Origin: Flavobacterium panacagri
Lineage (GTDB): Bacteria > Bacteroidota > Bacteroidia > Flavobacteriales > Flavobacteriaceae
Assembly (NCBI RefSeq): GCF_030378165.1
Contig: NZ_CP119766.1
Location: forward strand, 558,001-622,000
Length of the DNA: 64,000 nt
Reading direction: 5' to 3'
Under the pieces are notes generated by a model. The model saw only the letters and a program-made list of their open reading frames with translations, had not been told where the DNA came from and searched no databases. The position numbers and the translations under genes are program-made. Positions 1 through 64,000 of this stretch are shown here, in pieces. Numbering within the stretch: position 1 is the stretch's first letter; each line of letters opens with the position of its first letter.

Positions 1-868
1 CAAAGTTTGGTTCCATTTTAAAACGGCGTTCTTTGTTATGTCCCCACCAACCTGCAAATCTTGGAAGTTCAGAATTATGATGATGTTTTTCATGAACAAA
101 ACAACCAGAAGCATTTCCTGGACCTGAATTCATATATTTATAACTGCACCAAGCCGCAAAATCTACATTCCAATCGTGCAGTTCTAATTTAATATTTCCT
201 GCTGCGTGTGCTAAATCCCAACCTACTTTTGCTCCTGCTTTTTGTCCAGCTGCGGTTATCGTTTTAATATCGAAAACTTGTCCGGTATAATAATTTACGC
301 CGCCAATTAGAACTAACGCCAGCTCATCTCCTACTTCTTCAATTTTAGCTAAAACATCCTCTAAACGAATATTATGTTCGCCTTCACGACGTTTGATTTC
401 GACAATCGCATCTTCTGGTTTGTATCCATGAAAATGAACCTGACTTTGAAACATATATTGATCTGATGGAAATGCTTTTTCTTCACAGATAATCTTATAA
501 CGTTTCCCTTTTGGCTGATAAAAAGAAACCATCAGTAAATGAAGATTCACGGTTAAGGTGTTCATTACCGTAACTTCAGATGGAAGTGCTCCCACAATTT
601 TACTCAATGGTTCAGAAAATCTTTCTTGATAATCCCACCAAGGTTTCTCAGCATAAAAATGACCTTCAACAGCCAGTTCTGCCCAATCATTCATTACTTC
701 ATCTATGTAGGTTTTGGTACGTTTTGGCTGTAATCCTAAAGAATTTCCTGTAAAGTAAATTACTCGTTTGTCATTTACTTTAGGAAAAATAAATTGTTCC
801 TGATAATGGTTTAATGTGTCTTTCGAATCTAGCTCTCGTGCAAATTCGCGTGTATTTTGAAAAGTCAT
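1..868 (-). CDS. kynU: Kynureninase, 5' part only (cut by window edge)
   Basis: PLP-dependent hydrolase that cleaves kynurenine or 3-hydroxykynurenine to (hydroxy)anthranilate and alanine in tryptophan breakdown. My translation gives 289 residues from the ATG at 868, beginning MTFQNTREFAREL, and runs off the left edge; the family is usually about 420 residues. The GNSLGLQPK motif lies near the N terminus and the PLP lysine is in SYKYMNSGPG at about residue 244. Downstream of the lysine HHHNSELPRFAGWWGHNKERRF also fits the family. The gene stands alone on this side: a strong terminator for queA lies upstream. Family assignment is firm; completeness cannot be judged. Confidence 0.93.
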   Translation of the reverse strand, partial: MTFQNTREFARELDSKDTLNHYQEQFIFPKVNDKRVIYFTGNSLGLQPKRTKTYIDEVMNDWAELAVEGHFYAEKPWWDYQERFSEPLSKIVGALPSEVTVMNTLTVNLHLLMVSFYQPKGKRYKIICEEKAFPSDQYMFQSQVHFHGYKPEDAIVEIKRREGEHNIRLEDVLAKIEEVGDELALVLIGGVNYYTGQVFDIKTITAAGQKAGAKVGWDLAHAAGNIKLELHDWNVDFAAWCSYKYMNSGPGNASGCFVHEKHHHNSELPRFAGWWGHNKERRFKMEPNF

Positions 869-955
869 TGTGTTTTTTGTTTTGTCTGCTAAAATAACAA
901 AAATTGTTTGTTTTGTTTCAGGTTTAAAGTTTGAAGTTGAAATGCTTTGTGTGAT

Positions 956-1085
956 TTAACGCAAAGAGCGCAAAGATTTTTTATCAAGCTTAACGTTTAC
1001 AAACGCTAAGTACGCAAAGCTTTGCGTTCTTTTGCATCTGCCAAACACAAACCGAGCAAAAAAATCTTTGCGCTCTTTGCGGTAA
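956..1085. repeat. Long inverted repeat in the kynU-queA gap
   Basis: The 317-bp gap 869-1185 holds no gene. Arms of 27 bp at 956-982 and 1059-1085 match with one mismatch and carry the word CGCAAAGAGCGCAAAGA. Weaker symmetry continues outward to about 920 and 1122. The same CGCAAAG wording recurs near 26112-26229, so this is one copy of a dispersed family. Confidence 0.8.
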
Positions 1086-1135
1086 ATTTCGCAACAAACA
1101 TCAAATCTGAAACTTGAAACCATTAAAAACAAAAA

Positions 1136-1162
1136 ACCCGACAGATTAAAAACTTGTCGGGT
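1136..1162 (-). terminator. Intrinsic terminator of queA
   Basis: Stem ACCCGACA/TGTCGGGT (1136-1143 with 1155-1162). On the minus strand it is followed by GGGTTTTTTGTTTTT. It sits 24 nt past the queA stop codon. Confidence 0.85.
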
Positions 1163-1185
1163 CTTCCTTATAAGATAAATTCTAA

Positions 1186-2235
1186 TTAAAGAATTAACAT
1201 CGCATCTCCGTAAGAATAGAATTTGTATCCTTCTTTGATTGCTTCTTCGTATGCTTTTTTCATTAAATCATGTCCACAGAAAGCAGAAATCATCATTAAT
1301 AATGTTGATTTTGGTGTGTGGAAGTTTGTAATCATACAATTCGCAATGCTGAAATCATGAGGAGGGAAAATAAATTTATTTGTCCATCCTTCATAAGGAT
1401 TCAAAGTATTTGCAGAAGAAACAGAACTTTCGATGGCACGCATAGAAGTTGTTCCTACAGCACAAATACGTTTTTTATTTGCTTTTCCTTCGTTTACAAT
1501 ATCACAAGCCTCTTGAGTAATAATCAATTCCTCAGAATCCATTTTGTGTTTAGATAAATCTTCAACTTCAACTGGGTTAAAAGTTCCTAAACCAACGTGT
1601 AAAGTTACCTCAGCAAAATTCACTCCTTTGATTTCTAATTTTTTCAAAAGGTGTTTTGAGAAGTGTAAACCAGCAGTTGGTGCCGCTACGGCTCCTTCTT
1701 CTTTTGCGTAGATTGTTTGGTATCTTTCAGCATCTTCTGGCGTAACGTCTCTGTTGATGTATTTAGGAATTGGAGTTTCTCCAAGTTCTGTCAATTTATT
1801 TCTAAATTCTTCATAAGAACCATCGTACAAGAAACGCAATGTTCTACCGCGAGAAGTTGTATTGTCTATTACCTCAGCAACTAAAGAATCGTCATCACCA
1901 AAATAAAGTTTGTTACCAATACGGATTTTTCTAGCAGGATCTACTAAAACATCCCATAAACGTTGCTCAGAATTTAATTCTCTTAACAAGAAAACTTCAA
2001 TTCTAGCTCCGGTTTTTTCTTTGTTTCCGTACAAACGTGCAGGGAAAACCTTTGTATTATTTAGAATTAAAACGTCTCCGTCATCAAAATAGTTGATCAC
2101 GTCTTTAAACATTTTATGTTCGATAGTGTTTTTTTTACGGTCAATTACCATTAAACGAGATTCATCTCTATTTTCTGCTGGAAATTCAGCCAAAAGTTCT
2201 TTCGGTAAATTGAAATTGAAGTGTGATAATTTCAT
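1186..2235 (-). CDS. queA: S-adenosylmethionine:tRNA ribosyltransferase-isomerase
   Basis: Cytoplasmic enzyme of queuosine synthesis. It transfers the ribosyl part of SAM to 7-aminomethyl-deazaguanine at tRNA position 34, giving epoxyqueuosine. The 349 residues match the family length. Typical motifs: start [61 protein letters not shown], and C-terminal [23 protein letters not shown] -7 element 65 nt upstream supports the start. It is the last gene of the rsgA-to-queA stretch but has its own promoter and terminator. Confidence 0.97.
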
Positions 2236-2299
2236 ATTTGAATTGTTGATTTTAGAGTGTAGCTTTTAGATTTGTTTATCTAAAAATTTAAATCGGATG

Positions 2300-2331
2300 C
2301 AAATATACGATTGTGAGATAGGCGTTGTCAA
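2300..2331 (-). promoter_or_regulatory. Bacteroidota-type promoter of queA
   Basis: On the minus strand a TTG at 2331-2329 is followed after 21 nt by TATATTTG (2307-2300), a perfect TAnnTTTG -7 element. The spacing fits the Flavobacterium promoter model. Confidence 0.6.
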
Positions 2332-2433
2332 GTGTTTTGACGTTTATTTTCAAAAGTCCTTGATTTTGTGAGGTTTTCAGAATCTTTAAAAATGTGTTTT
2401 TGTATAAAAAAAACTAATTCCACATTTTTTTTG

Positions 2434-2530
2434 TCATTTCGACGAAGGAGAAATCACACCAGAAACTCCACACAGCATATCGCCAATCTTTGTAGAATCC
2501 CGAGTGTGATTTCTCCTTCGTCGAAATAAC
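2434..2530. repeat. 26-bp inverted repeat in the queA-aroA gap
   Basis: In the 410-bp gap 2236-2645, arms at about 2434-2459 and 2504-2530 both contain TCGACGAAGGAGAAATCACAC in inverted orientation around a 44-nt spacer. The arms are nearly perfect. No open frame of note spans it. Apart from this, the queA promoter and the aroA terminator, the gap is AT-rich and featureless. Confidence 0.85.
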
Positions 2531-2568
2531 ATACTTTGCGATAATATCCAAAATGACGCATAAAAAAA

Positions 2569-2588
2569 CCTCTGGTTGAAACCAGAGG
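2569..2588 (-). terminator. Intrinsic terminator of aroA
   Basis: Stem CCTCTGGTT/AACCAGAGG (2569-2588). On the minus strand it is followed by a run of seven T. It lies 57 nt past the aroA stop. Confidence 0.85.
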
Positions 2589-2645
2589 CTATATGATTAA
2601 GCTTTATTTAAATAAACTTATATAACTTATAGGATTCAAAAAATT

Positions 2646-3875
2646 TTACAATTCTGAGATTTGAAAATTTAACGCTTTTAAATCATTCCAAAAATCTGGA
2701 TATGATTTAGAAACTACCTCAGCATCATCAATAATAATTGGAACTTTAATGGCTAAAGGTGCAAATGCCATTGCCATACGGTGATCGTTGTAGGTTGCAA
2801 CATGTACATCATGGTTAATAGCTTCTGAACGCTCTAAAGTCAAACTATCATTAGTTACCGAAATATTCGCTCCTAATTTTGTAAGCTCGATTCTCAATGC
2901 TTCTAATCTGTCAGTTTCCTTAATTTTTAAAGTATGAAGACCTGTTAAGTGACATCCAATTCCTAAACCTAAACATGTTACAACTATTGTCTGAGCAATA
3001 TCTGGAGTATTATTCAATTCAAAATTTACATCTTGATAATTGAAACCAGCTACTTTTTCCAAAGTCATTTTGTTATTCTGGAAAGTCGTTTTCACACCCA
3101 TTTTTTCATAAAGAGAAACTAATTCTGAATCTCCCTGAAGACTGTTTTCTTTATAACTGCTCAAAGTGATTTTTGCAGATTCAGATAAAGCTACCAAACT
3201 AAAGAAATAAGAAGCCGAACTCCAATCTGATTCTACAACCATTTCTTTTGATTCAACCGATTCTTTAGGGAAAACTTTGATTACATTTCCTTCAAAGCTT
3301 GTTTTGATATCTAAATCATTAAGCAAAGCCAAAGTCATTTTGATATATGGAATCGAAGTGATTTCTCCTTCTAAAGTCAGTTCTAAACCATTATCTAATT
3401 TTGAAGCCACCAATAAAAGCGCCGAAATATATTGACTGCTTACATTTGCAGCTAATTTTACTTTTGATTCTGTTACTTTTTTTCCTTTGATTCGGATTGG
3501 TGGATAACCTTCTTCTTTTTCATAAGTGATTTCAACACCTAACTGCGCTAAAGCTTCAACCAAAATTTTGATTGGGCGTTCCTGCATTCTGCTTGATCCT
3601 GTCAAAACTACTTCTCTTCCTTCGTTAACCGAAAAATAAGCTGTAAGAAAACGCATTGCTGTTCCAGCATGGTGAATATCTACAATTTCGTCATTTCCAG
3701 CCAAAGCTTTTTGCATTACTTCGCTATCATCAGAGTTTGAAGTATTGGCTAAAGTAATATTTGGGAATAAAGCTTTTAGTAATAATAAGCGGTTGGTTTC
3801 GCTTTTAGAACCTGTAATATTGAGTTGCGAATCATCAATGGTGAATGGTGAATTCGTCGTTAATTTTAAATTCAT
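2646..3875 (-). CDS. aroA: 3-phosphoshikimate 1-carboxyvinyltransferase (EPSP synthase)
   Basis: Sixth step of the shikimate pathway: joins shikimate-3-phosphate and phosphoenolpyruvate. The frame is open from 3917, but its first 14 residues come from an AT-rich repeat-like stretch, and the family N terminus begins at the ATG at 3875 (MNLKLTTNSPF), giving 409 residues. Visible motifs: GSKSETNRLLLL (substrate-binding Lys), HHAGTAMRFLTAYF, TGSSRMQERPI, LKIKETDRLEALR (catalytic region), and YNDHRMAMAFAPLA. It lies 98 nt after the MazG-like gene on the same strand. It supplies chorismate to the aromatic operon at 12-16 kb. Confidence 0.95.
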   Translation of the reverse strand: MNLKLTTNSPFTIDDSQLNITGSKSETNRLLLLKALFPNITLANTSNSDDSEVMQKALAGNDEIVDIHHAGTAMRFLTAYFSVNEGREVVLTGSSRMQERPIKILVEALAQLGVEITYEKEEGYPPIRIKGKKVTESKVKLAANVSSQYISALLLVASKLDNGLELTLEGEITSIPYIKMTLALLNDLDIKTSFEGNVIKVFPKESVESKEMVVESDWSSASYFFSLVALSESAKITLSSYKENSLQGDSELVSLYEKMGVKTTFQNNKMTLEKVAGFNYQDVNFELNNTPDIAQTIVVTCLGLGIGCHLTGLHTLKIKETDRLEALRIELTKLGANISVTNDSLTLERSEAINHDVHVATYNDHRMAMAFAPLAIKVPIIIDDAEVVSKSYPDFWNDLKALNFQISEL

Positions 3876-3973
3876 GATATTAGTTATGAGTTGCGAATTA
3901 TGAGTAACATAATCCAAGCGTGCAATTTACCACTCCTCGCCCGTAAATCAAAATTCGCATTGAAATTTCACAA

Positions 3974-4300
3974 TTATTTCAATTTATCATTGTTTTTGTG
4001 ACGATCTTTATCTCTAACCGATTTTAAGTCCATTTTTTTATCAAAAGCAGCTTGTAAATCGATTCCTGTTTGATTGGCCAAACATAAAACCACGAAAACA
4101 ACATCTGCCAATTCTTCGCCTAAATCTTTGTTTTTATCACTTTCTTTTTCTGATTGTTCTCCGTAACGGCGGGCAATAATTCTGGCAACTTCTCCAACTT
4201 CTTCTGTAAGTTGTGCCATATTAGTCAATTCGTTAAAGTAACGAACTCCGTGTTCTTTTATCCAGGTATCGACGTCTAGTTGTGCATTTTTCAAATCCAT
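3974..4300 (-). CDS. MazG-like nucleotide pyrophosphohydrolase
   Basis: Small all-alpha NTP pyrophosphohydrolase of the MazG/dUTPase-like superfamily, 108 residues. The metal-binding signature is split as usual: EEVGEVAR in the first core helix and EELADVVFVVLCLAN in the second. A lysine-rich tail follows. Only 2 nt separate it from the transglutaminase-like gene upstream, so it is probably co-transcribed. The exact substrate (dNTP or modified NTP) cannot be read from sequence. Confidence 0.85.
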   Translation of the reverse strand: MDLKNAQLDVDTWIKEHGVRYFNELTNMAQLTEEVGEVARIIARRYGEQSEKESDKNKDLGEELADVVFVVLCLANQTGIDLQAAFDKKMDLKSVRDKDRHKNNDKLK

Positions 4301-4302
4301 TT

Positions 4303-6294
4303 TTAAGCTTTTTTAAGGACAATTTTTTCATTTTGACTAGCAATCATTTTTTGAAACAGTGTTTTCAAAGCATTGTAGTGGTCAGCTGCAAAAATACTAT
4401 TGTTAATGTCTTTTGAAAAGCTAAATTGAATTTTGTTTCCATCATTTAAAAAATTTAATGCCATATTTATAGATTTATCTTCTAAAGAAAGTCTTATAGG
4501 AGCTGGCAGTGTTTCTATCACATAACCATCTGGAATTTCTAAATTCACAAAAAGCTTTTCTTGTTTTGGATAGCCAAAATAAATTCCCATCTGTCTATTT
4601 TCCTGAACAAAAGGATTTTTGGTAGTCCCATAAAACAGCATTGGATTGATGTATAACTTACCTCCAATACTTTCCACAAAATTTTCAGTTTCAAAACTAA
4701 AAGTCTCCACTATTGGATCAGATATGTTGGTGATTTTATTTGTTATTGCATAATCCGTAATCTTTAAATTACCTAACTTCTCTTCTAATTTCTCAAGATA
4801 ACTATCTTGATTTCTGTTTCCATTTTGAACCCTAAATTTATAAGCCTCATAATCTGTTCGCTGAATCCTTATTTTCCCATCAATCTTTCCGTTTTCGTTT
4901 AATTTGATAGTGATACTGGCATTTTCTCTAGATGGTTTTATAGGAACTAAATCAATTTCCTTAGAAGTTCCGTCGCTCTTAATTAGTCTTCCTTTCCAAT
5001 TTAAAACATTCAAAGGAAGAATATCAATCGTAGTGTATTTTCTAGAAGCATCTAACAAAACTTGTTTGTCGTCTATCTCTACCGCAACAATCACATAATT
5101 AAACCCTGTTCTTGTTGGATAAACAGGCACACCATTTTCAATGGTACTCACTAGAACAGGATTTGCCCCTATTCCAGCCCATTTCAACATATTGAGTAAT
5201 ATAAAATTGATTTCGGCAATATTTCCGGTTTGCTCTTTGTATGCTTTTTCAACTCCTTTATCCGTATAGTAACCATTCTTTTCATTCCAGTTCATTTTGC
5301 TTTGAACGAACTGAAAAATGACATTCATTCTGTCTTTTGGTGATTGCACATTTGCAAGTATCTTTTTTACATCTTCAAGCAAAAAACTATTCTTATTAAT
5401 TTCTTTACCAAAACGATCATCCTTAAAAATTGTTAAAGCAACGCCTTCCCATGTAAGTGCATAATCTTTGACCGGCTGTTCTGGCATTCTAACGCGTTCC
5501 AATTCGTGTTTAATTGAACCTCTGTAATTTTCTATATTATTGACATAAGGTTCTTCTTTTAGAGCAGGAATATTCTTTGCAGCATAAAAAGAATTAATCT
5601 GCTTGTATGACATACTTCGGCTCTGGCCATATTCATTGCTGAAATTCTGGCTTCCCATTACAATTTTCGAATCACTTTCTATTTTATGAGTTCCTAGTAA
5701 AAGAGTTTTGTAAATATAAAACTCTGGGAACTCCGTTTTATACTCAAAATAATTCAACGGAATACTGTACTGAAAATCAAAATCTGGAAACTGAACAATA
5801 TTTTCAGACTTCAAAACATATTTGTATTCTATGATAGAGCCCTCTTTGACGTTTGGAAATGTTATTCCTTTTTCATTCCAATATTCGTTGATCTTTCTTT
5901 TAAATGCTCCCTGATTCTCCAGCTTTGTTTTCTCAATTTTACCATTTTCCAAATTATAAGTTACCACATTGGAAAAAGACAGCAAATCTTCATTTAAGTT
6001 TTGGTATCCAACATAATACTGTACTTTTTGATCCGCCCATTTTAAACCTTCTTTTTTATAAATTTTGATTTTAAACTCATAAGTATGAATTGCAGAAAAA
6101 CCGTTTTTTTCATCATAGGTAAAGACAGTTTTTCCTTTTTTAAACAAAATTGCTGCTGGTGCAGAAGAATCTATCGGATGTAATTTTTCCTGAAGTTCAG
6201 CAACAGTAACTTTTCCAAGCTCATAATTTTGAGCTTGGATAGTAATAAGATTTCCAAAGAAAATCAAAAACAAGAGAAAAGATCGCATCAACAT
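4303..6294 (-). CDS. DUF3857/transglutaminase-like exported protein, catalytic residues lost (paralogue 1)
   Basis: Exported protein of 663 residues with a signal peptide ending near residue 21 (ITIQAQN). Order: signal, DUF3857-type beta domain (about 30-260), transglutaminase-like domain (about 290-430), C-terminal DUF3858-like beta region. The position of the catalytic Cys reads TGNIAEIN (356-363), and the usual Asn-His reads FNYVIVAV, so Cys and His are both missing; the third-position Asp is kept (LLDAS). It starts 1 nt after the stop of paralogue 2, with which it shares length and motifs throughout. Probably a non-catalytic binding or scaffold protein of the periplasm or outer membrane. 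Confidence 0.8.
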   Translation of the reverse strand: MLMRSFLLFLIFFGNLITIQAQNYELGKVTVAELQEKLHPIDSSAPAAILFKKGKTVFTYDEKNGFSAIHTYEFKIKIYKKEGLKWADQKVQYYVGYQNLNEDLLSFSNVVTYNLENGKIEKTKLENQGAFKRKINEYWNEKGITFPNVKEGSIIEYKYVLKSENIVQFPDFDFQYSIPLNYFEYKTEFPEFYIYKTLLLGTHKIESDSKIVMGSQNFSNEYGQSRSMSYKQINSFYAAKNIPALKEEPYVNNIENYRGSIKHELERVRMPEQPVKDYALTWEGVALTIFKDDRFGKEINKNSFLLEDVKKILANVQSPKDRMNVIFQFVQSKMNWNEKNGYYTDKGVEKAYKEQTGNIAEINFILLNMLKWAGIGANPVLVSTIENGVPVYPTRTGFNYVIVAVEIDDKQVLLDASRKYTTIDILPLNVLNWKGRLIKSDGTSKEIDLVPIKPSRENASITIKLNENGKIDGKIRIQRTDYEAYKFRVQNGNRNQDSYLEKLEEKLGNLKITDYAITNKITNISDPIVETFSFETENFVESIGGKLYINPMLFYGTTKNPFVQENRQMGIYFGYPKQEKLFVNLEIPDGYVIETLPAPIRLSLEDKSINMALNFLNDGNKIQFSFSKDINNSIFAADHYNALKTLFQKMIASQNEKIVLKKA

Positions 6295-6295
6295 A

Positions 6296-8311
6296 TTAAA
6301 TGCGTTTCAAAACTATTTTCTCCGTTTGTTTTGCAATCATGCCTTTATAATAATCTTTCAGCATTTCGTATTCATCGGTTCCAACAATTGCTTTGTTAAT
6401 TTGATGTACTATGCTTAATTGCAAAAGACTATCACTTGCCGCAATGTTAAATTTGAAGCTTCCTAAATTGTTTTCCATATTAAAAACTACTGCTTCTGGA
6501 AGTGTTTCTACTGTAAAACCATCAGGTATTTTAATTGTAATATTGTATTTATCCAAAAAAGGATAACCAAAATCGACTGGATACTCACGTACCTCCTGTT
6601 TAAAAGGGTTTTTATTCTGAGCAAAAAACAACATCGGATTTACATAAATCTTCCCTCCAATAACTTCACATAAATTATTTCCTGTAAATGAGTATGTTTC
6701 AACAATTGGAACAAGTAAATCTTTCTCGTTTGTTCGCGAATATTCACTTATCTCAATTTTACCATTATTATTTTCCAATTTCTCCAAATACTCTTCCTCT
6801 TTCAATTTTTCGAAATTTTCTCTCGTTATCATCGCATTATAATCAGAACATTGTCTTCTGGTTTTTCCTTTAATTTTACCTTCTGCATCGATATCATAAT
6901 TCATAAACACAATATCGTTGGATGTTTTTGTAGGCATTAAATTAATTTCTTCTGAAGTACCATCTTTTCTTATCAATCTTCCCATCCAATTCAAAGCTCG
7001 CATAGGAAGCATATTTGGAGTTGAATATTTATCGGTTGCGTCTAGTAAAACATATCCGTTTGGAGTTTCTACTGCTGCTATGACATAATTAAAAGCGTTT
7101 CTATTTGGAAAAAAGGCAATTCCATTAGAACGTGTACTCACTAAAACAGGATTTGCTGTTAAACCAGCATAACGAAGCATTGCAGTTAGCATTAAATTAA
7201 TATCAGCAACATTCCCCGTTTTCTCCTTATAGGTTTTCTTCACACCACTATCACAGCTGTAACCTGAATAAGTATTCCATTTCACATTTGATTTTACATG
7301 ATTTAGAATCACTAATATTTTTTCTTCTGGAGTAGTAACGCCAGCCAATATTTTTTTCAAGTCTTCTTCAAAATATCCTGTTTTGTTCAACTCTGGCCCA
7401 AAATCGTCATAATCGTAAATTGTTTTCACAACTGAATTCCAATCGGTAGAATACTCTTTAATTGGACTATTTGGAAATTGTATTATTGACAACTCATGCT
7501 CAATACTTGCTCTGTAGTTATTAATATTGTTCACAAAACTTTCATCTTTTAAAGCAGGAACATCTTGAGCTGTATAAGTTACCTCAGTCTCTATATAATC
7601 TATTTGATTTCTCTCATGCCCGCTTGCAAATGTAAAACCGCTTCCTCCTCTCACTGAAGTAGTAAAGGCAACTGATTTTGAGTTTTTTGTTGTTTTAACT
7701 TTTGGAAATATATACCCTTTCTGTCTTGGTTTAAAAACATAGTATTCTGGATATGCCACTTTAAATTCAGAATAATTTACAGGAATAGAAGTCTGAAAAT
7801 CCCAGTCACGAATCATTCCATCACTAGGAGATCTAACAGTATAACGAAATTCTATTACAGAACCTTCTTTAACATTAGGCATTGTAATTTTTTTCTGTCC
7901 TCTATATTTTGAAAGTACTTCATCAAAAGCTCCATCACTTTTTAGTTTTGTTTTTTCTATTTTTCCACCAATTAGATTATAAGTAACGGCATCTGTAAAA
8001 AAAACTTTTTCCTTTAAACTATTGTAATTATAATACCAAACCTCTTGATTAGCCCATTCATAACCTTCTTTTTTATAGATTTTGATACGGGTTTCTACAT
8101 CCGTAATCATACAAAAACCTTCATTTGGATCTAGCTCCATTCTAGAAACTCCTTTTTTATAAAGAACGGCTGCTACTGCTGAAGTATCCTTTGGATGTAC
8201 TTTCTGCTCTAATTCTGCAACAGAAACTTTTCCTAATTTAAAATCTTGTGCCGTTAATGTCGAAATAAAAAACAGCAGCAATACTACACTGAGATGTTTG
8301 GTAATTTTCAT
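6296..8311 (-). CDS. DUF3857/transglutaminase-like exported protein, catalytic residues lost (paralogue 2)
   Basis: Paralogue of the next gene downstream: 671 residues, signal peptide ending at about LTAQ (residue 22), same domain order. The transglutaminase core again lacks the nucleophile: TGNVADIN at 365-372 replaces the Gly-Asp-Cys motif, FNYVIAAV replaces Asn-His, while LLDATDKY keeps the Asp. The shared pattern TGN[VI]A[DE]IN shows that the loss predates the duplication or is selected for. Gaps to its neighbours are 37 and 1 nt. Likely one operon with 4303-6294 and probably 8349-10256. Confidence 0.8.
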   Translation of the reverse strand: MKITKHLSVVLLLFFISTLTAQDFKLGKVSVAELEQKVHPKDTSAVAAVLYKKGVSRMELDPNEGFCMITDVETRIKIYKKEGYEWANQEVWYYNYNSLKEKVFFTDAVTYNLIGGKIEKTKLKSDGAFDEVLSKYRGQKKITMPNVKEGSVIEFRYTVRSPSDGMIRDWDFQTSIPVNYSEFKVAYPEYYVFKPRQKGYIFPKVKTTKNSKSVAFTTSVRGGSGFTFASGHERNQIDYIETEVTYTAQDVPALKDESFVNNINNYRASIEHELSIIQFPNSPIKEYSTDWNSVVKTIYDYDDFGPELNKTGYFEEDLKKILAGVTTPEEKILVILNHVKSNVKWNTYSGYSCDSGVKKTYKEKTGNVADINLMLTAMLRYAGLTANPVLVSTRSNGIAFFPNRNAFNYVIAAVETPNGYVLLDATDKYSTPNMLPMRALNWMGRLIRKDGTSEEINLMPTKTSNDIVFMNYDIDAEGKIKGKTRRQCSDYNAMITRENFEKLKEEEYLEKLENNNGKIEISEYSRTNEKDLLVPIVETYSFTGNNLCEVIGGKIYVNPMLFFAQNKNPFKQEVREYPVDFGYPFLDKYNITIKIPDGFTVETLPEAVVFNMENNLGSFKFNIAASDSLLQLSIVHQINKAIVGTDEYEMLKDYYKGMIAKQTEKIVLKRI

Positions 8312-8348
8312 TGGTTTGGTAATTTTTGGTTTTTGGATTCGTTTTGGG

Positions 8349-10256
8349 TTAATTTTTGGTCAATATTATTTTGGCATTATCATTTCTTGAAACTTGTTCC
8401 ATAAACAAACGATATTCATCGTATTCTTTGTTTGAATATTTCCCTTTATTTAGAAACATCGATCTTTTATAGATAAGCTTGTTTGAGTCGTTTTTGATGA
8501 TTTCAGTTTTGTATTCACCAAATTTTCCTTTAAGCTCATAATTTTGAGGTAAAAATTCAATACTGAAACCCGTTGGAAGATTTATTTCTATTTCATCTGT
8601 ATCTGAATAACCACGCTGGATTTGAAATGGATTTTTACGATTTCTGACTCTCTTTACATTTTCAGAATTTTGATTAAAAGCATCCACAGTAAAAATCATT
8701 TTATTTCCTGATATCACTCCATAATTTGATGCTGTTAATTGAACATCTTCTGTAAAACGGATATTCTCCTTATCATTTGTAAAAGCTATTCTACCAAGTT
8801 TTAAATTGTTTATGTTACTCCAATAATCTTTGTAATGTTTTTCCTTTTCAGTAGGATGAAATCTTTCTATTTGCTGTTTTCTTCCATATTGAGATCCTTC
8901 AGAGCTAATATTTATTACACCAGAAAAAACACCATTTTCGTCTAAAGAATAATTTCCTTTACTAATCTGAGCATTACTCCTTGGTTCATATATTTTTGTT
9001 CTAATTATTTCTCCTCCTTCGGGTTTAATTACGATAACTTTTCTATTATCTGTAAAATTAGCTTGATATCCAAAAGGATCATATTGACTCGTACATTCTA
9101 AAAAAACATAATTTTCTTTATCTGGTATACATAAAACTGCATGATTTCCTTCTATTGCAAAGAAATCTTCATCAATATCTCTTAAGTCATTATCACCATA
9201 TAATTCTGTATAATATGATGGAACTCCAACAGCATCTAGAAGTGCTCTTGTATAATTTGATAATGCTTTACAATCACCATATCCTAAACGATCGACATCT
9301 GCAGCAAGCATAGGTTTAAATCCGCCAATGCCTAATTGAATACTTACATATCTGGATTTTTCTTGTACATAATGATAGATAATTTTTGCCTTTTTTATAG
9401 GATCAGATTCATTTCCTACAAGTGCTTTTATTTTACTTTTAGTTTCTTCGGGTAATATTATAGTTTCTGTTAATATTTTTTCTGAAAACCATTTTCCGTA
9501 TTCTTTCCAATTTTTTGCATTTCCATCAATTCCTTCGAGATTAAAATATTCCAAGCTCATTGTTAGTTTTGGATATAGTTCTGAAAAAGCTGGACTATAA
9601 TCTTCAGGTTTGTGAGCTAAAATATTTTTAACAGAATAAGAAAGCTTTGTATCTGTTTCATCAGTCTTTTTTATATCAAAAACCGAAAACTGAGATTCTT
9701 TTTTTCTAAATCCAAGTGCATTAGGATATTTGACATTTATAACGCTTTTCTCCACACTTACAAAATAATTATCCAAAGGAAGCCAGCGAGGAATAAATGC
9801 AGTATTTGAGGTCTCTATTTCGCTACTATAAACTACTGTGTAAGGATATGATATTGGAGTATATTCTAGATAGATATATCTGCCGTCAGAAGCAAGTGTC
9901 GCACCATCTGCAGCACTTACATCTTTAAAATCTTTCTTTTTGATCTTTTTGATTTCGTTTCCAAAAGCATCATATATTGTTGCTTCTATATTTTTAACGG
10001 AAGTTCTTTTATTATAACTTTCGAAAGCATTTACAGCACGTGCACCTTTTTCGTTTAGAACTGTTACTGCACGATCTGTTTTAATAACCATATTCCTTTG
10101 TGATAAAATAGAGATATCGGTTAAATCAAATCTTACTACAGCATTTGCATTATCTTTAAGGCTGTCTGAAATTTTAAGAATAGAATAATCATTCTTTTGA
10201 GCAAAAGAATAAGAGGTAAAAATTAAAAAAAATAATGCGCAACACAGGTTTTTCAT
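8349..10256 (-). CDS. DUF3857 and transglutaminase-like exported protein with intact Cys-His
   Basis: 635 residues; signal peptide to about SYSFAQ (residue 20), DUF3857 domain (about 50-220), transglutaminase-like domain (about 265-400), C-terminal beta region. Unlike its two tandem paralogues it has Cys329 in GYGDCKALS and His372 in EGNHAVLCIP; the third residue is Glu387 (FLECTS) rather than Asp. It may therefore still be a papain-fold peptidase or transferase. The substrate is unknown. A TATATTTG promoter lies just upstream, so it probably heads the three-gene cluster. Confidence 0.8.
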   Translation of the reverse strand: MKNLCCALFFLIFTSYSFAQKNDYSILKISDSLKDNANAVVRFDLTDISILSQRNMVIKTDRAVTVLNEKGARAVNAFESYNKRTSVKNIEATIYDAFGNEIKKIKKKDFKDVSAADGATLASDGRYIYLEYTPISYPYTVVYSSEIETSNTAFIPRWLPLDNYFVSVEKSVINVKYPNALGFRKKESQFSVFDIKKTDETDTKLSYSVKNILAHKPEDYSPAFSELYPKLTMSLEYFNLEGIDGNAKNWKEYGKWFSEKILTETIILPEETKSKIKALVGNESDPIKKAKIIYHYVQEKSRYVSIQLGIGGFKPMLAADVDRLGYGDCKALSNYTRALLDAVGVPSYYTELYGDNDLRDIDEDFFAIEGNHAVLCIPDKENYVFLECTSQYDPFGYQANFTDNRKVIVIKPEGGEIIRTKIYEPRSNAQISKGNYSLDENGVFSGVINISSEGSQYGRKQQIERFHPTEKEKHYKDYWSNINNLKLGRIAFTNDKENIRFTEDVQLTASNYGVISGNKMIFTVDAFNQNSENVKRVRNRKNPFQIQRGYSDTDEIEINLPTGFSIEFLPQNYELKGKFGEYKTEIIKNDSNKLIYKRSMFLNKGKYSNKEYDEYRLFMEQVSRNDNAKIILTKN

Positions 10257-10272
10257 TAGTAGGGATTTTCGT

Positions 10273-10306
10273 CAAATATATATTATTTTCAGAAATCCTT
10301 AACAAA
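10273..10306 (-). promoter_or_regulatory. Promoter of the DUF3857 cluster
   Basis: Minus strand: TTTG (10306-10303), 22 nt, then TATATTTG (10280-10273), a perfect -7 element. The start codon at 10256 follows 16 nt later, a short leader that supports this start. Confidence 0.6.
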
Positions 10307-10320
10307 TGTTTAATAATATT

Positions 10321-10773
10321 TTACTCCTTGTTTTTACTGTCCATTAAAATCGTGACAGGACCATCATTTAGGAGATTTACTTTCATATCTGCACCAAAAA
10401 TTCCAGTTTGTATTTTTTTATTAAATTCTTTTTCCAATGTTTTGACAAAGTTCTCATACATTGGAATTGCGAAGTCTGGTTTAGCCGCTTTTATATAAGA
10501 TGGGCGGTTTCCTTTTTTTGTTGAAGCGTGAAGTGTAAATTGGCTTACAACAATAATATCTCCGTCAATATCCTGAACCGAGCAGTTCATGACATCATTT
10601 TCGTCTCCAAAGATTCTCATCTTAATAATTTTTCCGGCAAGCCAATCAATATCTTCTTGAGTATCGGTTTCTTCTATTCCGACTAAAACTAATAAACCTT
10701 TTTGAATATCGGCTGTTTTTTGACCATCGACTGTTACTGATGCTTCTGAAACTCTTTGGATAACTACTTTCAT
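10321..10773 (-). CDS. dtd: D-aminoacyl-tRNA deacylase
   Basis: Homodimeric cytoplasmic proofreading enzyme that frees tRNA from mischarged D-amino acids and glycine. 150 residues, the family length. Both signature motifs are present: SQFTLHA with the active-site Thr, and the Gly-Pro motif NDGPVTI near the C terminus; GNRPSY lies between. Starts MKVVIQRVSEASV as expected. It lies 177 nt after rsgA and ahead of the DUF3857 cluster on the same strand. Confidence 0.95.
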   Translation of the reverse strand: MKVVIQRVSEASVTVDGQKTADIQKGLLVLVGIEETDTQEDIDWLAGKIIKMRIFGDENDVMNCSVQDIDGDIIVVSQFTLHASTKKGNRPSYIKAAKPDFAIPMYENFVKTLEKEFNKKIQTGIFGADMKVNLLNDGPVTILMDSKNKE

Positions 10774-10896
10774 TTTTATTTTGATCTAAACGCAGCATAA
10801 TTAATTAGCCACAGATTACATGGATTAAAAAGATTCTAAATTCTGGCGTTAGATACACTGCAGTGCATCTTTACAAAACAAAAAGATTGGAATTGG

Positions 10897-10929
10897 GATC
10901 CGAGCGTTAACAAACTGGCGAAGCAATTT
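10897..10929. repeat. Dispersed CCGAGCG...GGCGAAGCAATTT repeat, copy 1
   Basis: A GC-richer word pair (GATCCGAGCG, then CTGGCGAAGCAATTT) inside AT-rich DNA just past rsgA. Related copies are at 34540-34571 (inverted) and 59700-59732. An imperfect palindrome with the core CACTGCAGTG lies close by at about 10850-10870. Confidence 0.6.
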
Positions 10930-10950
10930 AAAAATTGGAATTTAAAATTT

Positions 10951-11928
10951 TTACTTTCTTGTTTCATCACTAGCTGCACGATCTTCACCATAAGTATCTG
11001 TGCGGTAATGCTCTTCATCTCCTTCCAAAATTTTCAGATAACTATTGTAACGAGACCAAGCAATTTCATCTTTTTCTAAAGCCGCTTTTATGGCGCAGTG
11101 TGGTTCTTCTTTATGCAAACAATTGTTAAACTTACATTGATCTTTCAATCTGAAAAACTCTGGAAAATAACCACTGATTTCTGATGGTTCCATATCTACG
11201 ATTCCGAAACCTTTGATTCCAGGTGTATCGATAATTCTAGCATCAAAAGACAAATCATACATTTCTGCAAAAGTTGTGGTGTGTTGTCCTTGTTTGCTTT
11301 GTTCTGAAATGACAGAAGTTTTTAAATGAAGACTTGGCTCCATAGCATTTACCAAAGTTGATTTTCCAACTCCCGAATGTCCAGAAAACATGCTTACTTT
11401 GCCAATCATCATTTCTTTCAGTTGGTCAACACCTTTATTTTCTGTTGATGAAATTCGGAGACATTTATATCCAATTTCCTGATAAATATGCTGGAGATAC
11501 AATTGATCGTCTAAAGTCTGATCGTTTAGTGTATCAATTTTATTAAAAATAAGAATAGCTTCAATCCCGTACGCTTCTGCAGTAACCAAAAAACGATCAA
11601 TGAAGCTTGTCGTCGTTGGCGGATTGTCAATCGTAACCAATAAAAAGACCTGATCAATATTAGAAGCAATAATATGAATCTGTTTAGACAAGTTAACCGA
11701 TTTACGAACGATATAATTTTTTCTTTCGTGAATCTTATGAATCGTACCCGTAATGGCATCTGAAGTTTCCTCTAATTCATAATCCACAATATCGCCTACA
11801 GCAATAGGATTGGTACTTTTAATTCCTTTTATTCTAAATTTCCCTTTCATACGGCATTCCACAAAATCTCCATTTTCAGATTTTACGGTATACCAGCTTC
11901 CTGTAGATTTATATACGGTTCCTGTCAT
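10951..11928 (-). CDS. rsgA: Ribosome small-subunit maturation GTPase
   Basis: Circularly permuted GTPase that helps late 30S subunit assembly. 325 residues: N-terminal OB fold (to about 85), GTPase domain with G4 FNKID, G1 GHSGVGKST and G3 DTPGIKGFG in permuted order, then a zinc-binding C-terminal region with Cys/His ligands in DQCKFNNCLHKEEPHC. The start MTGTVYKSTGSWYTV is typical. A TATCTTTG promoter lies upstream. An ATCTAAA-type tandem repeat fills the leader, as it does in front of the aspartate kinase gene. Confidence 0.96.
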   Translation of the reverse strand: MTGTVYKSTGSWYTVKSENGDFVECRMKGKFRIKGIKSTNPIAVGDIVDYELEETSDAITGTIHKIHERKNYIVRKSVNLSKQIHIIASNIDQVFLLVTIDNPPTTTSFIDRFLVTAEAYGIEAILIFNKIDTLNDQTLDDQLYLQHIYQEIGYKCLRISSTENKGVDQLKEMMIGKVSMFSGHSGVGKSTLVNAMEPSLHLKTSVISEQSKQGQHTTTFAEMYDLSFDARIIDTPGIKGFGIVDMEPSEISGYFPEFFRLKDQCKFNNCLHKEEPHCAIKAALEKDEIAWSRYNSYLKILEGDEEHYRTDTYGEDRAASDETRK

Positions 11929-11982
11929 TCTTTTACTTTAGATTTCTGATTTTAGATTTTAGATTCAAAACCTAAATCTTCG

Positions 11983-12016
11983 CAAAGATAAATGAATAAT
12001 TTTAAACATCGTTCAA
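11983..12016 (-). promoter_or_regulatory. Promoter of rsgA
   Basis: Minus strand: TTG (12016-12014), 23 nt, then TATCTTTG (11990-11983), a perfect TAnnTTTG -7 element. Confidence 0.55.
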
Positions 12017-12047
12017 GGTTTCAACCGCGAGCTATATTATACAAAAC

Positions 12048-12086
12048 AAAAATCCCCATCACTTCTTTCAAAGTAATAGGGATTTT
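12048..12086 (-). terminator. Terminator of the aromatic operon
   Basis: Arms AAATCCCCATCACTT and AAGTAATAGGGATTT pair with two mismatches or wobbles. On the minus strand T-rich DNA follows. It lies about 100 nt past the last gene of the pheA operon. Confidence 0.7.
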
Positions 12087-12187
12087 AAAAAACAATCTAT
12101 TTTTAATATTTTGCTATAAGAAAACTCAAGACCAAAGTTTAGTATAAACTTAAATTATCTTATATCACTTATAGGATTTAAAGAAAA

Positions 12188-13270
12188 TTATGCGTTGAAA
12201 ATTTTCTCTTGGTGACCAATACTTTCTTGGTGAATTGCTTTGAACATTCTTAAAACGAATTCTTCAGTAAGACCTTTTTTCTCTCCTTCTAAAATCATTT
12301 TTCCTAAGATTTCGTTCCAACGGTTATTTTGAAGAATCGCAACATTAGCGTCTTTTTTCACCTGACCAATTTCGTCAGCTACTTTCATACGTTTTCCTAA
12401 TAACTCTAATAAGTTAGCATCCAATACGTCGATGTTAGCTCTTAATTTTTTCATTTTTTGGCTGTACTCATCTGTAGTATCATCCGTTTTTCTGATAGTC
12501 AAATCTTTGATGATTTGTTTCAAAGCATCTGGAGTAACTTGCTGCGCTGCATCAGACCAAGCGTTGTCTGGATCGATGTGCGTTTCGATGATCATACCAT
12601 CATAGTTCAAGTCTAAAGCTTCTTGCGTTACTTCGAAAATCATTTTACGATCTCCAGTAATGTGAGATGGATCAATGATTAATGGTAAATCAGGGAATTT
12701 ATTTTGCAATTCGATAGCAATCTGCCATTCTGGAATGTTTCTGTATTTTGTTTTTTCGTAAGTAGAGAAACCTCTGTGGATAACTCCTAATTTCTCGATT
12801 CCAGCCATGTGTAAACGCTCAACACCACCTAACCATAAAGCTAAATCTGGGTTTACTGGGTTTTTAACCAAAACAATTTTATCAGTTCCTTTTAAAGTAT
12901 CTGCAATTTCCTGAACTGCGAAAGGATTTGCCGTTGTACGTGCTCCAACCCATAAAACATCGATATCGTATTCTAAAGCTAATTTACAGTGCGCTGCAGT
13001 TGCTACTTCAGTTCCCATTAATAAACCAGTTTCAGCTTTTGCTTTTTGTAACCATTTTAATCCGATTTCTCCAATACCCTCAAATCCTCCTGGACGAGTT
13101 CTTGGTTTCCAGATTCCAGCTCTGAAAACACTTACTTTTGAATCTTTCAATTCGTGAGCAATTTTCAAAACCTGATCTTCAGTTTCTGCACTACAAGGTC
13201 CAGCTATCACAAGTGGGTGATTTAAATTGAAATCTTCTAACCACTTTCTCATTTCTTTCTTATTTTCCAT
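12188..13270 (-). CDS. Bifunctional DAHP synthase / chorismate mutase (type II)
   Basis: Two-domain enzyme. Residues about 1-262 are a KDO8P/DAHP-synthase-type barrel that joins phosphoenolpyruvate and erythrose-4-phosphate (VIAGPCSAET, FRAGIWKPRTRPGGFEG, LIIDPSHITGDR). Residues about 268-355 are an AroQ-type chorismate mutase (KLRANIDVLDANLLELLGKRM, VKKDANVAILQNNRW). The fusion joins the first pathway step to the Phe/Tyr branch point and is typical of Bacteroidota. It is the last gene of the pheA-aminotransferase-tyrA operon, 13 nt after tyrA. Control by prephenate is expected from the family but not visible here. Confidence 0.93.
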   Translation of the reverse strand: MENKKEMRKWLEDFNLNHPLVIAGPCSAETEDQVLKIAHELKDSKVSVFRAGIWKPRTRPGGFEGIGEIGLKWLQKAKAETGLLMGTEVATAAHCKLALEYDIDVLWVGARTTANPFAVQEIADTLKGTDKIVLVKNPVNPDLALWLGGVERLHMAGIEKLGVIHRGFSTYEKTKYRNIPEWQIAIELQNKFPDLPLIIDPSHITGDRKMIFEVTQEALDLNYDGMIIETHIDPDNAWSDAAQQVTPDALKQIIKDLTIRKTDDTTDEYSQKMKKLRANIDVLDANLLELLGKRMKVADEIGQVKKDANVAILQNNRWNEILGKMILEGEKKGLTEEFVLRMFKAIHQESIGHQEKIFNA

Positions 13271-13283
13271 TTTATTTTAGTTT

Positions 13284-14141
13284 TTACTTTTTAATTGTTA
13301 ATCCGTTTAATATCTCTTTTATTTTATTTGTGCTTTCCATTTCTTCAAAAATGGCGTTGTAATCTTCTTCTTTCAGCAGATCCCTAAACCGACTGAGGTT
13401 TGCAATATAAGCTTCTAAAGTTTCTAGAACATGTTCTTTATTCTGCTTAAAAATGGGTGTCCACATCGCCGGTGAACTTTTTGCTAAACGAACAGTGCTT
13501 TCAAATCCACTACCCGCCATATCAAAAATATCTTGTTCGTCCTTTTCTTTATTCATTACTGTTTTCCCAAGCATAAACGAACTGATGTGCGATAAATGCG
13601 AAACGTAAGCAATGTGTTTGTCATGCGAAGTCGGATCCATATATCGAATTCTCATTCCTATTGAAGTGAAAAGATTCAAGGCTTTTTCCTGTAATTTAAA
13701 AGCCGTCTTTTCGACTTCACAGATAATGTTTGTTTTTCCTTGAAACAAACCTCTTATTGCTGCCGAAGGCCCAGAAAACTCTGTCCCAGCAATTGGATGC
13801 GTGGCGATAAAATTTCTTCTTTTCGGGTGGCTTGCTACCGCTTCACAAATTGGCTTTTTCGTCGATCCAACTTCAAAAACAATTGTTTTATCTCCTACTG
13901 CGTCCAAAACTTTAGGTAAAACCGTCAGCGCTACATCTACGGGAACCGAAACAATTACAAAATCGGCTTTTTGAAGATCCTCAAAACTTCCCGCTTCGTC
14001 AATAACACCTAAATCAATTGCCTGCTGCAAATGCTCTTCGTTACTGTCGATTCCTAAAATAGTCGCATCAGGATAACGTCCTTTGATGTCTAACACCATC
14101 GAACCGCCAATTAACCCTATTCCTATTACGTATACTTTCAT
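13284..14141 (-). CDS. tyrA: Prephenate dehydrogenase
   Basis: Oxidative decarboxylation of prephenate to 4-hydroxyphenylpyruvate, the tyrosine branch. 285 residues from the ATG at 14141 (MKVYVIGIGLIGGS), which opens directly into the NAD(P)-binding Rossmann motif GIGLIGGS. The frame continues upstream to 14171, but that part lies next to an intergenic repeat and adds only a non-conserved tail. Other motifs: FVIVSVPVD, THPIAGTEFSGP, and SHLSHISSFMLG with the catalytic His region. No ACT domain is seen. It is 13 nt ahead of the DAHP synthase/mutase gene. Confidence 0.93.
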   Translation of the reverse strand: MKVYVIGIGLIGGSMVLDIKGRYPDATILGIDSNEEHLQQAIDLGVIDEAGSFEDLQKADFVIVSVPVDVALTVLPKVLDAVGDKTIVFEVGSTKKPICEAVASHPKRRNFIATHPIAGTEFSGPSAAIRGLFQGKTNIICEVEKTAFKLQEKALNLFTSIGMRIRYMDPTSHDKHIAYVSHLSHISSFMLGKTVMNKEKDEQDIFDMAGSGFESTVRLAKSSPAMWTPIFKQNKEHVLETLEAYIANLSRFRDLLKEEDYNAIFEEMESTNKIKEILNGLTIKK

Positions 14142-14162
14142 ATTTCTTTTTATTTGAAGCTG

Positions 14163-14249
14163 TTCCTGCAAGGTTTCCTAAACCTTGTAGGTTTATATAA
14201 TTAAGACCTTCAATCCTATACCTACAAGGTTTTGAAAACCTTGCAGGAA
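14163..14249. repeat. Inverted repeat inside the aromatic operon
   Basis: Arms at about 14163-14194 and 14218-14249 contain TTCCTGCAAGGTTT and AAAACCTTGCAGGAAA and match at roughly 28 of 32 positions. Each arm also holds its own small palindrome (CAAGGTTTTGAAAACCTTG). It sits between the aminotransferase and tyrA and would fold in the operon mRNA. It carries no T-run, so it looks more like a processing or stability element than a terminator. Confidence 0.75.
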
Positions 14250-14258
14250 ATCTTGATA

Positions 14259-15404
14259 CTAAAATCTATCGATTGCTTCTTGTACTTTTTCTTCTTTTAC
14301 ACACAATGAGAATCTGATGTAACCTTCACCATTGCTTCCAAAAATGGTTCCCGGCGTGATGAAAATATGTTTCTCATATAATATTTCGTCAATGAACTTC
14401 TCTGCTGATTCGATTCCTTCTGGCAATTTTGCCCAAACAAAAAGCCCGACTCCTTCTTTATACACTTTACAGTTTAACTTTTCAGCTAATTTCTCTGTTA
14501 ATTCTCTACGGCGTCTGTAAATTTTGTTTTGATCTTCGAACCAAGACTTATCACATTTTAATGCTGCGATGGCACCTTTCTGGATTCCGTAATACATCCC
14601 GCTGTCCATGTTACTTTTTACTTTTAGAACTGCATCGATAATTTCAGCATTTCCTAAAACCATCCCGACTCTCCAGCCTGCCATGTTGAACGTTTTACTC
14701 AATGAATTTAATTCTAAAGCCACATCTTTTGCTCCTTCAACCTGCAATAAACTCATCGGATTATCATTCAAAACAAAACTATACGGATTGTCATTGATTA
14801 ATAATATATTGTGTTTTTTAGCAAAGGCAACCAATTTTTCAAATAACGCTAAACTTCCTCTAGCTCCTGTCGGCATGTGCGGATAACCAAGCCACATAAT
14901 TTTTACTTTCGAAAGATCCAATTTTTCTAAAGCTTCGAAATCTGGTTCCCATCCGTTTTCTTCTTTCAAATCATAATAAACCGGAACTGCTTGAACCAAA
15001 TTGGTTACCGAAGTATAAGTTGGATAACCTGGATTCGGAATTAAAACATGATCGCCTTCATTTAAAAATGCCAATGAAATGTGCATAATTCCTTCTTTCG
15101 ACCCCATCAAAGGCAAAATTTCATTATTCGGATTCACTTCAACACCAAACTGATCACGATAAAAATCTGCCATCGCCTGCCTCATTTCTGGCAATCCCTG
15201 ATAGCTTTGATAACCATGCCCGTTTTCATCTTGAATTGCCGCAGCGACTGCTTCAATTACTGCTTTTGACGGACTCAAATCAGGGCTTCCAATTCCCATA
15301 TTGATGATCGATTTTCCTTCAGACATCAACTGACGAACTTCTCTCAATTTTGAGGAGAAGTAGTATTCTTCAACTGTATCTAATCGTTTTGCTGTTGTAA
15401 TCAT
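14259..15404 (-). CDS. PLP-dependent aminotransferase of the aromatic operon (class I/II)
   Basis: 381-residue fold-type I aminotransferase. The PLP lysine lies in ELNSLSKTFNMAGWRVG. Other family motifs: MGIGSPDLSPS, LPLMGSKEGIMHISLAFL, PNPGYPTYTSV, GEGYIRFSLCV. Placement between pheA and tyrA suggests that it forms Phe and Tyr from phenylpyruvate and 4-hydroxyphenylpyruvate; by sequence alone it could equally be an aspartate or LL-diaminopimelate-type enzyme. The start at 15404 is the first Met of a conserved N terminus, 62 nt after pheA. Confidence 0.88.
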   Translation of the reverse strand: MITTAKRLDTVEEYYFSSKLREVRQLMSEGKSIINMGIGSPDLSPSKAVIEAVAAAIQDENGHGYQSYQGLPEMRQAMADFYRDQFGVEVNPNNEILPLMGSKEGIMHISLAFLNEGDHVLIPNPGYPTYTSVTNLVQAVPVYYDLKEENGWEPDFEALEKLDLSKVKIMWLGYPHMPTGARGSLALFEKLVAFAKKHNILLINDNPYSFVLNDNPMSLLQVEGAKDVALELNSLSKTFNMAGWRVGMVLGNAEIIDAVLKVKSNMDSGMYYGIQKGAIAALKCDKSWFEDQNKIYRRRRELTEKLAEKLNCKVYKEGVGLFVWAKLPEGIESAEKFIDEILYEKHIFITPGTIFGSNGEGYIRFSLCVKEEKVQEAIDRF

Positions 15405-15466
15405 GATTTCTATTTATTCTCTTTTAGAGTTTTTTTTTATTTCTTAAGCAAAGACTTTTAACTTTC

Positions 15467-16294
15467 TTATGGTCTGGTATTTTTATATTCTCCCAATACT
15501 TTAAAATACTCTGCCATGATATTTAATAATGCTTTGGCTTTTGCAAAATCTTCGTATTTCTCGAATGTCACGTCTACGAAGAATGAATATTTCCAAGGTG
15601 TTTCAATTTTTGGAAGCGACTGGATTTTTGTCAAATTCAATTTGCAATCACTCATTACATTCAAAACTGCTGCTAAACTTCCTCTTTTGTGATCTAATTC
15701 AAACTTAATAGACGCTCTATTAATTTCGCTTTCCGGCAAAAATGAATTTTGCTTTTTGATAATCACGAAACGTGTCATATTGTTTTTAATCGTTTGAATC
15801 GATGACGCGATAATATCAAGATCGTACATTTCAGAAGCTGTTACACTTGCAATTGCTGCAATCCCGGTTAATTGTTTTTCCTGAATTCTTCTTGCCGTTT
15901 CGGCTGTATCTTTATCCTCAATCAATTTGATATTTGGATATTGTTTCAAAAAATCCATACACTGCAAAAGTGCCATTGGGTGTGAATGAACTTCCTTTAT
16001 GTCTTCAATTTTCTGGCCTTTTAAAGCCATTAAATTCTGCTGAATGTTTAAATAATGCTCTCCAATTATGTGTAAATTATTCTTGTCAATCAAAGCATAA
16101 TTCGGAATAATAGGCCCTGCAATTGAATTTTCGATCGCCATTACGGCCTGATCAGATTTTCCGGCAATAAGGCTGTCGATCAATTCTTCAAAAGACAAAC
16201 ATTCATCAATATCCACATTTTCAGAGAAATACTCCTTTACAACCTGATGATGAAATGATCCTTTAATACCTTGTATTGCAATTTTCGTTGTCAT
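15467..16294 (-). CDS. pheA: Prephenate dehydratase
   Basis: Converts prephenate to phenylpyruvate, the phenylalanine branch. 275 residues: periplasmic-binding-like catalytic lobes (about 1-180) with MAIENSIAGPI and the hallmark Thr-Arg-Phe in NNMTRFVIIKK, then a C-terminal ACT domain (about 195-270) with the regulatory motif KRGSLAAVLNVM and a modified ESRP-like segment (KIQSLPKIETPWKYSFFVD). No chorismate mutase is fused; that activity is on the last gene of the operon. First enzyme gene of the operon. Its ATG is only 7 nt past the T-run of an attenuator hairpin and downstream of a Phe/Tyr leader peptide. Confidence 0.95.
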   Translation of the reverse strand: MTTKIAIQGIKGSFHHQVVKEYFSENVDIDECLSFEELIDSLIAGKSDQAVMAIENSIAGPIIPNYALIDKNNLHIIGEHYLNIQQNLMALKGQKIEDIKEVHSHPMALLQCMDFLKQYPNIKLIEDKDTAETARRIQEKQLTGIAAIASVTASEMYDLDIIASSIQTIKNNMTRFVIIKKQNSFLPESEINRASIKFELDHKRGSLAAVLNVMSDCKLNLTKIQSLPKIETPWKYSFFVDVTFEKYEDFAKAKALLNIMAEYFKVLGEYKNTRP

Positions 16295-16300
16295 ATAGTC

Positions 16301-16329
16301 AAAAAAAAATCCTGATTTGCATCAGGATT
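16301..16329 (-). terminator. Attenuator terminator in front of pheA
   Basis: Stem AATCCTGAT/ATCAGGATT (16308-16316 with 16321-16329), loop of four. On the minus strand a run of about nine T follows. It ends 7 nt before the pheA start and so can only act on transcripts entering the operon. Its 5' arm overlaps a segment complementary to the end of the leader-peptide frame. Confidence 0.88.
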
Positions 16330-16383
16330 GTATATTAGTTTTATTTGTCTTTTATATTTTTCAAATAACCATAGCACAATCCT
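16324..16383 (-). promoter_or_regulatory. Candidate antiterminator pairing of the pheA leader
   Basis: Minus-strand segment AGGATTGT (16383-16376, within leader codons 20-22) is perfectly complementary to ACAATCCT (16331-16324), which includes most of the terminator's 5' arm. The two structures are mutually exclusive. A 5-bp pause-type hairpin CTTCT/AGAAG (16396-16400 with 16386-16390) overlaps the Phe codons. This is the classic leader-peptide attenuation layout. Confidence 0.8.
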
Positions 16384-16441
16384 CACTTCTACTAAAGAAG
16401 AAATAAAAGTTGTTGCTAAAATAAAAACGGTTAGTTGCCAT
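16361..16441 (-). CDS. Phe/Tyr-rich leader peptide of the pheA operon
   Basis: A 26-codon frame starting ATG at 16441 and ending TGA at 16361-16363, too short for routine gene calling. Residues 6-8 read FYF and residues 12-16 read FYFFF, so 6 Phe and 2 Tyr fall within 11 codons; there is no Trp. This matches the end products of the operon exactly. It is followed by mutually exclusive antiterminator and terminator stems and then pheA. A promoter-like element lies 30-60 nt upstream. I infer that ribosome stalling at these codons when charged tRNA-Phe or tRNA-Tyr is scarce permits read-through. Start choice is the only ATG that keeps the aromatic run in frame with a stop before the hairpin. Confidence 0.87.
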   Translation of the reverse strand: MATNRFYFSNNFYFFFSRSEDCAMVI

Positions 16442-16470
16442 TTTGTTTGTGTTATTTTGTAAATTCTTTG

Positions 16471-16501
16471 CGAATGTATAAATTATTTTCAGCGCACCAA
16501 A
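16471..16501 (-). promoter_or_regulatory. Promoter of the pheA leader and operon
   Basis: Minus strand: TTTG (16501-16498), exactly 19 nt, then TACATTCG (16478-16471), one mismatch from TAnnTTTG. The leader ATG follows 29 nt later, so the 5' leader would be about 25 nt. Confidence 0.6.
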
Positions 16502-16609
16502 AAAAATAATGCATTTTATGAAACAAAAAAGGATTTCTTAACAAATTTAGGATGATTTGTATGATAATATAAAAATATGGGCTTAAAATGAGATATTTAT
16601 AATGAGGTT

Positions 16610-16641
16610 CTGAGGTTCTAAGCTGCTGAGATACTAAGTTT
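16610..16641. repeat. Four-unit 8-bp CTNAG array, copy 1
   Basis: Four consecutive octamers: CTGAGGTT, CTAAGCTG, CTGAGATA, CTAAGTTT. Each starts with the small palindrome CTNAG. The same architecture occurs at 19369, 41061 and 45249. Confidence 0.75.
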
Positions 16642-16646
16642 TTTTC

Positions 16647-16732
16647 GCCACGAATTCACGAATTAGCGCAAATATCTGTGAAATTAGATCTAATCACACA
16701 GATTTTCAAATAAAAATTCGTGAATTCGTGGC
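16647..16732. repeat. 18-bp inverted repeat past the DUF1501 gene
   Basis: Perfect arms GCCACGAATTCACGAATT (16647-16664) and its complement (16715-16732), with a nested imperfect palindrome centred on TAGATCTA. The right arm ends 2 nt before the stop codon of the DUF1501 gene. A related copy is at 34483-34577. It could serve as a transcript-end hairpin. Confidence 0.8.
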
Positions 16733-16734
16733 TA

Positions 16735-17898
16735 TTAAAATAATCCTGAAACCGGTTTATTCATAATCCCGATCTTAGCATAATCAAAATTCATTTTTTC
16801 TTTTAATAAAGATGCATACACACTTCTGAAATCTATTTCATATTTTAAATCGCCATTATCTAAGTCGGCCAGATTTGGATTTTTGCCTAAAATTGTGCCT
16901 TTGTTATTTCCACCAATTATAAACATTGGCGCTGCAGTTCCGTGATCTGTTCCATTTCCGTTATCTTTTACTCGTCTTCCGAATTCGGAGAAAACCACAA
17001 CTGTAACATTTTGCAATAATTGAGCTTCTTTTAAATCAGAATAGAAACTAAATAAAGCATCATTTAAATCGGTTAGTTTTCTTTCGTGAATGTAAAGCTG
17101 ATTATCGTGTGTATCAAATCCGTTAAGAGACGTATAATATACTTTTGAGTTTAGGTTTCCTTTTATTAAACGTGCAATCCATTCCAGGTTTTTCGATAAC
17201 TCTGTTTTGGGATAACTGATTTCTGTTTTGGATTTTGCTAATGCTTTTTGGATTTCATCTGAACCTTCTGTAACGGAATTAGCAATTTTTCGAACAAAAT
17301 CTAAATGCGGATTTTTAGATAAAGTCACATTTTCTTCTTTTGATTTTACTTTAAATCGATCCGGATCTTTTACGGTTATAAAATTTGGTTCAACTCCTTT
17401 TAAAGCCAAATTATCAATCGAATCTAAATTTATTCCCGCTGTTGCCTGATGTCCGTTGCATTGCAGATCTAAAAATCTTCCAAGCCAGCCTTCGTTTATA
17501 TATTTATTAGAATCGGTTGCCGTCTGCCAAATTTCCTGACTTCTAAAATGCGAACGAATTGGTTCTGGATAACCGACATTTTGAATTACGGTTAAATCGC
17601 CATTTTGCTGCATTTGAGCAAAATCTTTCAACGAAGGATGAAATGCCATTCCTTTATTCTTTCCAACAACTAAATCTTTATTTAAAGCAATCTTCGTTCG
17701 TAAATCATAATATAACGGATCATCGTACGGAATGAAAGTATTTAAACCATCATTTCCGCCATTCAACTGAACAAAAACGACACATTGTTCTCCCACAACC
17801 AAATTGTTTTGAGAACCAAAAGCGTGTAAAAATTCAGGAAGCACAAGCAGTCCGCCTGTGAAAGTTCCTGTCAATGTTAGAAAGTTTCTTCTGTTCAT
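16735..17898 (-). CDS. DUF1501 family exported protein
   Basis: 387 residues with a twin-arginine-like N terminus (MNRRNFLTLTGTFTGGLLVL), so probably Tat-exported. Family features: VFVQLNGGNDGLNTFIPYDD, HPSLKDFAQM, YPEPIRSHFRSQEIWQTA, SLNGFDTHDNQ, VVVFSEFGRR and a GTDHGTAAPMFIIGG segment, resembling the metal-dependent phosphatase/sulfatase fold. It follows the DUF1800 gene by 12 nt, the usual pairing in Bacteroidota and planctomycetes. The function of the pair is unknown. Confidence 0.85.
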   Translation of the reverse strand: MNRRNFLTLTGTFTGGLLVLPEFLHAFGSQNNLVVGEQCVVFVQLNGGNDGLNTFIPYDDPLYYDLRTKIALNKDLVVGKNKGMAFHPSLKDFAQMQQNGDLTVIQNVGYPEPIRSHFRSQEIWQTATDSNKYINEGWLGRFLDLQCNGHQATAGINLDSIDNLALKGVEPNFITVKDPDRFKVKSKEENVTLSKNPHLDFVRKIANSVTEGSDEIQKALAKSKTEISYPKTELSKNLEWIARLIKGNLNSKVYYTSLNGFDTHDNQLYIHERKLTDLNDALFSFYSDLKEAQLLQNVTVVVFSEFGRRVKDNGNGTDHGTAAPMFIIGGNNKGTILGKNPNLADLDNGDLKYEIDFRSVYASLLKEKMNFDYAKIGIMNKPVSGLF

Positions 17899-17910
17899 GA
17901 TTACTGCTTT

Positions 17911-19308
17911 TTAGATTAATTGATATTCCGGAAGTTTTGTGATGTAATTAAAAAGTCTGACCACGGCAAAATCAGCGTGTGGATCTTTGGGATCAAAATC
18001 GTATTTCAAAAGATTCTCCATGTCTTTCTGAGCCGAATCGCTGACAGTAAATAATAATCGGTCTGACAATTCAGAAATGATGGTTTTGTTATTTCCTTCT
18101 GAATCAAAATTGACTTTTACCGCAACTTTTTCATATTCCGATTTTTCTTTTTCAACTCCGTTCATCATCGTTTTCAAAACTCTTCTATTTAGGCTTTTAC
18201 CACTGCACAATAAATCGGCCGTATTATTTCTTTGAAGATAAATCTGTGAAGTCAACCAGGAATTTCCGCCATCCCAACCTTTTACATTAACCTGATTATA
18301 CAAATCCATTCCCTGCTGTTTTACAAATGCCATAATCGCTGCGTCATCAACATTCTGTATCTGCAATTCCTCACAAAGCTGTAAAATATAAACCAGTGGA
18401 TTTTTGATTTTATTTCCAGAATTTTCTTTTTTAAATTCTTCAGTAAAGATTTTAGTCAATAAAGGTTCAATTTCAAACTTTTGCTTTCGAAAATAATCGC
18501 CATAATACACTACCAGATCTTCGGGCGGATTATCATAGACAAACCATTTCAGAATTTTTCTTGTAATGAGATATGGAATGTTTTTTTGTTCGAAAATAAT
18601 ATCTACTAAATCATCTGCTTTCCAGTTTCCAGTTTTTCCGAAGTAAGTTTTATCGCTGTTGTCTTCGATATTTTTTCTGTAAACAGCACCTTCATCGCCA
18701 ATATTCAATCCAGCCAAAGCTTTTGCACCATTTTTAATATCATTTTCTGTATAATTTCCAATTCCGATTGTGAATAGTTCCAGTAATTCACGGCTTAAGT
18801 TTTCGTTGACTTTCCCTTTTTTGTTATCGCCATTGTCTAAATATCGAACCATTGCATTCGATTTCAGAATCTGTCTGGTTAATTCTTTAAAATTGCCAAA
18901 AGCATTTTCGCGCAAAATCATATTGTGCTGGTAAATCCAGTAATTGATTTTCACTTTTTGTGAAGTCGAAACAAAATGATTGTGCCAGAAACAAACCATA
19001 TTTTCACGCAATGGAAATTCATCATTTCGCATTTTAGCAATCCACCATTTTTTGAATTCGGCAGTTGCTTGATTTTCTTTTTTCTGAATTTCCTTTTTGG
19101 TTTCGGCATCTGAAGTTTTGATGATTTCCCGAACTTGTTTCAACTCTAAAGTAGTTTTAGGCTGATCTTGCAGAAAGTCTGGAAGTGTTGTATCAAATTT
19201 TGAATTATAAGATTGCTTTAGAAATTTTTCTAAGCCGAGTTTTTCAATTTTTGAAGTTTGTTTTCCTGAAAAACCTAATCGTAAGGACCAAAGACTGCTT
19301 TTTTTCAT
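17911..19308 (-). CDS. DUF1800 family protein
   Basis: 465 residues, paired with the DUF1501 gene 12 nt downstream. Typical family features: the WWIAKM segment, LRENMVCFWHNHFVSTSQKV, NLSRELLELFTIGIGNYTENDI and a C-terminal LFNYITKLPEYQLI. No clear signal peptide is seen at MKKSSLWSLRLGF. Function unknown; the conserved pairing implies a joint role, perhaps at the envelope. Confidence 0.85.
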   Translation of the reverse strand: MKKSSLWSLRLGFSGKQTSKIEKLGLEKFLKQSYNSKFDTTLPDFLQDQPKTTLELKQVREIIKTSDAETKKEIQKKENQATAEFKKWWIAKMRNDEFPLRENMVCFWHNHFVSTSQKVKINYWIYQHNMILRENAFGNFKELTRQILKSNAMVRYLDNGDNKKGKVNENLSRELLELFTIGIGNYTENDIKNGAKALAGLNIGDEGAVYRKNIEDNSDKTYFGKTGNWKADDLVDIIFEQKNIPYLITRKILKWFVYDNPPEDLVVYYGDYFRKQKFEIEPLLTKIFTEEFKKENSGNKIKNPLVYILQLCEELQIQNVDDAAIMAFVKQQGMDLYNQVNVKGWDGGNSWLTSQIYLQRNNTADLLCSGKSLNRRVLKTMMNGVEKEKSEYEKVAVKVNFDSEGNNKTIISELSDRLLFTVSDSAQKDMENLLKYDFDPKDPHADFAVVRLFNYITKLPEYQLI

Positions 19309-19368
19309 TGTTCAGAAATTATTACAATAAGACTCGATTCTTTTTAAAAGGTTTAAAAAGAGAAGATT

Positions 19369-19400
19369 CTGAGTTACTTAGTTACTAAGATGCTAAGTTT
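19369..19400. repeat. Four-unit 8-bp CTNAG array, copy 2
   Basis: Octamers CTGAGTTA, CTTAGTTA, CTAAGATG, CTAAGTTT, without any interruption. It lies upstream of the DUF1800 start, between it and the terminator of the ImmA gene. Confidence 0.75.
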
Positions 19401-19462
19401 TAAAAGTCTTTGGTAATAATTAGAACGGAGAATTTTTGAGGATATTATCAAATCAACCAATT

Positions 19463-19493
19463 AAAAAAGCAACCTGTTAAAGGTTGCTTTTTT
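19463..19493 (-). terminator. Terminator of the XRE-ImmA gene
   Basis: A 13-bp perfect stem AAAAAAGCAACCT/AGGTTGCTTTTTT (19463-19475 with 19481-19493). It has A- and T-runs on both sides and sits directly past the stop codon at 19495. Confidence 0.85.
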
Positions 19494-19494
19494 A

Positions 19495-20550
19495 TTAATA
19501 AATAATTCTTAATTTCGTCTTTTCCGTAAAAGTAGAATACAAATCATCAAATATTTGCTTATCTATTCCTAATTCATCGAAAAGAGATTCGTTATTACCC
19601 GCATGTAAAGTATCTCTAAAAAAAGTAAAACACTTTTTTAAATTTCTTGGAATGCTTAAATCAATATCGTGTGGTTCATTTTTTCTATATGCAGATAGTT
19701 GTGTAACCCATCTTCTATATTGATCTGGAGTTAATGCAATTTGTTTAGCTTTATACAACAACGCACCAACAGACATTTTCCAATAAGCTTTTAGCATAAA
19801 TAATTTTTCTAAAGTTAATCTGCTAAATTCACCATTAAGTGCTCTTTTGGGCGCTATAAATTCCGAAGCAAATTTATTCGCTTCTGCTTCCTCATCACGA
19901 TTACTTTCAACAATAAAATTTAAATGCATAATTAGATGTCCCAGTTCATGAGCCAATGTAAACACTTTTCTAGCATTCTGTATTTTATTATTAATTAAAA
20001 TAACTGGACTTCCTTTAATATAAAAACTCACTCCATCTAAAGTTTTATTCTCTGGGGTAACAAAAGGATAATCAAAAAAATGGACAAAAACCCCTTTTGA
20101 TTCAAGCAACTCTACAATGTCATTTATAGGAGAAATCCCTAGACCGAAAAGTTGTCTTATTTCTAAAGCTAATGCTTCAGGATTCAATCCAAACTCATTC
20201 AAATCAATACTTGGAATTTTATTGTCAGGAGCTTCAATCTCGTCTAAAAAATGAGAAATATGATTTGCAATTAGGGTTAATCTAGATTCAAATAAATCTG
20301 TTGTGCTTTTAGCAGTAGATGAACTTTGTCTGTAATAAATTTTAAGATTAAGATTTTCAATTTTTTGCAAAAAGAATTTTTTATTTACAAATGGAGATAA
20401 ATCGTTGACAATATCTTCATCTAGAGGCCTCAGACCTTTTTCTATTTTTGAAATAACTGTCTGAGAAACACCTAAAAAATCAGCAAACTTTTTTTGACTT
20501 AAACCTTTATATTCCCTATAAAGTTTAAGCGTTTCATTGTTATAAGTCAT
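19495..20550 (-). CDS. XRE helix-turn-helix protein fused to ImmA/IrrE-type metallopeptidase
   Basis: 351 residues. The N terminus (about 1-60) is an XRE helix-turn-helix (YREYKGLSQKKFADFLGVSQTVISKIEKG). The middle carries a zinc-peptidase motif HELGHLIMH (His201, Glu202, His205) with a downstream DEEAEANKFASEF glutamate helix. This is the ImmA/IrrE (COG2856) architecture: a DNA-binding sensor with a peptidase that in phage and mobile-element systems cleaves a repressor. It lies 62 nt after an unknown gene on the same strand and has its own strong terminator. Such fusions occur in toxin-antitoxin-like and element-control pairs, so a stress or defence role is inferred only. Confidence 0.88.
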   Translation of the reverse strand: MTYNNETLKLYREYKGLSQKKFADFLGVSQTVISKIEKGLRPLDEDIVNDLSPFVNKKFFLQKIENLNLKIYYRQSSSTAKSTTDLFESRLTLIANHISHFLDEIEAPDNKIPSIDLNEFGLNPEALALEIRQLFGLGISPINDIVELLESKGVFVHFFDYPFVTPENKTLDGVSFYIKGSPVILINNKIQNARKVFTLAHELGHLIMHLNFIVESNRDEEAEANKFASEFIAPKRALNGEFSRLTLEKLFMLKAYWKMSVGALLYKAKQIALTPDQYRRWVTQLSAYRKNEPHDIDLSIPRNLKKCFTFFRDTLHAGNNESLFDELGIDKQIFDDLYSTFTEKTKLRIIY

Positions 20551-20612
20551 ATCATTAGATTTTTTGGTTAAAAATCGTATTGAAATATTTGATACATTAC
20601 TAATTAATACTA

Positions 20613-21272
20613 TTATTTTTCAGCTCTCCTGTTTCCTTTTAACTTAGGACTCCAATCATCTCCTTTATTATCTTCAGAAGATGATGTGTCTTGATTAAAT
20701 AAATTAGGAGTAAAGATATCTTTAAGACTAATTAGAAAATTAATCGCTCCATCTTTATAATTAACACACTTTACATCCTCACAAACTAGACCTGTACTAT
20801 CTAAGGTCGGACCAACAAAAACTATAGGTAAAGGCTTATGAATACCTAAATCCGCCAGTTGTTCTAACATTTCTTTTGAATAAGGAACTTTTTCCTCTCC
20901 ATTTAATATAGTTTTAAATCTTTTAGAATAAAAACTACTTACCCTCCCTTTTTTATCTATCTTTTTCAGACAAACTAAAAATTTACCTTCAACAAGAAAA
21001 TAATCAACTCCATGACTTTTAAATCGACTAATTTTCTTTCTTAACCCTTCATCTAGACTAAGCATTCTAACAAACTCTCGTTTGACTAAACTACTTATTC
21101 TAACTGGTTTTGCATTCCTGAAATCGTATTCATCAGGAAATTTAACAATTTGCATTAAAGCGCGCGAAGCTCCATTTCTAATGGCTTCGTATGATTTTTC
21201 TAAAAAATCTTCTAAAAATTCGGACTTAACACCTTGTGTATATTCCGGAAAAAAATTAATTTTGCGTAACAT
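20613..21272 (-). CDS. Unknown protein paired with the XRE-ImmA gene
   Basis: 219 residues that I do not recognise. No signal peptide or membrane segment. N terminus basic and helical (MLRKINFFPEYTQGV, then LEDFLEKSYEAIRNGASRAL); the middle has alternating beta stretches (YFLVEGKFLVCLKKID; LPIVFVGPTLDSTGLV); the tail is charged and low in complexity (SSSEDNKGDDWSPKLKGNRRAEK). It is read before the XRE-ImmA gene and is probably co-transcribed. Possible roles are a partner, target or toxin of the peptidase protein. Composition is not obviously different from neighbouring genes. Confidence 0.7.
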   Translation of the reverse strand: MLRKINFFPEYTQGVKSEFLEDFLEKSYEAIRNGASRALMQIVKFPDEYDFRNAKPVRISSLVKREFVRMLSLDEGLRKKISRFKSHGVDYFLVEGKFLVCLKKIDKKGRVSSFYSKRFKTILNGEEKVPYSKEMLEQLADLGIHKPLPIVFVGPTLDSTGLVCEDVKCVNYKDGAINFLISLKDIFTPNLFNQDTSSSEDNKGDDWSPKLKGNRRAEK

Positions 21273-21325
21273 TTTAAATTAACTGTTTTTTGTAATGCAT
21301 CAAATATTTCAAAGAACGACCTTAT

Positions 21326-21355
21326 AAAAGCTCAACGTTGGCGCGTTGAGCTTTT
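21326..21355. terminator. Symmetric hairpin between nrdA and the XRE-ImmA module
   Basis: Perfect 12-bp stem AAAAGCTCAACG/CGTTGAGCTTTT (21326-21337 with 21344-21355), loop of six. The T-run is longer on the plus strand. No plus-strand gene ends here, so it may be a boundary or second terminator for minus-strand read-through from nrdA. Confidence 0.6.
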
Positions 21356-21456
21356 TTATTTTCACCAAAAATACGACATATTTTTAATCTGCGCAAATTG
21401 ATTAAATTTTATTTTATTATAAGTTTAATATAAATTTATTTTTACATAAAACTCAT

Positions 21457-21485
21457 AAAAAAAGGAAGACAAACTCCCTTTTTTT
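21457..21485 (-). terminator. Terminator of nrdA
   Basis: Arms AAAAAAAGGAAG and CTCCCTTTTTTT pair with one mismatch. T-rich on the minus strand. It lies 20-48 nt past the nrdA stop codon. Confidence 0.65.
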
Positions 21486-21504
21486 ATTCTGATTTTTAAC
21501 AAAA

Positions 21505-23898
21505 TTAACTTCCACACATTTCACAATCCTCAGGATCTGCCGCTTGTGCTTTTAAAAGCATCGCTTTGTAATCCTCAACACTGATAGCTTCAGTTTCTGC
21601 AACTAAAGAAGGAGCTGTTTCTTCTTTTTTATCATTGTTTAATGTGAATTTAATCGCATCTACAGCCGCTTTTGTTCTTAGGTAATACATTCCTGTTTTT
21701 AAACCAGACTGCCAAGCATAAAAGTGCATTGACGTTAGTTTAGAATAGTTGGCATCCTGCATGAACAAGTTCAACGATTGAGACTGGTCAATAAAATATC
21801 CTCTTTGACGAGACATATCGATAATATCTTTCATCGACATTTCCCAAACTGTTTTGTAAAGATCTTTTAAGTCTTGCGGAATCTTATCAATATTTTGAAC
21901 AGATCCGTTATGACGCATAATTTCTTGTTTCAAATCTTCGTTCCATAAACCTAGTTTTACTAAGTCTTCTAGTAAATGTTTGTTTACTACGATGAATTCT
22001 CCAGACAATACACGACGTGTGTAAATGTTTGATGTATATGGTTCGAAAGCTTCGTTGTTTCCTAAGATTTGAGAAGTCGATGCAGTTGGCATTGGTGCTA
22101 CTAACAATGAGTTACGAACTCCGTGTTCTACCACTTCTTTTCTTAATGAAGCCCAGTCCCAACGTCCTGATAATTCTTCATCTTTCATTCCCCACATATT
22201 GTATTGGAATTCTCCTTGTGACATTGGCGAACCTTCGAAAGTTGAATATGGCCCTTCTTCTTTTGCCATTTCCATAGAAGCGGTTACAGCAGCGAAGTAT
22301 AATGTTTCGAAAATCTCTTGGTTTAATTTTTTAGCTTCATCACTTGTAAACGGCATACGCAACATGATGAAAGCATCAGCTAAACCTTGCACACCTAAAC
22401 CAACTGGACGGTGGCGCATGTTTGAGTTTTCAGCTTCTTTTACTGGGTAATAGTTTCTGTCGATTACTTTATTCAAGTTACGCGTTACACGTTTTGTAAC
22501 ATTGTAAAGTGCCTGGTGATCGAATTCTCCGTTATCAATGAACATTGGTAAAGAGATTGAAGCTAAGTTACAAACTGCAATTTCATCTTTAGATGTAAAC
22601 TCCATAATCTCTGTACACAAGTTAGAAGAACGAATTGTTCCTAAATTCTTGTGGTTTGATTTACGGTTTGCTGCATCTTTATACAACATATATGGCGTTC
22701 CAGTCTCGATTTGTGATTCTAGGATTTTCTCCCATAATTCACGAGCGCGGATTGTTTTTCTTCCTTTTCCTCTGAATTCGTAATCTGTATACAATGCTTC
22801 GAATTCATCTCCGTAAACATCATATAATCCTGGACACTCGTTAGGACACATCAAAGTCCACGTTGAATCTTCCTGAACACGTTTCATGAATAAATCTGAA
22901 GTCCACATTGCGAAGAATAAATCTCTCGCACGCATTTCTTCTTTTCCTGTATTTTTCTTCAAATCCAAGAAATCAAAGATATCAGCATGCCAAGTTTCGA
23001 TGTAAATCGCAAAACTACCTTTACGTTTTCCACCACCTTGATCTACGTAACGAGCCGTATCGTTGAACACTCTTAACATTGGAACAATTCCGTTTGAAGT
23101 TCCGTTTGTACCACGAATGTAAGATCCAGTCGCACGAACGTTATGAATAGAAAGTCCGATTCCTCCTGCTGATTGCGAGATTTTTGCTGTTTGTTTTAAT
23201 GTATCGTAAATACCATCAATACTATCATCTTGCATTGCCAAAAGGAAACAAGAAGACATCTGTGGTTTTGGAGTTCCTGCATTGAACAACGTTGGCGTTG
23301 CATGCGTAAAGAACTTTTTAGACATTAAATCGTAAGTCTCAATAACCGATTTTAAATCGTCTAAGTGAATACCAACAGAAACACGCATTAACATGTGCTG
23401 CGGACGTTCTACGATTTTTCCGTTTATTTTAAGAAGATAAGAACGCTCTAAAGTTTTGAAACCAAAGTAATCGTAATTAAAATCTCTTGTATAAATGATA
23501 TGAGAATCTAAAAAAGCAGCATTTTCCTGAATCACTTTGTATACATCATCAGCAATTAACGGCGCATCTTGGCCATTTCTTGGATTAACGTAGTGATACA
23601 TATCTTTCATCGTTTCTGAGAAAGATTTTTTTGTATTAGAATGTAAATTTGAGATTGCTATACGAGCTGCCAATTGTGCATAATCCGGATGAGCAATAGT
23701 CATAGATGCTGCAGTTTCTGCCGCAAGATTATCCAATTCAGAAGTCGAAACTCCGTCATACAATCCTTCGATAACTCTCATCGCTACCTTTACCGGATCT
23801 ACAAGCTCATTCAAGCCGTAGCACAATTTTTTGATTCTTTCTGTAATCTTATCAAACATTACGGGCTCTCTATGGCCATCTCTTTTTACTACATACAT
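21505..23898 (-). CDS. nrdA: Ribonucleoside-diphosphate reductase, class I alpha subunit
   Basis: Large catalytic subunit that reduces ribonucleoside diphosphates to deoxy forms. 797 residues: N-terminal ATP cone (about 1-90, [18 protein letters not shown]), then the ten-stranded barrel with the three active-site Cys regions ([17 protein letters not shown] with [30 protein letters not shown]) and the Tyr pair region [12 protein letters not shown]. The C-terminal tail ends CEMCGS, the swinging redox dithiol reduced by thioredoxin or glutaredoxin. It lies 263 nt after nrdB on the same strand; that gap holds no gene, only a short imperfect hairpin near 24125-24155. Confidence 0.97.
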
Positions 23899-24161
23899 AA
23901 GCTTACCTTTTATAGTTATTGAAAAAATGAAAGTACATAGAGAACGAACTCCAGCACTTAAACATTGCGTGTTTTTAAATTAATTTTAGAGAATTACCAA
24001 ATTCTCAATAGTTACTTGTTTCAAATTCGAAAATCGAATTTAAATACGTCAAAAATTGCTATTGAACCTGCGACTTGGGGAAAGAGGCTCAACCTTAAAA
24101 AATAATCTGTAATCTTTTTTTAGTATCTCTAGAAGATAGACACTAAAAGTATTTTTGTTGT

Positions 24162-25139
24162 CTAAAAATCTGCATCAAATGAAATTTTCTGAGCATCACT
24201 GTCATTGTTCATGACACCTGACTTTTGATACTCCGCAACACGTTTTTCAAAGAAATTAGTTTTTCCTTGAAGCGAAATCATGTCCATGAAATCAAATGGA
24301 TTGGCTGATCCGTAAACACGCTCACATCCTAATTCAACCAAAAGTCTATCAGCAACAAACTCTAAATACTGTGTCATTAAACCAGCATTCATACCAATTA
24401 AACTTACTGGAAGAGACTCAGTTACAAACTGTCTTTCGATATCCAATGCATCAACAATAATTTCTTTAATTCTTTCTTTTGGCACTTTGTTTACCAAATG
24501 ATGATTGTGCAAGTGAACTGCAAAATCACAATGTACACCTTCGTCACGAGAAATCAACTCATTAGAGAAAGTCAAACCTGGCATTAAACCACGTTTTTTC
24601 AACCAATAAATAGAACAGAAAGCACCTGAGAAAAAGATTCCTTCAACAGCAGCAAAAGCAATAAGTCTTTCAGCAAACGAATCAGACTCGATCCATTTTA
24701 AAGCCCATTCTCCTTTTTTAGCAATTGCAGGGAATACTTCCAAAGCATTAAACAATTCTGTTTTTTCAGCTTCATCTTTAACGTAAGTATCAATCAATAA
24801 AGAATACGTCTCACTATGAATATTCTCCATCATGATTTGAAATCCGTAGAAAAACTTCGCTTCGGCATATTGAACTTCATTTACAAAGTTCTCAGCCAAG
24901 TTTTCATTTACGATTCCATCAGAAGCTGCGAAGAATGCCAAAATATGTTTGATGAAATATCTTTCATCATCATTTAATTTGTTATTCCAGTCTGTCAAAT
25001 CTTGGTGCAAGTCAATTTCTTCGGCAGTCCAAAAACTTGCTTCCATCTTTTTGTACCATTCCCAAATATCATGATGTTTAATCGGAAAAATAACGAAGCG
25101 GTTTTTATTTTCTTGTAATATTGGTTCGATTTGTGACAT
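24162..25139 (-). CDS. nrdB: Ribonucleotide reductase, class I beta subunit
   Basis: Radical-storing small subunit, 325 residues. Metal ligands are visible: Asp in [13 protein letters not shown], Glu and His in [13 protein letters not shown], Glu in [12 protein letters not shown], and Glu/His in [10 protein letters not shown]. The radical tyrosine is kept four residues after the first His (HSETY), so this is an ordinary Tyr-radical enzyme rather than a Phe-containing class Ic form. The C-terminal tail [11 protein letters not shown] is the alpha-docking peptide. Order nrdB-nrdA is the reverse of Escherichia coli. Confidence 0.97.
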
Positions 25140-25474
25140 GACAGATTCTGTTAATTTTTGTATTGAATTTTGCGCTTAAACAAGCAGTACAAAGATTGTC
25201 AATTAACGGGAAAAATGAAAGGCAAACTTATTCACAATCTGCTGTAGTTTTTAACAACGCTAAAAATTGCGATATTTTTCAGACAATAATTAATTATTTG
25301 TAAATGAGATATTTAAAACTCATAAATCTTCGGAAACAGCCGTAAAATATAGACTTTTAAATATAAAATGCAAGTAATTTTTAATAGTTTTCAAAAAAGA
25401 TTTTTTGAGTTAAAAGTTTATTTTTTTGAGTTAAAAATATGTAGTCAAAAAGACTATATAACGGATAGGTATTT
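25140..25474. other. Gene-free region upstream of nrdB
   Basis: 335 bp without a gene. It contains TTATTCACA (25228-25236), one mismatch from a DnaA box; a direct repeat of TTTTTTGAGTTAAAA at 25401-25415 and 25422-25436, spaced 21 bp (two helical turns); and a hairpin with arms around TAGTC/GACTA at about 25442-25462 that may end the DUF3109 transcript. No clear NrdR box was seen. Confidence 0.4.
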
Positions 25475-26044
25475 TTATGAATTTTTAAGCTCTTCGGCTA
25501 CTTTTTCCAGTTCCATATACCAATCCTCGCCAAAACGACGAATCAACGCTTCTTTGACAAATTTGTAAACAGGAACTTCCAATTCCTTTCCTAAAGAACA
25601 AGCATCATCACAAATATCCCATTTGTCATAATTAACTGCTGCAAATTCTGTGAAGTCCTTTACACGAATTGGGTATAAATGACAAGAAACTGGTTTTTTC
25701 CAGCTTACGATTCCTTGGTTATAAGCCTGCTCAATACCACAAAGTGCCGTTTTTCCATCAAAAATTACATAGGCGCAATCTTTATTATCGATAAGCGGTG
25801 TTTCAAGATCTCCATCGGTTCCTTTAACCCACGTTCCCTGTGCTTCGATCGCTTCGATTCCTTCTTTTCGTAAAAAAGGTTTTACTTTTGGGTAGATTTC
25901 TTCTAAGATTTTCGTTTCAGCCTCATTCAAAGGCGCGCCCGCATCTCCATCAACACAACAAGCTCCTTTACAAGCAGACAAGTTGCACACAAATTCTTTC
26001 TCCAGAATATCTTCTGAAATAATCGTTTTTCCTAACTGAAACAT
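25475..26044 (-). CDS. DUF3109 family cysteine-cluster protein
   Basis: 189 residues from the ATG at 26044 ([13 protein letters not shown]). The frame extends 33 codons further upstream, but that part runs into repeat DNA and is not conserved in type. The hallmark is the cysteine cluster [20 protein letters not shown] near residue 20, with further Cys at [26 protein letters not shown] and WDICDDAC. The pattern resembles Fe-S or zinc cluster proteins of the YkgJ group. Cytoplasmic; function unknown. Confidence 0.85.
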
Positions 26045-26111
26045 GATATTAAAATACTCTAATTTATAAAGCGCAAAGATAGTCAAAGAAAGCAGATATT
26101 CTTTCTTAAAA

Positions 26112-26229
26112 TTTAACCGCAAAGTTCGCAAGGGTTTACGCAATCCCGATAGCTATCGGGAGCAAAGTATTATTAGTTTTTTTATCCTTGCGAACCTTGC
26201 GTAATTCTTTGCGGATTTTTGCGGTTAAA
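26112..26229. repeat. Inverted repeat with an 18-bp central palindrome
   Basis: Arms TTTAACCGCAAAGTTCGC... (from 26112) and ...TTTTTGCGGTTAAA (to 26229) frame a perfect palindrome TCCCGATAGCTATCGGGA (26144-26161). The arms belong to the same CGCAAAG family as 956-1085; a single half arm recurs at about 28850-28870. The surrounding 320-bp gap 26045-26364 otherwise holds only the marC-type promoter. Confidence 0.75.
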
Positions 26230-26323
26230 CCAGTTATTGTTATAAATATCACTTTTTTAATATATAAAACGTGTTTTTATAACAAAAATACATCTTAGAG
26301 AAAAAACACCTAACTTTATTATT

Positions 26324-26331
26324 TACTTTTG
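26324..26331 (+). promoter_or_regulatory. -7 element of the MarC-family gene
   Basis: TACTTTTG fits TAnnTTTG exactly and lies 33 nt before the ATG. No convincing upstream TTG element was found. Confidence 0.5.
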
Positions 26332-26364
26332 CAGCAGTTTTTAAACGCTTAAAATCAAAATGAT

Positions 26365-26943
26365 ATGTTAGAAATCGACTTCAAAGAAATCATTACTGTT
26401 AGTATGGTACTTTTTGCCGTAATTGATATTGTAGGTTCCATCCCAATTATTGTGAATTTAAGAGCTAAAGTAGGCCATATAGAATCTGAAAAAGCTTCTA
26501 TTGTTGCCGGAGCTATTATGATTGTTTTTCTTTTTGTTGGGGAAGGTTTACTGAACCTCATCGGTATTGATGTCCATTCATTTGCCGTTGCAGGATCTTT
26601 TGTATTGTTTTTTCTTGCTTTGGAAATGATTTTAGGAATTCGAATTTATAGAGACGAAGAACCAGGTTCTGCTTCTATTGTGCCATTGGCTTTTCCATTA
26701 ATTGCAGGAGCAGGAACTATGACTACTTTATTGTCGCTTCGTTCTCAGTTTCATACTATTAATATTATCATTGCCATTTTACTCAATATCATATTGGTTT
26801 ACATTGTTTTGAAGTCTTCTAAGAAAATCGAAAATTTACTGGGAGAAAATGGACTTGGAGTGGTTCGCAAGACATTTGGCGTGATACTTTTAGCAATTGC
26901 TGTTAAATTATTCGCCGCTAATGTTAAAGGTTTGTTTGTCTAA
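26365..26943 (+). CDS. MarC family integral membrane protein
   Basis: 192 residues, nearly all hydrophobic, with about six membrane helices (for example VSMVLFAVIDIVGSIPIIV and FAVAGSFVLFFLALEMILGI). Family motifs: ...VDIVGS-IP, VPLAFPLIAGAGTMTTLLSL. Inner-membrane protein of unknown transport role; the old link to multiple antibiotic resistance is not supported for the family. The start at 26365 (MLEIDFKEIITVSM) is preferred over an out-of-frame ATG 5 nt earlier. Confidence 0.88.
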   Translation: MLEIDFKEIITVSMVLFAVIDIVGSIPIIVNLRAKVGHIESEKASIVAGAIMIVFLFVGEGLLNLIGIDVHSFAVAGSFVLFFLALEMILGIRIYRDEEPGSASIVPLAFPLIAGAGTMTTLLSLRSQFHTINIIIAILLNIILVYIVLKSSKKIENLLGENGLGVVRKTFGVILLAIAVKLFAANVKGLFV

Positions 26944-27052
26944 AATTTATTTTTATACTTTTACCCCATAAAATTTCTAAAATACAACTTTAAGACATTT
27001 TTTAAACCTTAAAGTTTTACTTTATTATTTTAGACCAAACAGAAATAATCTT

Positions 27053-27256
27053 ATGAAAATTTTTACTTCAATCTTAGTGCTTTTAGCATTGGCTTTAATC
27101 GTTTTTAATATTACGTTATTAGACTTTAAAAACCCTTTTCAAGGAGATAGTATGGTAGCTTTTATTGGAATAGCCGCTTCATTTTGCGCCGTTTTGATTC
27201 TTTTGATTTTTAGAATCTCAAAAAGAATCGAGGAGAAAATGAATGAAAACAGATAA
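27053..27256 (+). CDS. Small two-helix membrane protein
   Basis: 67 residues: hydrophobic segments at about 4-24 (IFTSILVLLALALIVFNITL) and 36-57 (MVAFIGIAASFCAVLILLIF), then a charged tail (RISKRIEEKMNENR). Its 3' end overlaps the next gene by 14 bp, implying translational coupling with the flavoprotein. No recognised family. Confidence 0.7.
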   Translation: MKIFTSILVLLALALIVFNITLLDFKNPFQGDSMVAFIGIAASFCAVLILLIFRISKRIEEKMNENR

Positions 27257-27863
27257 TATGTTTGATGTTTTAATTATTGGCGGTGGCGTATCGGGAATAT
27301 CTTGTGCCCTTGTCTTAGGATCTGCAAAAAATAAAGCTTTTGTGACCGATAAAAAAATCGGAATTTTTACGCATCAAAAAACTTCTTCTCTGCAAGAAGC
27401 AATTTTTTATAATGCTTACGGCATTACACCGGGCAAATTAGGCTCTGAATTACTTACAGAAAGCACGCAGGATCTAGCCTCGACTTATCCTCATATTGAA
27501 CAGATTCCAAATGAAAAAGCAATTAAAGTAGAAGGAACTTATCCTGAATTTACTGTCACTACTAATAAAAACTCCTACCAAACAAAAAATATCGTTGTGG
27601 GAATTGGTTCTGCCAATACTTTTGACATTGAAGGCTTAATGCAATATATTGAACCTCATAAAAAAGCACTTCCTGAAAAACAGCGTATTCAGTTAAAAAA
27701 TGAAGATCATAAAGTTGCTGACGGTATTTACGTTATCGGCACTTTAGCAGGTTGGAGAAGTCAGCTGGCAATTGCTGCCGGAAGTGGCGCTGCAGTCGCA
27801 ACAGATATTCTTACTTTATGGAATAACGGCGTACAGACTCACGCTCATGATAGCATTCGATAA
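27243..27863 (+). CDS. Short thioredoxin-reductase-like FAD protein
   Basis: 206 residues. The N terminus carries the dinucleotide motif DVLIIGGGVSGISCALVLG, and the C terminus has the closing FAD motif DGIYVIGTLAGWRSQLAIAAGSGAAVA. These two halves match the FAD domain of thioredoxin reductases, but the intervening NADPH domain with its CxxC is absent, so the protein is about two thirds of the usual length. It may be a flavoprotein served by a separate electron donor. An alternative start at 27258 lies just past the stop of the upstream membrane-protein gene. Confidence 0.75.
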   Translation: MKTDNMFDVLIIGGGVSGISCALVLGSAKNKAFVTDKKIGIFTHQKTSSLQEAIFYNAYGITPGKLGSELLTESTQDLASTYPHIEQIPNEKAIKVEGTYPEFTVTTNKNSYQTKNIVVGIGSANTFDIEGLMQYIEPHKKALPEKQRIQLKNEDHKVADGIYVIGTLAGWRSQLAIAAGSGAAVATDILTLWNNGVQTHAHDSIR

Positions 27864-27865
27864 AT

Positions 27866-28483
27866 CTATTTTTTGAATTGCACTTTATTATATTTTGGTA
27901 ATGGAGGTAAAGGCATTAATAATGTATCAGTATGCATTGAAAAAGCTATTATCGCTTTCTTTTTTTTAGCAAAAGAGAGAGTGTCTCTCATCTTTTCATA
28001 TTTTCCCTCAACCTGATTTACTTTTAAAGTAACGTACAATTTCTTTATAGCCGAATCTATATTATTGCTTTTTTTAAAATAATACTGATAATATTTTTCT
28101 TCGTTGTTAAAATAAACAACTTTTAACCTAAACATTGGAGAGCTTTCCATACAGCCATCTTGCTTATAAGAGTGCACAAGAGCTTTATTTTCGTCTATTT
28201 CAGGCAAAAACTTCAATAAATCATTTAATAATTTCGAATCAATCTTCGAATGAAAATAAACTTCATTTTTATTAGGAGAGAATTCACACACATAACTTTG
28301 ATTATCTCCGTCTAAATTTAGAATGGAATATAATTTTGGCTGAATGTAAAATTCCCCTTTAAAAGATTCTGTAGGATACTTTAAATCCCAATTGTAACAT
28401 ATCAACTCAACACTTCTAATATCTTGTTGATTTGAAGAACATCCAAAAGTTAAAAAAATCAAAACTATCAGAAGCTTATTCAT
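27866..28483 (-). CDS. Hypothetical lipoprotein
   Basis: 205 residues with a type II signal peptide: MNKLLIVLIFLTFGCSSNQQD, lipobox Cys at about 15. Mature part is mixed alpha/beta with no recognised domain (SVELICYNWDLKYPTESFKGEFYIQ; KKLYVTLKVNQVEGKYEK). Convergent with the flavoprotein gene, 2 nt apart. Function unknown. Confidence 0.75.
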   Translation of the reverse strand: MNKLLIVLIFLTFGCSSNQQDIRSVELICYNWDLKYPTESFKGEFYIQPKLYSILNLDGDNQSYVCEFSPNKNEVYFHSKIDSKLLNDLLKFLPEIDENKALVHSYKQDGCMESSPMFRLKVVYFNNEEKYYQYYFKKSNNIDSAIKKLYVTLKVNQVEGKYEKMRDTLSFAKKKKAIIAFSMHTDTLLMPLPPLPKYNKVQFKK

Positions 28484-28520
28484 TTAATATTGATTAGTTT
28501 CTTTTAATGAGTTTCAACTA

Positions 28521-28838
28521 CTACTTAACAGAAACAATTTCTGTTACTTTAATATGGTTTTCGTCATCGGTTTTCCATTTTTCTCCTTTTACAGCAACTA
28601 CATCTCCAATTTTTAATTGTTTATAGTTTTGAGGCCCGCCAACATTTACAATACTGATTGTGGCGAAATATACTTCTTTAGTATCTGTTGTAATTTTTGC
28701 GGTGTAACCGTCTTTTCCTCCTTCTATAGATTCTACTTTTCCTGAAATTGGAGCATTGGAATCATTTTTCATAGTGTTGCAAGAGATTACGAAAGCCATT
28801 ATAACTGCTAGTAAAGTTATTCTTTTTAGATTTTTCAT
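28521..28838 (-). CDS. Small lipoprotein with an OB-like beta domain
   Basis: 105 residues; lipobox in MAFVISCNTMKND (Cys about 20). The mature part is a short beta-rich domain (PISGKVESIEGGKDGYTAKITT; LKIGDVVAVKGEKWKTDDENHIKVTEI) that looks like a small OB or SH3-type barrel. 37 nt ahead of the 205-residue lipoprotein on the same strand. Function unknown. Confidence 0.75.
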   Translation of the reverse strand: MKNLKRITLLAVIMAFVISCNTMKNDSNAPISGKVESIEGGKDGYTAKITTDTKEVYFATISIVNVGGPQNYKQLKIGDVVAVKGEKWKTDDENHIKVTEIVSVK

Positions 28839-28927
28839 ATATTTTAGTTTAACCGCGAAGTTCGCAAGGGTTTATGCTAGGTTCGCTAAGTTTTATTTTA
28901 AGTTTATATTATTTTCTTTTCCAAGAT

Positions 28928-29293
28928 TCATGCCAGCTGAATACAGCTTCCCGCAATAACTTTTAGATTATTTTCAAATTGTTTCCAGACTCTAATATAT
29001 TTGAAAACACCCTTTATTGGAGTTGTTTCGTAAGTTCCTTTTAATGAAATGGTAACAGCAACTACAGCCGAATCATCAATGATATTAATAATTTGATCCG
29101 AAGCTTCCAAAGAATCAATTTTCATTTTACCTGAGCGATACGAATTCAAATCAAATTCTTTAGTTATCGTTTGTCCGTCTGGAAGATTGAATAATAAATC
29201 ATCGTGCAGCATTTTTTCCAAAACCAAAACATCCGAACTCTTAACTGCAGTCAGAAGTTCTATTTCTGCATTAATAACGGCTTCTATTTTCAT
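28928..29293 (-). CDS. NTF2-like (DUF4440-type) protein
   Basis: 121 residues with the NTF2-like pattern: an N-terminal helix (VINAEIELLTAVKSSDVLVLEKML) then the strand HDDLLFNLPDGQTITKEFDL and a run of beta strands ending in KYIRVWKQFENNLKVIAGSC. Cytoplasmic, no signal peptide. Such small cone-shaped folds bind or convert small ligands; no catalytic residues can be assigned. It is 15 nt after the S41 protease gene. Confidence 0.75.
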   Translation of the reverse strand: MKIEAVINAEIELLTAVKSSDVLVLEKMLHDDLLFNLPDGQTITKEFDLNSYRSGKMKIDSLEASDQIINIIDDSAVVAVTISLKGTYETTPIKGVFKYIRVWKQFENNLKVIAGSCIQLA

Positions 29294-29308
29294 GATATAA
29301 AATTGATT

Positions 29309-30886
29309 TTATTTCTTCGGATTGAGAATGGTTTTAATCATGGCATCATCTTTTAAGATCACATCATAATAGTACAATTCTCCAAACAATTGTCGTGCAA
29401 ATTCAGCCGTAATATAGCGATTTACTAATGCTTTGGTCTTGTCTAGTTTTAAATCTAAACCAGTCAACAAAATGTAGTTTTTAAACTTTTTAAAGTACAC
29501 ATCTGAATGCTTCATTTTAGCTAAAAACGTATTGAAATTATCTCCTGCAAAAGCATTTCTATCTTTGTCCAATTCTTCAAAAACAAAATGCCCGACAATT
29601 CCTGTCTGCAATAAATAGCCTACATTTTCATTTCCGTGTTCTGCTTCCATCGGAACAAAAACATCAGGAACAATTCCGCCGCCACCATAAACGATTTTAC
29701 CTTTTGGTGTTTTGAATTTTAAGGAATCGGCTACTTTTATACTATCTTTAGCATACAATTCTCCCGTTGTAATTCTGGATTCAGATTCTTTAAAATAATC
29801 TTCATTCCCTTTTTTATAAGGCTTTTGAATTGATCTTCCTGTTGGTGTGTAATAACGTGCTACAGTCAAACGAACAGCAGAGCCGTCGTTAAAATCCATT
29901 TCTCTTTGAACTAAACCTTTTCCAAAAGAACGTCTTCCTACTATTGTACCGCGATCATTATCCTGAATTGCTCCGGCCAAAATTTCACTCGCAGAAGCAC
30001 TGTTTTCATTAATTAAAACATACACTTTTCCAGTTTCAAAACTTCCCGCTTTTGTAGCAAATGTTTTATCGATAGAACCATTTTTACTTTTTGTAAAAAC
30101 AATCAATTGTTTGTCTTTTAAAAATTCATCTGCAATTGCAATTGCTTCTTCCATATAACCGCCTCCATTATCGCGAAGATCAATTACAAGCGACTGAATT
30201 CCTTTTTGTTTTAATCTCGTTAAGCCTGTTTTGAATTCATTAAAAGTAGTTTCGGCAAAACGATTTATTTTGATGTAACCGATATTATTCCCAATTAACA
30301 AAGAAGCATCGACGCTTTTGATTGGAATAACATCTCTTTTTACTTTGAACTTCAGTTTCTTTTGTTCCGATTTTCTAAAAACTGTTAATTCAATTTCAGA
30401 TCCCTGCAAACCTTTCAATTTCGAAAACAAACTATCTGAAGGCAGTTTTCGGCCATACAATTTAGTTTTTCCGGCATATAAAATTCGGTCACCCGATTTT
30501 AGTCCCGCTTTCGCTGAAGGGCCGTTTTCAATTGGTTTTATAATGGCAACCGAATCTTTATACATATAAAAATTGATTCCGATTCCAACGAAATCCCCTT
30601 TCATGCTTTCTGCAACCTCAGCCTGTTCGCTTGGCGGAATATAAACCGAATGCGGATCTAATTTGGAAAGAATATTATCTACAGTAAGATTAACAATAGA
30701 GTCTGTATTGATACTGTCAACGTATTCGTTATTGATAAAATCAATCAGTTTGTTGAGTTTGGTTTTAGAGTAATTTTTAGCCAAAAACTGCTCATCGGCT
30801 GGAGCATTCATAAGGCTTCCAACAACCGTTCCCAGAGCAAAGGTCGCTCCGATTATTATAGGTAAATATTTCGAATTAAATTTCAT
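29309..30886 (-). CDS. S41 family C-terminal processing protease
   Basis: 525 residues. An N-terminal anchor (PIIIGATFALGTVVGSLM) places it in the periplasm. Order: leader helix region, PDZ domain (about 90-170, VGIGINFYMYKDSVAIIKPI; KAGLKSGDRILYAG), protease core with VIDLRDNGGGYMEEAI, the Ser motif NENSASASEILAGAIQDN and the Lys motif GRRSFGKGLVQ. It trims or degrades exported proteins by their C termini. The stop codon meets the next gene's start within 1 nt: the deaminase upstream ends at 30887, so the two are almost certainly co-transcribed. Confidence 0.93.
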   Translation of the reverse strand: MKFNSKYLPIIIGATFALGTVVGSLMNAPADEQFLAKNYSKTKLNKLIDFINNEYVDSINTDSIVNLTVDNILSKLDPHSVYIPPSEQAEVAESMKGDFVGIGINFYMYKDSVAIIKPIENGPSAKAGLKSGDRILYAGKTKLYGRKLPSDSLFSKLKGLQGSEIELTVFRKSEQKKLKFKVKRDVIPIKSVDASLLIGNNIGYIKINRFAETTFNEFKTGLTRLKQKGIQSLVIDLRDNGGGYMEEAIAIADEFLKDKQLIVFTKSKNGSIDKTFATKAGSFETGKVYVLINENSASASEILAGAIQDNDRGTIVGRRSFGKGLVQREMDFNDGSAVRLTVARYYTPTGRSIQKPYKKGNEDYFKESESRITTGELYAKDSIKVADSLKFKTPKGKIVYGGGGIVPDVFVPMEAEHGNENVGYLLQTGIVGHFVFEELDKDRNAFAGDNFNTFLAKMKHSDVYFKKFKNYILLTGLDLKLDKTKALVNRYITAEFARQLFGELYYYDVILKDDAMIKTILNPKK

Positions 30887-31318
30887 TTACTCTTCTAAGT
30901 CAGGAATATGCTGTACTTCTACCCCTGCTTTTATTAAAAATTGAATTCCAGAATCATCGCGATATCCATCTTTATAAACCACTCTTTTTATCCCCGACTG
31001 ATGTATTAATTTACTGCATTCTTTGCAAGGCGAAAGCGTAATATATAATGTTGCCCCTTCACAAGATTGTGTTGATCTTGCTACTTTCAGGATGGCATTT
31101 GCTTCGGCATGTAAAACATCCCAGCGTGTTAAGCCTTCTTCATCTTCACAGCAATTTTCAAATCCGGATGGCGTTCCGTTGTAACCGTCAGAAATAATCA
31201 TTCGGTCTTTTACGATAATAGCACCAACTTGTTTTCTTTTACAATAAGAAAGCTGACTCCACTCTCTTGCAATTCGAAGATACGCTTTATCGTATTTATT
31301 CAATTTTTTTACTTCCAT
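30887..31318 (-). CDS. Deoxycytidylate deaminase-like protein (ComEB type)
   Basis: 143-residue zinc deaminase. Zinc ligands: HAEANAIL with the catalytic Glu, and PCKECSKLI. ARIARE-like N terminus (YLRIAREWSQLSYCKRKQVGAI) and GYNGTPSGFENCCEDEEG match dCMP deaminases, which turn dCMP to dUMP for thymidylate synthesis. It lies directly ahead of the S41 protease gene and 5 nt after the HupE-like gene. Confidence 0.88.
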   Translation of the reverse strand: MEVKKLNKYDKAYLRIAREWSQLSYCKRKQVGAIIVKDRMIISDGYNGTPSGFENCCEDEEGLTRWDVLHAEANAILKVARSTQSCEGATLYITLSPCKECSKLIHQSGIKRVVYKDGYRDDSGIQFLIKAGVEVQHIPDLEE

Positions 31319-31323
31319 TTATT

Positions 31324-31917
31324 TTATCTGTTCCAAATCGGACTTTCGATAATCATTGGAATTACAACTCCAATAACAAAAGCCGACATTACCAGTGCCC
31401 AGTCGCGTTTTGAAAAACGAAAAACGGTTTGCACTATATATGATATTATTAAAACCACAAAAACCACTACGAGCTGTGCAGCTTCGATCCCTAAGGCAAA
31501 CTCTCCCAAAGGTAATAATTTTGATGTTGCAGATCCTCCTAAAATTGTTTTGAAATAATTAGAAAAACCTAAACCATGAATAATACCAAAGAATAAAGTT
31601 ATAAAAAATACCAGATTTACACTATCATTTTTTGAAGTCTTTCCAGCTGTAAATAAATGATACAGAGCCGTTATTAAAATCGTAATAGGAATTAAGAACT
31701 CGACCAGATTAACTTTTATAGTTATTATGCCGTAAACCGAAAGAATTAAAGCCAATGTATGTCCAATTGTAAACAACGAAACCAATAGAAAAATTCTTTT
31801 CCAGTCCTTAAATAAATATGGAACGGTTAGGGCGATTAAAAAAAGAACGTGGTCGTAGGCATGAATATCCAAAACGTGTTTTAATCCTATTTGAAAATAA
31901 ATCCAAAATTGTGACAT
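31324..31917 (-). CDS. HupE/UreJ-like membrane protein
   Basis: 197 residues, six or seven membrane helices. Typical signature: GLKHVLDIHAYDHVLFLIAL near the N terminus, SLFTIGHTLALILSVYGI, and FGIIHGLGFSNYF. In hydrogenase or urease clusters such proteins are metal transporters, but no such genes are near; in Bacteroidota the family is common as an orphan. It seems to head the operon hupE-like - deaminase - S41 protease - NTF2-like. Confidence 0.85.
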   Translation of the reverse strand: MSQFWIYFQIGLKHVLDIHAYDHVLFLIALTVPYLFKDWKRIFLLVSLFTIGHTLALILSVYGIITIKVNLVEFLIPITILITALYHLFTAGKTSKNDSVNLVFFITLFFGIIHGLGFSNYFKTILGGSATSKLLPLGEFALGIEAAQLVVVFVVLIISYIVQTVFRFSKRDWALVMSAFVIGVVIPMIIESPIWNR

Positions 31918-32056
31918 AGGTATAATATAATTAAATAATTAGGGGCTGTAAACTTACGATTAATTTTCAAAATTAAAGATTTAGGCTATCAAATCCTTCA
32001 ATAAAAATAAGTTAAATTTTATGAGAAATTTAAAATCAATAATTTAAAAATAGGAT

Positions 32057-32064
32057 TATATTTG
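32057..32064 (+). promoter_or_regulatory. -7 element of the TerB-like gene
   Basis: TATATTTG, a perfect TAnnTTTG match, 20 nt before the ATG. Confidence 0.55.
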
Positions 32065-32084
32065 TTCTTTAAAACTAATTAATT

Positions 32085-32516
32085 ATGCCATTTTCAGAAT
32101 TATTTGATAACGAATTCAAACAAAGAAACAGAGGTCATTTCTCTGCAATTGTGCGTGTTGCTTTTGCTGACGGAAAAATAAGCCCAGAGGAACAGGAATT
32201 TTTGAATAAAATTGCTTCTACATTACAAATTTCAGACGAAGAATATAAAGAAATCCTTGCTGATCCTTGGAAACATCCTATAAATCCTCCTTATTTATAT
32301 ACACAACGTTTAGAGCGTTTGTATGATCTAGCCAAAATGGTTCACGTAGATCACCATTTAGGAGACAAACAAGAAGTAATGTTAGTTCGTATGGGACTTG
32401 CTTTAGGTTTTACTCCAGGAAACGTAAACTACATTGTTTCAAAAGCATTATCTCTAGTAGATCAGAAAGTAGATTTAGATACTTTCTTGTTTGAAATGGA
32501 GAATATGAATAAATAG
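32085..32516 (+). CDS. TerB-like (tellurite resistance TerB domain) protein
   Basis: 143 residues, all-helical and acidic. Family motif: AIVRVAFADGKISPEEQEFLNKIA with the acidic metal-binding pattern, repeated in part at MVHVDHHLGDKQEVMLVRMGLALGF. TerB proteins bind divalent metal and act at the membrane in stress complexes; there is no other ter gene here. Its stop codon forms the first bases of a 31-bp inverted repeat that reaches to the stop of fbp. Confidence 0.88.
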   Translation: MPFSELFDNEFKQRNRGHFSAIVRVAFADGKISPEEQEFLNKIASTLQISDEEYKEILADPWKHPINPPYLYTQRLERLYDLAKMVHVDHHLGDKQEVMLVRMGLALGFTPGNVNYIVSKALSLVDQKVDLDTFLFEMENMNK

Positions 32517-32717
32517 TATTCAGTAGTCAGTTTTTAGTGTTCAGTTTATAACTGATGAAAAATTGAAACGAAATTTAATTATAAACCCGACATGTTTAAA
32601 CCTGTCGGGTTTGTTGTTTTTAATCCTAATGATCTTGAAACCAAAAAACCTAACAGGTTTTAAAAACCTGTTAGGTTTGCGTAGTGACTGAACACTAAAA
32701 ACTGACTACTGAATACT
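32515..32717. repeat. 203-bp symmetric element between terB-like gene and fbp
   Basis: Perfect 31-bp inverted arms at 32515-32545 and 32687-32717 enclose two internal hairpins: AAACCCGACA/TGTCGGGTTT (about 32583-32612) and AAACCTAACAGGTTT/AAACCTGTTAGGTTT (32646-32678). The arms themselves show a 7-bp rhythm (TCAGTAG, TCAGTTT, TTAGTGT, TCAGTTT). It touches both convergent stop codons, so it probably serves as a bidirectional transcript end. Confidence 0.85.
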
Positions 32718-32718
32718 T

Positions 32719-33723
32719 TTATTCAGCCGCCATAAATTCCTCCGCCTTTTCTACCATATTATAGCTTCCGCAGAAAAATGGAACTCTTTGGTGCAGTTCT
32801 GTTGGCTGGATTTCCATAATTCTATTAAATCCGTCTGTTGCTTTTCCTCCGGCTTGTTCTGCAAGAAACGCCATTGGATTACCTTCATACAATAAACGCA
32901 ACTTTCCTTTTGGCGCTTTAGAACTTGTTGGATAAATATAGATACCGCCCTTAATCATGTTTCGATGAAAATCTGAAACCAAACTTCCAATATATCTTGA
33001 AGTATAAGGTCTGTCACCTTCTTCTCGCTGACAATATTTAATGTAATTTTTTACCCCTTGTGGAAAATGAACATAATTTCCTTCGTTTACCGAATAGATA
33101 TGTCCATCTTTTGGAAATTGCATATTCGGATGTGAAAGATAAAAAGTCCCTATTGCGGGGTTTAAAGTAAATCCGTTTACTCCATGTCCTGTCGTGTAAA
33201 CCAGCATGGTTGAAGTTCCATAAATTACATAGCCTGCTGCCACCTGATTGATTCCCGGTTGTAAAAAATCCTCGCTGGTTACCGGAGTTCCAATTGGCGT
33301 TACTCTTCTAAAAACAGAAAAGATCGTTCCTACTGAAACATTCACATCAATGTTTGAAGATCCGTCAAGCGGATCCATTAAGATCACGTACTTATTATTA
33401 TGACAGTTGTCGCTCCCCTGAACTGTAATATAATCGTCGTTTTCTTCTGAAGCAATACCACAGACAATCTCACGGTTTATTAACGTCTGGATAAATACTT
33501 CGTTGGCATAGACATCTAATTTTTGCTGGTCTTCTCCCTGGATATTCTGCTCGCCCGCGGCGCCAATAATATCCACCAAACCCGCTTGGTTTACTTTATG
33601 ATTGACCACCTTGGCCGCCAATCTAATAGAGTTGATAATTCGCGAGAGCTCTCCCGACGAATACTGAAATGCTTTTTGGTTCTCAATAATAAACTCTCCC
33701 AGTGTTTTATTGCGTTCTTCCAT
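32719..33723 (-). CDS. fbp: Fructose-1,6-bisphosphatase, class I
   Basis: Gluconeogenic enzyme converting fructose-1,6-bisphosphate to fructose-6-phosphate. 334 residues. Metal site: ASEENDD and [20 protein letters not shown]; sugar-phosphate site: [24 protein letters not shown] and [22 protein letters not shown]. Start [12 protein letters not shown] is typical. GATATTTG, one mismatch from the -7 consensus, lies at about 33757-33764 upstream. Confidence 0.96.
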
Positions 33724-33985
33724 TGCTAAATCGTTATAGTTTTATTTTTAAGTCACAAATATCGCTTATTTTGTGAGAATGATTTAAAAATTATTTTGTT
33801 AGTTTGCCCTTATTGTATATTTGCTAATATTTTGCGAAAAGCAACTTTTAAAATGATTTTTATTTGATAATAATTAAATAAAAATACGAATACATAAAAT
33901 TGCTTCTTTCAAATGTTTGTGAAAACAAATGCTGTATTAGGAAAAAGCAATACTATAAAGGACAAAAAAATAAAGTTTACCAATT

Positions 33986-34474
33986 ATGAATATTAGAAAA
34001 GGAAATCCTGAGGATATGAAATCGGTGTTGGAGCTAATTCAGGAGCTTGCAATATTCGAAAAAGAACCTGATGCTGTTGTTATTACAGAAGAAGATTTAG
34101 TTCGTGACGGATTTGGAGAAAAACCGCTTTTTCAGGTTTTTGTGGCGGAGATTGAAAACGAAGAAAAACAAAAAGAAATCGTTGGAATTGCTTTATATTA
34201 CTACCGCTACTCTACCTGGAAAGGAAAGACAATTCACCTCGAAGATTTAATCGTAAAAGAAAAAATGCGCGGTACAGGGTTAGGATCTGCACTTTATGCT
34301 GAAATCATGAAACAAGGTAAAAAAGACGGCGTTCGAAGAGTAGAATGGAATGTTCTGGCTTGGAATACGCCAGCCGTTAATTTTTACAAAAATTCCGGCG
34401 CCAAAATCCTTGACGATTGGCAGGTCGTTCAAATGGATGAAGCTGGAGTGAATGCGTTCTTAGAAAAATTATAA
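33986..34474 (+). CDS. GNAT family N-acetyltransferase
   Basis: 162 residues, single GNAT domain. The acetyl-CoA loop is VKEKMRGTGLGSALYAEIM (motif RGTGLG); the preceding strand is KTIHLEDLIV and the last motif is VLAWNTPAVNFYKNSGAKIL. Resembles diamine or spermidine N-acetyltransferases (start NIRKGNPEDMKSVLELIQELA), but the substrate is not certain. A stand-alone gene. Confidence 0.88.
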   Translation: MNIRKGNPEDMKSVLELIQELAIFEKEPDAVVITEEDLVRDGFGEKPLFQVFVAEIENEEKQKEIVGIALYYYRYSTWKGKTIHLEDLIVKEKMRGTGLGSALYAEIMKQGKKDGVRRVEWNVLAWNTPAVNFYKNSGAKILDDWQVVQMDEAGVNAFLEKL

Positions 34475-34482
34475 AAAGTCTT

Positions 34483-34577
34483 TAGCCACTAATTCACGAA
34501 TTATTATTTTTTAAAATCTTAGTGAATAAAAAATTCGTGAATTGCTTCGCCTCTTCGCTATCGCTCGGGTCGTGGCT
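34483..34577. repeat. Inverted repeat with a dispersed GC-rich insert
   Basis: Arms AGCCACTAATTCACGAATT (34482-34500) and AAATTCGTGAATT...GTCGTGGCT (34531-34577) belong to the same family as 16647-16732. The right arm is interrupted by 34540-34571, an inverted copy of the CCCGAGCGATAGCGA...GGCGAAGCAATT element also found at 59700-59732 and in part at 10897-10929. Confidence 0.7.
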
Positions 34578-34641
34578 AATAAAAAAAATAATAGATTTCC
34601 TCAAATCTAAAATCTAAAATCTAAAAAATCTAAAATTAAAA

Positions 34642-35901
34642 ATGAGAGTATTTAAATTTGGTGGTGCGTCGGTGAAAGATGCAGATGGAATTAAAAACGT
34701 ATATGACGTTTTACAAAAAGTGGGGTATGAAGATGTAATATTGGTTGTTTCCGCTATGGGAAAAACAACAAATGCTCTTGAAGTGGTTATCAAGAATTAT
34801 TTTGATAAATCGACAGAGTTGAATTCTTCTGTACAAGAAATCAAAAAATACCACAATCAAATCTTATTGGATTTATTTGAAGATGAAAACAATGACGTTT
34901 TTGCAGCTGTAAATGCGCAGTTCGCTGAATTGGAATATTTTTTAGCACACAATAAATCTCCAAACTACAACTTCGTTTACGATCAGGTGGTGAGTTTTGG
35001 TGAATTGATTTCTACCAATATTTTAAGTCATTATATGAATTTCAGAGGAATTCAGACACAATGGCTTGATGTTCGTAATTTCATTAAAACGAATGCCAAC
35101 TACCGAGATGCGGAAGTGGACTGGGAAACAACGCAACAAAATATCAGCAAAAATGTTCCAAGAAAACAATTAAATATTACACAAGGTTTCTTAGGTGCTG
35201 ACGAAAACAATTTCACGACAACTCTAGGTCGTGAAGGTTCTGATTATACTGCTGGAATTTTTGCTTACTGCTTAAATGCCGAGAGCGTAACCATTTGGAA
35301 AGACGTTCCTGGAGTTATGAATGCCGACCCTCGTTATTTTGAAAATGCAAGTTTACTAAACCAAATTTCATATCGTGAAGCTATCGAATTAGCATTTTAC
35401 GGCGCAACGGTAATTCACCCAAAAACGTTACAGCCGTTACAGAAAAAAGAAATTCCTTTGTATGTAAAATCGTTTGTGAATCCTTTATTAAAAGGAACCT
35501 GCGTTTCTAAAGGTGTTGACTTAGAACCACAATATCCTTGCTTTATCGTAAAAAGAGAACAGCTTTTGATCTCGCTTTCTTCTATTGATTTCTCTTTCAT
35601 TATGGAAGAAAACATCAGTGAGATTTTTGGTTTATTCCACGAATTCAAAATCAAAGTAAACTTAATTCAGAACTCTGCTATTAGTTTTTCTGTTTGTGTA
35701 GAGGATAAATTTGGAAATTTCCCAGAATTAAATGCTATTCTTTCTAAAAAATTCAAAGTAGAATACAGCGAGAATGTAACATTGTACACGATTCGTCACT
35801 TTACTGAAGAAGCCGCAGCAACTGTTGAAGCTAACAAAGAAGTTTTATTGAAACAAGTTAGCCGCGAAACGATGCAGATTGTGACTAAAGAACTTAATTA
35901 A
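34642..35901 (+). CDS. Aspartate kinase, monofunctional
   Basis: First step of the lysine, threonine and methionine pathway. 419 residues: N-terminal amino-acid kinase domain with MRVFKFGGASVKDADG, VVSAMGKTTNAL, VSFGELISTNILSHYM, TLGREGSDYTAGIFAYCL and ATVIHPKTLQPL; C-terminal ACT-type region (about 290-400). No homoserine dehydrogenase is fused. The leader contains tandem AAATCTAAAATCT units as at rsgA. A strong terminator follows. Confidence 0.93.
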   Translation: MRVFKFGGASVKDADGIKNVYDVLQKVGYEDVILVVSAMGKTTNALEVVIKNYFDKSTELNSSVQEIKKYHNQILLDLFEDENNDVFAAVNAQFAELEYFLAHNKSPNYNFVYDQVVSFGELISTNILSHYMNFRGIQTQWLDVRNFIKTNANYRDAEVDWETTQQNISKNVPRKQLNITQGFLGADENNFTTTLGREGSDYTAGIFAYCLNAESVTIWKDVPGVMNADPRYFENASLLNQISYREAIELAFYGATVIHPKTLQPLQKKEIPLYVKSFVNPLLKGTCVSKGVDLEPQYPCFIVKREQLLISLSSIDFSFIMEENISEIFGLFHEFKIKVNLIQNSAISFSVCVEDKFGNFPELNAILSKKFKVEYSENVTLYTIRHFTEEAAATVEANKEVLLKQVSRETMQIVTKELN

Positions 35902-35944
35902 TACTTTATAAAAAGGTAATTATTTCAATTCAACTATATTTTAG

Positions 35945-35976
35945 AAAAGGCTTCACTTTATTGTGAAGCCTTTTTT
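35945..35976 (+). terminator. Terminator of the aspartate kinase gene
   Basis: 12-bp stem AAAAGGCTTCAC/GTGAAGCCTTTT (35945-35956 with 35963-35974) followed by T. The stop codon of the convergent XRE gene overlaps its end, so it may serve both directions. Confidence 0.88.
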
Positions 35977-36334
35977 AGTTTTGTTTTTTATCTTTATTCA
36001 GATACTTAATAATCTTCTTCAAATCTTTTATCTGCGATTCATATTCTTTTATTATTTTCCTGTAAACATTCATCAATGCACGTTCCGTCTGACGTTCTAC
36101 ATCAAACAAATTTTCTTGTGAATTAATATCTAAACTTTTTTTAACTAATTCTTCTGGAGATCGATCAAAAAACTCACAAATGTTTTTAAAGTGATTAGCC
36201 CACGAAGCACTGTCTCCACGTTCCATTCTTGCATAAGCAGATTGTGAAATATTCAAATGATCTGCAACTTGCTCTTGGGACATATTTTTAGATTTACGTA
36301 AAATTTTTAAATTATTTCCTACAATTTTATTCAT
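35975..36334 (-). CDS. XRE family transcriptional regulator with coiled-coil tail
   Basis: 119 residues from the ATG at 36334 (MNKIVGNNLKILRKSKNMSQ). The frame extends to 36427, but a perfect TATATTTG -7 element at 36356-36349 lies inside that extension, so the shorter start is right. Residues about 5-65 are the helix-turn-helix (NMSQEQVADHLNISQSAYARMERGD); residues about 80-118 form a charged helix (NVYRKIIKEYESQIKDLKKII) probably for dimerisation. Divergent from the DUF5808 gene, which it might regulate. Confidence 0.88.
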   Translation of the reverse strand: MNKIVGNNLKILRKSKNMSQEQVADHLNISQSAYARMERGDSASWANHFKNICEFFDRSPEELVKKSLDINSQENLFDVERQTERALMNVYRKIIKEYESQIKDLKKIIKYLNKDKKQN

Positions 36335-36348
36335 AAATAGTATTTTTA

Positions 36349-36356
36349 CAAATATA
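36349..36356 (-). promoter_or_regulatory. -7 element of the XRE regulator
   Basis: TATATTTG on the minus strand, 14 nt ahead of the ATG at 36334. Confidence 0.6.
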
Positions 36357-36449
36357 AATAGGAGAAACACTTTGTAATTATTCGATTTTAGGTTTTTATT
36401 ACCTGATTTTCGAATAAGTTTTTCCACTAACTATTACTAATTATAAAAC

Positions 36450-36680
36450 ATGAAACAGAACCAAGAACCCTCCGAAGAAGAACAAAACAATTGGAGCCAC
36501 GATCCAGATAATTGGATATGGGGACTTTTCTATTATAATCCGAAGGACAAAAGAATGTTTCCTCCTAAAAGAATCAAAGAAATGGGATGGACAGTTAATT
36601 TTGCTAATCCTAATTCGGTTTTTCTTTGTGTAATTATGATTCTCATTTTAATGATTTTGTGTGAAAGCGTAAAAAGATAA
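36450..36680 (+). CDS. DUF5808-like small membrane protein
   Basis: 76 residues. The soluble N-terminal part has the pattern WIWGLFYYNPKDKRMFPPKRIKEMGWTVNFANP (quoted in part: LFYYNPKDKRMFPPKR and GWTVNFANP), which I associate with DUF5808; a single membrane helix follows (SVFLCVIMILILMILCESV). Function unknown. Divergent from the XRE gene and 23 nt ahead of another tiny membrane-protein gene. Confidence 0.7.
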   Translation: MKQNQEPSEEEQNNWSHDPDNWIWGLFYYNPKDKRMFPPKRIKEMGWTVNFANPNSVFLCVIMILILMILCESVKR

Positions 36681-36703
36681 ATTATTCTATTAATTACAAT
36701 TAT

Positions 36704-36913
36704 ATGGCAGCTCGAAAAAAATTCTTAATTATTTTTTTAATTCTGGTTCTATTATTCATTGGCTATGATTTAGCTTCTTTGCTTCAAAAGGAAAGTTTAA
36801 AAGAAATTTCATTTTCAGATTTTAGACATTCTATTGGGCCTTTTTTATCCGGTATTGCTGTTTTTATGAGTTACAGAGCAGAAATTAAAAAAGATAGAAA
36901 CCCCGCTGAATAA
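36704..36913 (+). CDS. Small membrane protein
   Basis: 69 residues: basic start, one clear helix (FLIIFLILVLLFIGYDLASLL) and a second weaker hydrophobic stretch (HSIGPFLSGIAVFMSY), charged tail. No recognised family. Probably co-transcribed with the DUF5808-like gene. Confidence 0.65.
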   Translation: MAARKKFLIIFLILVLLFIGYDLASLLQKESLKEISFSDFRHSIGPFLSGIAVFMSYRAEIKKDRNPAE

Positions 36914-37000
36914 ACTATTCCTTCATTTCAAAACACAAAATACCGTTTCTAGTTTTCCCAATTATAAATACTACTTTTGGCTTTTCAGAGTTAAGGTAGT

Positions 37001-40000
37001 ATGTTAAAAAAATTATTGTTTTTGACGGTTTTCATTTGGTTTTCTGCCCTTCAGGCTCAGGAAACTGAATCGCTATACAAAACCAAAAAAATAATAACGA
37101 CAAAAGACACGATTCGAATTGAAAATGTCAGCATCAATTCGGGTTTCTTTCAGCTTTTAAATACTAAAAAAGAACCAATCGATTCGTCTTTCTATAAAAT
37201 AGATTTCCAGAAAGGCTTTTTACTTTTAAAAGAAAACTTTCCCTCAGCTTCTGATACTTTAATTGTCAATTACCTCAAATATCCTGATTTTTTGACCAAG
37301 GAATACAGTTTATACAAATCGGATCAAATTGTAAGCAGTGATGTCGGAACCGAAAAATTATACCGAATAGATAATAATGCCAACGCTAAAAAAGTAACTC
37401 CTTTTGATGGATTAAATACTTCAGGGAGTATTACACGAGGTCTTACAATAGGAAATAATCAGAGTACAGTTTTAAATTCTAATTTGGATTTACAGATAAC
37501 TGGTAAAATCTCAGATAAAGTGAGTCTTCGTGCTTCTCTTCAAGACAATAACATTCCGCTGCAGGATGGCGGTTATTCGCAAAAACTGGATCAGTTTGAT
37601 AATATTTTCATGGAACTTTTCAGTGACGATTGGAGCATTCGCGCAGGTGATGTTTTTTTGGAAAACAGAAAAACCCAATTTATGAATTTCAACAAAAAAG
37701 TTCAGGGGCTTTCTGCCAGTTTTGATTTTGATACCGAAAAAAGCAAAACCAACGTCTTTGCTTCTGTTGCTTTTGTAAAAGGCCAATATGCCAAAAGTAC
37801 CTTTACAGGTCAAGAAGGAAATCAAGGTCCGTACAAATTAAAAGGACAAAATGGAGAATTGTATGTTCTCGTAATCTCAGGTTCTGAACGTGTTTATGTA
37901 AACGGCGTTTTACTAAAACGAGGCGAAAACAACGATTATGTGATTGATTATAATGCGGGGGAAATTGTTTTTACTTCGCTTTTTACTATCACTTCAGAAA
38001 TGAGAATTAATGTAGAATACCAATATTCTGAACGAAATTACAATCGTCTTGTGACCTACGCTGGCGCAACGCACGAAAACAGAAACTGGAGTTTTGGCGG
38101 TTATTTATATTCTGAAAACGATATGAAAAATCAGCCGCTACAGCAAAATCTTTCTAGTGAACAAGTCCAAATTTTAAGTGAAGCCGGGGATGATACCAAT
38201 TTAATGAAAGCGCCTTCGGCCTACGAAGATAAATATGCCGACAATAAAATTCTTTACAGAAAGATTCTTATAAATTCGGTTGAAGTTTACGAATATTCCA
38301 ATAATCCGCAAGATGTTTTATACAATGTGAGATTTAGTCAGGTTGGAGCCAATGCAGGAAATTATATCATTCAAAACAATAATTCGGTAGAACGTATTTA
38401 TCAATATGTAGAACCTATAAATGGTATTTTACAGGGAAATTATGAACCTATTGTACAGCTTGTTGCGCCAATGAAACTTCAGGTTGCCTCTTTTTTAGGA
38501 AAGTATAATCCAAACGAGAAAACTTTGGTCGATTTTGAATTGGCTGTCAGCAACAACGATCAAAATTTATTTTCTCCAATTGACGATTCTAATAATGAAG
38601 GTGTTGCTTTTAAAACCAATCTTAAAAAAAGACTTTTTTCCCGAAGCTGGAGTTTAGATGCCTTTGCTAATTATCAATATGTACAGCAGGATTTTAAATC
38701 TATTGAACGTTTGTATAATATTGAATTCAACCGCGACTGGAACTTAACGGGAACACTTTTGGGTAATCAGAGCCTTTTGGTTACGGGTTTTAATTTTGAT
38801 TTGTTTTCAAATAAAAAAAACTCAAATATTGGTTTGGTAACGTATCAATTTGAGAAATTAGATTTCAGTGAAAGTTATACAGGTTCTAGACATACGACTT
38901 CGGCTTTATTTAAGATAAAAAATTGGACAATTGAGAATAATGGAAGTTTTCTGAATTCTGATGCCACAGCTTCAACTTCAAAATTCATTAGAAATCAAAC
39001 CAGAACAAAATATCATTTTGGAAAAAATTGGGTTGGAGGAACAATGCAGCTTGAAGACAATCAGGAAAAGGATAAAGTAACCAATCAGTTTTCGGCTTTA
39101 AGCCAAAGATTTACAGAATATGGTGTTTTTACAGGACGAGGCGACAGTACAAAAGTGTTTGTCGAAGTTGGTTTTCTGCAAAGACGAAATGATAGTTTGC
39201 AAAATGGATTATTACAACATGTCAATAATTCTCAAACGTATTATTTAAAGTCTAAACTAATTCAGAACAAAACAACCGATCTAGCAGTTTATGCGAGTTA
39301 TCGAAATTTAGATTTTACAGATCAATCCAGACAAAATGAACCTTCTTTAAATTCGAGAGTTTTATACAATGACCGCTTCTTTAACCAATTAATGCAGATT
39401 GGAACTACTTACGAAACCAGTTCCGGAACTATTGCACAACAAGAATTTACGTATGTAGAAGTTCCAACAGGACAAGGTGTTTATACCTGGAATGATTATA
39501 ACGGCAACGGAATTCAGGAATTACAGGAATTTGAAATCGCAGTTTTTCAGGATCAGGCAAAATATGTAAGGATCTTTTTGCCGAATCAGATTTACATCAA
39601 AACCAATCAGAATAAGTTTTCACAGTCTTTAACTTTAAATCCGTTGCAATGGCAGAACGAAAAAGGTTTCAAGAAACTTCTGTCTTACTTCTACAATCAG
39701 ACTTCCTTTATAATGGATCGAAAAGTAAAAAGTGAAGGAGAAAAACTGGAACTGAATCCGTTTAATTCTTCTGAAGAAAATATTTTAGGTTTAAATTCGA
39801 GTTTCAGAAACAGTTTATTTTACAACCGTGGCCGTCAGAAACATTCGGTTACCTATTCTTATCTTGTTAATAAAGGAAAAAGTCTTCTTTCTATTGGTTC
39901 ACAAAATGTCCGCAATTATTCACATCAAATTCAATATACGCATTTGTATCAGAAAAGCTGGTTATTTAATTTCTTTACCAAAACCATTAAAACCGATTTA

Positions 40001-40435
40001 GTTTCAGAGGATTTTGAAGAGAAAAATTATGATATAAACGGCTGGCAACTGGCACCAAAAGTGAGTTATTTGTTTTCTAAAAATACCAAACTTGATTTCT
40101 TTTATGAACTTCAGAACAAGAAAAATCAAATTGGTAATTTTGAGACTTTAAAACAAAATAGAATTGGAACTTCTTTTTCTTATGCCGGTGAAAAGAAAGT
40201 AACTGTAAGTGGGGAATTTTCTTTTTATGAAAACAAATTTAATGGTAATGAATTTTCATCAGTTGGTTTTCAAATGCTCGAAGGGCTTCAAGCAGGATCC
40301 AATCTAGTTTGGAAACTACTTTTACAAAAGAACATTACCTCATTTTTAGATATTAATTTAAACTATCTGGGACGTAAAAGCGAAACAGGAAATACGATTC
40401 ATACTGGCAACATTCAGCTTCGCGCATATTTTTAA
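37001..40435 (+). CDS. Very large exported protein, predicted outer-membrane beta-barrel
   Basis: 1144 residues with signal peptide (MLKKLLFLTVFIWFSALQAQ). After about 120 residues of beta-rich N-terminal domain comes a conserved-looking stretch near 130-200 (LNTSGSITRGLTIGNNQS; SDKVSLRASLQDNNIPLQDGG), then hundreds of residues of alternating aromatic beta-strand pattern (for example RNWSFGGYLYSEND; KKVTVSGEFSFYENKFNG) and a final strand GNIQLRAYF ending in Phe. This is what a large barrel of the outer membrane looks like. No plug or T9SS signal is seen. I do not recognise a named family; secretion or adhesion roles are possible. Confidence 0.75.
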   Translation: MLKKLLFLTVFIWFSALQAQETESLYKTKKIITTKDTIRIENVSINSGFFQLLNTKKEPIDSSFYKIDFQKGFLLLKENFPSASDTLIVNYLKYPDFLTKEYSLYKSDQIVSSDVGTEKLYRIDNNANAKKVTPFDGLNTSGSITRGLTIGNNQSTVLNSNLDLQITGKISDKVSLRASLQDNNIPLQDGGYSQKLDQFDNIFMELFSDDWSIRAGDVFLENRKTQFMNFNKKVQGLSASFDFDTEKSKTNVFASVAFVKGQYAKSTFTGQEGNQGPYKLKGQNGELYVLVISGSERVYVNGVLLKRGENNDYVIDYNAGEIVFTSLFTITSEMRINVEYQYSERNYNRLVTYAGATHENRNWSFGGYLYSENDMKNQPLQQNLSSEQVQILSEAGDDTNLMKAPSAYEDKYADNKILYRKILINSVEVYEYSNNPQDVLYNVRFSQVGANAGNYIIQNNNSVERIYQYVEPINGILQGNYEPIVQLVAPMKLQVASFLGKYNPNEKTLVDFELAVSNNDQNLFSPIDDSNNEGVAFKTNLKKRLFSRSWSLDAFANYQYVQQDFKSIERLYNIEFNRDWNLTGTLLGNQSLLVTGFNFDLFSNKKNSNIGLVTYQFEKLDFSESYTGSRHTTSALFKIKNWTIENNGSFLNSDATASTSKFIRNQTRTKYHFGKNWVGGTMQLEDNQEKDKVTNQFSALSQRFTEYGVFTGRGDSTKVFVEVGFLQRRNDSLQNGLLQHVNNSQTYYLKSKLIQNKTTDLAVYASYRNLDFTDQSRQNEPSLNSRVLYNDRFFNQLMQIGTTYETSSGTIAQQEFTYVEVPTGQGVYTWNDYNGNGIQELQEFEIAVFQDQAKYVRIFLPNQIYIKTNQNKFSQSLTLNPLQWQNEKGFKKLLSYFYNQTSFIMDRKVKSEGEKLELNPFNSSEENILGLNSSFRNSLFYNRGRQKHSVTYSYLVNKGKSLLSIGSQNVRNYSHQIQYTHLYQKSWLFNFFTKTIKTDLVSEDFEEKNYDINGWQLAPKVSYLFSKNTKLDFFYELQNKKNQIGNFETLKQNRIGTSFSYAGEKKVTVSGEFSFYENKFNGNEFSSVGFQMLEGLQAGSNLVWKLLLQKNITSFLDINLNYLGRKSETGNTIHTGNIQLRAYF

Positions 40436-40498
40436 TGCACTGCGAAAAAGGTGACAAAAAATTGTTTAACTTTAATTGAAATTATAAACTATAACCTT

Positions 40499-41053
40499 AT
40501 GAAAAAATTAGTATTAATCTGTTTATTAGTTGTTTTCTCTTCCACTTTCTACGCCCAAGAAACAACTACAAAAGCGGCAAAAACAAAAACAGAAGCTTCA
40601 GCAAAAAAAGCAAAAGCAAGTGCAGACAAAGCTTCGGCTGATGCCAAAAAAGAAGCAACAAAATCTAAAAAAGCAGCAGATGACGCCAAAGCAGCTTCCT
40701 CTAAAGCAAAGAAAGAATCTGCTGATGCAGCCAAAAAAACTGCCGACAAAGAAGCTACAAAAGCAAAAGCTGACGCTAAAAAAGCAACAGCGGCATCTGA
40801 CAAAGCTAAAAGCACAGCAGACAAAGCTAAAGCCGATGCTAAAAAAACAACCGCTAAAGCTGATGACGCAAAGAAAGATGCTACAGCTGCTAAAAAATCT
40901 GCCACAAAAACTTTAAAGGAAACTAACGAAAAAGCACCGTCAGTTCCAGACAAAGTTACTGGAGAATACAATGGCAAAAAAGTTTACACTGGCCCAAGAG
41001 GCGGGAAATACTACATTAACAAAAATGGTAATAAAACTTACATTCAGGATTAA
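40499..41053 (+). CDS. Exported Lys/Ala-rich helical protein with PBCV-adaptor-like C terminus
   Basis: 184 residues from the ATG at 40499 (MKKLVLICLLVVFSSTFYAQ, a signal peptide); the frame opens at 40451 but the extension has no signal logic. Residues about 25-145 are a low-complexity K/A/D/T/S helix of heptad-like KKAxADAKKA units, like histone H1 or TolA-type spacers. The last 25 residues form a separate motif, KVYTGPRGGKYYINKNGNKTYI, which resembles the basic adaptor domain first seen in Chlorella virus proteins. Likely periplasmic, perhaps binding polyanions or peptidoglycan. A strong terminator follows. Confidence 0.78.
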   Translation: MKKLVLICLLVVFSSTFYAQETTTKAAKTKTEASAKKAKASADKASADAKKEATKSKKAADDAKAASSKAKKESADAAKKTADKEATKAKADAKKATAASDKAKSTADKAKADAKKTTAKADDAKKDATAAKKSATKTLKETNEKAPSVPDKVTGEYNGKKVYTGPRGGKYYINKNGNKTYIQD

Positions 41054-41060
41054 AAAGATG

Positions 41061-41092
41061 CTGAGATACTAAGATGCTAAGTTTCTAAGATA
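41061..41092. repeat. Four-unit 8-bp CTNAG array, copy 3
   Basis: Octamers CTGAGATA, CTAAGATG, CTAAGTTT, CTAAGATA. It lies in the 308-bp gap 41054-41361 between the Lys/Ala-rich protein gene and the glycosyltransferase gene; the gap also contains a terminator and, near its end, TATCTTCG, one mismatch from a -7 element. Nothing else was seen there. Confidence 0.75.
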
Positions 41093-41116
41093 TTTACTTA
41101 GAATGCTCCAATTAAG

Positions 41117-41141
41117 AACCGAACATACGTTCGGTTTTTTT
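41117..41141 (+). terminator. Terminator of the Lys/Ala-rich protein gene
   Basis: Stem AACCGAAC/GTTCGGTT (41117-41124 with 41129-41136), loop ATAC, followed by a T-run. Confidence 0.88.
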
Positions 41142-41361
41142 ATATTATAACTAAACTTACAAATTTCCTTATTAAGGTCATTTCAAAAATTCGAAAATTA
41201 CTTAACATACAGATAATCTTATTTAAGAAAATGAAAATATTTTTGAAACACCCCTGCAAATCCCTAGTGTTTATGAGAATATAGAGTTAATAATTTAGTA
41301 ATACCCTCAAAATATCATACAAAACATATTTCTTTATCTTCGTTTTTAAAAAGCATTAAAA

Positions 41362-42444
41362 ATGAGCATTGATTATTCTGCGAATAAAACTATTTTAGTC
41401 GCTCCATTAAATTGGGGTCTTGGCCATGCAACTCGTTGTATTCCTATTATAAAAGCGCTTCAGGAGAATAATTATATCCCGATTATTGCCTCAGACGGGG
41501 TTGCGCTGGCTTTATTGCGAAAAGAATTTCCTTATATACAGACTTTAGAACTTCCTTCTTATCATATTGAATATGCCAAGAATGGTAAAAACTTTAAATG
41601 GAAGCTGATCAAAAACCTTCCTAAAATGATAACTGCCATTTTGGATGAGAAAAAAATGGTCAATACCTGGATTAAAAAACATGGAATTGATGGTATTATC
41701 TCTGATAATAGATTAGGGGTTTTCAGTAAAAAAGTTCCTTCTGTATTTATGACGCATCAATTGAATGTGATGACAGGAAATACAACTTGGTTTACGAGTG
41801 TATGCCATCAAAAAATCATCAAAAAATATACAGAATGCTGGGTTCCCGATACTAATGATGAAGTAAATCTTACTGGAGATTTAGGTCATGTAAAATCTGA
41901 GGAACTGAATTTAAAATATATTGGTCCGCTAAGCCGAATGCGAAAAAAAGACACTCCAAAAATATATGATCTGATGATTATATTATCTGGCCCTGAACCA
42001 CAGCGTACTTTCTTGGATGAAAAACTACAGAAAGAAGCAGCAAAATATCCTGGAAAAGTCGTTTTTGTTCAAGGGATTGTAGATAAATCTCAGGAAAAAT
42101 GGCAGGCTGGAAATGTGACTTATTATAATTTCATGAATTCAAAACAGCTGGAACAGACTTTTAATGAAAGTGAATTTGTTCTCTGCCGTTCGGGTTATAC
42201 GACTGTTATGGATTTGGCTAAATTGGGCAAAAAAGCTTTTTTTATTCCAACTCCAGGACAATATGAACAAGAATATCTGGCAGTAAAACTTCAAGAAGAA
42301 AATCTTGTGCCTTATGCAATGCAAGACGACTTTACTATTGAAGATTTATCAAAAGTAAAATCGTTTAAAGGACTATCCCAATTTGAAAACAATATTGACT
42401 GGGATTCGTTATTTGCTGTTTTCGAAAATAATTCTCCAGCATAA
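41362..42444 (+). CDS. Glycosyltransferase, MurG/UGT-like (GT-B fold)
   Basis: 360 residues. N-terminal Rossmann half begins ILVAPLNWGLGHATRCIPII, a glycine-rich acceptor loop like that of MurG and undecaprenyl glycosyltransferases; the C-terminal half has LIILSGPEPQRTF and the donor-site motif FVLCRSGYTTVMDLAKLGKKAFFIPTPGQYEQE (in part SGYTTVMDLAKLGKK, PTPGQYEQ). It probably adds a sugar to a lipid or surface glycan; donor and acceptor unknown. Single gene. Confidence 0.85.
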   Translation: MSIDYSANKTILVAPLNWGLGHATRCIPIIKALQENNYIPIIASDGVALALLRKEFPYIQTLELPSYHIEYAKNGKNFKWKLIKNLPKMITAILDEKKMVNTWIKKHGIDGIISDNRLGVFSKKVPSVFMTHQLNVMTGNTTWFTSVCHQKIIKKYTECWVPDTNDEVNLTGDLGHVKSEELNLKYIGPLSRMRKKDTPKIYDLMIILSGPEPQRTFLDEKLQKEAAKYPGKVVFVQGIVDKSQEKWQAGNVTYYNFMNSKQLEQTFNESEFVLCRSGYTTVMDLAKLGKKAFFIPTPGQYEQEYLAVKLQEENLVPYAMQDDFTIEDLSKVKSFKGLSQFENNIDWDSLFAVFENNSPA

Positions 42445-42447
42445 AAA

Positions 42448-42493
42448 AATCCGTTTAATCTGTATCCAAATCAGAACACAGATTAAACGGATT
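42448..42493 (-). terminator. Terminator of the OprP-type porin gene
   Basis: Perfect 16-bp stem AATCCGTTTAATCTGT/ACAGATTAAACGGATT (42448-42463 with 42478-42493). The T-run is on the minus strand, so it ends the porin transcript, 33 nt past its stop. Confidence 0.85.
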
Positions 42494-42525
42494 CACTATC
42501 GTGAAAATCCGGATTTTATTTTTTT

Positions 42526-43836
42526 CTAGAAATTAAACTGTGCTTGTAATCGTAACACATTTCCTTGTTGTCTGTTTATTGGAAGTGCACTGTCTTCAAA
42601 AGTTCTGTCAGCAATTACATATTCTGCCGTTAACTCAAAAGCTTTAATTGGCTGCCATTCGACACCAATTTGGTAATCTCTTACAATGTAGCTTCTGGCA
42701 TCTTTTTCATATTTTTTTCCTCCGTCATAATATTGAAACTTAGCGAAAGGATAAATATGCTGTTTTTTAATATCCCATTTATAGTTTAATAAAACATAAC
42801 CTCCATTTAGGTCCGTTTCATCAACTGTATTTGTTACTGTATTATATCTTGGACCTTTCCCAATATTATATTCTGTCTGGATTCCAAAAGGTCTAGGATA
42901 TAAAACGAATGTTGCTCCTACTCTTTGGTCTTTTACATATTGCGGATCATTTACAGTAACTCCAGATGAGATTTCTCCAGTAAAAGCCCATTTTCCTGTG
43001 TAAGCCTGAATTCCTGGTTCGATGATCTGACTCCCAATTACGAATGGATACGTTACTCTGGCAACTACATTTAAATCTCTATTTCCATCTAATTTATTAG
43101 CAATTTGACCATTGTAAACACCAAAAGCAAATACACCAAAATCCCCTGAACCTTTATAACCGTCTCTTACCAACATGTTGAAACGCTCTCTAATTTCGGC
43201 TGGAGCCCAATAAAAGAACATTCCCAAATCACGTTCGTTCAATATAGCACTGTTGATTCCATCGGCACGATCTAGAGTTAAACGCTGCGAACTAGACTGC
43301 ATATTTTCGAATCCGTATGGAATTTTACTCTGCCCTACACGAACACGATATTCTCTTTTCTTATCAAACGAAAGATCAAAATACAAATCACGAATCTGAA
43401 CAAAGTTCTGAATTCCTGTACTTGGCGAACTAGCAAAATCTGGCTGGAAATAGAAAAATACATTTGGATGAACCTGTCCTGAAAATACCAAACGGGCACG
43501 GCGAATAAAAAGTCCGTTATTTGCTTTGGCATCTGGAGCTGTAGAAGTTGTTCCCCAAGATTTATCGCACTGATCACAAGAAACTTTATCATTTGTAGAA
43601 AGCAGACCATTATATCGAATCTGAGCGTAACCTCTTAATGAGATTCTGTCGTACCAATGTTCTTCAATTCCTCCTCCAGATTTAGTGTCTGGAAGTTTCG
43701 CTTTGTTGATAGAATCTAAAATACGCATTACTTCGTTTTTTACATCCTGCTTATTCAATTCTTGCTTATTTGTTTCCTGCGCATTAACAGCACAAGTTAA
43801 CAGTAATAAAACTGCTAGTAATTTTCTTTTTATCAT
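42526..43836 (-). CDS. Phosphate-selective-type porin (OprO/OprP family)
   Basis: 436 residues from the ATG at 43836 (MIKRKLLAVLLLLTCAVNAQ, signal peptide). The longer frame to 43869 ends inside the leader of the transcript, close to the -7 element. After a short linker come barrel strands typical of OprP-like porins: RISLRGYAQIRYNG, FIRRARLVFSGQVHPNVFFYFQPDFA, KKREYRVRVGQSKIPYGFE, and a final strand QQGNVLRLQAQFNF ending in Phe. The family often carries phosphate or polyphosphate. An 11-bp-phased operator array and a PhoR/PhoB-like pair next to it support a phosphate role. Confidence 0.87.
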   Translation of the reverse strand: MIKRKLLAVLLLLTCAVNAQETNKQELNKQDVKNEVMRILDSINKAKLPDTKSGGGIEEHWYDRISLRGYAQIRYNGLLSTNDKVSCDQCDKSWGTTSTAPDAKANNGLFIRRARLVFSGQVHPNVFFYFQPDFASSPSTGIQNFVQIRDLYFDLSFDKKREYRVRVGQSKIPYGFENMQSSSQRLTLDRADGINSAILNERDLGMFFYWAPAEIRERFNMLVRDGYKGSGDFGVFAFGVYNGQIANKLDGNRDLNVVARVTYPFVIGSQIIEPGIQAYTGKWAFTGEISSGVTVNDPQYVKDQRVGATFVLYPRPFGIQTEYNIGKGPRYNTVTNTVDETDLNGGYVLLNYKWDIKKQHIYPFAKFQYYDGGKKYEKDARSYIVRDYQIGVEWQPIKAFELTAEYVIADRTFEDSALPINRQQGNVLRLQAQFNF

Positions 43837-43884
43837 TAGTTCTCTAAATCCCTTAAATTCAGGATGCAAAGATGGAGCACCTAT

Positions 43885-43934
43885 GTTAAGAAATCATTAA
43901 CCAGATGTTACTATAATAAAAATTTAATGTTACC
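43885..43934 (-). promoter_or_regulatory. Pho-box-like array at the porin promoter
   Basis: Read on the minus strand, TAAC-type cores begin at 43932 (TAAC), 43910 (TAAC), 43899 (TAAT) and 43888 (TAAC), all on an 11-bp grid; the unit at 43921 is degenerate. The TTTG of a CATCTTTGC -7 element begins at 43870, which is 18, 29, 40 and 62 nt from the cores. The same 29 and 40 spacings occur at the two other arrays. Inferred to be bound by the adjacent OmpR-type regulator. Confidence 0.82.
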
Positions 43935-43999
43935 GACTAAATCGGTATGTTTATTTATTGTTAAAACCCTTTGTTTTAAGGCTTTCAGCAAAAATCAGC

Positions 44000-45085
44000 T
44001 TACGATTTTTTAACGTCTGCTTTTGGGTTTTTAAATGCTTTTTCGAGCGTAAAAGAGAATTCTGAACCAATTCCGAACTCACTTTCTACATAAACTTTCT
44101 CTTTATGCGCTTCAATAATATGCTTTACAATCGCCAAACCTAAACCAGAACCTCCTTCAGAACGCGTTCCGCTTTTGTCAACGCGATAGAAACGTTCAAA
44201 AAGTCTTGGAATGTTTTGTTTTTCAACTCCTTCTCCATTATCACTAATACGAATTAAGACTTTTTTCTTGGTTAAGTTGACAACGCCAACTTCTGTTAAA
44301 CCACCTTCTTTTCCATATTTAATAGAATTGACAATTAAGTTTTCAAGAACTTGCTGAATTCGGTCTTGATCTCCGCGAATAATTACAGATTGTACATTTT
44401 TGCTTTCAAAAGCTAATTTGATTTTCTTTTTATCGGCTTTCATTTCCAATAAGTCAAAAACATTCTGAATCAGCTCAACGATATCAAAATCAGTCATATT
44501 TAAATCTAAATCACCAGATTCTAATTTGGTAATCATATCCAAATCTTCTACTATATAGATCAAACGCTCTACTCCTTTTTCGGCTCGTTTTAAATATTTT
44601 TTTCTGATGTTTTTATCGTCCATTGCTCCATCCAACAAAGTGGAGACATAACCCTGAACGGTAAATAAAGGTGTTTTCAATTCGTGCGAAACGTTTCCTA
44701 AAAACTCTCTTCTGTATTGTTCACGAATTTCTAACATTTCGATTTCCAGCTTTTTATCGGTTGCAAACTTTTTCACTTCTCGAGAAAGCGTTTCCATATC
44801 CGTATTTATTGGCTGATTGATCAAAGTGGTAGATTCTAATAACGAAACTTCATCATAGATTTTCTTCACTCTTCTATAAATGAATCGTTCTACACGATAT
44901 TGCAAAACCAAAAAAGAGAAAATATAGATGACAATAATGAAAATTATTCCAAACGCAATCTGATGTTTTAATTGGTTTTTATAAAATAAAGACATTAACA
45001 TCAGTACAAAAGCAGTAGTAAAGAGACTGATATACAATGCCGATTTTATAGCAAACTTGTATGTTTTTTTAAAATTAATTTTCAT
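44000..45085 (-). CDS. Sensor histidine kinase, PhoR-like
   Basis: 361 residues. Two N-terminal membrane helices (SALYISLFTTAFVLMLMSLF; IAFGIIFIIVIYIFSFLVLQ) with almost no periplasmic loop, then a linker, HisKA with EFLGNVSHELKTPLFTV, and HATPase with NLIVNSIKYGKEGG, ISDNGEGV, LFERFYRVDKS and GGSGLGLAIV. The lack of a periplasmic sensor domain is usual for PhoR kinases, which read phosphate through other proteins. Downstream of its response regulator, but a terminator separates the two. Confidence 0.88.
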   Translation of the reverse strand: MKINFKKTYKFAIKSALYISLFTTAFVLMLMSLFYKNQLKHQIAFGIIFIIVIYIFSFLVLQYRVERFIYRRVKKIYDEVSLLESTTLINQPINTDMETLSREVKKFATDKKLEIEMLEIREQYRREFLGNVSHELKTPLFTVQGYVSTLLDGAMDDKNIRKKYLKRAEKGVERLIYIVEDLDMITKLESGDLDLNMTDFDIVELIQNVFDLLEMKADKKKIKLAFESKNVQSVIIRGDQDRIQQVLENLIVNSIKYGKEGGLTEVGVVNLTKKKVLIRISDNGEGVEKQNIPRLFERFYRVDKSGTRSEGGSGLGLAIVKHIIEAHKEKVYVESEFGIGSEFSFTLEKAFKNPKADVKKS

Positions 45086-45133
45086 TGAAATTATTAATCA
45101 TTAAGAGATTAAAAGAAATTAAGCATAACTCAA

Positions 45134-45184
45134 AAACCATATAAAAAACTGAAGTCGATTTAACTTCGGTTTCTTATATGGTTT
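45134..45184 (-). terminator. Terminator between response regulator and kinase
   Basis: Arms AAACTGAAGT (45146-45155) and ACTTCGGTTT (45163-45172) pair with one wobble, and flanking CCATAT/ATATGG pairs extend the stem. The minus strand reads T-rich after it. It would lower kinase transcription relative to the regulator. Confidence 0.75.
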
Positions 45185-45248
45185 AAATGTATTGAATATT
45201 TTTAAAAGAATTTGAATGGATTTAAATCTTAACCAAAATTCCAAAAGT

Positions 45249-45280
45249 CTTAGCAACTTAGTAACTCAGAATCTTAGCAA
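45249..45280. repeat. Four-unit 8-bp CTNAG array, copy 4
   Basis: Octamers CTTAGCAA, CTTAGTAA, CTCAGAAT, CTTAGCAA. It lies just past the stop of the response regulator. Confidence 0.75.
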
Positions 45281-45289
45281 CTTTAAAAT

Positions 45290-45973
45290 TTAAACCTCAA
45301 ATTTATAACCAACACCTTTTATGGTTTTAAAAAGGTCTTCGCCTATTTTTTCGCGCAGTTTTCTAATGTGAACATCGATTGTTCTTCCTCCAACTACTAC
45401 TTCATTACCCCAAACTTTATCCAGAATTTCATCTCTTTTAAAAACTTTTCCTGGTTTTGAAGCCAATAGATAAAATAATTCGAATTCTTTTCTTGGCAAA
45501 GCAATTTCTACATTGCCTTTTATGATTTTGTATTCTTCACGGTTAATCTCGATTCCGCCTACATTTAATGTATCTGTAACGACTTCTTGTTCTTTTAACC
45601 TTCTTAACAACGCCTTTACTTTAGAAACCAACAATTTTGGCTTAATAGGCTTTGTAATATAGTCATCAGCACCAGCATCAAAACCAGCCACTTGAGAGTA
45701 ATCTTCACTTCTTGCCGTAAGGAATGTTATGATAACATTATTTAGTTCAGGAATTTTTCTGATGTGCTCGCATGCCTCCATTCCGTCCATTTCTGCCATC
45801 ATCACGTCCATAATAATTAATTCCGGCAATTCTTTCTGAGCTTTAGCTATAGCATCTTTTCCATTAGAAGCAGTAACAATTTGATAGCCTTCCTGAGCAA
45901 GGTTATAGCCAACGATTTCTAAGATATCTGGTTCGTCGTCAACTAATAAAATCTTAGTTTGTGTTTTTTTCAT
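45290..45973 (-). CDS. OmpR-family response regulator, PhoB-like
   Basis: 227 residues from the ATG at 45973 (MKKTQTKILLVDDEPD); the frame can be read from a TTG at 45982 but adds only two residues. Receiver domain: acidic pocket DDEPD, phospho-Asp in LIIMDVMMAEMDG, Thr in TFLTARSED, Lys in DDYITKPIKP. C-terminal winged helix: KEFELFYLLASKPGKVFKRDEILDKVWG and RTIDVHIRKLREKIG. Members of this type bind tandem direct repeats of about 11 bp, which is what the three nearby arrays are. Divergent from the TonB receptor gene. Confidence 0.92.
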   Translation of the reverse strand: MKKTQTKILLVDDEPDILEIVGYNLAQEGYQIVTASNGKDAIAKAQKELPELIIMDVMMAEMDGMEACEHIRKIPELNNVIITFLTARSEDYSQVAGFDAGADDYITKPIKPKLLVSKVKALLRRLKEQEVVTDTLNVGGIEINREEYKIIKGNVEIALPRKEFELFYLLASKPGKVFKRDEILDKVWGNEVVVGGRTIDVHIRKLREKIGEDLFKTIKGVGYKFEV

Positions 45974-46098
45974 AAATAGCAAAAATTGAGATTTTTACAT
46001 CAAATCTTTTTAATTATTTATCCGATGTTTTTTATTTCACGGGGTAAATATACTAACAAAAGAACCTTTAAAAATTGGTGTTAACGGTAATTTAATCT

Positions 46099-46160
46099 GG
46101 TAACAATTTGATAATCTTAAGCACACAAAAACATAACAAGTTGGTAACATCGACTTCACG
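46099..46160 (+). promoter_or_regulatory. Pho-box-like array at the TonB receptor promoter
   Basis: TAAC-type cores begin at 46101 (TAAC), 46112 (TAAT), 46134 (TAAC) and 46145 (TAAC); 46123 is degenerate and 46156 reads TCAC. All are on one 11-bp grid. The TTTG of TTTCTTTGC begins at 46174, 29 nt after the core at 46145. The array also lies 125-175 nt upstream of the divergent regulator gene, so it might control that too. Confidence 0.82.
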
Positions 46161-46207
46161 GTGTGGTTCTTTCTTTGCACCAAAATAAATTAACACAACA
46201 CTGAACA

Positions 46208-48958
46208 ATGAAATTCAATTTAAGATTTCTATTTATCGCATTATTTATCTGCACGATTTCAATCGCGCAAAACAAAGGTACGATTTCTGGAGTTCTAACC
46301 GACAAGGATATGAACAATGATCCGTTACCATTTGCTAATGTTTTAATTAAAGGTATAAATATTAGCGTAAATACCGACGTTGACGGAAAATATTCTTTGA
46401 GCGTAAATCCAGGAAATTATACTCTTGTATTTAGCTTTTTAGGATATGAATCTGTAGAAACTCCAGTTGCTATTAAAGGAAGCGAAACTGTAGTGGTTAA
46501 CCAGGCTCTTTCTTCTGGAAGTTATACACTTAAAGATGTCGTGGTACAAGCGGCAGCTGTAAGTAAACAAAAAGAAACAGCTCTTTTACTAGAACAAAAA
46601 AATGCAGTTGACATCAAACAATCTATTGGTGCGCAGGAACTTTCTAGAAAAGGTGTGGGAGACGTAGCTGCTGCTGTTGTAAAAACATCAGGAGTTTCTA
46701 AACAAGAAGGAAGTAACAATATTTATGTGAGAGGTTTAGGAGACCGTTACAATACTACTTCGATGAATGGATTACCAATTCCATCAAATGATCCACAGAA
46801 AAAAAACATTGCTCTTGATCTTTTTTCAACTGATATTGTAGAATACATTTCAATTGACAAATCGTATGGTGCAAAAATGTATGGTGATTTTGGTGGCGGA
46901 AACGTAGATATTGTTTCTAAAGATTATCGCGGAAAAGGAATGTTTGAAATTTCTTTAGGATCTAAAATTAACACAAACGCAGTACAAAATTCAAGTGACT
47001 TTTTACTACAGCAAGGACCTACGAAAACTGGTTTTGTTTCATACGGAGTTCCCAACAACCCTTTAACTAGTTATAGTTTCCAAAACAGCTTAAATCCTAA
47101 AAAAGAATCTCCATTTGGAGGAAACTTTAACCTTAAAGCAGGTAAAACTTTCAACATTGGCGAAGAAGGAAAACTAAGCCTTTTTGCTACTGCGGGATTT
47201 GGAAATGGTTACGAATTTAGAGAAGGACTAACTCAAAGTGTAAATGCTCAGGGTGCTTCATTAAAATCTTTCCAACAAGAAAAGTTTACTTACAACACCA
47301 ATACTACTGGAATGTTCAACGCTAACTATCGCTTGAACAAAAACCATAAAATCGGATATAACTTTTTGTTCGTAAATACATCAGAACAAACTAGAGATAC
47401 TTATTATGGATCTGATCGTGATTTCGATAATTCAGATGCTGATCTTTATGTTCAAAGAGGTACGTTTACACAAAATACACTTTATATCAACCAGCTTTTA
47501 GGAAGTGATAAAATAACAGATAAAATTGATTTGGACTGGGGTCTTTCATACAATACTGTAAAAGGTAATATGCCTGACAGAACTCAGAACAAAATGTTCC
47601 ATAATCCAACAACTGATGTTTACACGTTAGCTCAAAGAACGACTACTGACAACCAAAGATATTTCCAAGATCTTACAGAAGATGAAGCTGCTGCTAATCT
47701 TGCTTTTACTTACAAACTAGGAGATAAAGAAAGTGGTGAATCTAGAGGGAAAATCACAGCTGGTTACAACGGTAGATTTAAAAAACGTGATTTTGAAGCG
47801 ATTCAATTTAACTTTAACATTAGCCAAACTGGACAAAGCACAAGTTTAGATCCAAATAACTTAGATGCATTCTTTAATCAGTCAAATTACGATAGTGGTT
47901 TATTCTCAATTGCATCTTATGCAGGAATGACTCCTCAAACTTACAATGGAAAACAAGATATACACGCAGGATTTGGTACTATAGAATACAAATTATCAGA
48001 CAAACTTAGTGGTGTTTTAGGTATTAGATATGAAAAAATCACCCAAACCGTTAACTGGAGAACACAGCTTGATGCCGCTGGAGGAACCAATACATTTGAC
48101 AGAAATGAATTTTTACCAAGTGCTATCTTAAAGTATGAACTAAACGAAAAACAGAATCTTCGTTTTGCCGCTAGTAAAACATACACTTTACCACAATTTA
48201 AAGAACGTGCCTTGTTTATCTATGAAGATGTAATGGAGTCTGTACTTGGTAATCCAAGTTTATATCCTTCACAAAACTACAATGTTGACCTTAAATGGGA
48301 AATGTTCCCAAAAAGCGACGAGTTATTCTCTGTTACTGCCTTTGGAAAATACATTTTAGACCCAATTAACCAAATTATTATCGCTTCTTCTGCAAATGAT
48401 ATTTCTTTTGTGAATATCGGAGATACTGGTTATGCATATGGAGTAGAGTTGGAAGCAAGAAAAAACATCTTTGAAATAGAAGGAGAATTCACAAACAAAT
48501 TATCTTTTGGATTTAATGCTTCTTTAATGAAAACGCATCAAGATATTGATAATGCTAAAATAAACGACGAAACAGAAGGAAGAATAAACATTAACACAAC
48601 GGATAAAACCTCAGGTTTTACAGGAGCTTCTGATTTGATTTTGAACGCAGATTTATCATATACTAAAAATTTCAGAAACGATTCTGGCATTATGGCAACG
48701 CTAGCTTACAATCATTATTCTGATAAACTTTATGCTCTTGGAAATGAAGGAAAAGGAAATTTAGTAGATAAGGCTATGGGATCTTTAGATCTTGTTTTCA
48801 AAACTAAATTAAACAAAAACTTTGGAATTGACTTTGGAGCAAGAAACTTGCTAAACCCAGAATTCAAAAGAGTTCAAGAAAATGCAGATGGAGACATTTT
48901 AGTATTCAATTACAAAAAAGGATTAACATTAGGATTAGGAATGAACTACCAATTCTAA
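46208..48958 (+). CDS. TonB-dependent outer-membrane receptor
   Basis: 916 residues. Signal peptide MKFNLRFLFIALFICTISIAQ, then a carboxypeptidase-regulatory-like domain (about 25-110, GTISGVLTDKD; FLGYESVETPV), a plug (about 130-240, with NIYVRGLGDRYNTTSMNGLPIP and FGGGNVDIVSKDYRG), and the barrel, ending LTLGLGMNYQF. Imports an unknown ligand across the outer membrane using TonB energy. No SusD partner follows; instead a surface lipoprotein gene lies 137 nt downstream with its own operator array. Given the arrays I infer import of a phosphorus compound or a role in phosphate starvation. Confidence 0.92.
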   Translation: MKFNLRFLFIALFICTISIAQNKGTISGVLTDKDMNNDPLPFANVLIKGINISVNTDVDGKYSLSVNPGNYTLVFSFLGYESVETPVAIKGSETVVVNQALSSGSYTLKDVVVQAAAVSKQKETALLLEQKNAVDIKQSIGAQELSRKGVGDVAAAVVKTSGVSKQEGSNNIYVRGLGDRYNTTSMNGLPIPSNDPQKKNIALDLFSTDIVEYISIDKSYGAKMYGDFGGGNVDIVSKDYRGKGMFEISLGSKINTNAVQNSSDFLLQQGPTKTGFVSYGVPNNPLTSYSFQNSLNPKKESPFGGNFNLKAGKTFNIGEEGKLSLFATAGFGNGYEFREGLTQSVNAQGASLKSFQQEKFTYNTNTTGMFNANYRLNKNHKIGYNFLFVNTSEQTRDTYYGSDRDFDNSDADLYVQRGTFTQNTLYINQLLGSDKITDKIDLDWGLSYNTVKGNMPDRTQNKMFHNPTTDVYTLAQRTTTDNQRYFQDLTEDEAAANLAFTYKLGDKESGESRGKITAGYNGRFKKRDFEAIQFNFNISQTGQSTSLDPNNLDAFFNQSNYDSGLFSIASYAGMTPQTYNGKQDIHAGFGTIEYKLSDKLSGVLGIRYEKITQTVNWRTQLDAAGGTNTFDRNEFLPSAILKYELNEKQNLRFAASKTYTLPQFKERALFIYEDVMESVLGNPSLYPSQNYNVDLKWEMFPKSDELFSVTAFGKYILDPINQIIIASSANDISFVNIGDTGYAYGVELEARKNIFEIEGEFTNKLSFGFNASLMKTHQDIDNAKINDETEGRININTTDKTSGFTGASDLILNADLSYTKNFRNDSGIMATLAYNHYSDKLYALGNEGKGNLVDKAMGSLDLVFKTKLNKNFGIDFGARNLLNPEFKRVQENADGDILVFNYKKGLTLGLGMNYQF

Positions 48959-48978
48959 TAACACAAAACAAATGCTGA

Positions 48979-49040
48979 GTTAGCAATTAGTTAACATTAC
49001 AGTAAAAAATACATAACAAACAGTTGACAACGGCTTAACG
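48979..49040 (+). promoter_or_regulatory. Pho-box-like array at the surface-lipoprotein promoter
   Basis: Six consecutive cores on a strict 11-bp grid: TAGC 48981, TAAC 48992, TAAA 49003, TAAC 49014, TGAC 49025, TAAC 49036. The TTTG of AATCTTTGC begins at 49065, 29 nt after the last core, the same spacing as at the receptor promoter. This is the clearest of the three arrays. Confidence 0.88.
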
Positions 49041-49095
49041 TTGATTAAAGCTTAAGTTCTAATCTTTGCATAAACACAAACTAATTAAAAAAGTA

Positions 49096-50292
49096 ATGAA
49101 AAAAACAATTTCAACAATTTTCGGTTTAGCGGCATTATCGCTTGCAACACTTACAACATCTTGCTCAAGCGATGACAACAAAAACGAAGGACCAAAATCT
49201 GATTTCGTAGTAGTAAGAGACAACTTACAGGGAGAAATCAACAGTGGTGAGGTAGTATTAGAATCTGGAACTTATAAACTAACAGGAAAATTAGTAGTTA
49301 AAAATACTGCAAAACTTACAATTAAACCTGGAGTTATCATTGAAGCAACTGCATTACCAGCAGACCAATTAGCTGCTGTAAGATATATTGCTGTTGCTCA
49401 AGGAGGATTAATCGACGTTCAAGGAACTGCATCTAATCCTGTTATTATGACTGCAGAAGTAAAAAAACCAGCTGCTTGGGGCGGTTTAGTACTTTGTGGA
49501 AAAGCTCCAATCAACAAAAACATTGGTTCAACAGCTACTGCAGAAGTTTCTGAGTTAGCATACGGAGGAACTGATGCTGCTGACAACTCTGGATCAATCA
49601 AATATTTAAGAATTGAGTACCCAGGTTTCTCTTACAGTGCTGATAAAGAATTTAATGGTCTTTCTTTCTTTGGAGTTGGAAACAAAACTGTTGTAGATTA
49701 CGTACAAATTTTCGAAAGTTCAGATGACGGATTCGAATGGTTCGGTGGAACTGTAAATGCTAATCACTTAGTAGTTTCAAACAAAGACACTACTTCAGTT
49801 GGTGATGATTTATTTGACTGGACTGAAGGATGGATTGGAAATGGTGAAAACTGGTATGGAATCAGAACTAACGCTGGTAACAGAGGTATCGAAGCTGACA
49901 ACAACTCTAACAATCACAAAGCTACTCCAATCTCTTTCCCAAATCTTAAAAACATTACTTTAATCGGTACAACAGCTTCAAATGGAGAATCTCAAGGTCT
50001 AAAACTAAGAGTTGGTACTAAAGGTAAATTGGACAATGTTGTATTAAAAGGATGGGCAACTGGTTTTGATATTCAACACGACGAAAGTATTTCATACGTT
50101 GGAACTGATTTATTAGCTACTAACGTTAAATTCGAAGATGTAGGTGTTAAAGCTAAAGGTACTGCTACAGTTCCTGTAACAGGAGTAACTCCAGATGTTT
50201 CTAAAGTTTTCACAGAATCTACAACTGCAACTGGAGCAGGAAACGGATCAGGAGTTCCAACTTGGACTGCTGGATGGACAAAAGGTCTATAA
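49096..50292 (+). CDS. Surface lipoprotein with a beta-helix-like fold, phosphate-locus member
   Basis: 398 residues from the ATG at 49096 (MKKTISTIFGLAALSLATL). The frame can be read from a TTG at 49066, but that codon lies inside the promoter's -7 element. Lipobox LTTSC then an acidic/Ser tract (SSDDNKNEGPKSD), as in lipoproteins exported to the Bacteroidota cell surface. The rest is rich in short beta turns suggestive of a right-handed beta helix (LVVKNTAKLTIKPGVIIEA; IDVQGTASNPVIM; SIKYLRIEYPGFSY). Function unknown; probably works with the upstream TonB receptor. Strong terminator follows. Confidence 0.8.
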   Translation: MKKTISTIFGLAALSLATLTTSCSSDDNKNEGPKSDFVVVRDNLQGEINSGEVVLESGTYKLTGKLVVKNTAKLTIKPGVIIEATALPADQLAAVRYIAVAQGGLIDVQGTASNPVIMTAEVKKPAAWGGLVLCGKAPINKNIGSTATAEVSELAYGGTDAADNSGSIKYLRIEYPGFSYSADKEFNGLSFFGVGNKTVVDYVQIFESSDDGFEWFGGTVNANHLVVSNKDTTSVGDDLFDWTEGWIGNGENWYGIRTNAGNRGIEADNNSNNHKATPISFPNLKNITLIGTTASNGESQGLKLRVGTKGKLDNVVLKGWATGFDIQHDESISYVGTDLLATNVKFEDVGVKAKGTATVPVTGVTPDVSKVFTESTTATGAGNGSGVPTWTAGWTKGL

Positions 50293-50315
50293 TCTCGTAA
50301 GAAAAAATAATATTC

Positions 50316-50348
50316 AAAAAACACTCTAATTTTATTAGGGTGTTTTTT
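50316..50348 (+). terminator. Terminator of the surface-lipoprotein gene
   Basis: Arms AAAAAACACTCTAAT (50316-50330) and ATTAGGGTGTTTTTT (50334-50348), one wobble, followed by more T. Confidence 0.88.
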
Positions 50349-50491
50349 TTTGCTCTATACGTTTTGCCTTATAAGAACGCCCTAATAACTTATTATACAA
50401 AATGTTAAAAACAACTTAAATTTCAGGATATTTTTTTTTGGCGTGCTTTTTGTAATTTTTTTTGTATATTTACGATATCCAAATACACGCG

Positions 50492-50830
50492 ATGGCAAAA
50501 AACTACTTTTATATTACTTTCTTATTGGCATTTTTCTTTACTGTAAGCGTTTCAGCGCAAGACAGCAAGCAATTACCAAAACCTCAGGAATCTACTTCTA
50601 TTGAGGGTCTCAGCTTGTATCCTAATCCTGTAACAAATGGAAAAGTCTATATATCTTCTAAGAACGACCTAGAGAAGGAAGTTATTGTGTTTGATATTCT
50701 AGGAAAAAAAGTACTTCAGGCTCATCTGGTATCCAAAGAACTAAATGTTTCAGAATTACCTCCAGGTGTTTACATCATAAAAATTAGCGAACAAAACGCA
50801 TCGACAACTCGAAAACTCATTATACGATAA
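50492..50830 (+). CDS. Minimal T9SS type A sorting-signal protein
   Basis: 112 residues from the ATG at 50492 (MAKNYFYITFLLAFFFTVSV); the frame opens at 50462 but the signal peptide begins here. Order: signal peptide to about SAQ, linker of about 20 residues (DSKQLPKPQESTS), then a complete type A C-terminal sorting domain: LSLYPNPVTNGKVYISS, VIVFDILGKKVL, LNVSELPPGVYIIKI, TTRKLIIR. There is no cargo domain at all. The signal would send it through the type IX secretion system. Such a stand-alone sorting domain is odd; it could be a remnant, a decoy, or a small secreted peptide. Confidence 0.85.
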   Translation: MAKNYFYITFLLAFFFTVSVSAQDSKQLPKPQESTSIEGLSLYPNPVTNGKVYISSKNDLEKEVIVFDILGKKVLQAHLVSKELNVSELPPGVYIIKISEQNASTTRKLIIR

Positions 50831-50860
50831 AAACTCCTTCTTTGGAGCTTTTTTAGTTTA

Positions 50861-50932
50861 CAGTCTCAGTGACGGTTTTCAGTTTACATACTTTGCTGAA
50901 AACTGCCACTGAAAACTGCGACCGAACACTAA
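50861..50932. repeat. CAGT-type inverted repeat
   Basis: AGTGACGGTTTTCAG (50868-50882) and CTGAAAACTGCCACT (about 50896-50910) form inverted arms; a further AAAACTGCGACCGAACACT follows. Wording resembles the 31-bp arms at 32515-32717. It makes the next reading frame look longer than the gene is. Confidence 0.6.
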
Positions 50933-50958
50933 ATATAATATCTTTGCAAAAAAAAGTT

Positions 50959-51939
50959 TTGATTACAGCCAACGATATCTTTACCATTTCGAGTCAGAAA
51001 CAATTTGAAAAAATAGCACTAAAGGTGTTTCGTTTTCAGCACGAAAACAACAAAGTGTATCGTGATTTTTGTGATTTTCTAAAAGTGAATCCGCAGCAGG
51101 TAAAATCATTACAGCAAATTCCTTTTTTACCCATCCAATTTTTCAAAAGCCATGATGTAGTTTCGAATAACGATCCTGCACAAGTTACTTTTACCAGCAG
51201 CGGTACAACCGGAATGATTACAAGTCGACATTTAGTGACCGATGTTTCCCTATATGAGGAAAGTTACCGCAAAGGATTTTCGGAGTTTTATGGCAATATA
51301 GAAGATTATGTTGTTTTAGCGCTTTTACCCTCATATTTAGAGCGTGAAGGCTCTTCGTTAATCTATATGGTAGAAGATCTAATAAACCTCTCGAATCAGC
51401 CTGAAAGCGGGTTTTATCTGCACAATCACGATGACTTAATTAAAAAGTTAACAGAATTGGATGAAGCAGGCCAAAACGTAATCTTAATTGGCGTTACTTA
51501 TGCTTTATTAGATTTAATCGAAAAACACCAATTCAGTCTTCAGAATACCATCATCATGGAAACCGGAGGCATGAAAGGAAAACGTAAAGAAATGATTCGT
51601 GAAGAATTACACGAAATTTTATGTAAAGGTTTTGGAGTTTCATCCATTCATTCAGAATATGGAATGACTGAGCTTTTAGCACAGGCGTATTCTTTAGGTG
51701 ATGGCATTTTCGAATGTCCCTCGTGGATGAATATTCTAGTACGGGATCCAGAAGATGCACTGACTTACGTGAAAGACGGAAAAACCGGCGGAATCAATGT
51801 AATAGATTTGGCCAATATCAATTCTTGTTCTTTTATAGCAACCCAAGATTTAGGCAAAAAAAATCCCAACAACTCTTTTGAGGTATTGGGACGTTTTGAT
51901 AATTCTGATATTCGCGGTTGTAATTTGATGGTTTTATAA
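50959..51939 (+). CDS. LuxE-like acyl-protein synthetase family protein
   Basis: 326 residues from a TTG at 50959 (reading M-ITANDIFTISSQKQFEKIA). The frame continues upstream to a GTG at 50869, but that region is an intergenic repeat and TATCTTTG, a perfect -7 element, lies just ahead at about 50938-50945. Adenylate-forming fold: TFTSSGTTGMITSRHLV (phosphate loop), LALLPSYLEREGSSLIYMVED, EYGMTELLAQAYSLG, and RDPEDALTYVKDGKTGGINVIDLAN. LuxE-type proteins activate acyl groups as AMP esters; in Bacteroidota they may act in surface glycan or lipid modification. Substrate unknown; start moderately sure. Confidence 0.82.
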   Translation: MITANDIFTISSQKQFEKIALKVFRFQHENNKVYRDFCDFLKVNPQQVKSLQQIPFLPIQFFKSHDVVSNNDPAQVTFTSSGTTGMITSRHLVTDVSLYEESYRKGFSEFYGNIEDYVVLALLPSYLEREGSSLIYMVEDLINLSNQPESGFYLHNHDDLIKKLTELDEAGQNVILIGVTYALLDLIEKHQFSLQNTIIMETGGMKGKRKEMIREELHEILCKGFGVSSIHSEYGMTELLAQAYSLGDGIFECPSWMNILVRDPEDALTYVKDGKTGGINVIDLANINSCSFIATQDLGKKNPNNSFEVLGRFDNSDIRGCNLMVL

Positions 51940-51944
51940 AGAGG

Positions 51945-52289
51945 TTAATTTTCGTCAATTACACCAATACTGTCTATTCCTTCTTTTTTGGATAGTGCTT
52001 TTTCTTTTTCTCCTTTATTTTCCAAAAGCTTGTAAACACCATAACAGGCCAAACCTCCACAAAGCACAAAAAATATATTCCATCCCGGGTTAATAAAACT
52101 ATCGTCGGTTACATTATCGACGCCGCCGATTAAAACAGACAAAAGTCCGACGCCAAAACCCGAAACGAGTGTACCGCCATAATACGACGCTATTCCAATA
52201 CCAAAATAGCCCCATTTATTCTTATCATATTCAAGAGCTAGATTGGTAAAACTTTTCCAAATCCAATAAATAAATAAAATTCCAATCAT
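51945..52289 (-). CDS. Small integral membrane protein
   Basis: 114 residues with three likely helices: GILFIYWIWKSFTNLALEY, FGIGIASYYGGTLVSGFGVGLLSVLIGG and NIFFVLCGGLACYGVYKLL, then a charged tail. The Gly/Ala-rich middle is common in DUF-type membrane proteins of Bacteroidota. Convergent with the LuxE-like gene, 5 nt apart. Function unknown. Confidence 0.7.
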   Translation of the reverse strand: MIGILFIYWIWKSFTNLALEYDKNKWGYFGIGIASYYGGTLVSGFGVGLLSVLIGGVDNVTDDSFINPGWNIFFVLCGGLACYGVYKLLENKGEKEKALSKKEGIDSIGVIDEN

Positions 52290-52363
52290 AGTTATTAGGT
52301 TAGTTTATAGGGAATAAACTTAATAAAAAAAGATTTATATTTTCATTACCAATAAATTAAAAT

Positions 52364-52403
52364 AAAGAATCCCAATAACTAGAAAAAGTTATTGGAATTC
52401 TTT
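52364..52403 (-). terminator. Terminator of the toxin-antitoxin operon
   Basis: Arms AAAGAATCCCAATAACT (52364-52380) and AGTTATTGGAATTCTTT (52387-52403) match with one mismatch; T-rich on the minus strand; 41 nt past the toxin gene. Confidence 0.8.
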
Positions 52404-52444
52404 ATAATTATGCTATTTGTGATTGCAATTAGATGATTTTGTAG

Positions 52445-52699
52445 TTATTCGTAAATATCTTTTCTATGACCTAAATCAATTACGTCAATTAAAAGAACAT
52501 CATCAAATATTTCATAGATTACTCTATAATTTCCAACTCGAATTCTGTATCCTGGCCTACCTTTTAATTTTTTATACCCAACTGGTCGTGGATTATCCGC
52601 CAAATCATAAATCTGACTTTTAATAGCTGAATAGTAAGGTTCGTTAATCTTCATTAAAGCTTTCAAAACCTTATTATTAAATTCTATTCTGTAAGCCAT
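52445..52699 (-). CDS. RelE/ParE-family toxin
   Basis: 84 residues, the typical RelE size. Pattern: YRIEFNNKVLKALMKINEPYYSAIKSQI, PVGYKKLKGRPGYRIRVGNYRVIYEIFDDVLLIDVIDLGHRKDIY (in part LKGRPGYRIRVGNYRVIYEI and DVIDLGHRKDIY). The basic and His residues match ribosome-dependent mRNA interferases. The start codon overlaps the antitoxin stop by one base (TAATG), so translation is coupled. Confidence 0.92.
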   Translation of the reverse strand: MAYRIEFNNKVLKALMKINEPYYSAIKSQIYDLADNPRPVGYKKLKGRPGYRIRVGNYRVIYEIFDDVLLIDVIDLGHRKDIYE

Positions 52700-52905
52700 T
52701 ATTTAGCTGTCTTACGCTTTTCTTCAATAATTTTAAAAGCTTCATCTATTGATATTCTGAAACCATCATCATTTCTTTTTGCTTCATCATACAATTTCAC
52801 ATCTTCTAAATCTTCCAATTTTTCCAAAAGCTTATTGTATTGTTTGATTGGTAGTAAAACAGCTGTTCTATTTCCCTCTTCATCTGTAATAAATTGTGTT
52901 TTCAT
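52699..52905 (-). CDS. Antitoxin partner of the RelE-type toxin
   Basis: 68 residues, acidic helical C-terminal half (LLEKLEDLEDVKLYDEAKR; ISIDEAFKIIEEKRKTAK) and an N-terminal part that may bind DNA (MKTQFITDEEGNRTAVLLPIKQYNK). Like Phd/RelB-type antitoxins of Bacteroidota. It precedes the toxin in a two-gene operon lodged between tyrS and the small membrane-protein gene. Confidence 0.88.
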   Translation of the reverse strand: MKTQFITDEEGNRTAVLLPIKQYNKLLEKLEDLEDVKLYDEAKRNDDGFRISIDEAFKIIEEKRKTAK

Positions 52906-52936
52906 ATTACTAAAGTATTTTAGTAAAGTTAGAGAA

Positions 52937-54232
52937 TTATTTCACTCTAATCACAAAGTAATTTTTCTTTCCGCTTTGTAATAGCACAAACTGATTATTA
53001 ATTAAATCGTTTGTTGTCAAAGTAAAATCCTCTTTAATTTTTTCTCTGTTAACCGAAATAGAATTTGCTGTTAAAGCTCTTCTCGCTTCCCCGTTAGATT
53101 TAAAGAAACCTGTTTTTTCGTTTAAAACAGTTATAATATCCAATCCGTTTTCTAAATCAGCTTTTGTGATTTCCGCTTGCGGCACTCCGTCAAAAACTTC
53201 CAAAAAAGTTGCTTCGTCTAATTTCTTCAAATCTTCAGCAGTTGAATTTCCGAATAAGATGTTCGAAGCCTGAATTGCTTTTTCCAATTCTTCACGATTG
53301 TGAACAAAAACAGTGATTTCTTCAGCCAGTTTCTTTTGTAAAACTCTTAAATGTGGTGCTGTTTGATGTTCAGCAATTAATGCATCAATAGTATCTTTAT
53401 CTAAGAAAGTAAAGATTTTGATATATTTTTCAGCATCAGCATCTGTTGTATTTACCCAAAATTGGTAAAATTTGTAAACCGAAGTCTTGTCTGCATCCAA
53501 CCAAACATTTCCTCCTTCAGATTTTCCGAATTTAGAACCATCTGCTTTTGTAATCAAAGGTGTTGTCAAAGCGTATGCTTTAGCATTTTCGCCTCCCATT
53601 CTTCGCACTAATTCTGTTCCCGTAGTAATATTACCCCATTGATCAGAACCTCCCATTTGCAGCACGCAATTGTTGTTTTTATATAAATGATAAAAATCGT
53701 AACCTTGAATTAACTGATACGTAAACTCCGTAAAAGACATTCCCTCTCCTTCTCCACTAAATCTCTTTTTTACAGAATCCTTAGCCATCATATAATTTAC
53801 AGTGATACGTTTTCCAACTTCACGTGCAAAATCGATAAAAGAGAATTCTTTCATCCAATCGTAGTTATTTACCATTACTGGCGCATTTGCTTCGGTTGAA
53901 TTAAAATCTAAGAAACGAGACAAGACACTTTTGATTCCAGCAACGTTTTTAGCCAAAGCTTCTTCATCAAGCAGGTTTCTTTCATCAGATTTACCAGAAG
54001 GATCTCCAATCATTCCAGTTGCTCCACCCACCAAAGCAATTGGTCTATGACCAAAATTCTTTAAGTGAACCAATAAAATAATCTGAACCATACTTCCGAT
54101 ATGCAGTGAATCCGCCGTTGGATCAAAACCGATATACGCAGAGGTAGCTTCTTTTAGTAATTGTTCTTCCGTTCCAGGCATACTATCATGATATAACCCG
54201 CGCCATTTTAATTCTTCAACTAGATTCTTCAT
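52937..54232 (-). CDS. tyrS: Tyrosyl-tRNA synthetase
   Basis: 431 residues from the ATG at 54232 ([20 protein letters not shown]). The open frame reaches 54313, but a perfect TACATTTG -7 element lies at 54259-54252, inside the extension. Class I signature HIGS in [14 protein letters not shown], Tyr site [12 protein letters not shown] and [16 protein letters not shown]-type loop [12 protein letters not shown]-terminal S4 domain with [22 protein letters not shown]. No T-box is present in the leader. Confidence 0.96.
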
Positions 54233-54251
54233 TTTTTTAAAATAATTTGCG

Positions 54252-54285
54252 CAAATGTAATCAATGTCAATCGCAATGACAAAAA
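54252..54285 (-). promoter_or_regulatory. Promoter of tyrS
   Basis: Minus strand: TTTTTG (54285-54280), 20 nt, then TACATTTG (54259-54252), a perfect -7 element. It fixes the tyrS start downstream. Confidence 0.7.
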
Positions 54286-54291
54286 AGTCTG

Positions 54292-54389
54292 CCACGAAGA
54301 CACTAAGGCACAAAGTTTTTGTTTTTTACTTTGAAAGTATTGCATAAAATTCATTGAAATAAAAAACTTGCGCCTTAGCGCCTTTGTGG
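54292..54389. repeat. Imperfect inverted repeat between tyrS and the epimerase gene
   Basis: CCACGAAGACACTAAGGCAC... (from 54292) and ...CGCCTTAGCGCCTTTGTGG (to 54389) match at roughly three quarters of positions over 29 bp. The left arm also has an 8-bp rhythm (CGAAGACA, CTAAGGCA, CAAAGTTT). Confidence 0.6.
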
Positions 54390-54404
54390 AAAAATCAAAA
54401 AAAC

Positions 54405-54444
54405 CTTTGCAACTTTGTCACTCTGCAACTTTGCACCTTTCCAA
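54405..54444. repeat. Five-unit 8-bp CTTTG array
   Basis: Octamers CTTTGCAA, CTTTGTCA, CTCTGCAA, CTTTGCAC, CTTTCCAA in exact register, directly ahead of the epimerase leader. Same period as the CTNAG arrays but a different core. Confidence 0.65.
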
Positions 54445-54464
54445 CAAAAACTTATCTTTACAAC

Positions 54465-55460
54465 ATGGTATTAGTAACTGGAGGAACTGGTTTAGTCGGC
54501 GCACATTTATTACTTCATTTAATTGAAAATGGGGAAAATGTTCGGGCAATTTATAGAACTCAAAGCAACATTTCGAAAACCAAATCGGTTTTTGATTTTT
54601 ATAAAAAAGAAGCTTTATTTGAAAAAATTAATTGGCTTGAAGCCGATATTCTAGACGTTCCTTCGCTTGAAATTGCTTTTATAGATATTAAAGAAGTTTA
54701 TCATTGCGCCGCTTTGATTTCGTTTGATCCAAAAGACGAAGAAAAACTTCGAAAAACCAATATCGAAGGAACCGCAAACATCGTCAATTTTTCGATTGCT
54801 AAAGAAGTAGAAAAATGCTGTTTTATAAGTTCTATTGCTGCCTTAGGAGATATTGCACCACACGAAACCTACATCACAGAAGAAACCGACTGGAATCCTG
54901 AAAAACCACACAGCGATTATGCCATTTCGAAATATGGTGCCGAAATGGAAGTCTGGCGCGGCCAACAAGAAGGGCTAAATGTTATTATTGTAAATCCAGG
55001 AGTTATTTTAGGACCACCACAAATGATGAGTGTTTTTGAGCAGGGAAGCAGTGAGATTTATCAAAAAGTTTCAAAAGGTCTTTCGTTTTACACACTAGGA
55101 AGTACTGGTTTTATTACTGTTAATGATGTTGCCAGAACAACTTTCGAATTAATGAAAAGCGATATCAGAAATGAGCGTTTCACTCTAATCGCTGCTAATA
55201 TTGTTTTCAGAGACATTCTCAACTCTGTTGCCGATACTTTAAAAGTAAAAAGACCACATATTCATGCTAAGCCTTTTTTTATGAATATGCTCTGGATACT
55301 TGACAGTATATTTTCAACTTTGTTCTTTAAAAAAAGAAGTATTACCAAAGCAACGGCAAAAGCTTCTTATTCGAAAAATTTATATTCTAATGAAAAAATA
55401 AAAACCGCTCTAGGAACGGTTTTTACTGATGTTCATGATTATATTAAAACACAATCTTAA
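54465..55460 (+). CDS. NAD-dependent epimerase/dehydratase (extended SDR)
   Basis: 331 residues from the ATG at 54465 (MVLVTGGTGLVGAHLLLHL). The frame opens at 54384 inside the 8-bp array, so the short start is preferred; TATCTTTA at 54453-54460 is a near -7 element. Motifs: TGGTGLVG for NAD(P), VYHCAALISFDPKDEEKLRKTN, and the YxxxK pair in DYAISKYGAE. C-terminal part resembles 3-beta-HSD or dihydroflavonol-reductase-like SDRs (VNPGVILGPPQMM). Substrate unknown. Overlaps the convergent DUF4296 gene by 4 bp. Confidence 0.88.
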   Translation: MVLVTGGTGLVGAHLLLHLIENGENVRAIYRTQSNISKTKSVFDFYKKEALFEKINWLEADILDVPSLEIAFIDIKEVYHCAALISFDPKDEEKLRKTNIEGTANIVNFSIAKEVEKCCFISSIAALGDIAPHETYITEETDWNPEKPHSDYAISKYGAEMEVWRGQQEGLNVIIVNPGVILGPPQMMSVFEQGSSEIYQKVSKGLSFYTLGSTGFITVNDVARTTFELMKSDIRNERFTLIAANIVFRDILNSVADTLKVKRPHIHAKPFFMNMLWILDSIFSTLFFKKRSITKATAKASYSKNLYSNEKIKTALGTVFTDVHDYIKTQS

Positions 55461-55951
55461 TTTACTGGTTTTCTGCTCTGCTGCATCCTGATTTTTTTGA
55501 TAGAATCAATATTAATTCTTGGAGCCGTTTTTTTCGCAGGATCTAGTGAATCTGGTTTTATTTCTTTGATCTTATTTTTATTAGCTTTTGCTGCTTTTTT
55601 CTCATCAATTTTAGCAAGAGAATCTGCTGCTCTTTGATTTACGGCTATTCTTTTATTTACTTCATCAAACATGTCTTTGTAAGTTTCATAATCTGAAGCA
55701 TAATACATATTATTCTGAGCAAACTGAAGGCTGTCAACTTTATATTTTTTCAAAATAAACTTGGTTGCGTCAGTATCTATCGAATCTAAAGACAATGGTT
55801 TTTGATACCGCATGGCTTCCAGAAGCGATAAATCATACATAATATCAATCATTTTTCCCTTCTCAATAAGCTTTGCTGGTTCTTTTACGAGCTCTTTTTT
55901 ACAGCTTATAGAAAGAAACAAAATCAATATTATTACTATAAAATTCTTCAT
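55457..55951 (-). CDS. DUF4296 lipoprotein
   Basis: 164 residues. Lipobox in LFLSISCKKELV (Cys about 17). The DUF4296 helix region follows: LIEKGKMIDIMYDLSLLEAMRY, LKKYKVDSLQFAQNNMYYASDYETYKDMFDEV; the tail is Lys/Asp-rich (KKAAKANKNKIKEIKPDSLDP). Known only from Bacteroidota; function unknown. It follows pyrC by 9 nt and is probably in its operon. Confidence 0.87.
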   Translation of the reverse strand: MKNFIVIILILFLSISCKKELVKEPAKLIEKGKMIDIMYDLSLLEAMRYQKPLSLDSIDTDATKFILKKYKVDSLQFAQNNMYYASDYETYKDMFDEVNKRIAVNQRAADSLAKIDEKKAAKANKNKIKEIKPDSLDPAKKTAPRINIDSIKKIRMQQSRKPVN

Positions 55952-55960
55952 AGTTGCTTT

Positions 55961-57301
55961 TTATCTGTCAAACAATAATCTTTTCCCAGCTCTTGTATCT
56001 TTTACTTTAAAATTATTATACACCAATTCGCCGTTTACAAAAGTATGTGTAATTCTAGATTTAAAAGTAAAACCTTCAAAAGGAGACCATCCGCATTTGT
56101 ACAAAATATTATCTGGCTTCACGCTCCAAGGCAGACTTGGATTTACGATAACTAAATCAGCATAATATCCTTCTTTGATAAAACCTCTTTTTTCGATTTT
56201 GAAAAGTTTAGCAGGATTGTGACACATTTTTTCCACGATTTTCTCGACACTAATTTTTCCTTGATGATGCGCTTCAAACATAGCGACAACCGCATGCTGC
56301 ACTAATGGCCCTCCCGAAGGTGCATTTAAGTACGACTGCTGTTTTTCTTCTTTCGTATGAGGAGCATGATCTGTTGCAATAACATCGATTCTGCCATCAT
56401 TTAAAGCTTTCCAAAGTTCTGCGCGATCATCGGCAGTTTTTACAGCTGGATTCCATTTGATAAAATTTCCTTTTGTTTTATAATCTTCATCTGTAAACCA
56501 AAGATGGTGTACACAAACCTCAGCCGTGATTTTTTTCTCTTCTAACGGAATTTTATTAGTAAACAATTCCATTTCTTTCGCAGTTGAAAGGTGGAAAATA
56601 TGCAATCTTGCTCCAGTTCTTTTCGCCAAAGCCACTGCTTTTGAAGAAGAAATATAACAAGCCTCAGCACTTCTGATTAAATTGTGAGCCGTTACAGGAA
56701 CATCGTCACCGTATTGTTCTTTAAAAGCAGCTAAATTATTTTTGATTGTAGTTTCGTCTTCACAGTGAACTGCAATTAACATTGGCGTACTTGAGAAAAT
56801 CTTTTCTAAAACGGCTTCATTATCTACCAGCATATTTCCTGTTGAAGAACCCAGGAAAATCTTGATTCCGGCAACATTTTTTGGATTGGTTTTTAAAACT
56901 TCCTCCAAGTTATCGTTTGTTGCTCCCATCATAAACGAATAATTCGCAAATGATTTTTGAGAAGCGATTTGATATTTATCTGCTAATATTTCCTGAGTAA
57001 CCGCATTCGGGACAGTATTAGGCTGTTCAATGAAAGAAGTAATTCCTCCTGCAACTGCAGCTCTTGATTCCGATTCGATATCTCCTTTATGTGTTAACCC
57101 TGGTTCTCTAAAATGCACCTGATCGTCTATAGCTCCCGGCATTAAATAATTACCTTCAGCATCTACCACTATACAATCTGATGTTTTTAATGAAATGCTG
57201 TCAGCAATTTCAACAATCAGATCGTTTTCAATTAAAACATCACCTTCAAAAATTGTCCCTTCGTTTACAATTTTGGCATTTTTTATTAAAATCCTGTTCA
57301 T
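55961..57301 (-). CDS. pyrC: Dihydroorotase, class I
   Basis: Third step of pyrimidine synthesis: cyclises carbamoyl-aspartate to dihydroorotate. 446 residues of amidohydrolase fold. Zinc ligands: DDQVHFREPGLTHKGDIESE, then HCEDETT, HIFHLSTAKEM, and the Asp in VIATDHAPHTKEEK. The length and DQVHFRE motif mark the longer AllB-like class rather than the short E. coli type. 10 nt after the glycosyltransferase gene, 9 nt ahead of DUF4296. Confidence 0.95.
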   Translation of the reverse strand: MNRILIKNAKIVNEGTIFEGDVLIENDLIVEIADSISLKTSDCIVVDAEGNYLMPGAIDDQVHFREPGLTHKGDIESESRAAVAGGITSFIEQPNTVPNAVTQEILADKYQIASQKSFANYSFMMGATNDNLEEVLKTNPKNVAGIKIFLGSSTGNMLVDNEAVLEKIFSSTPMLIAVHCEDETTIKNNLAAFKEQYGDDVPVTAHNLIRSAEACYISSSKAVALAKRTGARLHIFHLSTAKEMELFTNKIPLEEKKITAEVCVHHLWFTDEDYKTKGNFIKWNPAVKTADDRAELWKALNDGRIDVIATDHAPHTKEEKQQSYLNAPSGGPLVQHAVVAMFEAHHQGKISVEKIVEKMCHNPAKLFKIEKRGFIKEGYYADLVIVNPSLPWSVKPDNILYKCGWSPFEGFTFKSRITHTFVNGELVYNNFKVKDTRAGKRLLFDR

Positions 57302-57311
57302 TCTGGTTGGT

Positions 57312-58037
57312 TTATAATGAATTGACTAATTTTCTTAATCTTAGCGAAATTACTCCAAGTATAGCTTCTTTAATGATAGCATTACTCATTTTAGAAACTC
57401 CTTTTGTTCTATCTGTAAAGATAATAGGAACTTCTGTAATCTGGAATTTAGCGCAGTATGTTCTGTATTTCATTTCAATTTGAAACGCATACCCCACAAA
57501 TTTTATTTTATTTAAATTGATTTTCTCTAGAACTTCTCTTTTATAGCATACAAAACCCGCAGTAGCATCATGAATCTTCATTCCGGTAATAAATTTTACG
57601 TAAACCGACGCAAAATAAGACATTAGAACACGGCTTAATGGCCAGTTTACCACATTTACCCCTTTTACATAACGTGAACCAATTGCTAAATCTGCTCCAC
57701 CAAAATGACAAGCATCATACAACTTTTCCAAATCATTTGGATTATGAGAAAAATCGGCATCCATTTCAAAAATGAATTGATAATCTCTTTCCAAAGCCCA
57801 TTTAAATCCATGAACATACGCAGTTCCTAAACCTGATTTTTTAGTTCTTTGCTCTAAGAAAAGTTTATCTGGAAATTCTTCTTGTAAAGCAATTACTTTC
57901 TTTGCTGTATGATCAGGAGAATTATCATCGATAATCAGCAAATGAAAAGATTTATGCTGTGAAAGTACGGCTCTTATGATACTCTCTATGTTCTCGATTT
58001 CGTTGTATGTGGGAATTATGACAATACTATCATTCAT
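57312..58037 (-). CDS. Polyprenol-phosphate mannosyltransferase-like GT2 protein
   Basis: 241 residues, single GT2 domain: SIVIIPTYNEIENIESIIRAV, LLIIDDNSPDHTAKKV, EMDADFSHNPNDLEKL (DXD-type motif), AIGSRYVKGVNVVNWPLSR and HDATAGFVCYKREVLEKI. Closest to dolichol-phosphate mannose synthase-like enzymes that load a lipid carrier with a hexose. No C-terminal membrane domain. First gene of a probable operon with pyrC and DUF4296. Confidence 0.9.
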   Translation of the reverse strand: MNDSIVIIPTYNEIENIESIIRAVLSQHKSFHLLIIDDNSPDHTAKKVIALQEEFPDKLFLEQRTKKSGLGTAYVHGFKWALERDYQFIFEMDADFSHNPNDLEKLYDACHFGGADLAIGSRYVKGVNVVNWPLSRVLMSYFASVYVKFITGMKIHDATAGFVCYKREVLEKINLNKIKFVGYAFQIEMKYRTYCAKFQITEVPIIFTDRTKGVSKMSNAIIKEAILGVISLRLRKLVNSL

Positions 58038-58058
58038 TTTTTCTGGGTAATTTCACGG

Positions 58059-58066
58059 CAAAAGTA
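58059..58066 (-). promoter_or_regulatory. -7 element of the GT2-pyrC operon
   Basis: TACTTTTG on the minus strand, 21 nt ahead of the ATG at 58037. Confidence 0.55.
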
Positions 58067-58128
58067 AACTTTTTATAGCATTTGATTCATAATAAATATA
58101 TAATAAAAGTATTGCATTAAAAAATTAC

Positions 58129-58136
58129 TAATTTTG
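58129..58136 (+). promoter_or_regulatory. -7 element of the DUF4271-hemD pair
   Basis: TAATTTTG fits TAnnTTTG and lies 7 nt ahead of the ATG at 58144; a leader this short would give a nearly leaderless transcript. Confidence 0.45.
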
Positions 58137-58143
58137 TAACGCT

Positions 58144-58812
58144 ATGATTGAACAACTTCATCCTCGAATTCTGGAAAACAAAGACTGGGCAACACTTTTA
58201 TTTGTGCTGACCTTTGCCGTTGTTGCCATGACAAAATCGGCTTACGAAACTAGATTCAGTGAATTTAGTAAACTTATTTTCTCTGATAAATATGCTAAGA
58301 TTTATCGCGACAACAGTCACATGAAAAGCAGTTTTACGGTTGGTTTGTTTTTTGTGCAAATTATCTCGTATGCTTTTTTCATTTTGCTTACGATGAATAG
58401 CTTTGGACATGCCTCCAAAACCGACTGGATTTTGTTTATTCAGATTGCTACTTTTCTGCTTTATTTCATTTTAGGAAAGTATTTAATTGAGAAAATTGTA
58501 GCGACTTCCTTCAATATTGACGATTTTGTAGAACTATTTAACCTACAAAAGGTAACTTACAGGACTTATATAGGCGTTTTGATCCTTCCAATCAACGCTA
58601 TTTTATTCTATTACAACAATATTCCGCAAATAATACCGCTAGGAATCATTGGTATTTCGCTGTGTATTAGTGTATACTCTTACTTTATTTCAATTAAAAC
58701 GTATCAAAACGTAATAATCGGCAAGTTATTTTATTTTATTTTATATCTTTGCGCTCTCGAAATAGCCCCTTATTATTTTCTTTATTACTGGATAACAAAA
58801 GGGAGTGCTTAG
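58144..58812 (+). CDS. DUF4271 membrane protein
   Basis: 222 residues with six or seven membrane helices (LFVLTFAVVAMTKSAY; VGLFFVQIISYAFFILLTM; LFIQIATFLLYFILGKYLI; YIGVLILPINAILFYYNNI and others). Bacteroidota-specific family of unknown function, regularly placed just ahead of hemD, which starts 14 nt downstream here. It divides the promoter region with the GT2-pyrC operon. Confidence 0.87.
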   Translation: MIEQLHPRILENKDWATLLFVLTFAVVAMTKSAYETRFSEFSKLIFSDKYAKIYRDNSHMKSSFTVGLFFVQIISYAFFILLTMNSFGHASKTDWILFIQIATFLLYFILGKYLIEKIVATSFNIDDFVELFNLQKVTYRTYIGVLILPINAILFYYNNIPQIIPLGIIGISLCISVYSYFISIKTYQNVIIGKLFYFILYLCALEIAPYYFLYYWITKGSA

Positions 58813-58826
58813 AAAATGTTTATAAT

Positions 58827-59576
58827 ATGAAAGTGAAAACAATTTTGGTGTCACAGCCTGAACCTAAAGTGGAGAATTCTCCTTACTTTGAGCTCCAACA
58901 CAAACACAAAATAAAAATTGATTTCAGACCATTTATTCATGTGGAAGGGGTTAGCGCAAAAGAGATTCGATTACAAAAAATCGATCTTAATCATTACACT
59001 GCGATCATTTTAACAAGTCGAAATGCTGTAGATCATTTTTTTAGAGTTGCTGATGAAATGCGTTACAAAGTTCCAGAAGGATTGAAATATTTCTGTCAAT
59101 CTGAAGCCGTTGCATTTTACCTTCAAAAGTATGTTGTGTACAGAAAACGTAAAATTTACGTTGGAGCAAAAGATTTTGCAGATTTATCTCCGCTAATTAA
59201 GAAGTATAAAGACGAGAAGTTCTTGCTTCCTGCATCTGACCAATTAAACGCTGATGCTCCTGTAACATTAAACAATCTAAAAGTAGATTGGGCGCAGGCT
59301 ATTTTTTACAGAACTGTAATGAGTGATTTATCTGATTTAGCAGACGTTTATTATGACGTTTTAGCTTTCTTTAGTCCAACCGGAATCAAATCATTGTTTA
59401 AAAATTTCCCAGATTTTAAACAAAATGATACTCGAATTGCTGTATTTGGAAGCACAACTCAGAAAGAAGCTTTAGACCATGGTTTAAGAATTGATATTCT
59501 TGCTCCAACTCCTGAAACTCCTTCTATGACAATGGCTTTAGAAAAATACGTTGCCGAAGCAAACAAAGGAAAATAA
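58827..59576 (+). CDS. hemD: Uroporphyrinogen-III synthase
   Basis: Cyclises hydroxymethylbilane to uroporphyrinogen III in haem synthesis. 249 residues from the ATG at 58827 (MKVKTILVSQPEPKVENSPYF); the frame can be read from 58749 but overlaps the DUF4271 gene by 64 bp. Two-lobed fold with weak conservation: AIILTSRNAVDHFFRVADEM, KFLLPASDQLNADAP, VLAFFSPTGIKSLFKNFPDF, RIAVFGSTTQKEALDHGL, TPSMTMALEKYV. Strong hairpin terminator follows. Confidence 0.9.
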   Translation: MKVKTILVSQPEPKVENSPYFELQHKHKIKIDFRPFIHVEGVSAKEIRLQKIDLNHYTAIILTSRNAVDHFFRVADEMRYKVPEGLKYFCQSEAVAFYLQKYVVYRKRKIYVGAKDFADLSPLIKKYKDEKFLLPASDQLNADAPVTLNNLKVDWAQAIFYRTVMSDLSDLADVYYDVLAFFSPTGIKSLFKNFPDFKQNDTRIAVFGSTTQKEALDHGLRIDILAPTPETPSMTMALEKYVAEANKGK

Positions 59577-59598
59577 CCTGACCAAGAGAAAAATATTT

Positions 59599-59645
59599 AA
59601 ATTCCAAATTCCAACTTAATCAATTGGGATTTGGAATTTTTCTTT
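59599..59645 (+). terminator. Terminator of hemD
   Basis: Stem AAATTCCAAATTCCAA/TTGGGATTTGGAATTT (59599-59614 with 59624-59639), one mismatch, then TTTCTTTTT. Its 3' arm merges into the left arm of the long inverted repeat around the Lrp gene. Confidence 0.75.
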
Positions 59646-59698
59646 TTACCACCTTTCGTTTACCGTGGTTAAAACCACAGGCTATGTTTTTGGAATTT
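59633..59698. repeat. Left 66-bp arm of the inverted repeat around the Lrp gene
   Basis: Matches the inverse of 60327-60392 at 64 of 66 positions; it includes the palindrome GTGGTTAAAACCAC. Weaker similarity continues outward through the hemD terminator. Just inside lies 59700-59732, a copy of the CCCGAGCGATAGCGA...GGCGAAGCAATTT repeat. The gap up to 59824 holds no gene. Confidence 0.88.
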
Positions 59699-59824
59699 AG
59701 ACCCGAGCGATAGCGAACTGGCGAAGCAATTTCTACTATTGGAATTTTATTCTTCCTTCATTTTAACTACATTTGATTTCTATTCCAAACCCAAATCACA
59801 AAAAATAGTTTCAAATTGTAAGTT

Positions 59825-60295
59825 ATGAAAATCAACTCCCTCCTAATTGAAATTGACGGTATCGATAAAGAGATCCTCCGATACTTAATGGATGATGCCC
59901 GAAAACCAATCTTACAGATTGCCAACAAAATTGGAATCTCCGGCGCAGCAATTCATCAGCGATTAAAAAAACTGGAGCAATCTGGTGTTATTTCAGGATC
60001 AAAATTCACGGTAAATCCAAAAGTTTTAGGCTATAATACTATGGCTTTTGTTGGAGTTTATCTAGATAAAGCATCCAGAAACTCTGAAGCTGTAAAAGAA
60101 CTCAGAAAAATCCCTGAAGTTTTAGAATGTCACTATACTACTGGAAACTGGTCGGTTTTAATTAAAATCATTTGCCGCGACAATGAGCATTTAATGTCTC
60201 TTTTAAACAATAAAATCCAAGCTATTGAAGGAGTTTCGAGAACCGAAACGTTTATTTCTTTGGATCAGCAGATTGACAGGCAGATTCAGCTTTAG
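59825..60295 (+). CDS. Lrp/AsnC family transcriptional regulator
   Basis: 156 residues. N-terminal winged helix (about 8-65): IDKEILRYLMDDARKPILQIANKIGISGAAIHQRLKKLEQSGVI, in part ILQIANKIGISGAAIHQRL; C-terminal RAM/ACT-like effector and oligomer domain (about 70-150): AFVGVYLDKASRNSEAVKEL, VLECHYTTGNWSVLIKI. Such proteins respond to amino acids. No biosynthetic gene is adjacent. Unusually, the gene is enclosed by 66-bp inverted repeats. Confidence 0.92.
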   Translation: MKINSLLIEIDGIDKEILRYLMDDARKPILQIANKIGISGAAIHQRLKKLEQSGVISGSKFTVNPKVLGYNTMAFVGVYLDKASRNSEAVKELRKIPEVLECHYTTGNWSVLIKIICRDNEHLMSLLNNKIQAIEGVSRTETFISLDQQIDRQIQL

Positions 60296-60326
60296 AAAAA
60301 AAAGAAATTCCAATTTTATAAAACCC

Positions 60327-60392
60327 AAATTCCAAAAACATAGCCTGTGGTTTTAACCACGGTAAACGAAAGATGATAAAAAGAAAAATTCC
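60327..60392. repeat. Right 66-bp arm of the inverted repeat around the Lrp gene
   Basis: Inverse of 59633-59698 with two mismatches (GGTGG versus GATGA within the arm). It starts 32 nt after the Lrp stop. A further AAATTGGAATTTGGAATTT hairpin partner lies at about 60403-60421, mirroring the hemD terminator on the other side. Confidence 0.88.
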
Positions 60393-60444
60393 AAACCCAA
60401 CAAAATTGGAATTTGGAATTTTATGATATTGAAAATAAATTTAT

Positions 60445-61131
60445 TTAGTTTCTTCTATTCCCTGCGTAAATCGAGATATAGTACAACAACGTTGCTATAG
60501 ATCCAATTGCCGCAACTAAATAGGTTCTTGCAGCCCATTTTAATGCATCTTTTGCTCCAGCTTGTTCTTCTTGCGTCAGCATATGTTTGTTTTCCAGCCA
60601 AGCTAAAGCTCTGTTACTTGCATCGTATTCTACTGGAAGCGTAATAATGGTAAATAACGTTGTTGCAGCAAAAATGACAATTCCAACCAATAATAAGCCT
60701 GGAAAAACTTTGATCATTAAAATTCCAGCAAGTAAAATCCATTGTACAAAATTGGAAGCCACACTTACAATTGGCACTAATTTAGAACGCATCGTTAACC
60801 ATTCGTAACCAATTGCATGCTGGACAGCGTGTCCACATTCATGCGCCGCAACCGCCGCCGCCGCCGCGTTACGATGATTATAAACAGCTTCACTTAAATT
60901 TACTGTTTTATCTGAAGGGTTATAATGATCTGTTAACTGACCTGGAGTCGAAATCACACGAACATCTGTAATTCCGTTATCTGCAAGCATTTTTTCAGCG
61001 ATTTCTCTTCCGCTCATTCCATTTCTTAATTGCAATTTCGAGTATAATTCAAATTTACTCTTTAGCTGAGAGCTTACCAGCCAGCTGAATAACATGATAG
61101 CTCCAGCAATAATTAGGTATCCTGATCCCAT
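60445..61131 (-). CDS. Membrane zinc metallopeptidase (YugP-like)
   Basis: 228 residues from the ATG at 61131 (MGSGYLIIAGAIMLFSWLV). The frame opens at 61200 with a Cys-rich stretch unlike the family, so the shorter form is preferred. Zinc motif HECGH in VAAHECGHAVQHAIGYEWL, third ligand region EYDASNRALAWLE; membrane helices at the N terminus, at VASNFVQWILLAGILMIKVF / LLLVGIVIFAATTLFTIITL and at the C terminus. NAAAAAVAAHECG is preceded by YNPSDKTVNLSEAVY, as in the family. Substrates unknown. Confidence 0.9.
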   Translation of the reverse strand: MGSGYLIIAGAIMLFSWLVSSQLKSKFELYSKLQLRNGMSGREIAEKMLADNGITDVRVISTPGQLTDHYNPSDKTVNLSEAVYNHRNAAAAAVAAHECGHAVQHAIGYEWLTMRSKLVPIVSVASNFVQWILLAGILMIKVFPGLLLVGIVIFAATTLFTIITLPVEYDASNRALAWLENKHMLTQEEQAGAKDALKWAARTYLVAAIGSIATLLYYISIYAGNRRN

Positions 61132-61234
61132 TTTTCTTGTGTTTTTAGATTGATTTTTAAATTTACAAAACAAACAGCAAATTATGAACCATTTTAACAA
61201 AATGCCATTTTGACATTTTTAAACCAATTTTGGC

Positions 61235-61864
61235 TCAATTCAGCATATTATTCTTTAGCAGAAAAGCAATTAATTCTGCTACGTTTTTCATTTTATATTT
61301 TTGAAGAATATTTCGTCGGTGTGTCTGAACGGTTAGAAAACTCAAAAACAAATCATCTGCAATTTCCTGAGTCGATTTCCCTTGTGAAAGCAATAATGCA
61401 ATATCACGCTCTCTTCTGCTCAAAGCAGGAATGCGTTCTAATTCTTCAGATAATGGCTGACTGATAATCGTTTTAACTTCTTCGCTAAAAACAATTTCAC
61501 CATCAATCGCTTTGTATATACAATTTTTAAACTCTCCAAAAGAGGCGTTTTTCAAAACATAACCGTTTCCTCCATTCTGAATAAACTGCATAACTAAACT
61601 TCTTTCAGACTGACTGCTCATCCCTATAATTACAACCTTAGGATGTTTCTGTTTGATTGTTTTACATAAATCAACGCCATTGATTACTGGCAGAAAAATA
61701 TCCATTAAAATCAAATCTACAGTATGGTCTTCAATATAATCTAACAAGGCTATTCCCGATCCAAATTTCTCTACAATTTTAATATTCTCCAACTCTGACA
61801 ACAAACCTGCGATACCCGAAATCACAATCGGATGATCGTCTACAATTACTGTTTTATATAGCAT
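61235..61864 (-). CDS. LuxR/NarL-family response regulator
   Basis: 209 residues. Receiver: VIVDDHPIVISGIAGLL, phospho-Asp in LILMDIFLPVING, Ser/Lys pair near IGMSSQSERS and YVLKNASF. C-terminal GerE-type helix-turn-helix: LSRRERDIALLLSQGKSTQEIADDL and TVQTHRRNILQKY. 17 nt after the TPR histidine kinase gene, which is almost certainly its partner. LuxR-type regulators usually bind inverted repeats, such as the palindrome upstream of the kinase. Confidence 0.93.
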   Translation of the reverse strand: MLYKTVIVDDHPIVISGIAGLLSELENIKIVEKFGSGIALLDYIEDHTVDLILMDIFLPVINGVDLCKTIKQKHPKVVIIGMSSQSERSLVMQFIQNGGNGYVLKNASFGEFKNCIYKAIDGEIVFSEEVKTIISQPLSEELERIPALSRRERDIALLLSQGKSTQEIADDLFLSFLTVQTHRRNILQKYKMKNVAELIAFLLKNNMLN

Positions 61865-61881
61865 AATTTATTATGTTGCAA

Positions 61882-63870
61882 TTAAATTTTCAACTCTATG
61901 TAAGTTGAAGTCCCTTTACCTATAACCGAATCAATTTCAAGTTTTCCGTTCAAAAATGCGACACGGTTTTTAATATTTCGCAGCCCCATTCCTTCACGTT
62001 TTTCTGCATGTTTAACGTTAAATCCGATTCCATTATCTTCTACAGTAATAAAATAGACATCTTTATTTTGAGAACAAGAAACCAAAATCTGTGAAGCTTT
62101 GGCATATTTTAAAGCATTATTCAAAAGTTCCTGAATAATTCTAAAAATCATGACTTTAAAATGTTGTGGAACACTAGATTTTTTAATCAAATATTGCAAT
62201 TCAATTACTGTTTCTGAAGTAGAATGTGAAGCACATAAATCTTTTAAAGCATGTTCTAATCCCAGTTTCATTAAACTTTCGGGCATTAAATTCTGAGAAA
62301 TATTACGAAGTTCTTTAATAGAATCGTTTAGCATTTCGTTAATATTGGGATTACTTTCTTTATTATCACGATCTGCAATATTTAAATGCATTTTCAATCC
62401 TGAAAGCATACTGCCGAGTCCATCATGTAAATCTCTGGCGATTCTTTTTCTCTCGATTTCCTCTCCTTGAATCAAAGCATTTGAAATTGATAATTTTTTT
62501 TCATTTTCAAGCACATCCAATTCCTGCTTGTGATTGACTTCTTTCTGATAGCTTAGTTTTTTCTGATAATTATTCCAGCTCCATAAAAACAAAACTGTCA
62601 GAAACAATAAAAACGAAAGCACTGCAAAAAGCATCATATTCAAACGATTATTATTAACCTGCAAAACTGCTTTTTCATTTTCAGACTGTAACAGAGAAAT
62701 CTTTTTCTCGCTTTCCGCCTTTTTGTATTTCGCTTCAAGCTCTACAATTTCATTTTTTAATTTATCGCCGTTAAGACTATCATTAACAACATTGTATTTA
62801 TTAGAATAATAGTAGGCTTTAGAGTACTCTTTAGTCGCATTGTAAACTTTAGACAATTCCTTGTAGTAATTCTTTTTATCTATTATAAAAGGTGTATTGT
62901 TTATCAGATATTCTATATTGCTTTTCGCTTTATCATAGTTCTTAAGCTTAAAAAGCACCTCATATTCAGCAAATTTCAATCGGTTTAAAGCTACCAGATT
63001 ATTATGTTTTGCAGAAGATTTAATTCCTTTGTCATAACTCACCAAAGCTTCGTTATGTTTATTTTGTTTAGCATAATAAATTCCTTCCGAATAAAAATAA
63101 GAATCATTTAAGTTGGATTCTGGATATTCTTTTAAAATCTCAAATGCTTTATCCAGAATACTTTTAGCGTCATAAAAATGCTTAAGTTCTACTAAATTCT
63201 CCGCATTAATAATATAAGTTTCCATTTTGGACTCTGCCAGTGTTGCCGATTTTTTAGTCGCGCTTTCAATGTATTTCTGTGCTTGATCCAGATATTCTGC
63301 AGCCTTTTCTCTTTCGTTATTATTCATAAAAATAATAGCAACCGCTTTACTCAAACCACTGATTAATTCATAATCACCGCTCTTTTTCGCAATAGGGATT
63401 GCCTCATTTACCAAAAGCTTCATGTAAGCATTTTCGTTATTCTTATGTTGCTGTAGAATTCCGTAATTCTGTAACACAATGGCTCGAAGTCTATACGCTT
63501 CTTTATAGCGGTATTTTTTTAGTTTTTCATTGGCTTCTAGCAGCGCTTTTTCGTAACCATTCAAATCCCCTTTTTCCACAAAATTATAGGCATTGTAATA
63601 AAGAGCTGCATCTTTTATAAAAGGAAATTTCGTTTTCAGACGGTTTCCCTGCTCTAGATATTCTTTATATTTCTCCCCATTCTGAACCATCAAGAATAAT
63701 TTTGCCAATCTAAAACTATTCAAACTCTTAATACTGTCCGACTTTACATTTTTAGTATAATTAGCAATACTGTCAATGTAAGCCGTATCATCATCTAATG
63801 AAAGTATTACCTGGGAATAGGAAATAGCAGAGAAACTTAAAAAAAGTAGTAAGGCGTGGATTTTCTTCAT
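61882..63870 (-). CDS. TPR-containing sensor histidine kinase (NarX/DesK-type, HisKA_3)
   Basis: 662 residues. Signal peptide (MKKIHALLLFLSFSAISYSQ), periplasmic TPR repeats (about 60-370, for example AVAIIFMNNNEREKAAEYLDQAQKYIE, in part AAEYLDQAQKY, and YYAKQNKHNEALVSYDKGIK), one membrane helix (MMLFAVLSFLLFLTVLFLW), coiled coil, HisKA_3 dimerisation with the phospho-His in RKRIARDLHDGLGSMLSGL, and a HATPase domain (ELLNNALKYAKASQ; VEDNGIGF; GMGLRNIKNRV). Signal unknown. First gene of a two-gene operon. Confidence 0.93.
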   Translation of the reverse strand: MKKIHALLLFLSFSAISYSQVILSLDDDTAYIDSIANYTKNVKSDSIKSLNSFRLAKLFLMVQNGEKYKEYLEQGNRLKTKFPFIKDAALYYNAYNFVEKGDLNGYEKALLEANEKLKKYRYKEAYRLRAIVLQNYGILQQHKNNENAYMKLLVNEAIPIAKKSGDYELISGLSKAVAIIFMNNNEREKAAEYLDQAQKYIESATKKSATLAESKMETYIINAENLVELKHFYDAKSILDKAFEILKEYPESNLNDSYFYSEGIYYAKQNKHNEALVSYDKGIKSSAKHNNLVALNRLKFAEYEVLFKLKNYDKAKSNIEYLINNTPFIIDKKNYYKELSKVYNATKEYSKAYYYSNKYNVVNDSLNGDKLKNEIVELEAKYKKAESEKKISLLQSENEKAVLQVNNNRLNMMLFAVLSFLLFLTVLFLWSWNNYQKKLSYQKEVNHKQELDVLENEKKLSISNALIQGEEIERKRIARDLHDGLGSMLSGLKMHLNIADRDNKESNPNINEMLNDSIKELRNISQNLMPESLMKLGLEHALKDLCASHSTSETVIELQYLIKKSSVPQHFKVMIFRIIQELLNNALKYAKASQILVSCSQNKDVYFITVEDNGIGFNVKHAEKREGMGLRNIKNRVAFLNGKLEIDSVIGKGTSTYIELKI

Positions 63871-63932
63871 AAATGGGGCATTTACTCAAAGTTATTAAAG
63901 CTTAATGACTTTCGAAAAGAAAATGTTCTCTT

Positions 63933-63973
63933 TTACCTGATATCAGGTAATAAAAAATACATTTTATCAGGTA
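63933..63973. promoter_or_regulatory. Candidate operator of the TPR kinase operon
   Basis: TTACCTGATATCAGGTAA (63933-63950) is a perfect 18-bp palindrome. A half site ATCAGGTA follows at 63966-63973, about three helical turns away. The palindrome lies 63-80 nt upstream of the kinase start. Confidence 0.6.
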
Positions 63974-64000
63974 TTGATAACTCTTTTATAAGAGTCTAAT

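Follow-up and report, generated by a model that had tools for sequence, protein, structure and literature searches.

A conserved Phe/Tyr leader peptide and mutually exclusive RNA pairings point to ribosome-mediated attenuation of the pheA operon in Flavobacterium panacagri

Introduction

Ribosome-mediated attenuation ranks among the founding examples of gene regulation. One of the described systems closest to the locus presented here is the pheL-pheA attenuator of E. coli (RF01859), in which a Phe-rich leader peptide, the alternative pairings 1:2, 2:3 and 3:4 and a terminator precede pheA; the trpL, hisL, thrL and ilv leaders of Proteobacteria and Actinobacteria work in the same manner. An article from 2010 states that leader-peptide systems were, to its authors' knowledge, undemonstrated outside Proteobacteria and Actinobacteria, and adds Firmicutes (PMC2965389). 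Within the Bacteroidota, one paper mentions leader-peptide-like sORFs in B. thetaiotaomicron (PMC7366714), and another, in which the transcripts of F. psychrophilum were mapped, reports clues to leader-peptide attenuation upstream of amino-acid operons and places pheA and hisG among structured 5′ elements that are conserved in other genera and lack Rfam hits (PMC9723704). Among the matches listed in our literature search, which covers subscription papers thinly, no title or abstract concerns a pheA attenuator in Bacteroidota. The work of Lopatovskaya et al. (2010), cited in PMC4833913, may list attenuators from this phylum.

Here we describe a leader upstream of the aromatic amino acid operon of Flavobacterium panacagri which, judged from its sequence and that of its relatives, very probably attenuates transcription by way of the ribosome, in the working manner of pheL, trpL and hisL, and so controls pheA, an aminotransferase gene, tyrA and a DAHP synthase/chorismate mutase gene. 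The mechanism is already known and the element has been reported in part; what the present analysis adds is its detailed anatomy, the covariation of its pairings and its spread across the class. An earlier note on this DNA had stated, as an unverified claim, that no well-studied example was known for this operon in Flavobacterium, a statement that needs tempering in view of the structured pheA element and the attenuation clues that PMC9723704 gives for F. psychrophilum.

Results

A leader ORF and a terminator precede the aromatic operon

The window is the whole stretch of 64,000 nucleotides of the F. panacagri genome that was analyzed. Its leader locus contains the following parts.

16498..16501, minus strand: promoter element TTTG, -33-type, read in the sequence
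16471..16478, minus strand: promoter-like box TACATTCG, -7-type, 19 nt from the TTTG
ATG at 16441, TGA ending at 16361, minus strand: leader ORF MATNRFYFSNNFYFFFSRSEDCAMVI of 26 codons, read in the sequence
16394..16426, minus strand: segment 1, control codons 6-16 (FYFSNNFYFFF), six Phe and two Tyr in 11
16373..16417, minus strand: predicted 1:2 protector/pause hairpin of the Phe/Tyr codons with segment 2, from folding
16376..16383, minus strand: segment 2, AGGATTGT, 5′ strand of the antiterminator, ORF nt 59-66 in codons 20-22, covarying with segment 3
16324..16331, minus strand: segment 3, ACAATCCT, 3′ strand of the antiterminator, overlapping the terminator 5′ arm
16308..16329, minus strand: intrinsic terminator AATCCTGAT-GCAA-ATCAGGATT, segments 3:4, 9 bp with the loop GCAA
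16301..16309, minus strand: T-run of the terminator, nine T, the first two inside the stem, read in the sequence

Four of the parts that the earlier note had described were recovered in the DNA as claimed: the promoter-like TTTG-N19-TACATTCG site (16501-16471, minus strand); the 26-codon frame with six Phe and two Tyr codons in 11 positions; the 9-bp terminator stem at 16329-16308, followed by T to 16301 and by the pheA ATG at 16294; and the 8-nt segment in codons 20-22, AGGATTGT (16383-16376), whose complementarity to ACAATCCT (16331-16324), a stretch overlapping the terminator 5′ arm, is perfect. The locus thus displays two hallmarks of an attenuator, a short ORF in which codons for amino acids produced by its own operon stand in runs, and an intrinsic terminator (16329-16301) situated between this ORF and pheA; the terminator stem-loop folds at -11.4 kcal/mol, with a z-score of -5.2 relative to shuffles. 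Promoters of the Bacteroidota have the form TTG-N-TAnnTTTG, with TAnnTTTG as the -7-type consensus, and the TTTG at 16501-16498 resembles this promoter. Of the 101 family leaders, 93 have a TAnnTTHG box at most 70 nt from their ATG, compared with 647 of 5050 mononucleotide shuffles; in the window the transcript would start near 16465.

The leader is followed by the genes of the operon and a terminator-like site.

15467..16294, minus strand: pheA, prephenate dehydratase (PF00800), ATG at 16294
14259..15404, minus strand: aminotransferase class I/II (PF00155)
13284..14171, minus strand: tyrA, prephenate dehydrogenase (PF02153 and PF20463), listed as a TTG-started ORF
12188..13270, minus strand: DAHP synthase-chorismate mutase fusion (PF00793 and PF01817), last gene of the operon
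12049..12086, minus strand: terminator-like site 3′ of the last operon gene, consensus match only

The earlier note had characterized the operon as exactly the Phe and Tyr branch, which needs correction: the last gene encodes a DAHP synthase-chorismate mutase fusion, and DAHP synthase supplies all three aromatic amino acids. Scanning positions 10900-16800 for terminators returned four sites including that of the attenuator, where shuffles lead one to expect 3.2, so a terminator alone is little proof and the site at 12086-12049 is weak. The next gene beyond the operon, rsgA, is probably a separate unit.

Two repeats were observed in the vicinity. A 12-bp inverted repeat, CCTGCAAGGTTT/AAACCTTGTAGG, lies at the start of the tyrA ORF (14165-14191), and AACCTG..AGGT repeats similar to it by eye fill the region upstream of pheA in one relative (L201). 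A second, intergenic inverted repeat, GCCACGAATTCACGAATT with its complement at 16647-16732, occupies the interval that separates a DUF1501 gene from the pheA promoter; its 18-mer has 133 copies in the genome (60 + 73, at most one mismatch) versus none for the reversed control, these copies often form close inverted pairs in the manner of a REP-like family, and the repeat had no matches among phage records.

Distribution of the element in the family, order, class and phylum

Detection of the element required an ATG-initiated ORF of at most 60 codons with at least six F/Y in 12 residues, together with an ungapped terminator stem at most 110 nt from the ORF and at most 250 nt from the gene. This detector fired for a single one of the 48 window ORFs of at least 120 aa, pheA; when the 107 family upstream regions were shuffled with their dinucleotides preserved, it fired in none of 321 cases.

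From the family, 120 genomes were drawn evenly; 107 of these, spanning 106 genera, had a pheA match, and all 107 upstream regions were read. The element is present in 102 of the 107 by the detector rule (101 of these entered the statistics), and in 104 when two loci with distant leaders are counted, L150 and L166, in which the leader starts 652 and 460 nt, and the terminator ends 523 and 336 nt, ahead of pheA, respectively; these two loci, and L112, which has the element, were left out of the pairing, spacing, hairpin and tree statistics. No element was found within 800 nt upstream of pheA in L179 and L201, or in the 379 nt that exist upstream of pheA in L197. Six loci (L109, L110, L113, L115, L135 and L200) likewise leave a long gap before pheA, the distance from the end of the terminator to the gene being 70-135 nt. 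Of 40 first relatives, 24 have pheA and 19 of these were detector-positive; in L012 a contig end cuts the element, the remainder of which is visible, L018 with its five F/Y was accepted by eye, and the element is missing from L020 and L022 (same genus, pheA 47% identical) and from L024.

In the order sample, PF00800 was found in 54 of 99 genomes and 30 loci were read; five of these have the element, two of them from the window's own family, and some genomes recur from the first relatives. The element is absent from all 13 loci read of family f5, all 11 of f16 and the single f12 locus; two of the f16 loci, L228 and L232, contain a frame with six F/Y in 12 and have no terminator. L214 is among the loci read that lack the element. 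The class sample (PF00800 in 33 of 119 genomes, 30 of these places read) provided 26 loci from outside the order, of which 13 were detector-positive and five were accepted by eye (L278, L286, L288, L289 and L293), one of these five lying in a GC-rich stretch; the terminator stems of L286 and L289 are bulged and hence invisible to the ungapped-stem script, and the remaining eight loci failed the detector and were not accepted by eye either. In the phylum sample (PF00800 in 128 of 148 genomes, 30 loci covered), none of the 28 loci read from other classes had a terminator or more than four F/Y in 12. Loci with pheA and no aromatic leader, which the earlier note had named as a possible objection, do exist (L179, L201 and L197 in the family, L020, L022 and L024 among the first relatives, f5, f16 and the other classes); since they have no terminator either, the element is absent as a whole there and is not contradicted.

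Mutually exclusive pairings covary

In each of the 132 detected loci, the terminator 5′ arm was matched with the sequence that follows the aromatic run to obtain their best duplex, and the 123 with a TCYY core were taken as the covariation set, the nine without this core being omitted. Segments 2, 3 and 4 form triples that vary jointly (n = 123): at column 5, 64 loci read G-C-G and 55 read A-T-(A or G); at column 6, 103 read G-C-G and 12 read A-T-A; and at column 2, 78 read C-G-C and 21 read T-A-T, with 7, 3 and 2 unpaired 2:3 cells at columns 2, 5 and 6, respectively. With segment 2 placed at its best position in each genome, controls treated alike and related genomes non-independent, all five core 2:3 pairs are formed in 109 of 123 loci, compared with a mean of 70.7 for permuted terminators (maximum 79 in 200 runs) and 24.4 for shuffled segment 2; the five pairs are all Watson-Crick in 76 of 123, compared with 25.8 (maximum 37) and 5.0, and the five-pair core is incomplete in 14. 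Double Watson-Crick switches occurred at least four, three and four times at columns 2, 5 and 6 on the PheA tree, which is one midpoint-rooted FastTree tree of 57 loci with full-length PheA in which supports were not considered.

Two weaker tests gave moderate results: per-genome shuffling of segment 2 yielded p ≤ 0.05 in 69 of 101 leaders, and in 68 of 123 loci none of the 15 terminator types did better than the locus's own. Their strength is limited because the terminator cores fall into a few similar types, and it was for this reason that the column-wise permutation test was adopted. An antiterminator that excludes the terminator, a further hallmark of an attenuator, is in this way backed by covariation. 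The alignment upstream of pheA that the earlier note had proposed as a check came out in its favor, as aromatic leader, alternative pairing and terminator co-occur and covary in the family and beyond.

Geometry and folding of the leader

The core of segment 2 lies 10-13 nt past the last aromatic codon in 100 of 123 loci (modes 12 and 11), compared with 76.1 for permuted terminators and 16.4 for shuffled segment 2, and 10 nt separate the two in the window. In the 101 family leaders, the leader stop ends 9-36 nt past the last aromatic codon (mode 30). The ribosome footprint extends up to 12 nt past the stop codon (PMC4833913). In the present loci, the start of segment 2 appears to lie at about the leading edge of a ribosome stalled on the last aromatic codon. 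Given this spacing and footprint, segment 2 should stay wholly or almost wholly accessible when a ribosome halts at or before that codon, and should be covered by one moving past it; with the leader stop at the distances given above, a terminating ribosome would sit over segment 2.

The earlier note had drawn a 5-bp pause hairpin over the Phe codons, which had to be replaced: when the whole leader ORF is folded, codons 9-15 are predicted to pair with segment 2 and its flanks over about 17 bp (10+3+4), a hairpin that the folding of short pieces missed. As this redrawn first hairpin reaches segment 2, all four classic attenuator segments are predicted. Across the 101 family leaders, segment 2 pairs with segment 1 with a mean probability of 0.78, compared with 0.50 when segment 1 is shuffled, and the minimum free energy of the 1:2 hairpin is -13.0 compared with -8.5 kcal/mol (mean z -2.06; 74 of the 101 lie below -1). 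The hairpin of the window itself shows a modest excess (0.88 versus 0.74 for shuffles, z -1.8). A 1:2 hairpin over the control codons is therefore predicted clear of shuffles for the family and modestly so for the window. As to codon choice, 84 of the 132 detected leaders have TTC at position -3 of the aromatic run, whereas the last two positions favor TTT; the preference for TTC may be due to pairing in the 1:2 hairpin.

Before segment 4 exists, the 2:3 pairing alone has an energy of -13.2 kcal/mol. Once segment 4 is included, forced 2:3 and forced 3:4 reach -14.8 and -14.7 kcal/mol, respectively, and the unforced optimum from segment 2 onward (-15.0 kcal/mol) keeps eight terminator pairs. 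Because the two forced energies are equal, the switch must depend on the order of co-transcriptional folding, as in the classic model.

The mechanism that we infer, which comprises transcript start, leader translation, stalling, a change in termination and the tRNAs sensed, would proceed as follows. In a leader without a ribosome, the Phe/Tyr codons of segment 1 would pair with segment 2 and the terminator 3:4 would form. With charged tRNA-Phe and tRNA-Tyr in ample supply, the leading ribosome would reach the stop codon and mask segment 2, so that the terminator would form and transcription would stop ahead of pheA. Under a shortage of Phe or Tyr, the ribosome would stall in FYF or FYFFF and open the 1:2 hairpin, with segment 2 just beyond its leading edge; the freed segment 2 would pair with segment 3 before RNA polymerase has reached segment 4, so that the terminator would come too late and the operon would be transcribed. 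The central claim of the earlier note, ribosome-mediated attenuation, gains its support from comparison, in which the parts of the leader, their conservation, the covariation of the mutually exclusive pairings and the spacing are all directly seen.

Sensed amino acids and other leaders of the genome

The window leader has Phe and Tyr as its aromatic codons and zero Trp. The statement that Trp is missing is correct for the window's clade but not for the family as a whole, in which 71 of 101 detected leaders include a Trp codon, often directly ahead of the last aromatic stretch. An input from Trp would be reasonable, as the DAHP synthase of the operon is the first enzyme of the common aromatic pathway.

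Further leaders were found in the same genome (leader loci L297, L298, L300 and L307). A His-rich leader ORF, MISIQLHQHHLHYCSQAMC, with a terminator lies upstream of hisG, a Trp-rich one, MRTILNNTWWWSNLRQTS, with a terminator upstream of trpE, and an Ile/Val-rich one, MQISIIITSVVVVNVIHTSASGML (or one Met longer), with a terminator upstream of one ilvD; upstream of one of the three homoserine dehydrogenase genes there is a Thr-rich ORF ending TTTTTTP, for which a terminator was not found. In a simple test of alternative pairing, the his leader was supported (5 of 300 shuffles as good), and the trp and ilv leaders were not (109 and 136 of 300, respectively). In view of this outcome and of the terminator not found for thr, our claims extend to ORF and terminator for trp and ilv and to the ORF for thr. 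No leader of this kind was seen before the second ilvD, the second chorismate-binding gene or the other two homoserine dehydrogenase genes.

The identity of the codons bears on the alternative that survives best, a translation-stress uORF, in which the same RNA switch would respond to a general slowing of ribosomes, for instance by antibiotics, and not to the charging of Phe and Tyr tRNAs. Any stall over segment 1 would cause antitermination, and uORFs of such a kind reportedly exist in E. coli (PMC12121999). We nevertheless regard this explanation as very improbable, as the Phe/Tyr run before pheA is kept in 102 of 107 family genomes and the other leaders of the genome carry His, Trp, Ile/Val and Thr codons that match their operons.

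Conservation among the closest relatives

Searching with pheA and nothing else gave 256 related loci. The analysis used the best 80, which are nearly all titled Flavobacterium and comprise 63 distinct sequences over the last 160 nt. In these best 80 of 256 loci, TTTTATTTCTTCTTT (the FYFFF codons), ACAATCCTGAT, the terminator and, at the -7-type promoter element, TATACATTCG are retained without exception, and AGGATTGT is retained in 79, L090 carrying GGGATTGT instead. Such identity of the aromatic codons, in loci picked by pheA alone, argues against an attenuator that responds to a protein or a metabolite (T-box, riboswitch or TRAP-like) and would have the ORF as a by-product of a U-rich tract. 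A terminator and an alternative pairing are common to all such classes; the near-fixed distance of segment 2 from the last aromatic codon, however, is what a ribosome would require, and T-boxes and riboswitches were rejected as none of 4227 Rfam families matched the window at gathering score. Over the leader, Rfam gave two matches with E up to 1, both far below the cut-off (patAB, 24.1 of 92 bits; AbsR25, 17.5 of 47). We therefore consider a control of this type very improbable.

At the start of segment 2, the overlapping codon reads GAG in 34, CAG in 31, AAG in 9, the stop TAG in 5 and AGG in 1 of the best 80 of 256 loci. As this codon for residue 20 varies, even to a stop, and the segment stays, the tail of the peptide appears dispensable and RNA segment 2 is what is kept. 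A functional small peptide, with terminator and pairing incidental, would explain why the first 19 residues are well conserved in the same 80 loci, but it is scarcely credible when residue 20 is interchangeable with the RNA segment retained and when, outside the genus, leader peptides have little in common except their aromatic runs.

Discussion

The comparison strongly supports the finding as what appears to be a real example of a known attenuator type. Bacteria of this group use little Shine-Dalgarno initiation. Taken together, the results incline us, with some reserve, towards a joint reading in which leader-peptide attenuation would be an old, system-wide regime of the class Bacteroidia. 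The pheA leader would predate the orders of the class, be absent from families that lost or never had it, and serve in most genera of the family as an aromatic sensor with three inputs (Phe, Tyr and a Trp codon), in keeping with the shared DAHP synthase of the operon. It would act from short 5′ UTRs in bacteria with little Shine-Dalgarno initiation and follow one geometric rule, whereby the front edge of a ribosome stalled at the final aromatic codon marks where segment 2 begins.

Conserved and covarying in about 100 genera of a single Bacteroidota family as well as outside it, the element offers a ready model system for the phylum. It predicts amino-acid-dependent control of aromatic synthesis across many environmental bacteria, and makes tight transcription-translation coupling testable in organisms that make little use of Shine-Dalgarno sequences. 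The diversity of the element is sufficient for a new Rfam family and for the discovery of unannotated leader peptides.

Among described elements, the structured pheA element of F. psychrophilum is very likely the present one; its peptide, pairing and covariation are not given in the available sections of PMC9723704. The Rfam model Phe_leader (RF01859) has no match at the locus at gathering score or with E up to 1, nor is there one at the locus among the 150 of 3077 candidates scored in a genome search. The sole RF01859 match elsewhere in the genome (L302) was sub-threshold, at 35.9 of 55 bits, and was set aside as, by eye, an AT-rich stretch beside tRNA-gene-like sequence. The element resembles the trpL, hisL, thrL and ilv leaders of Proteobacteria and Actinobacteria in its type of mechanism, and differs from them in its phylum and in that no Rfam leader family matches the window. 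Another close counterpart is the pheL-pheA attenuator of E. coli, with which it shares the Phe-rich leader peptide, the 1:2, 2:3 and 3:4 pairings and the terminator before pheA; in contrast to that system, the Flavobacterium leader has Phe and Tyr codons, joined by Trp in the 71 family leaders noted above, and stands before an operon of four genes.
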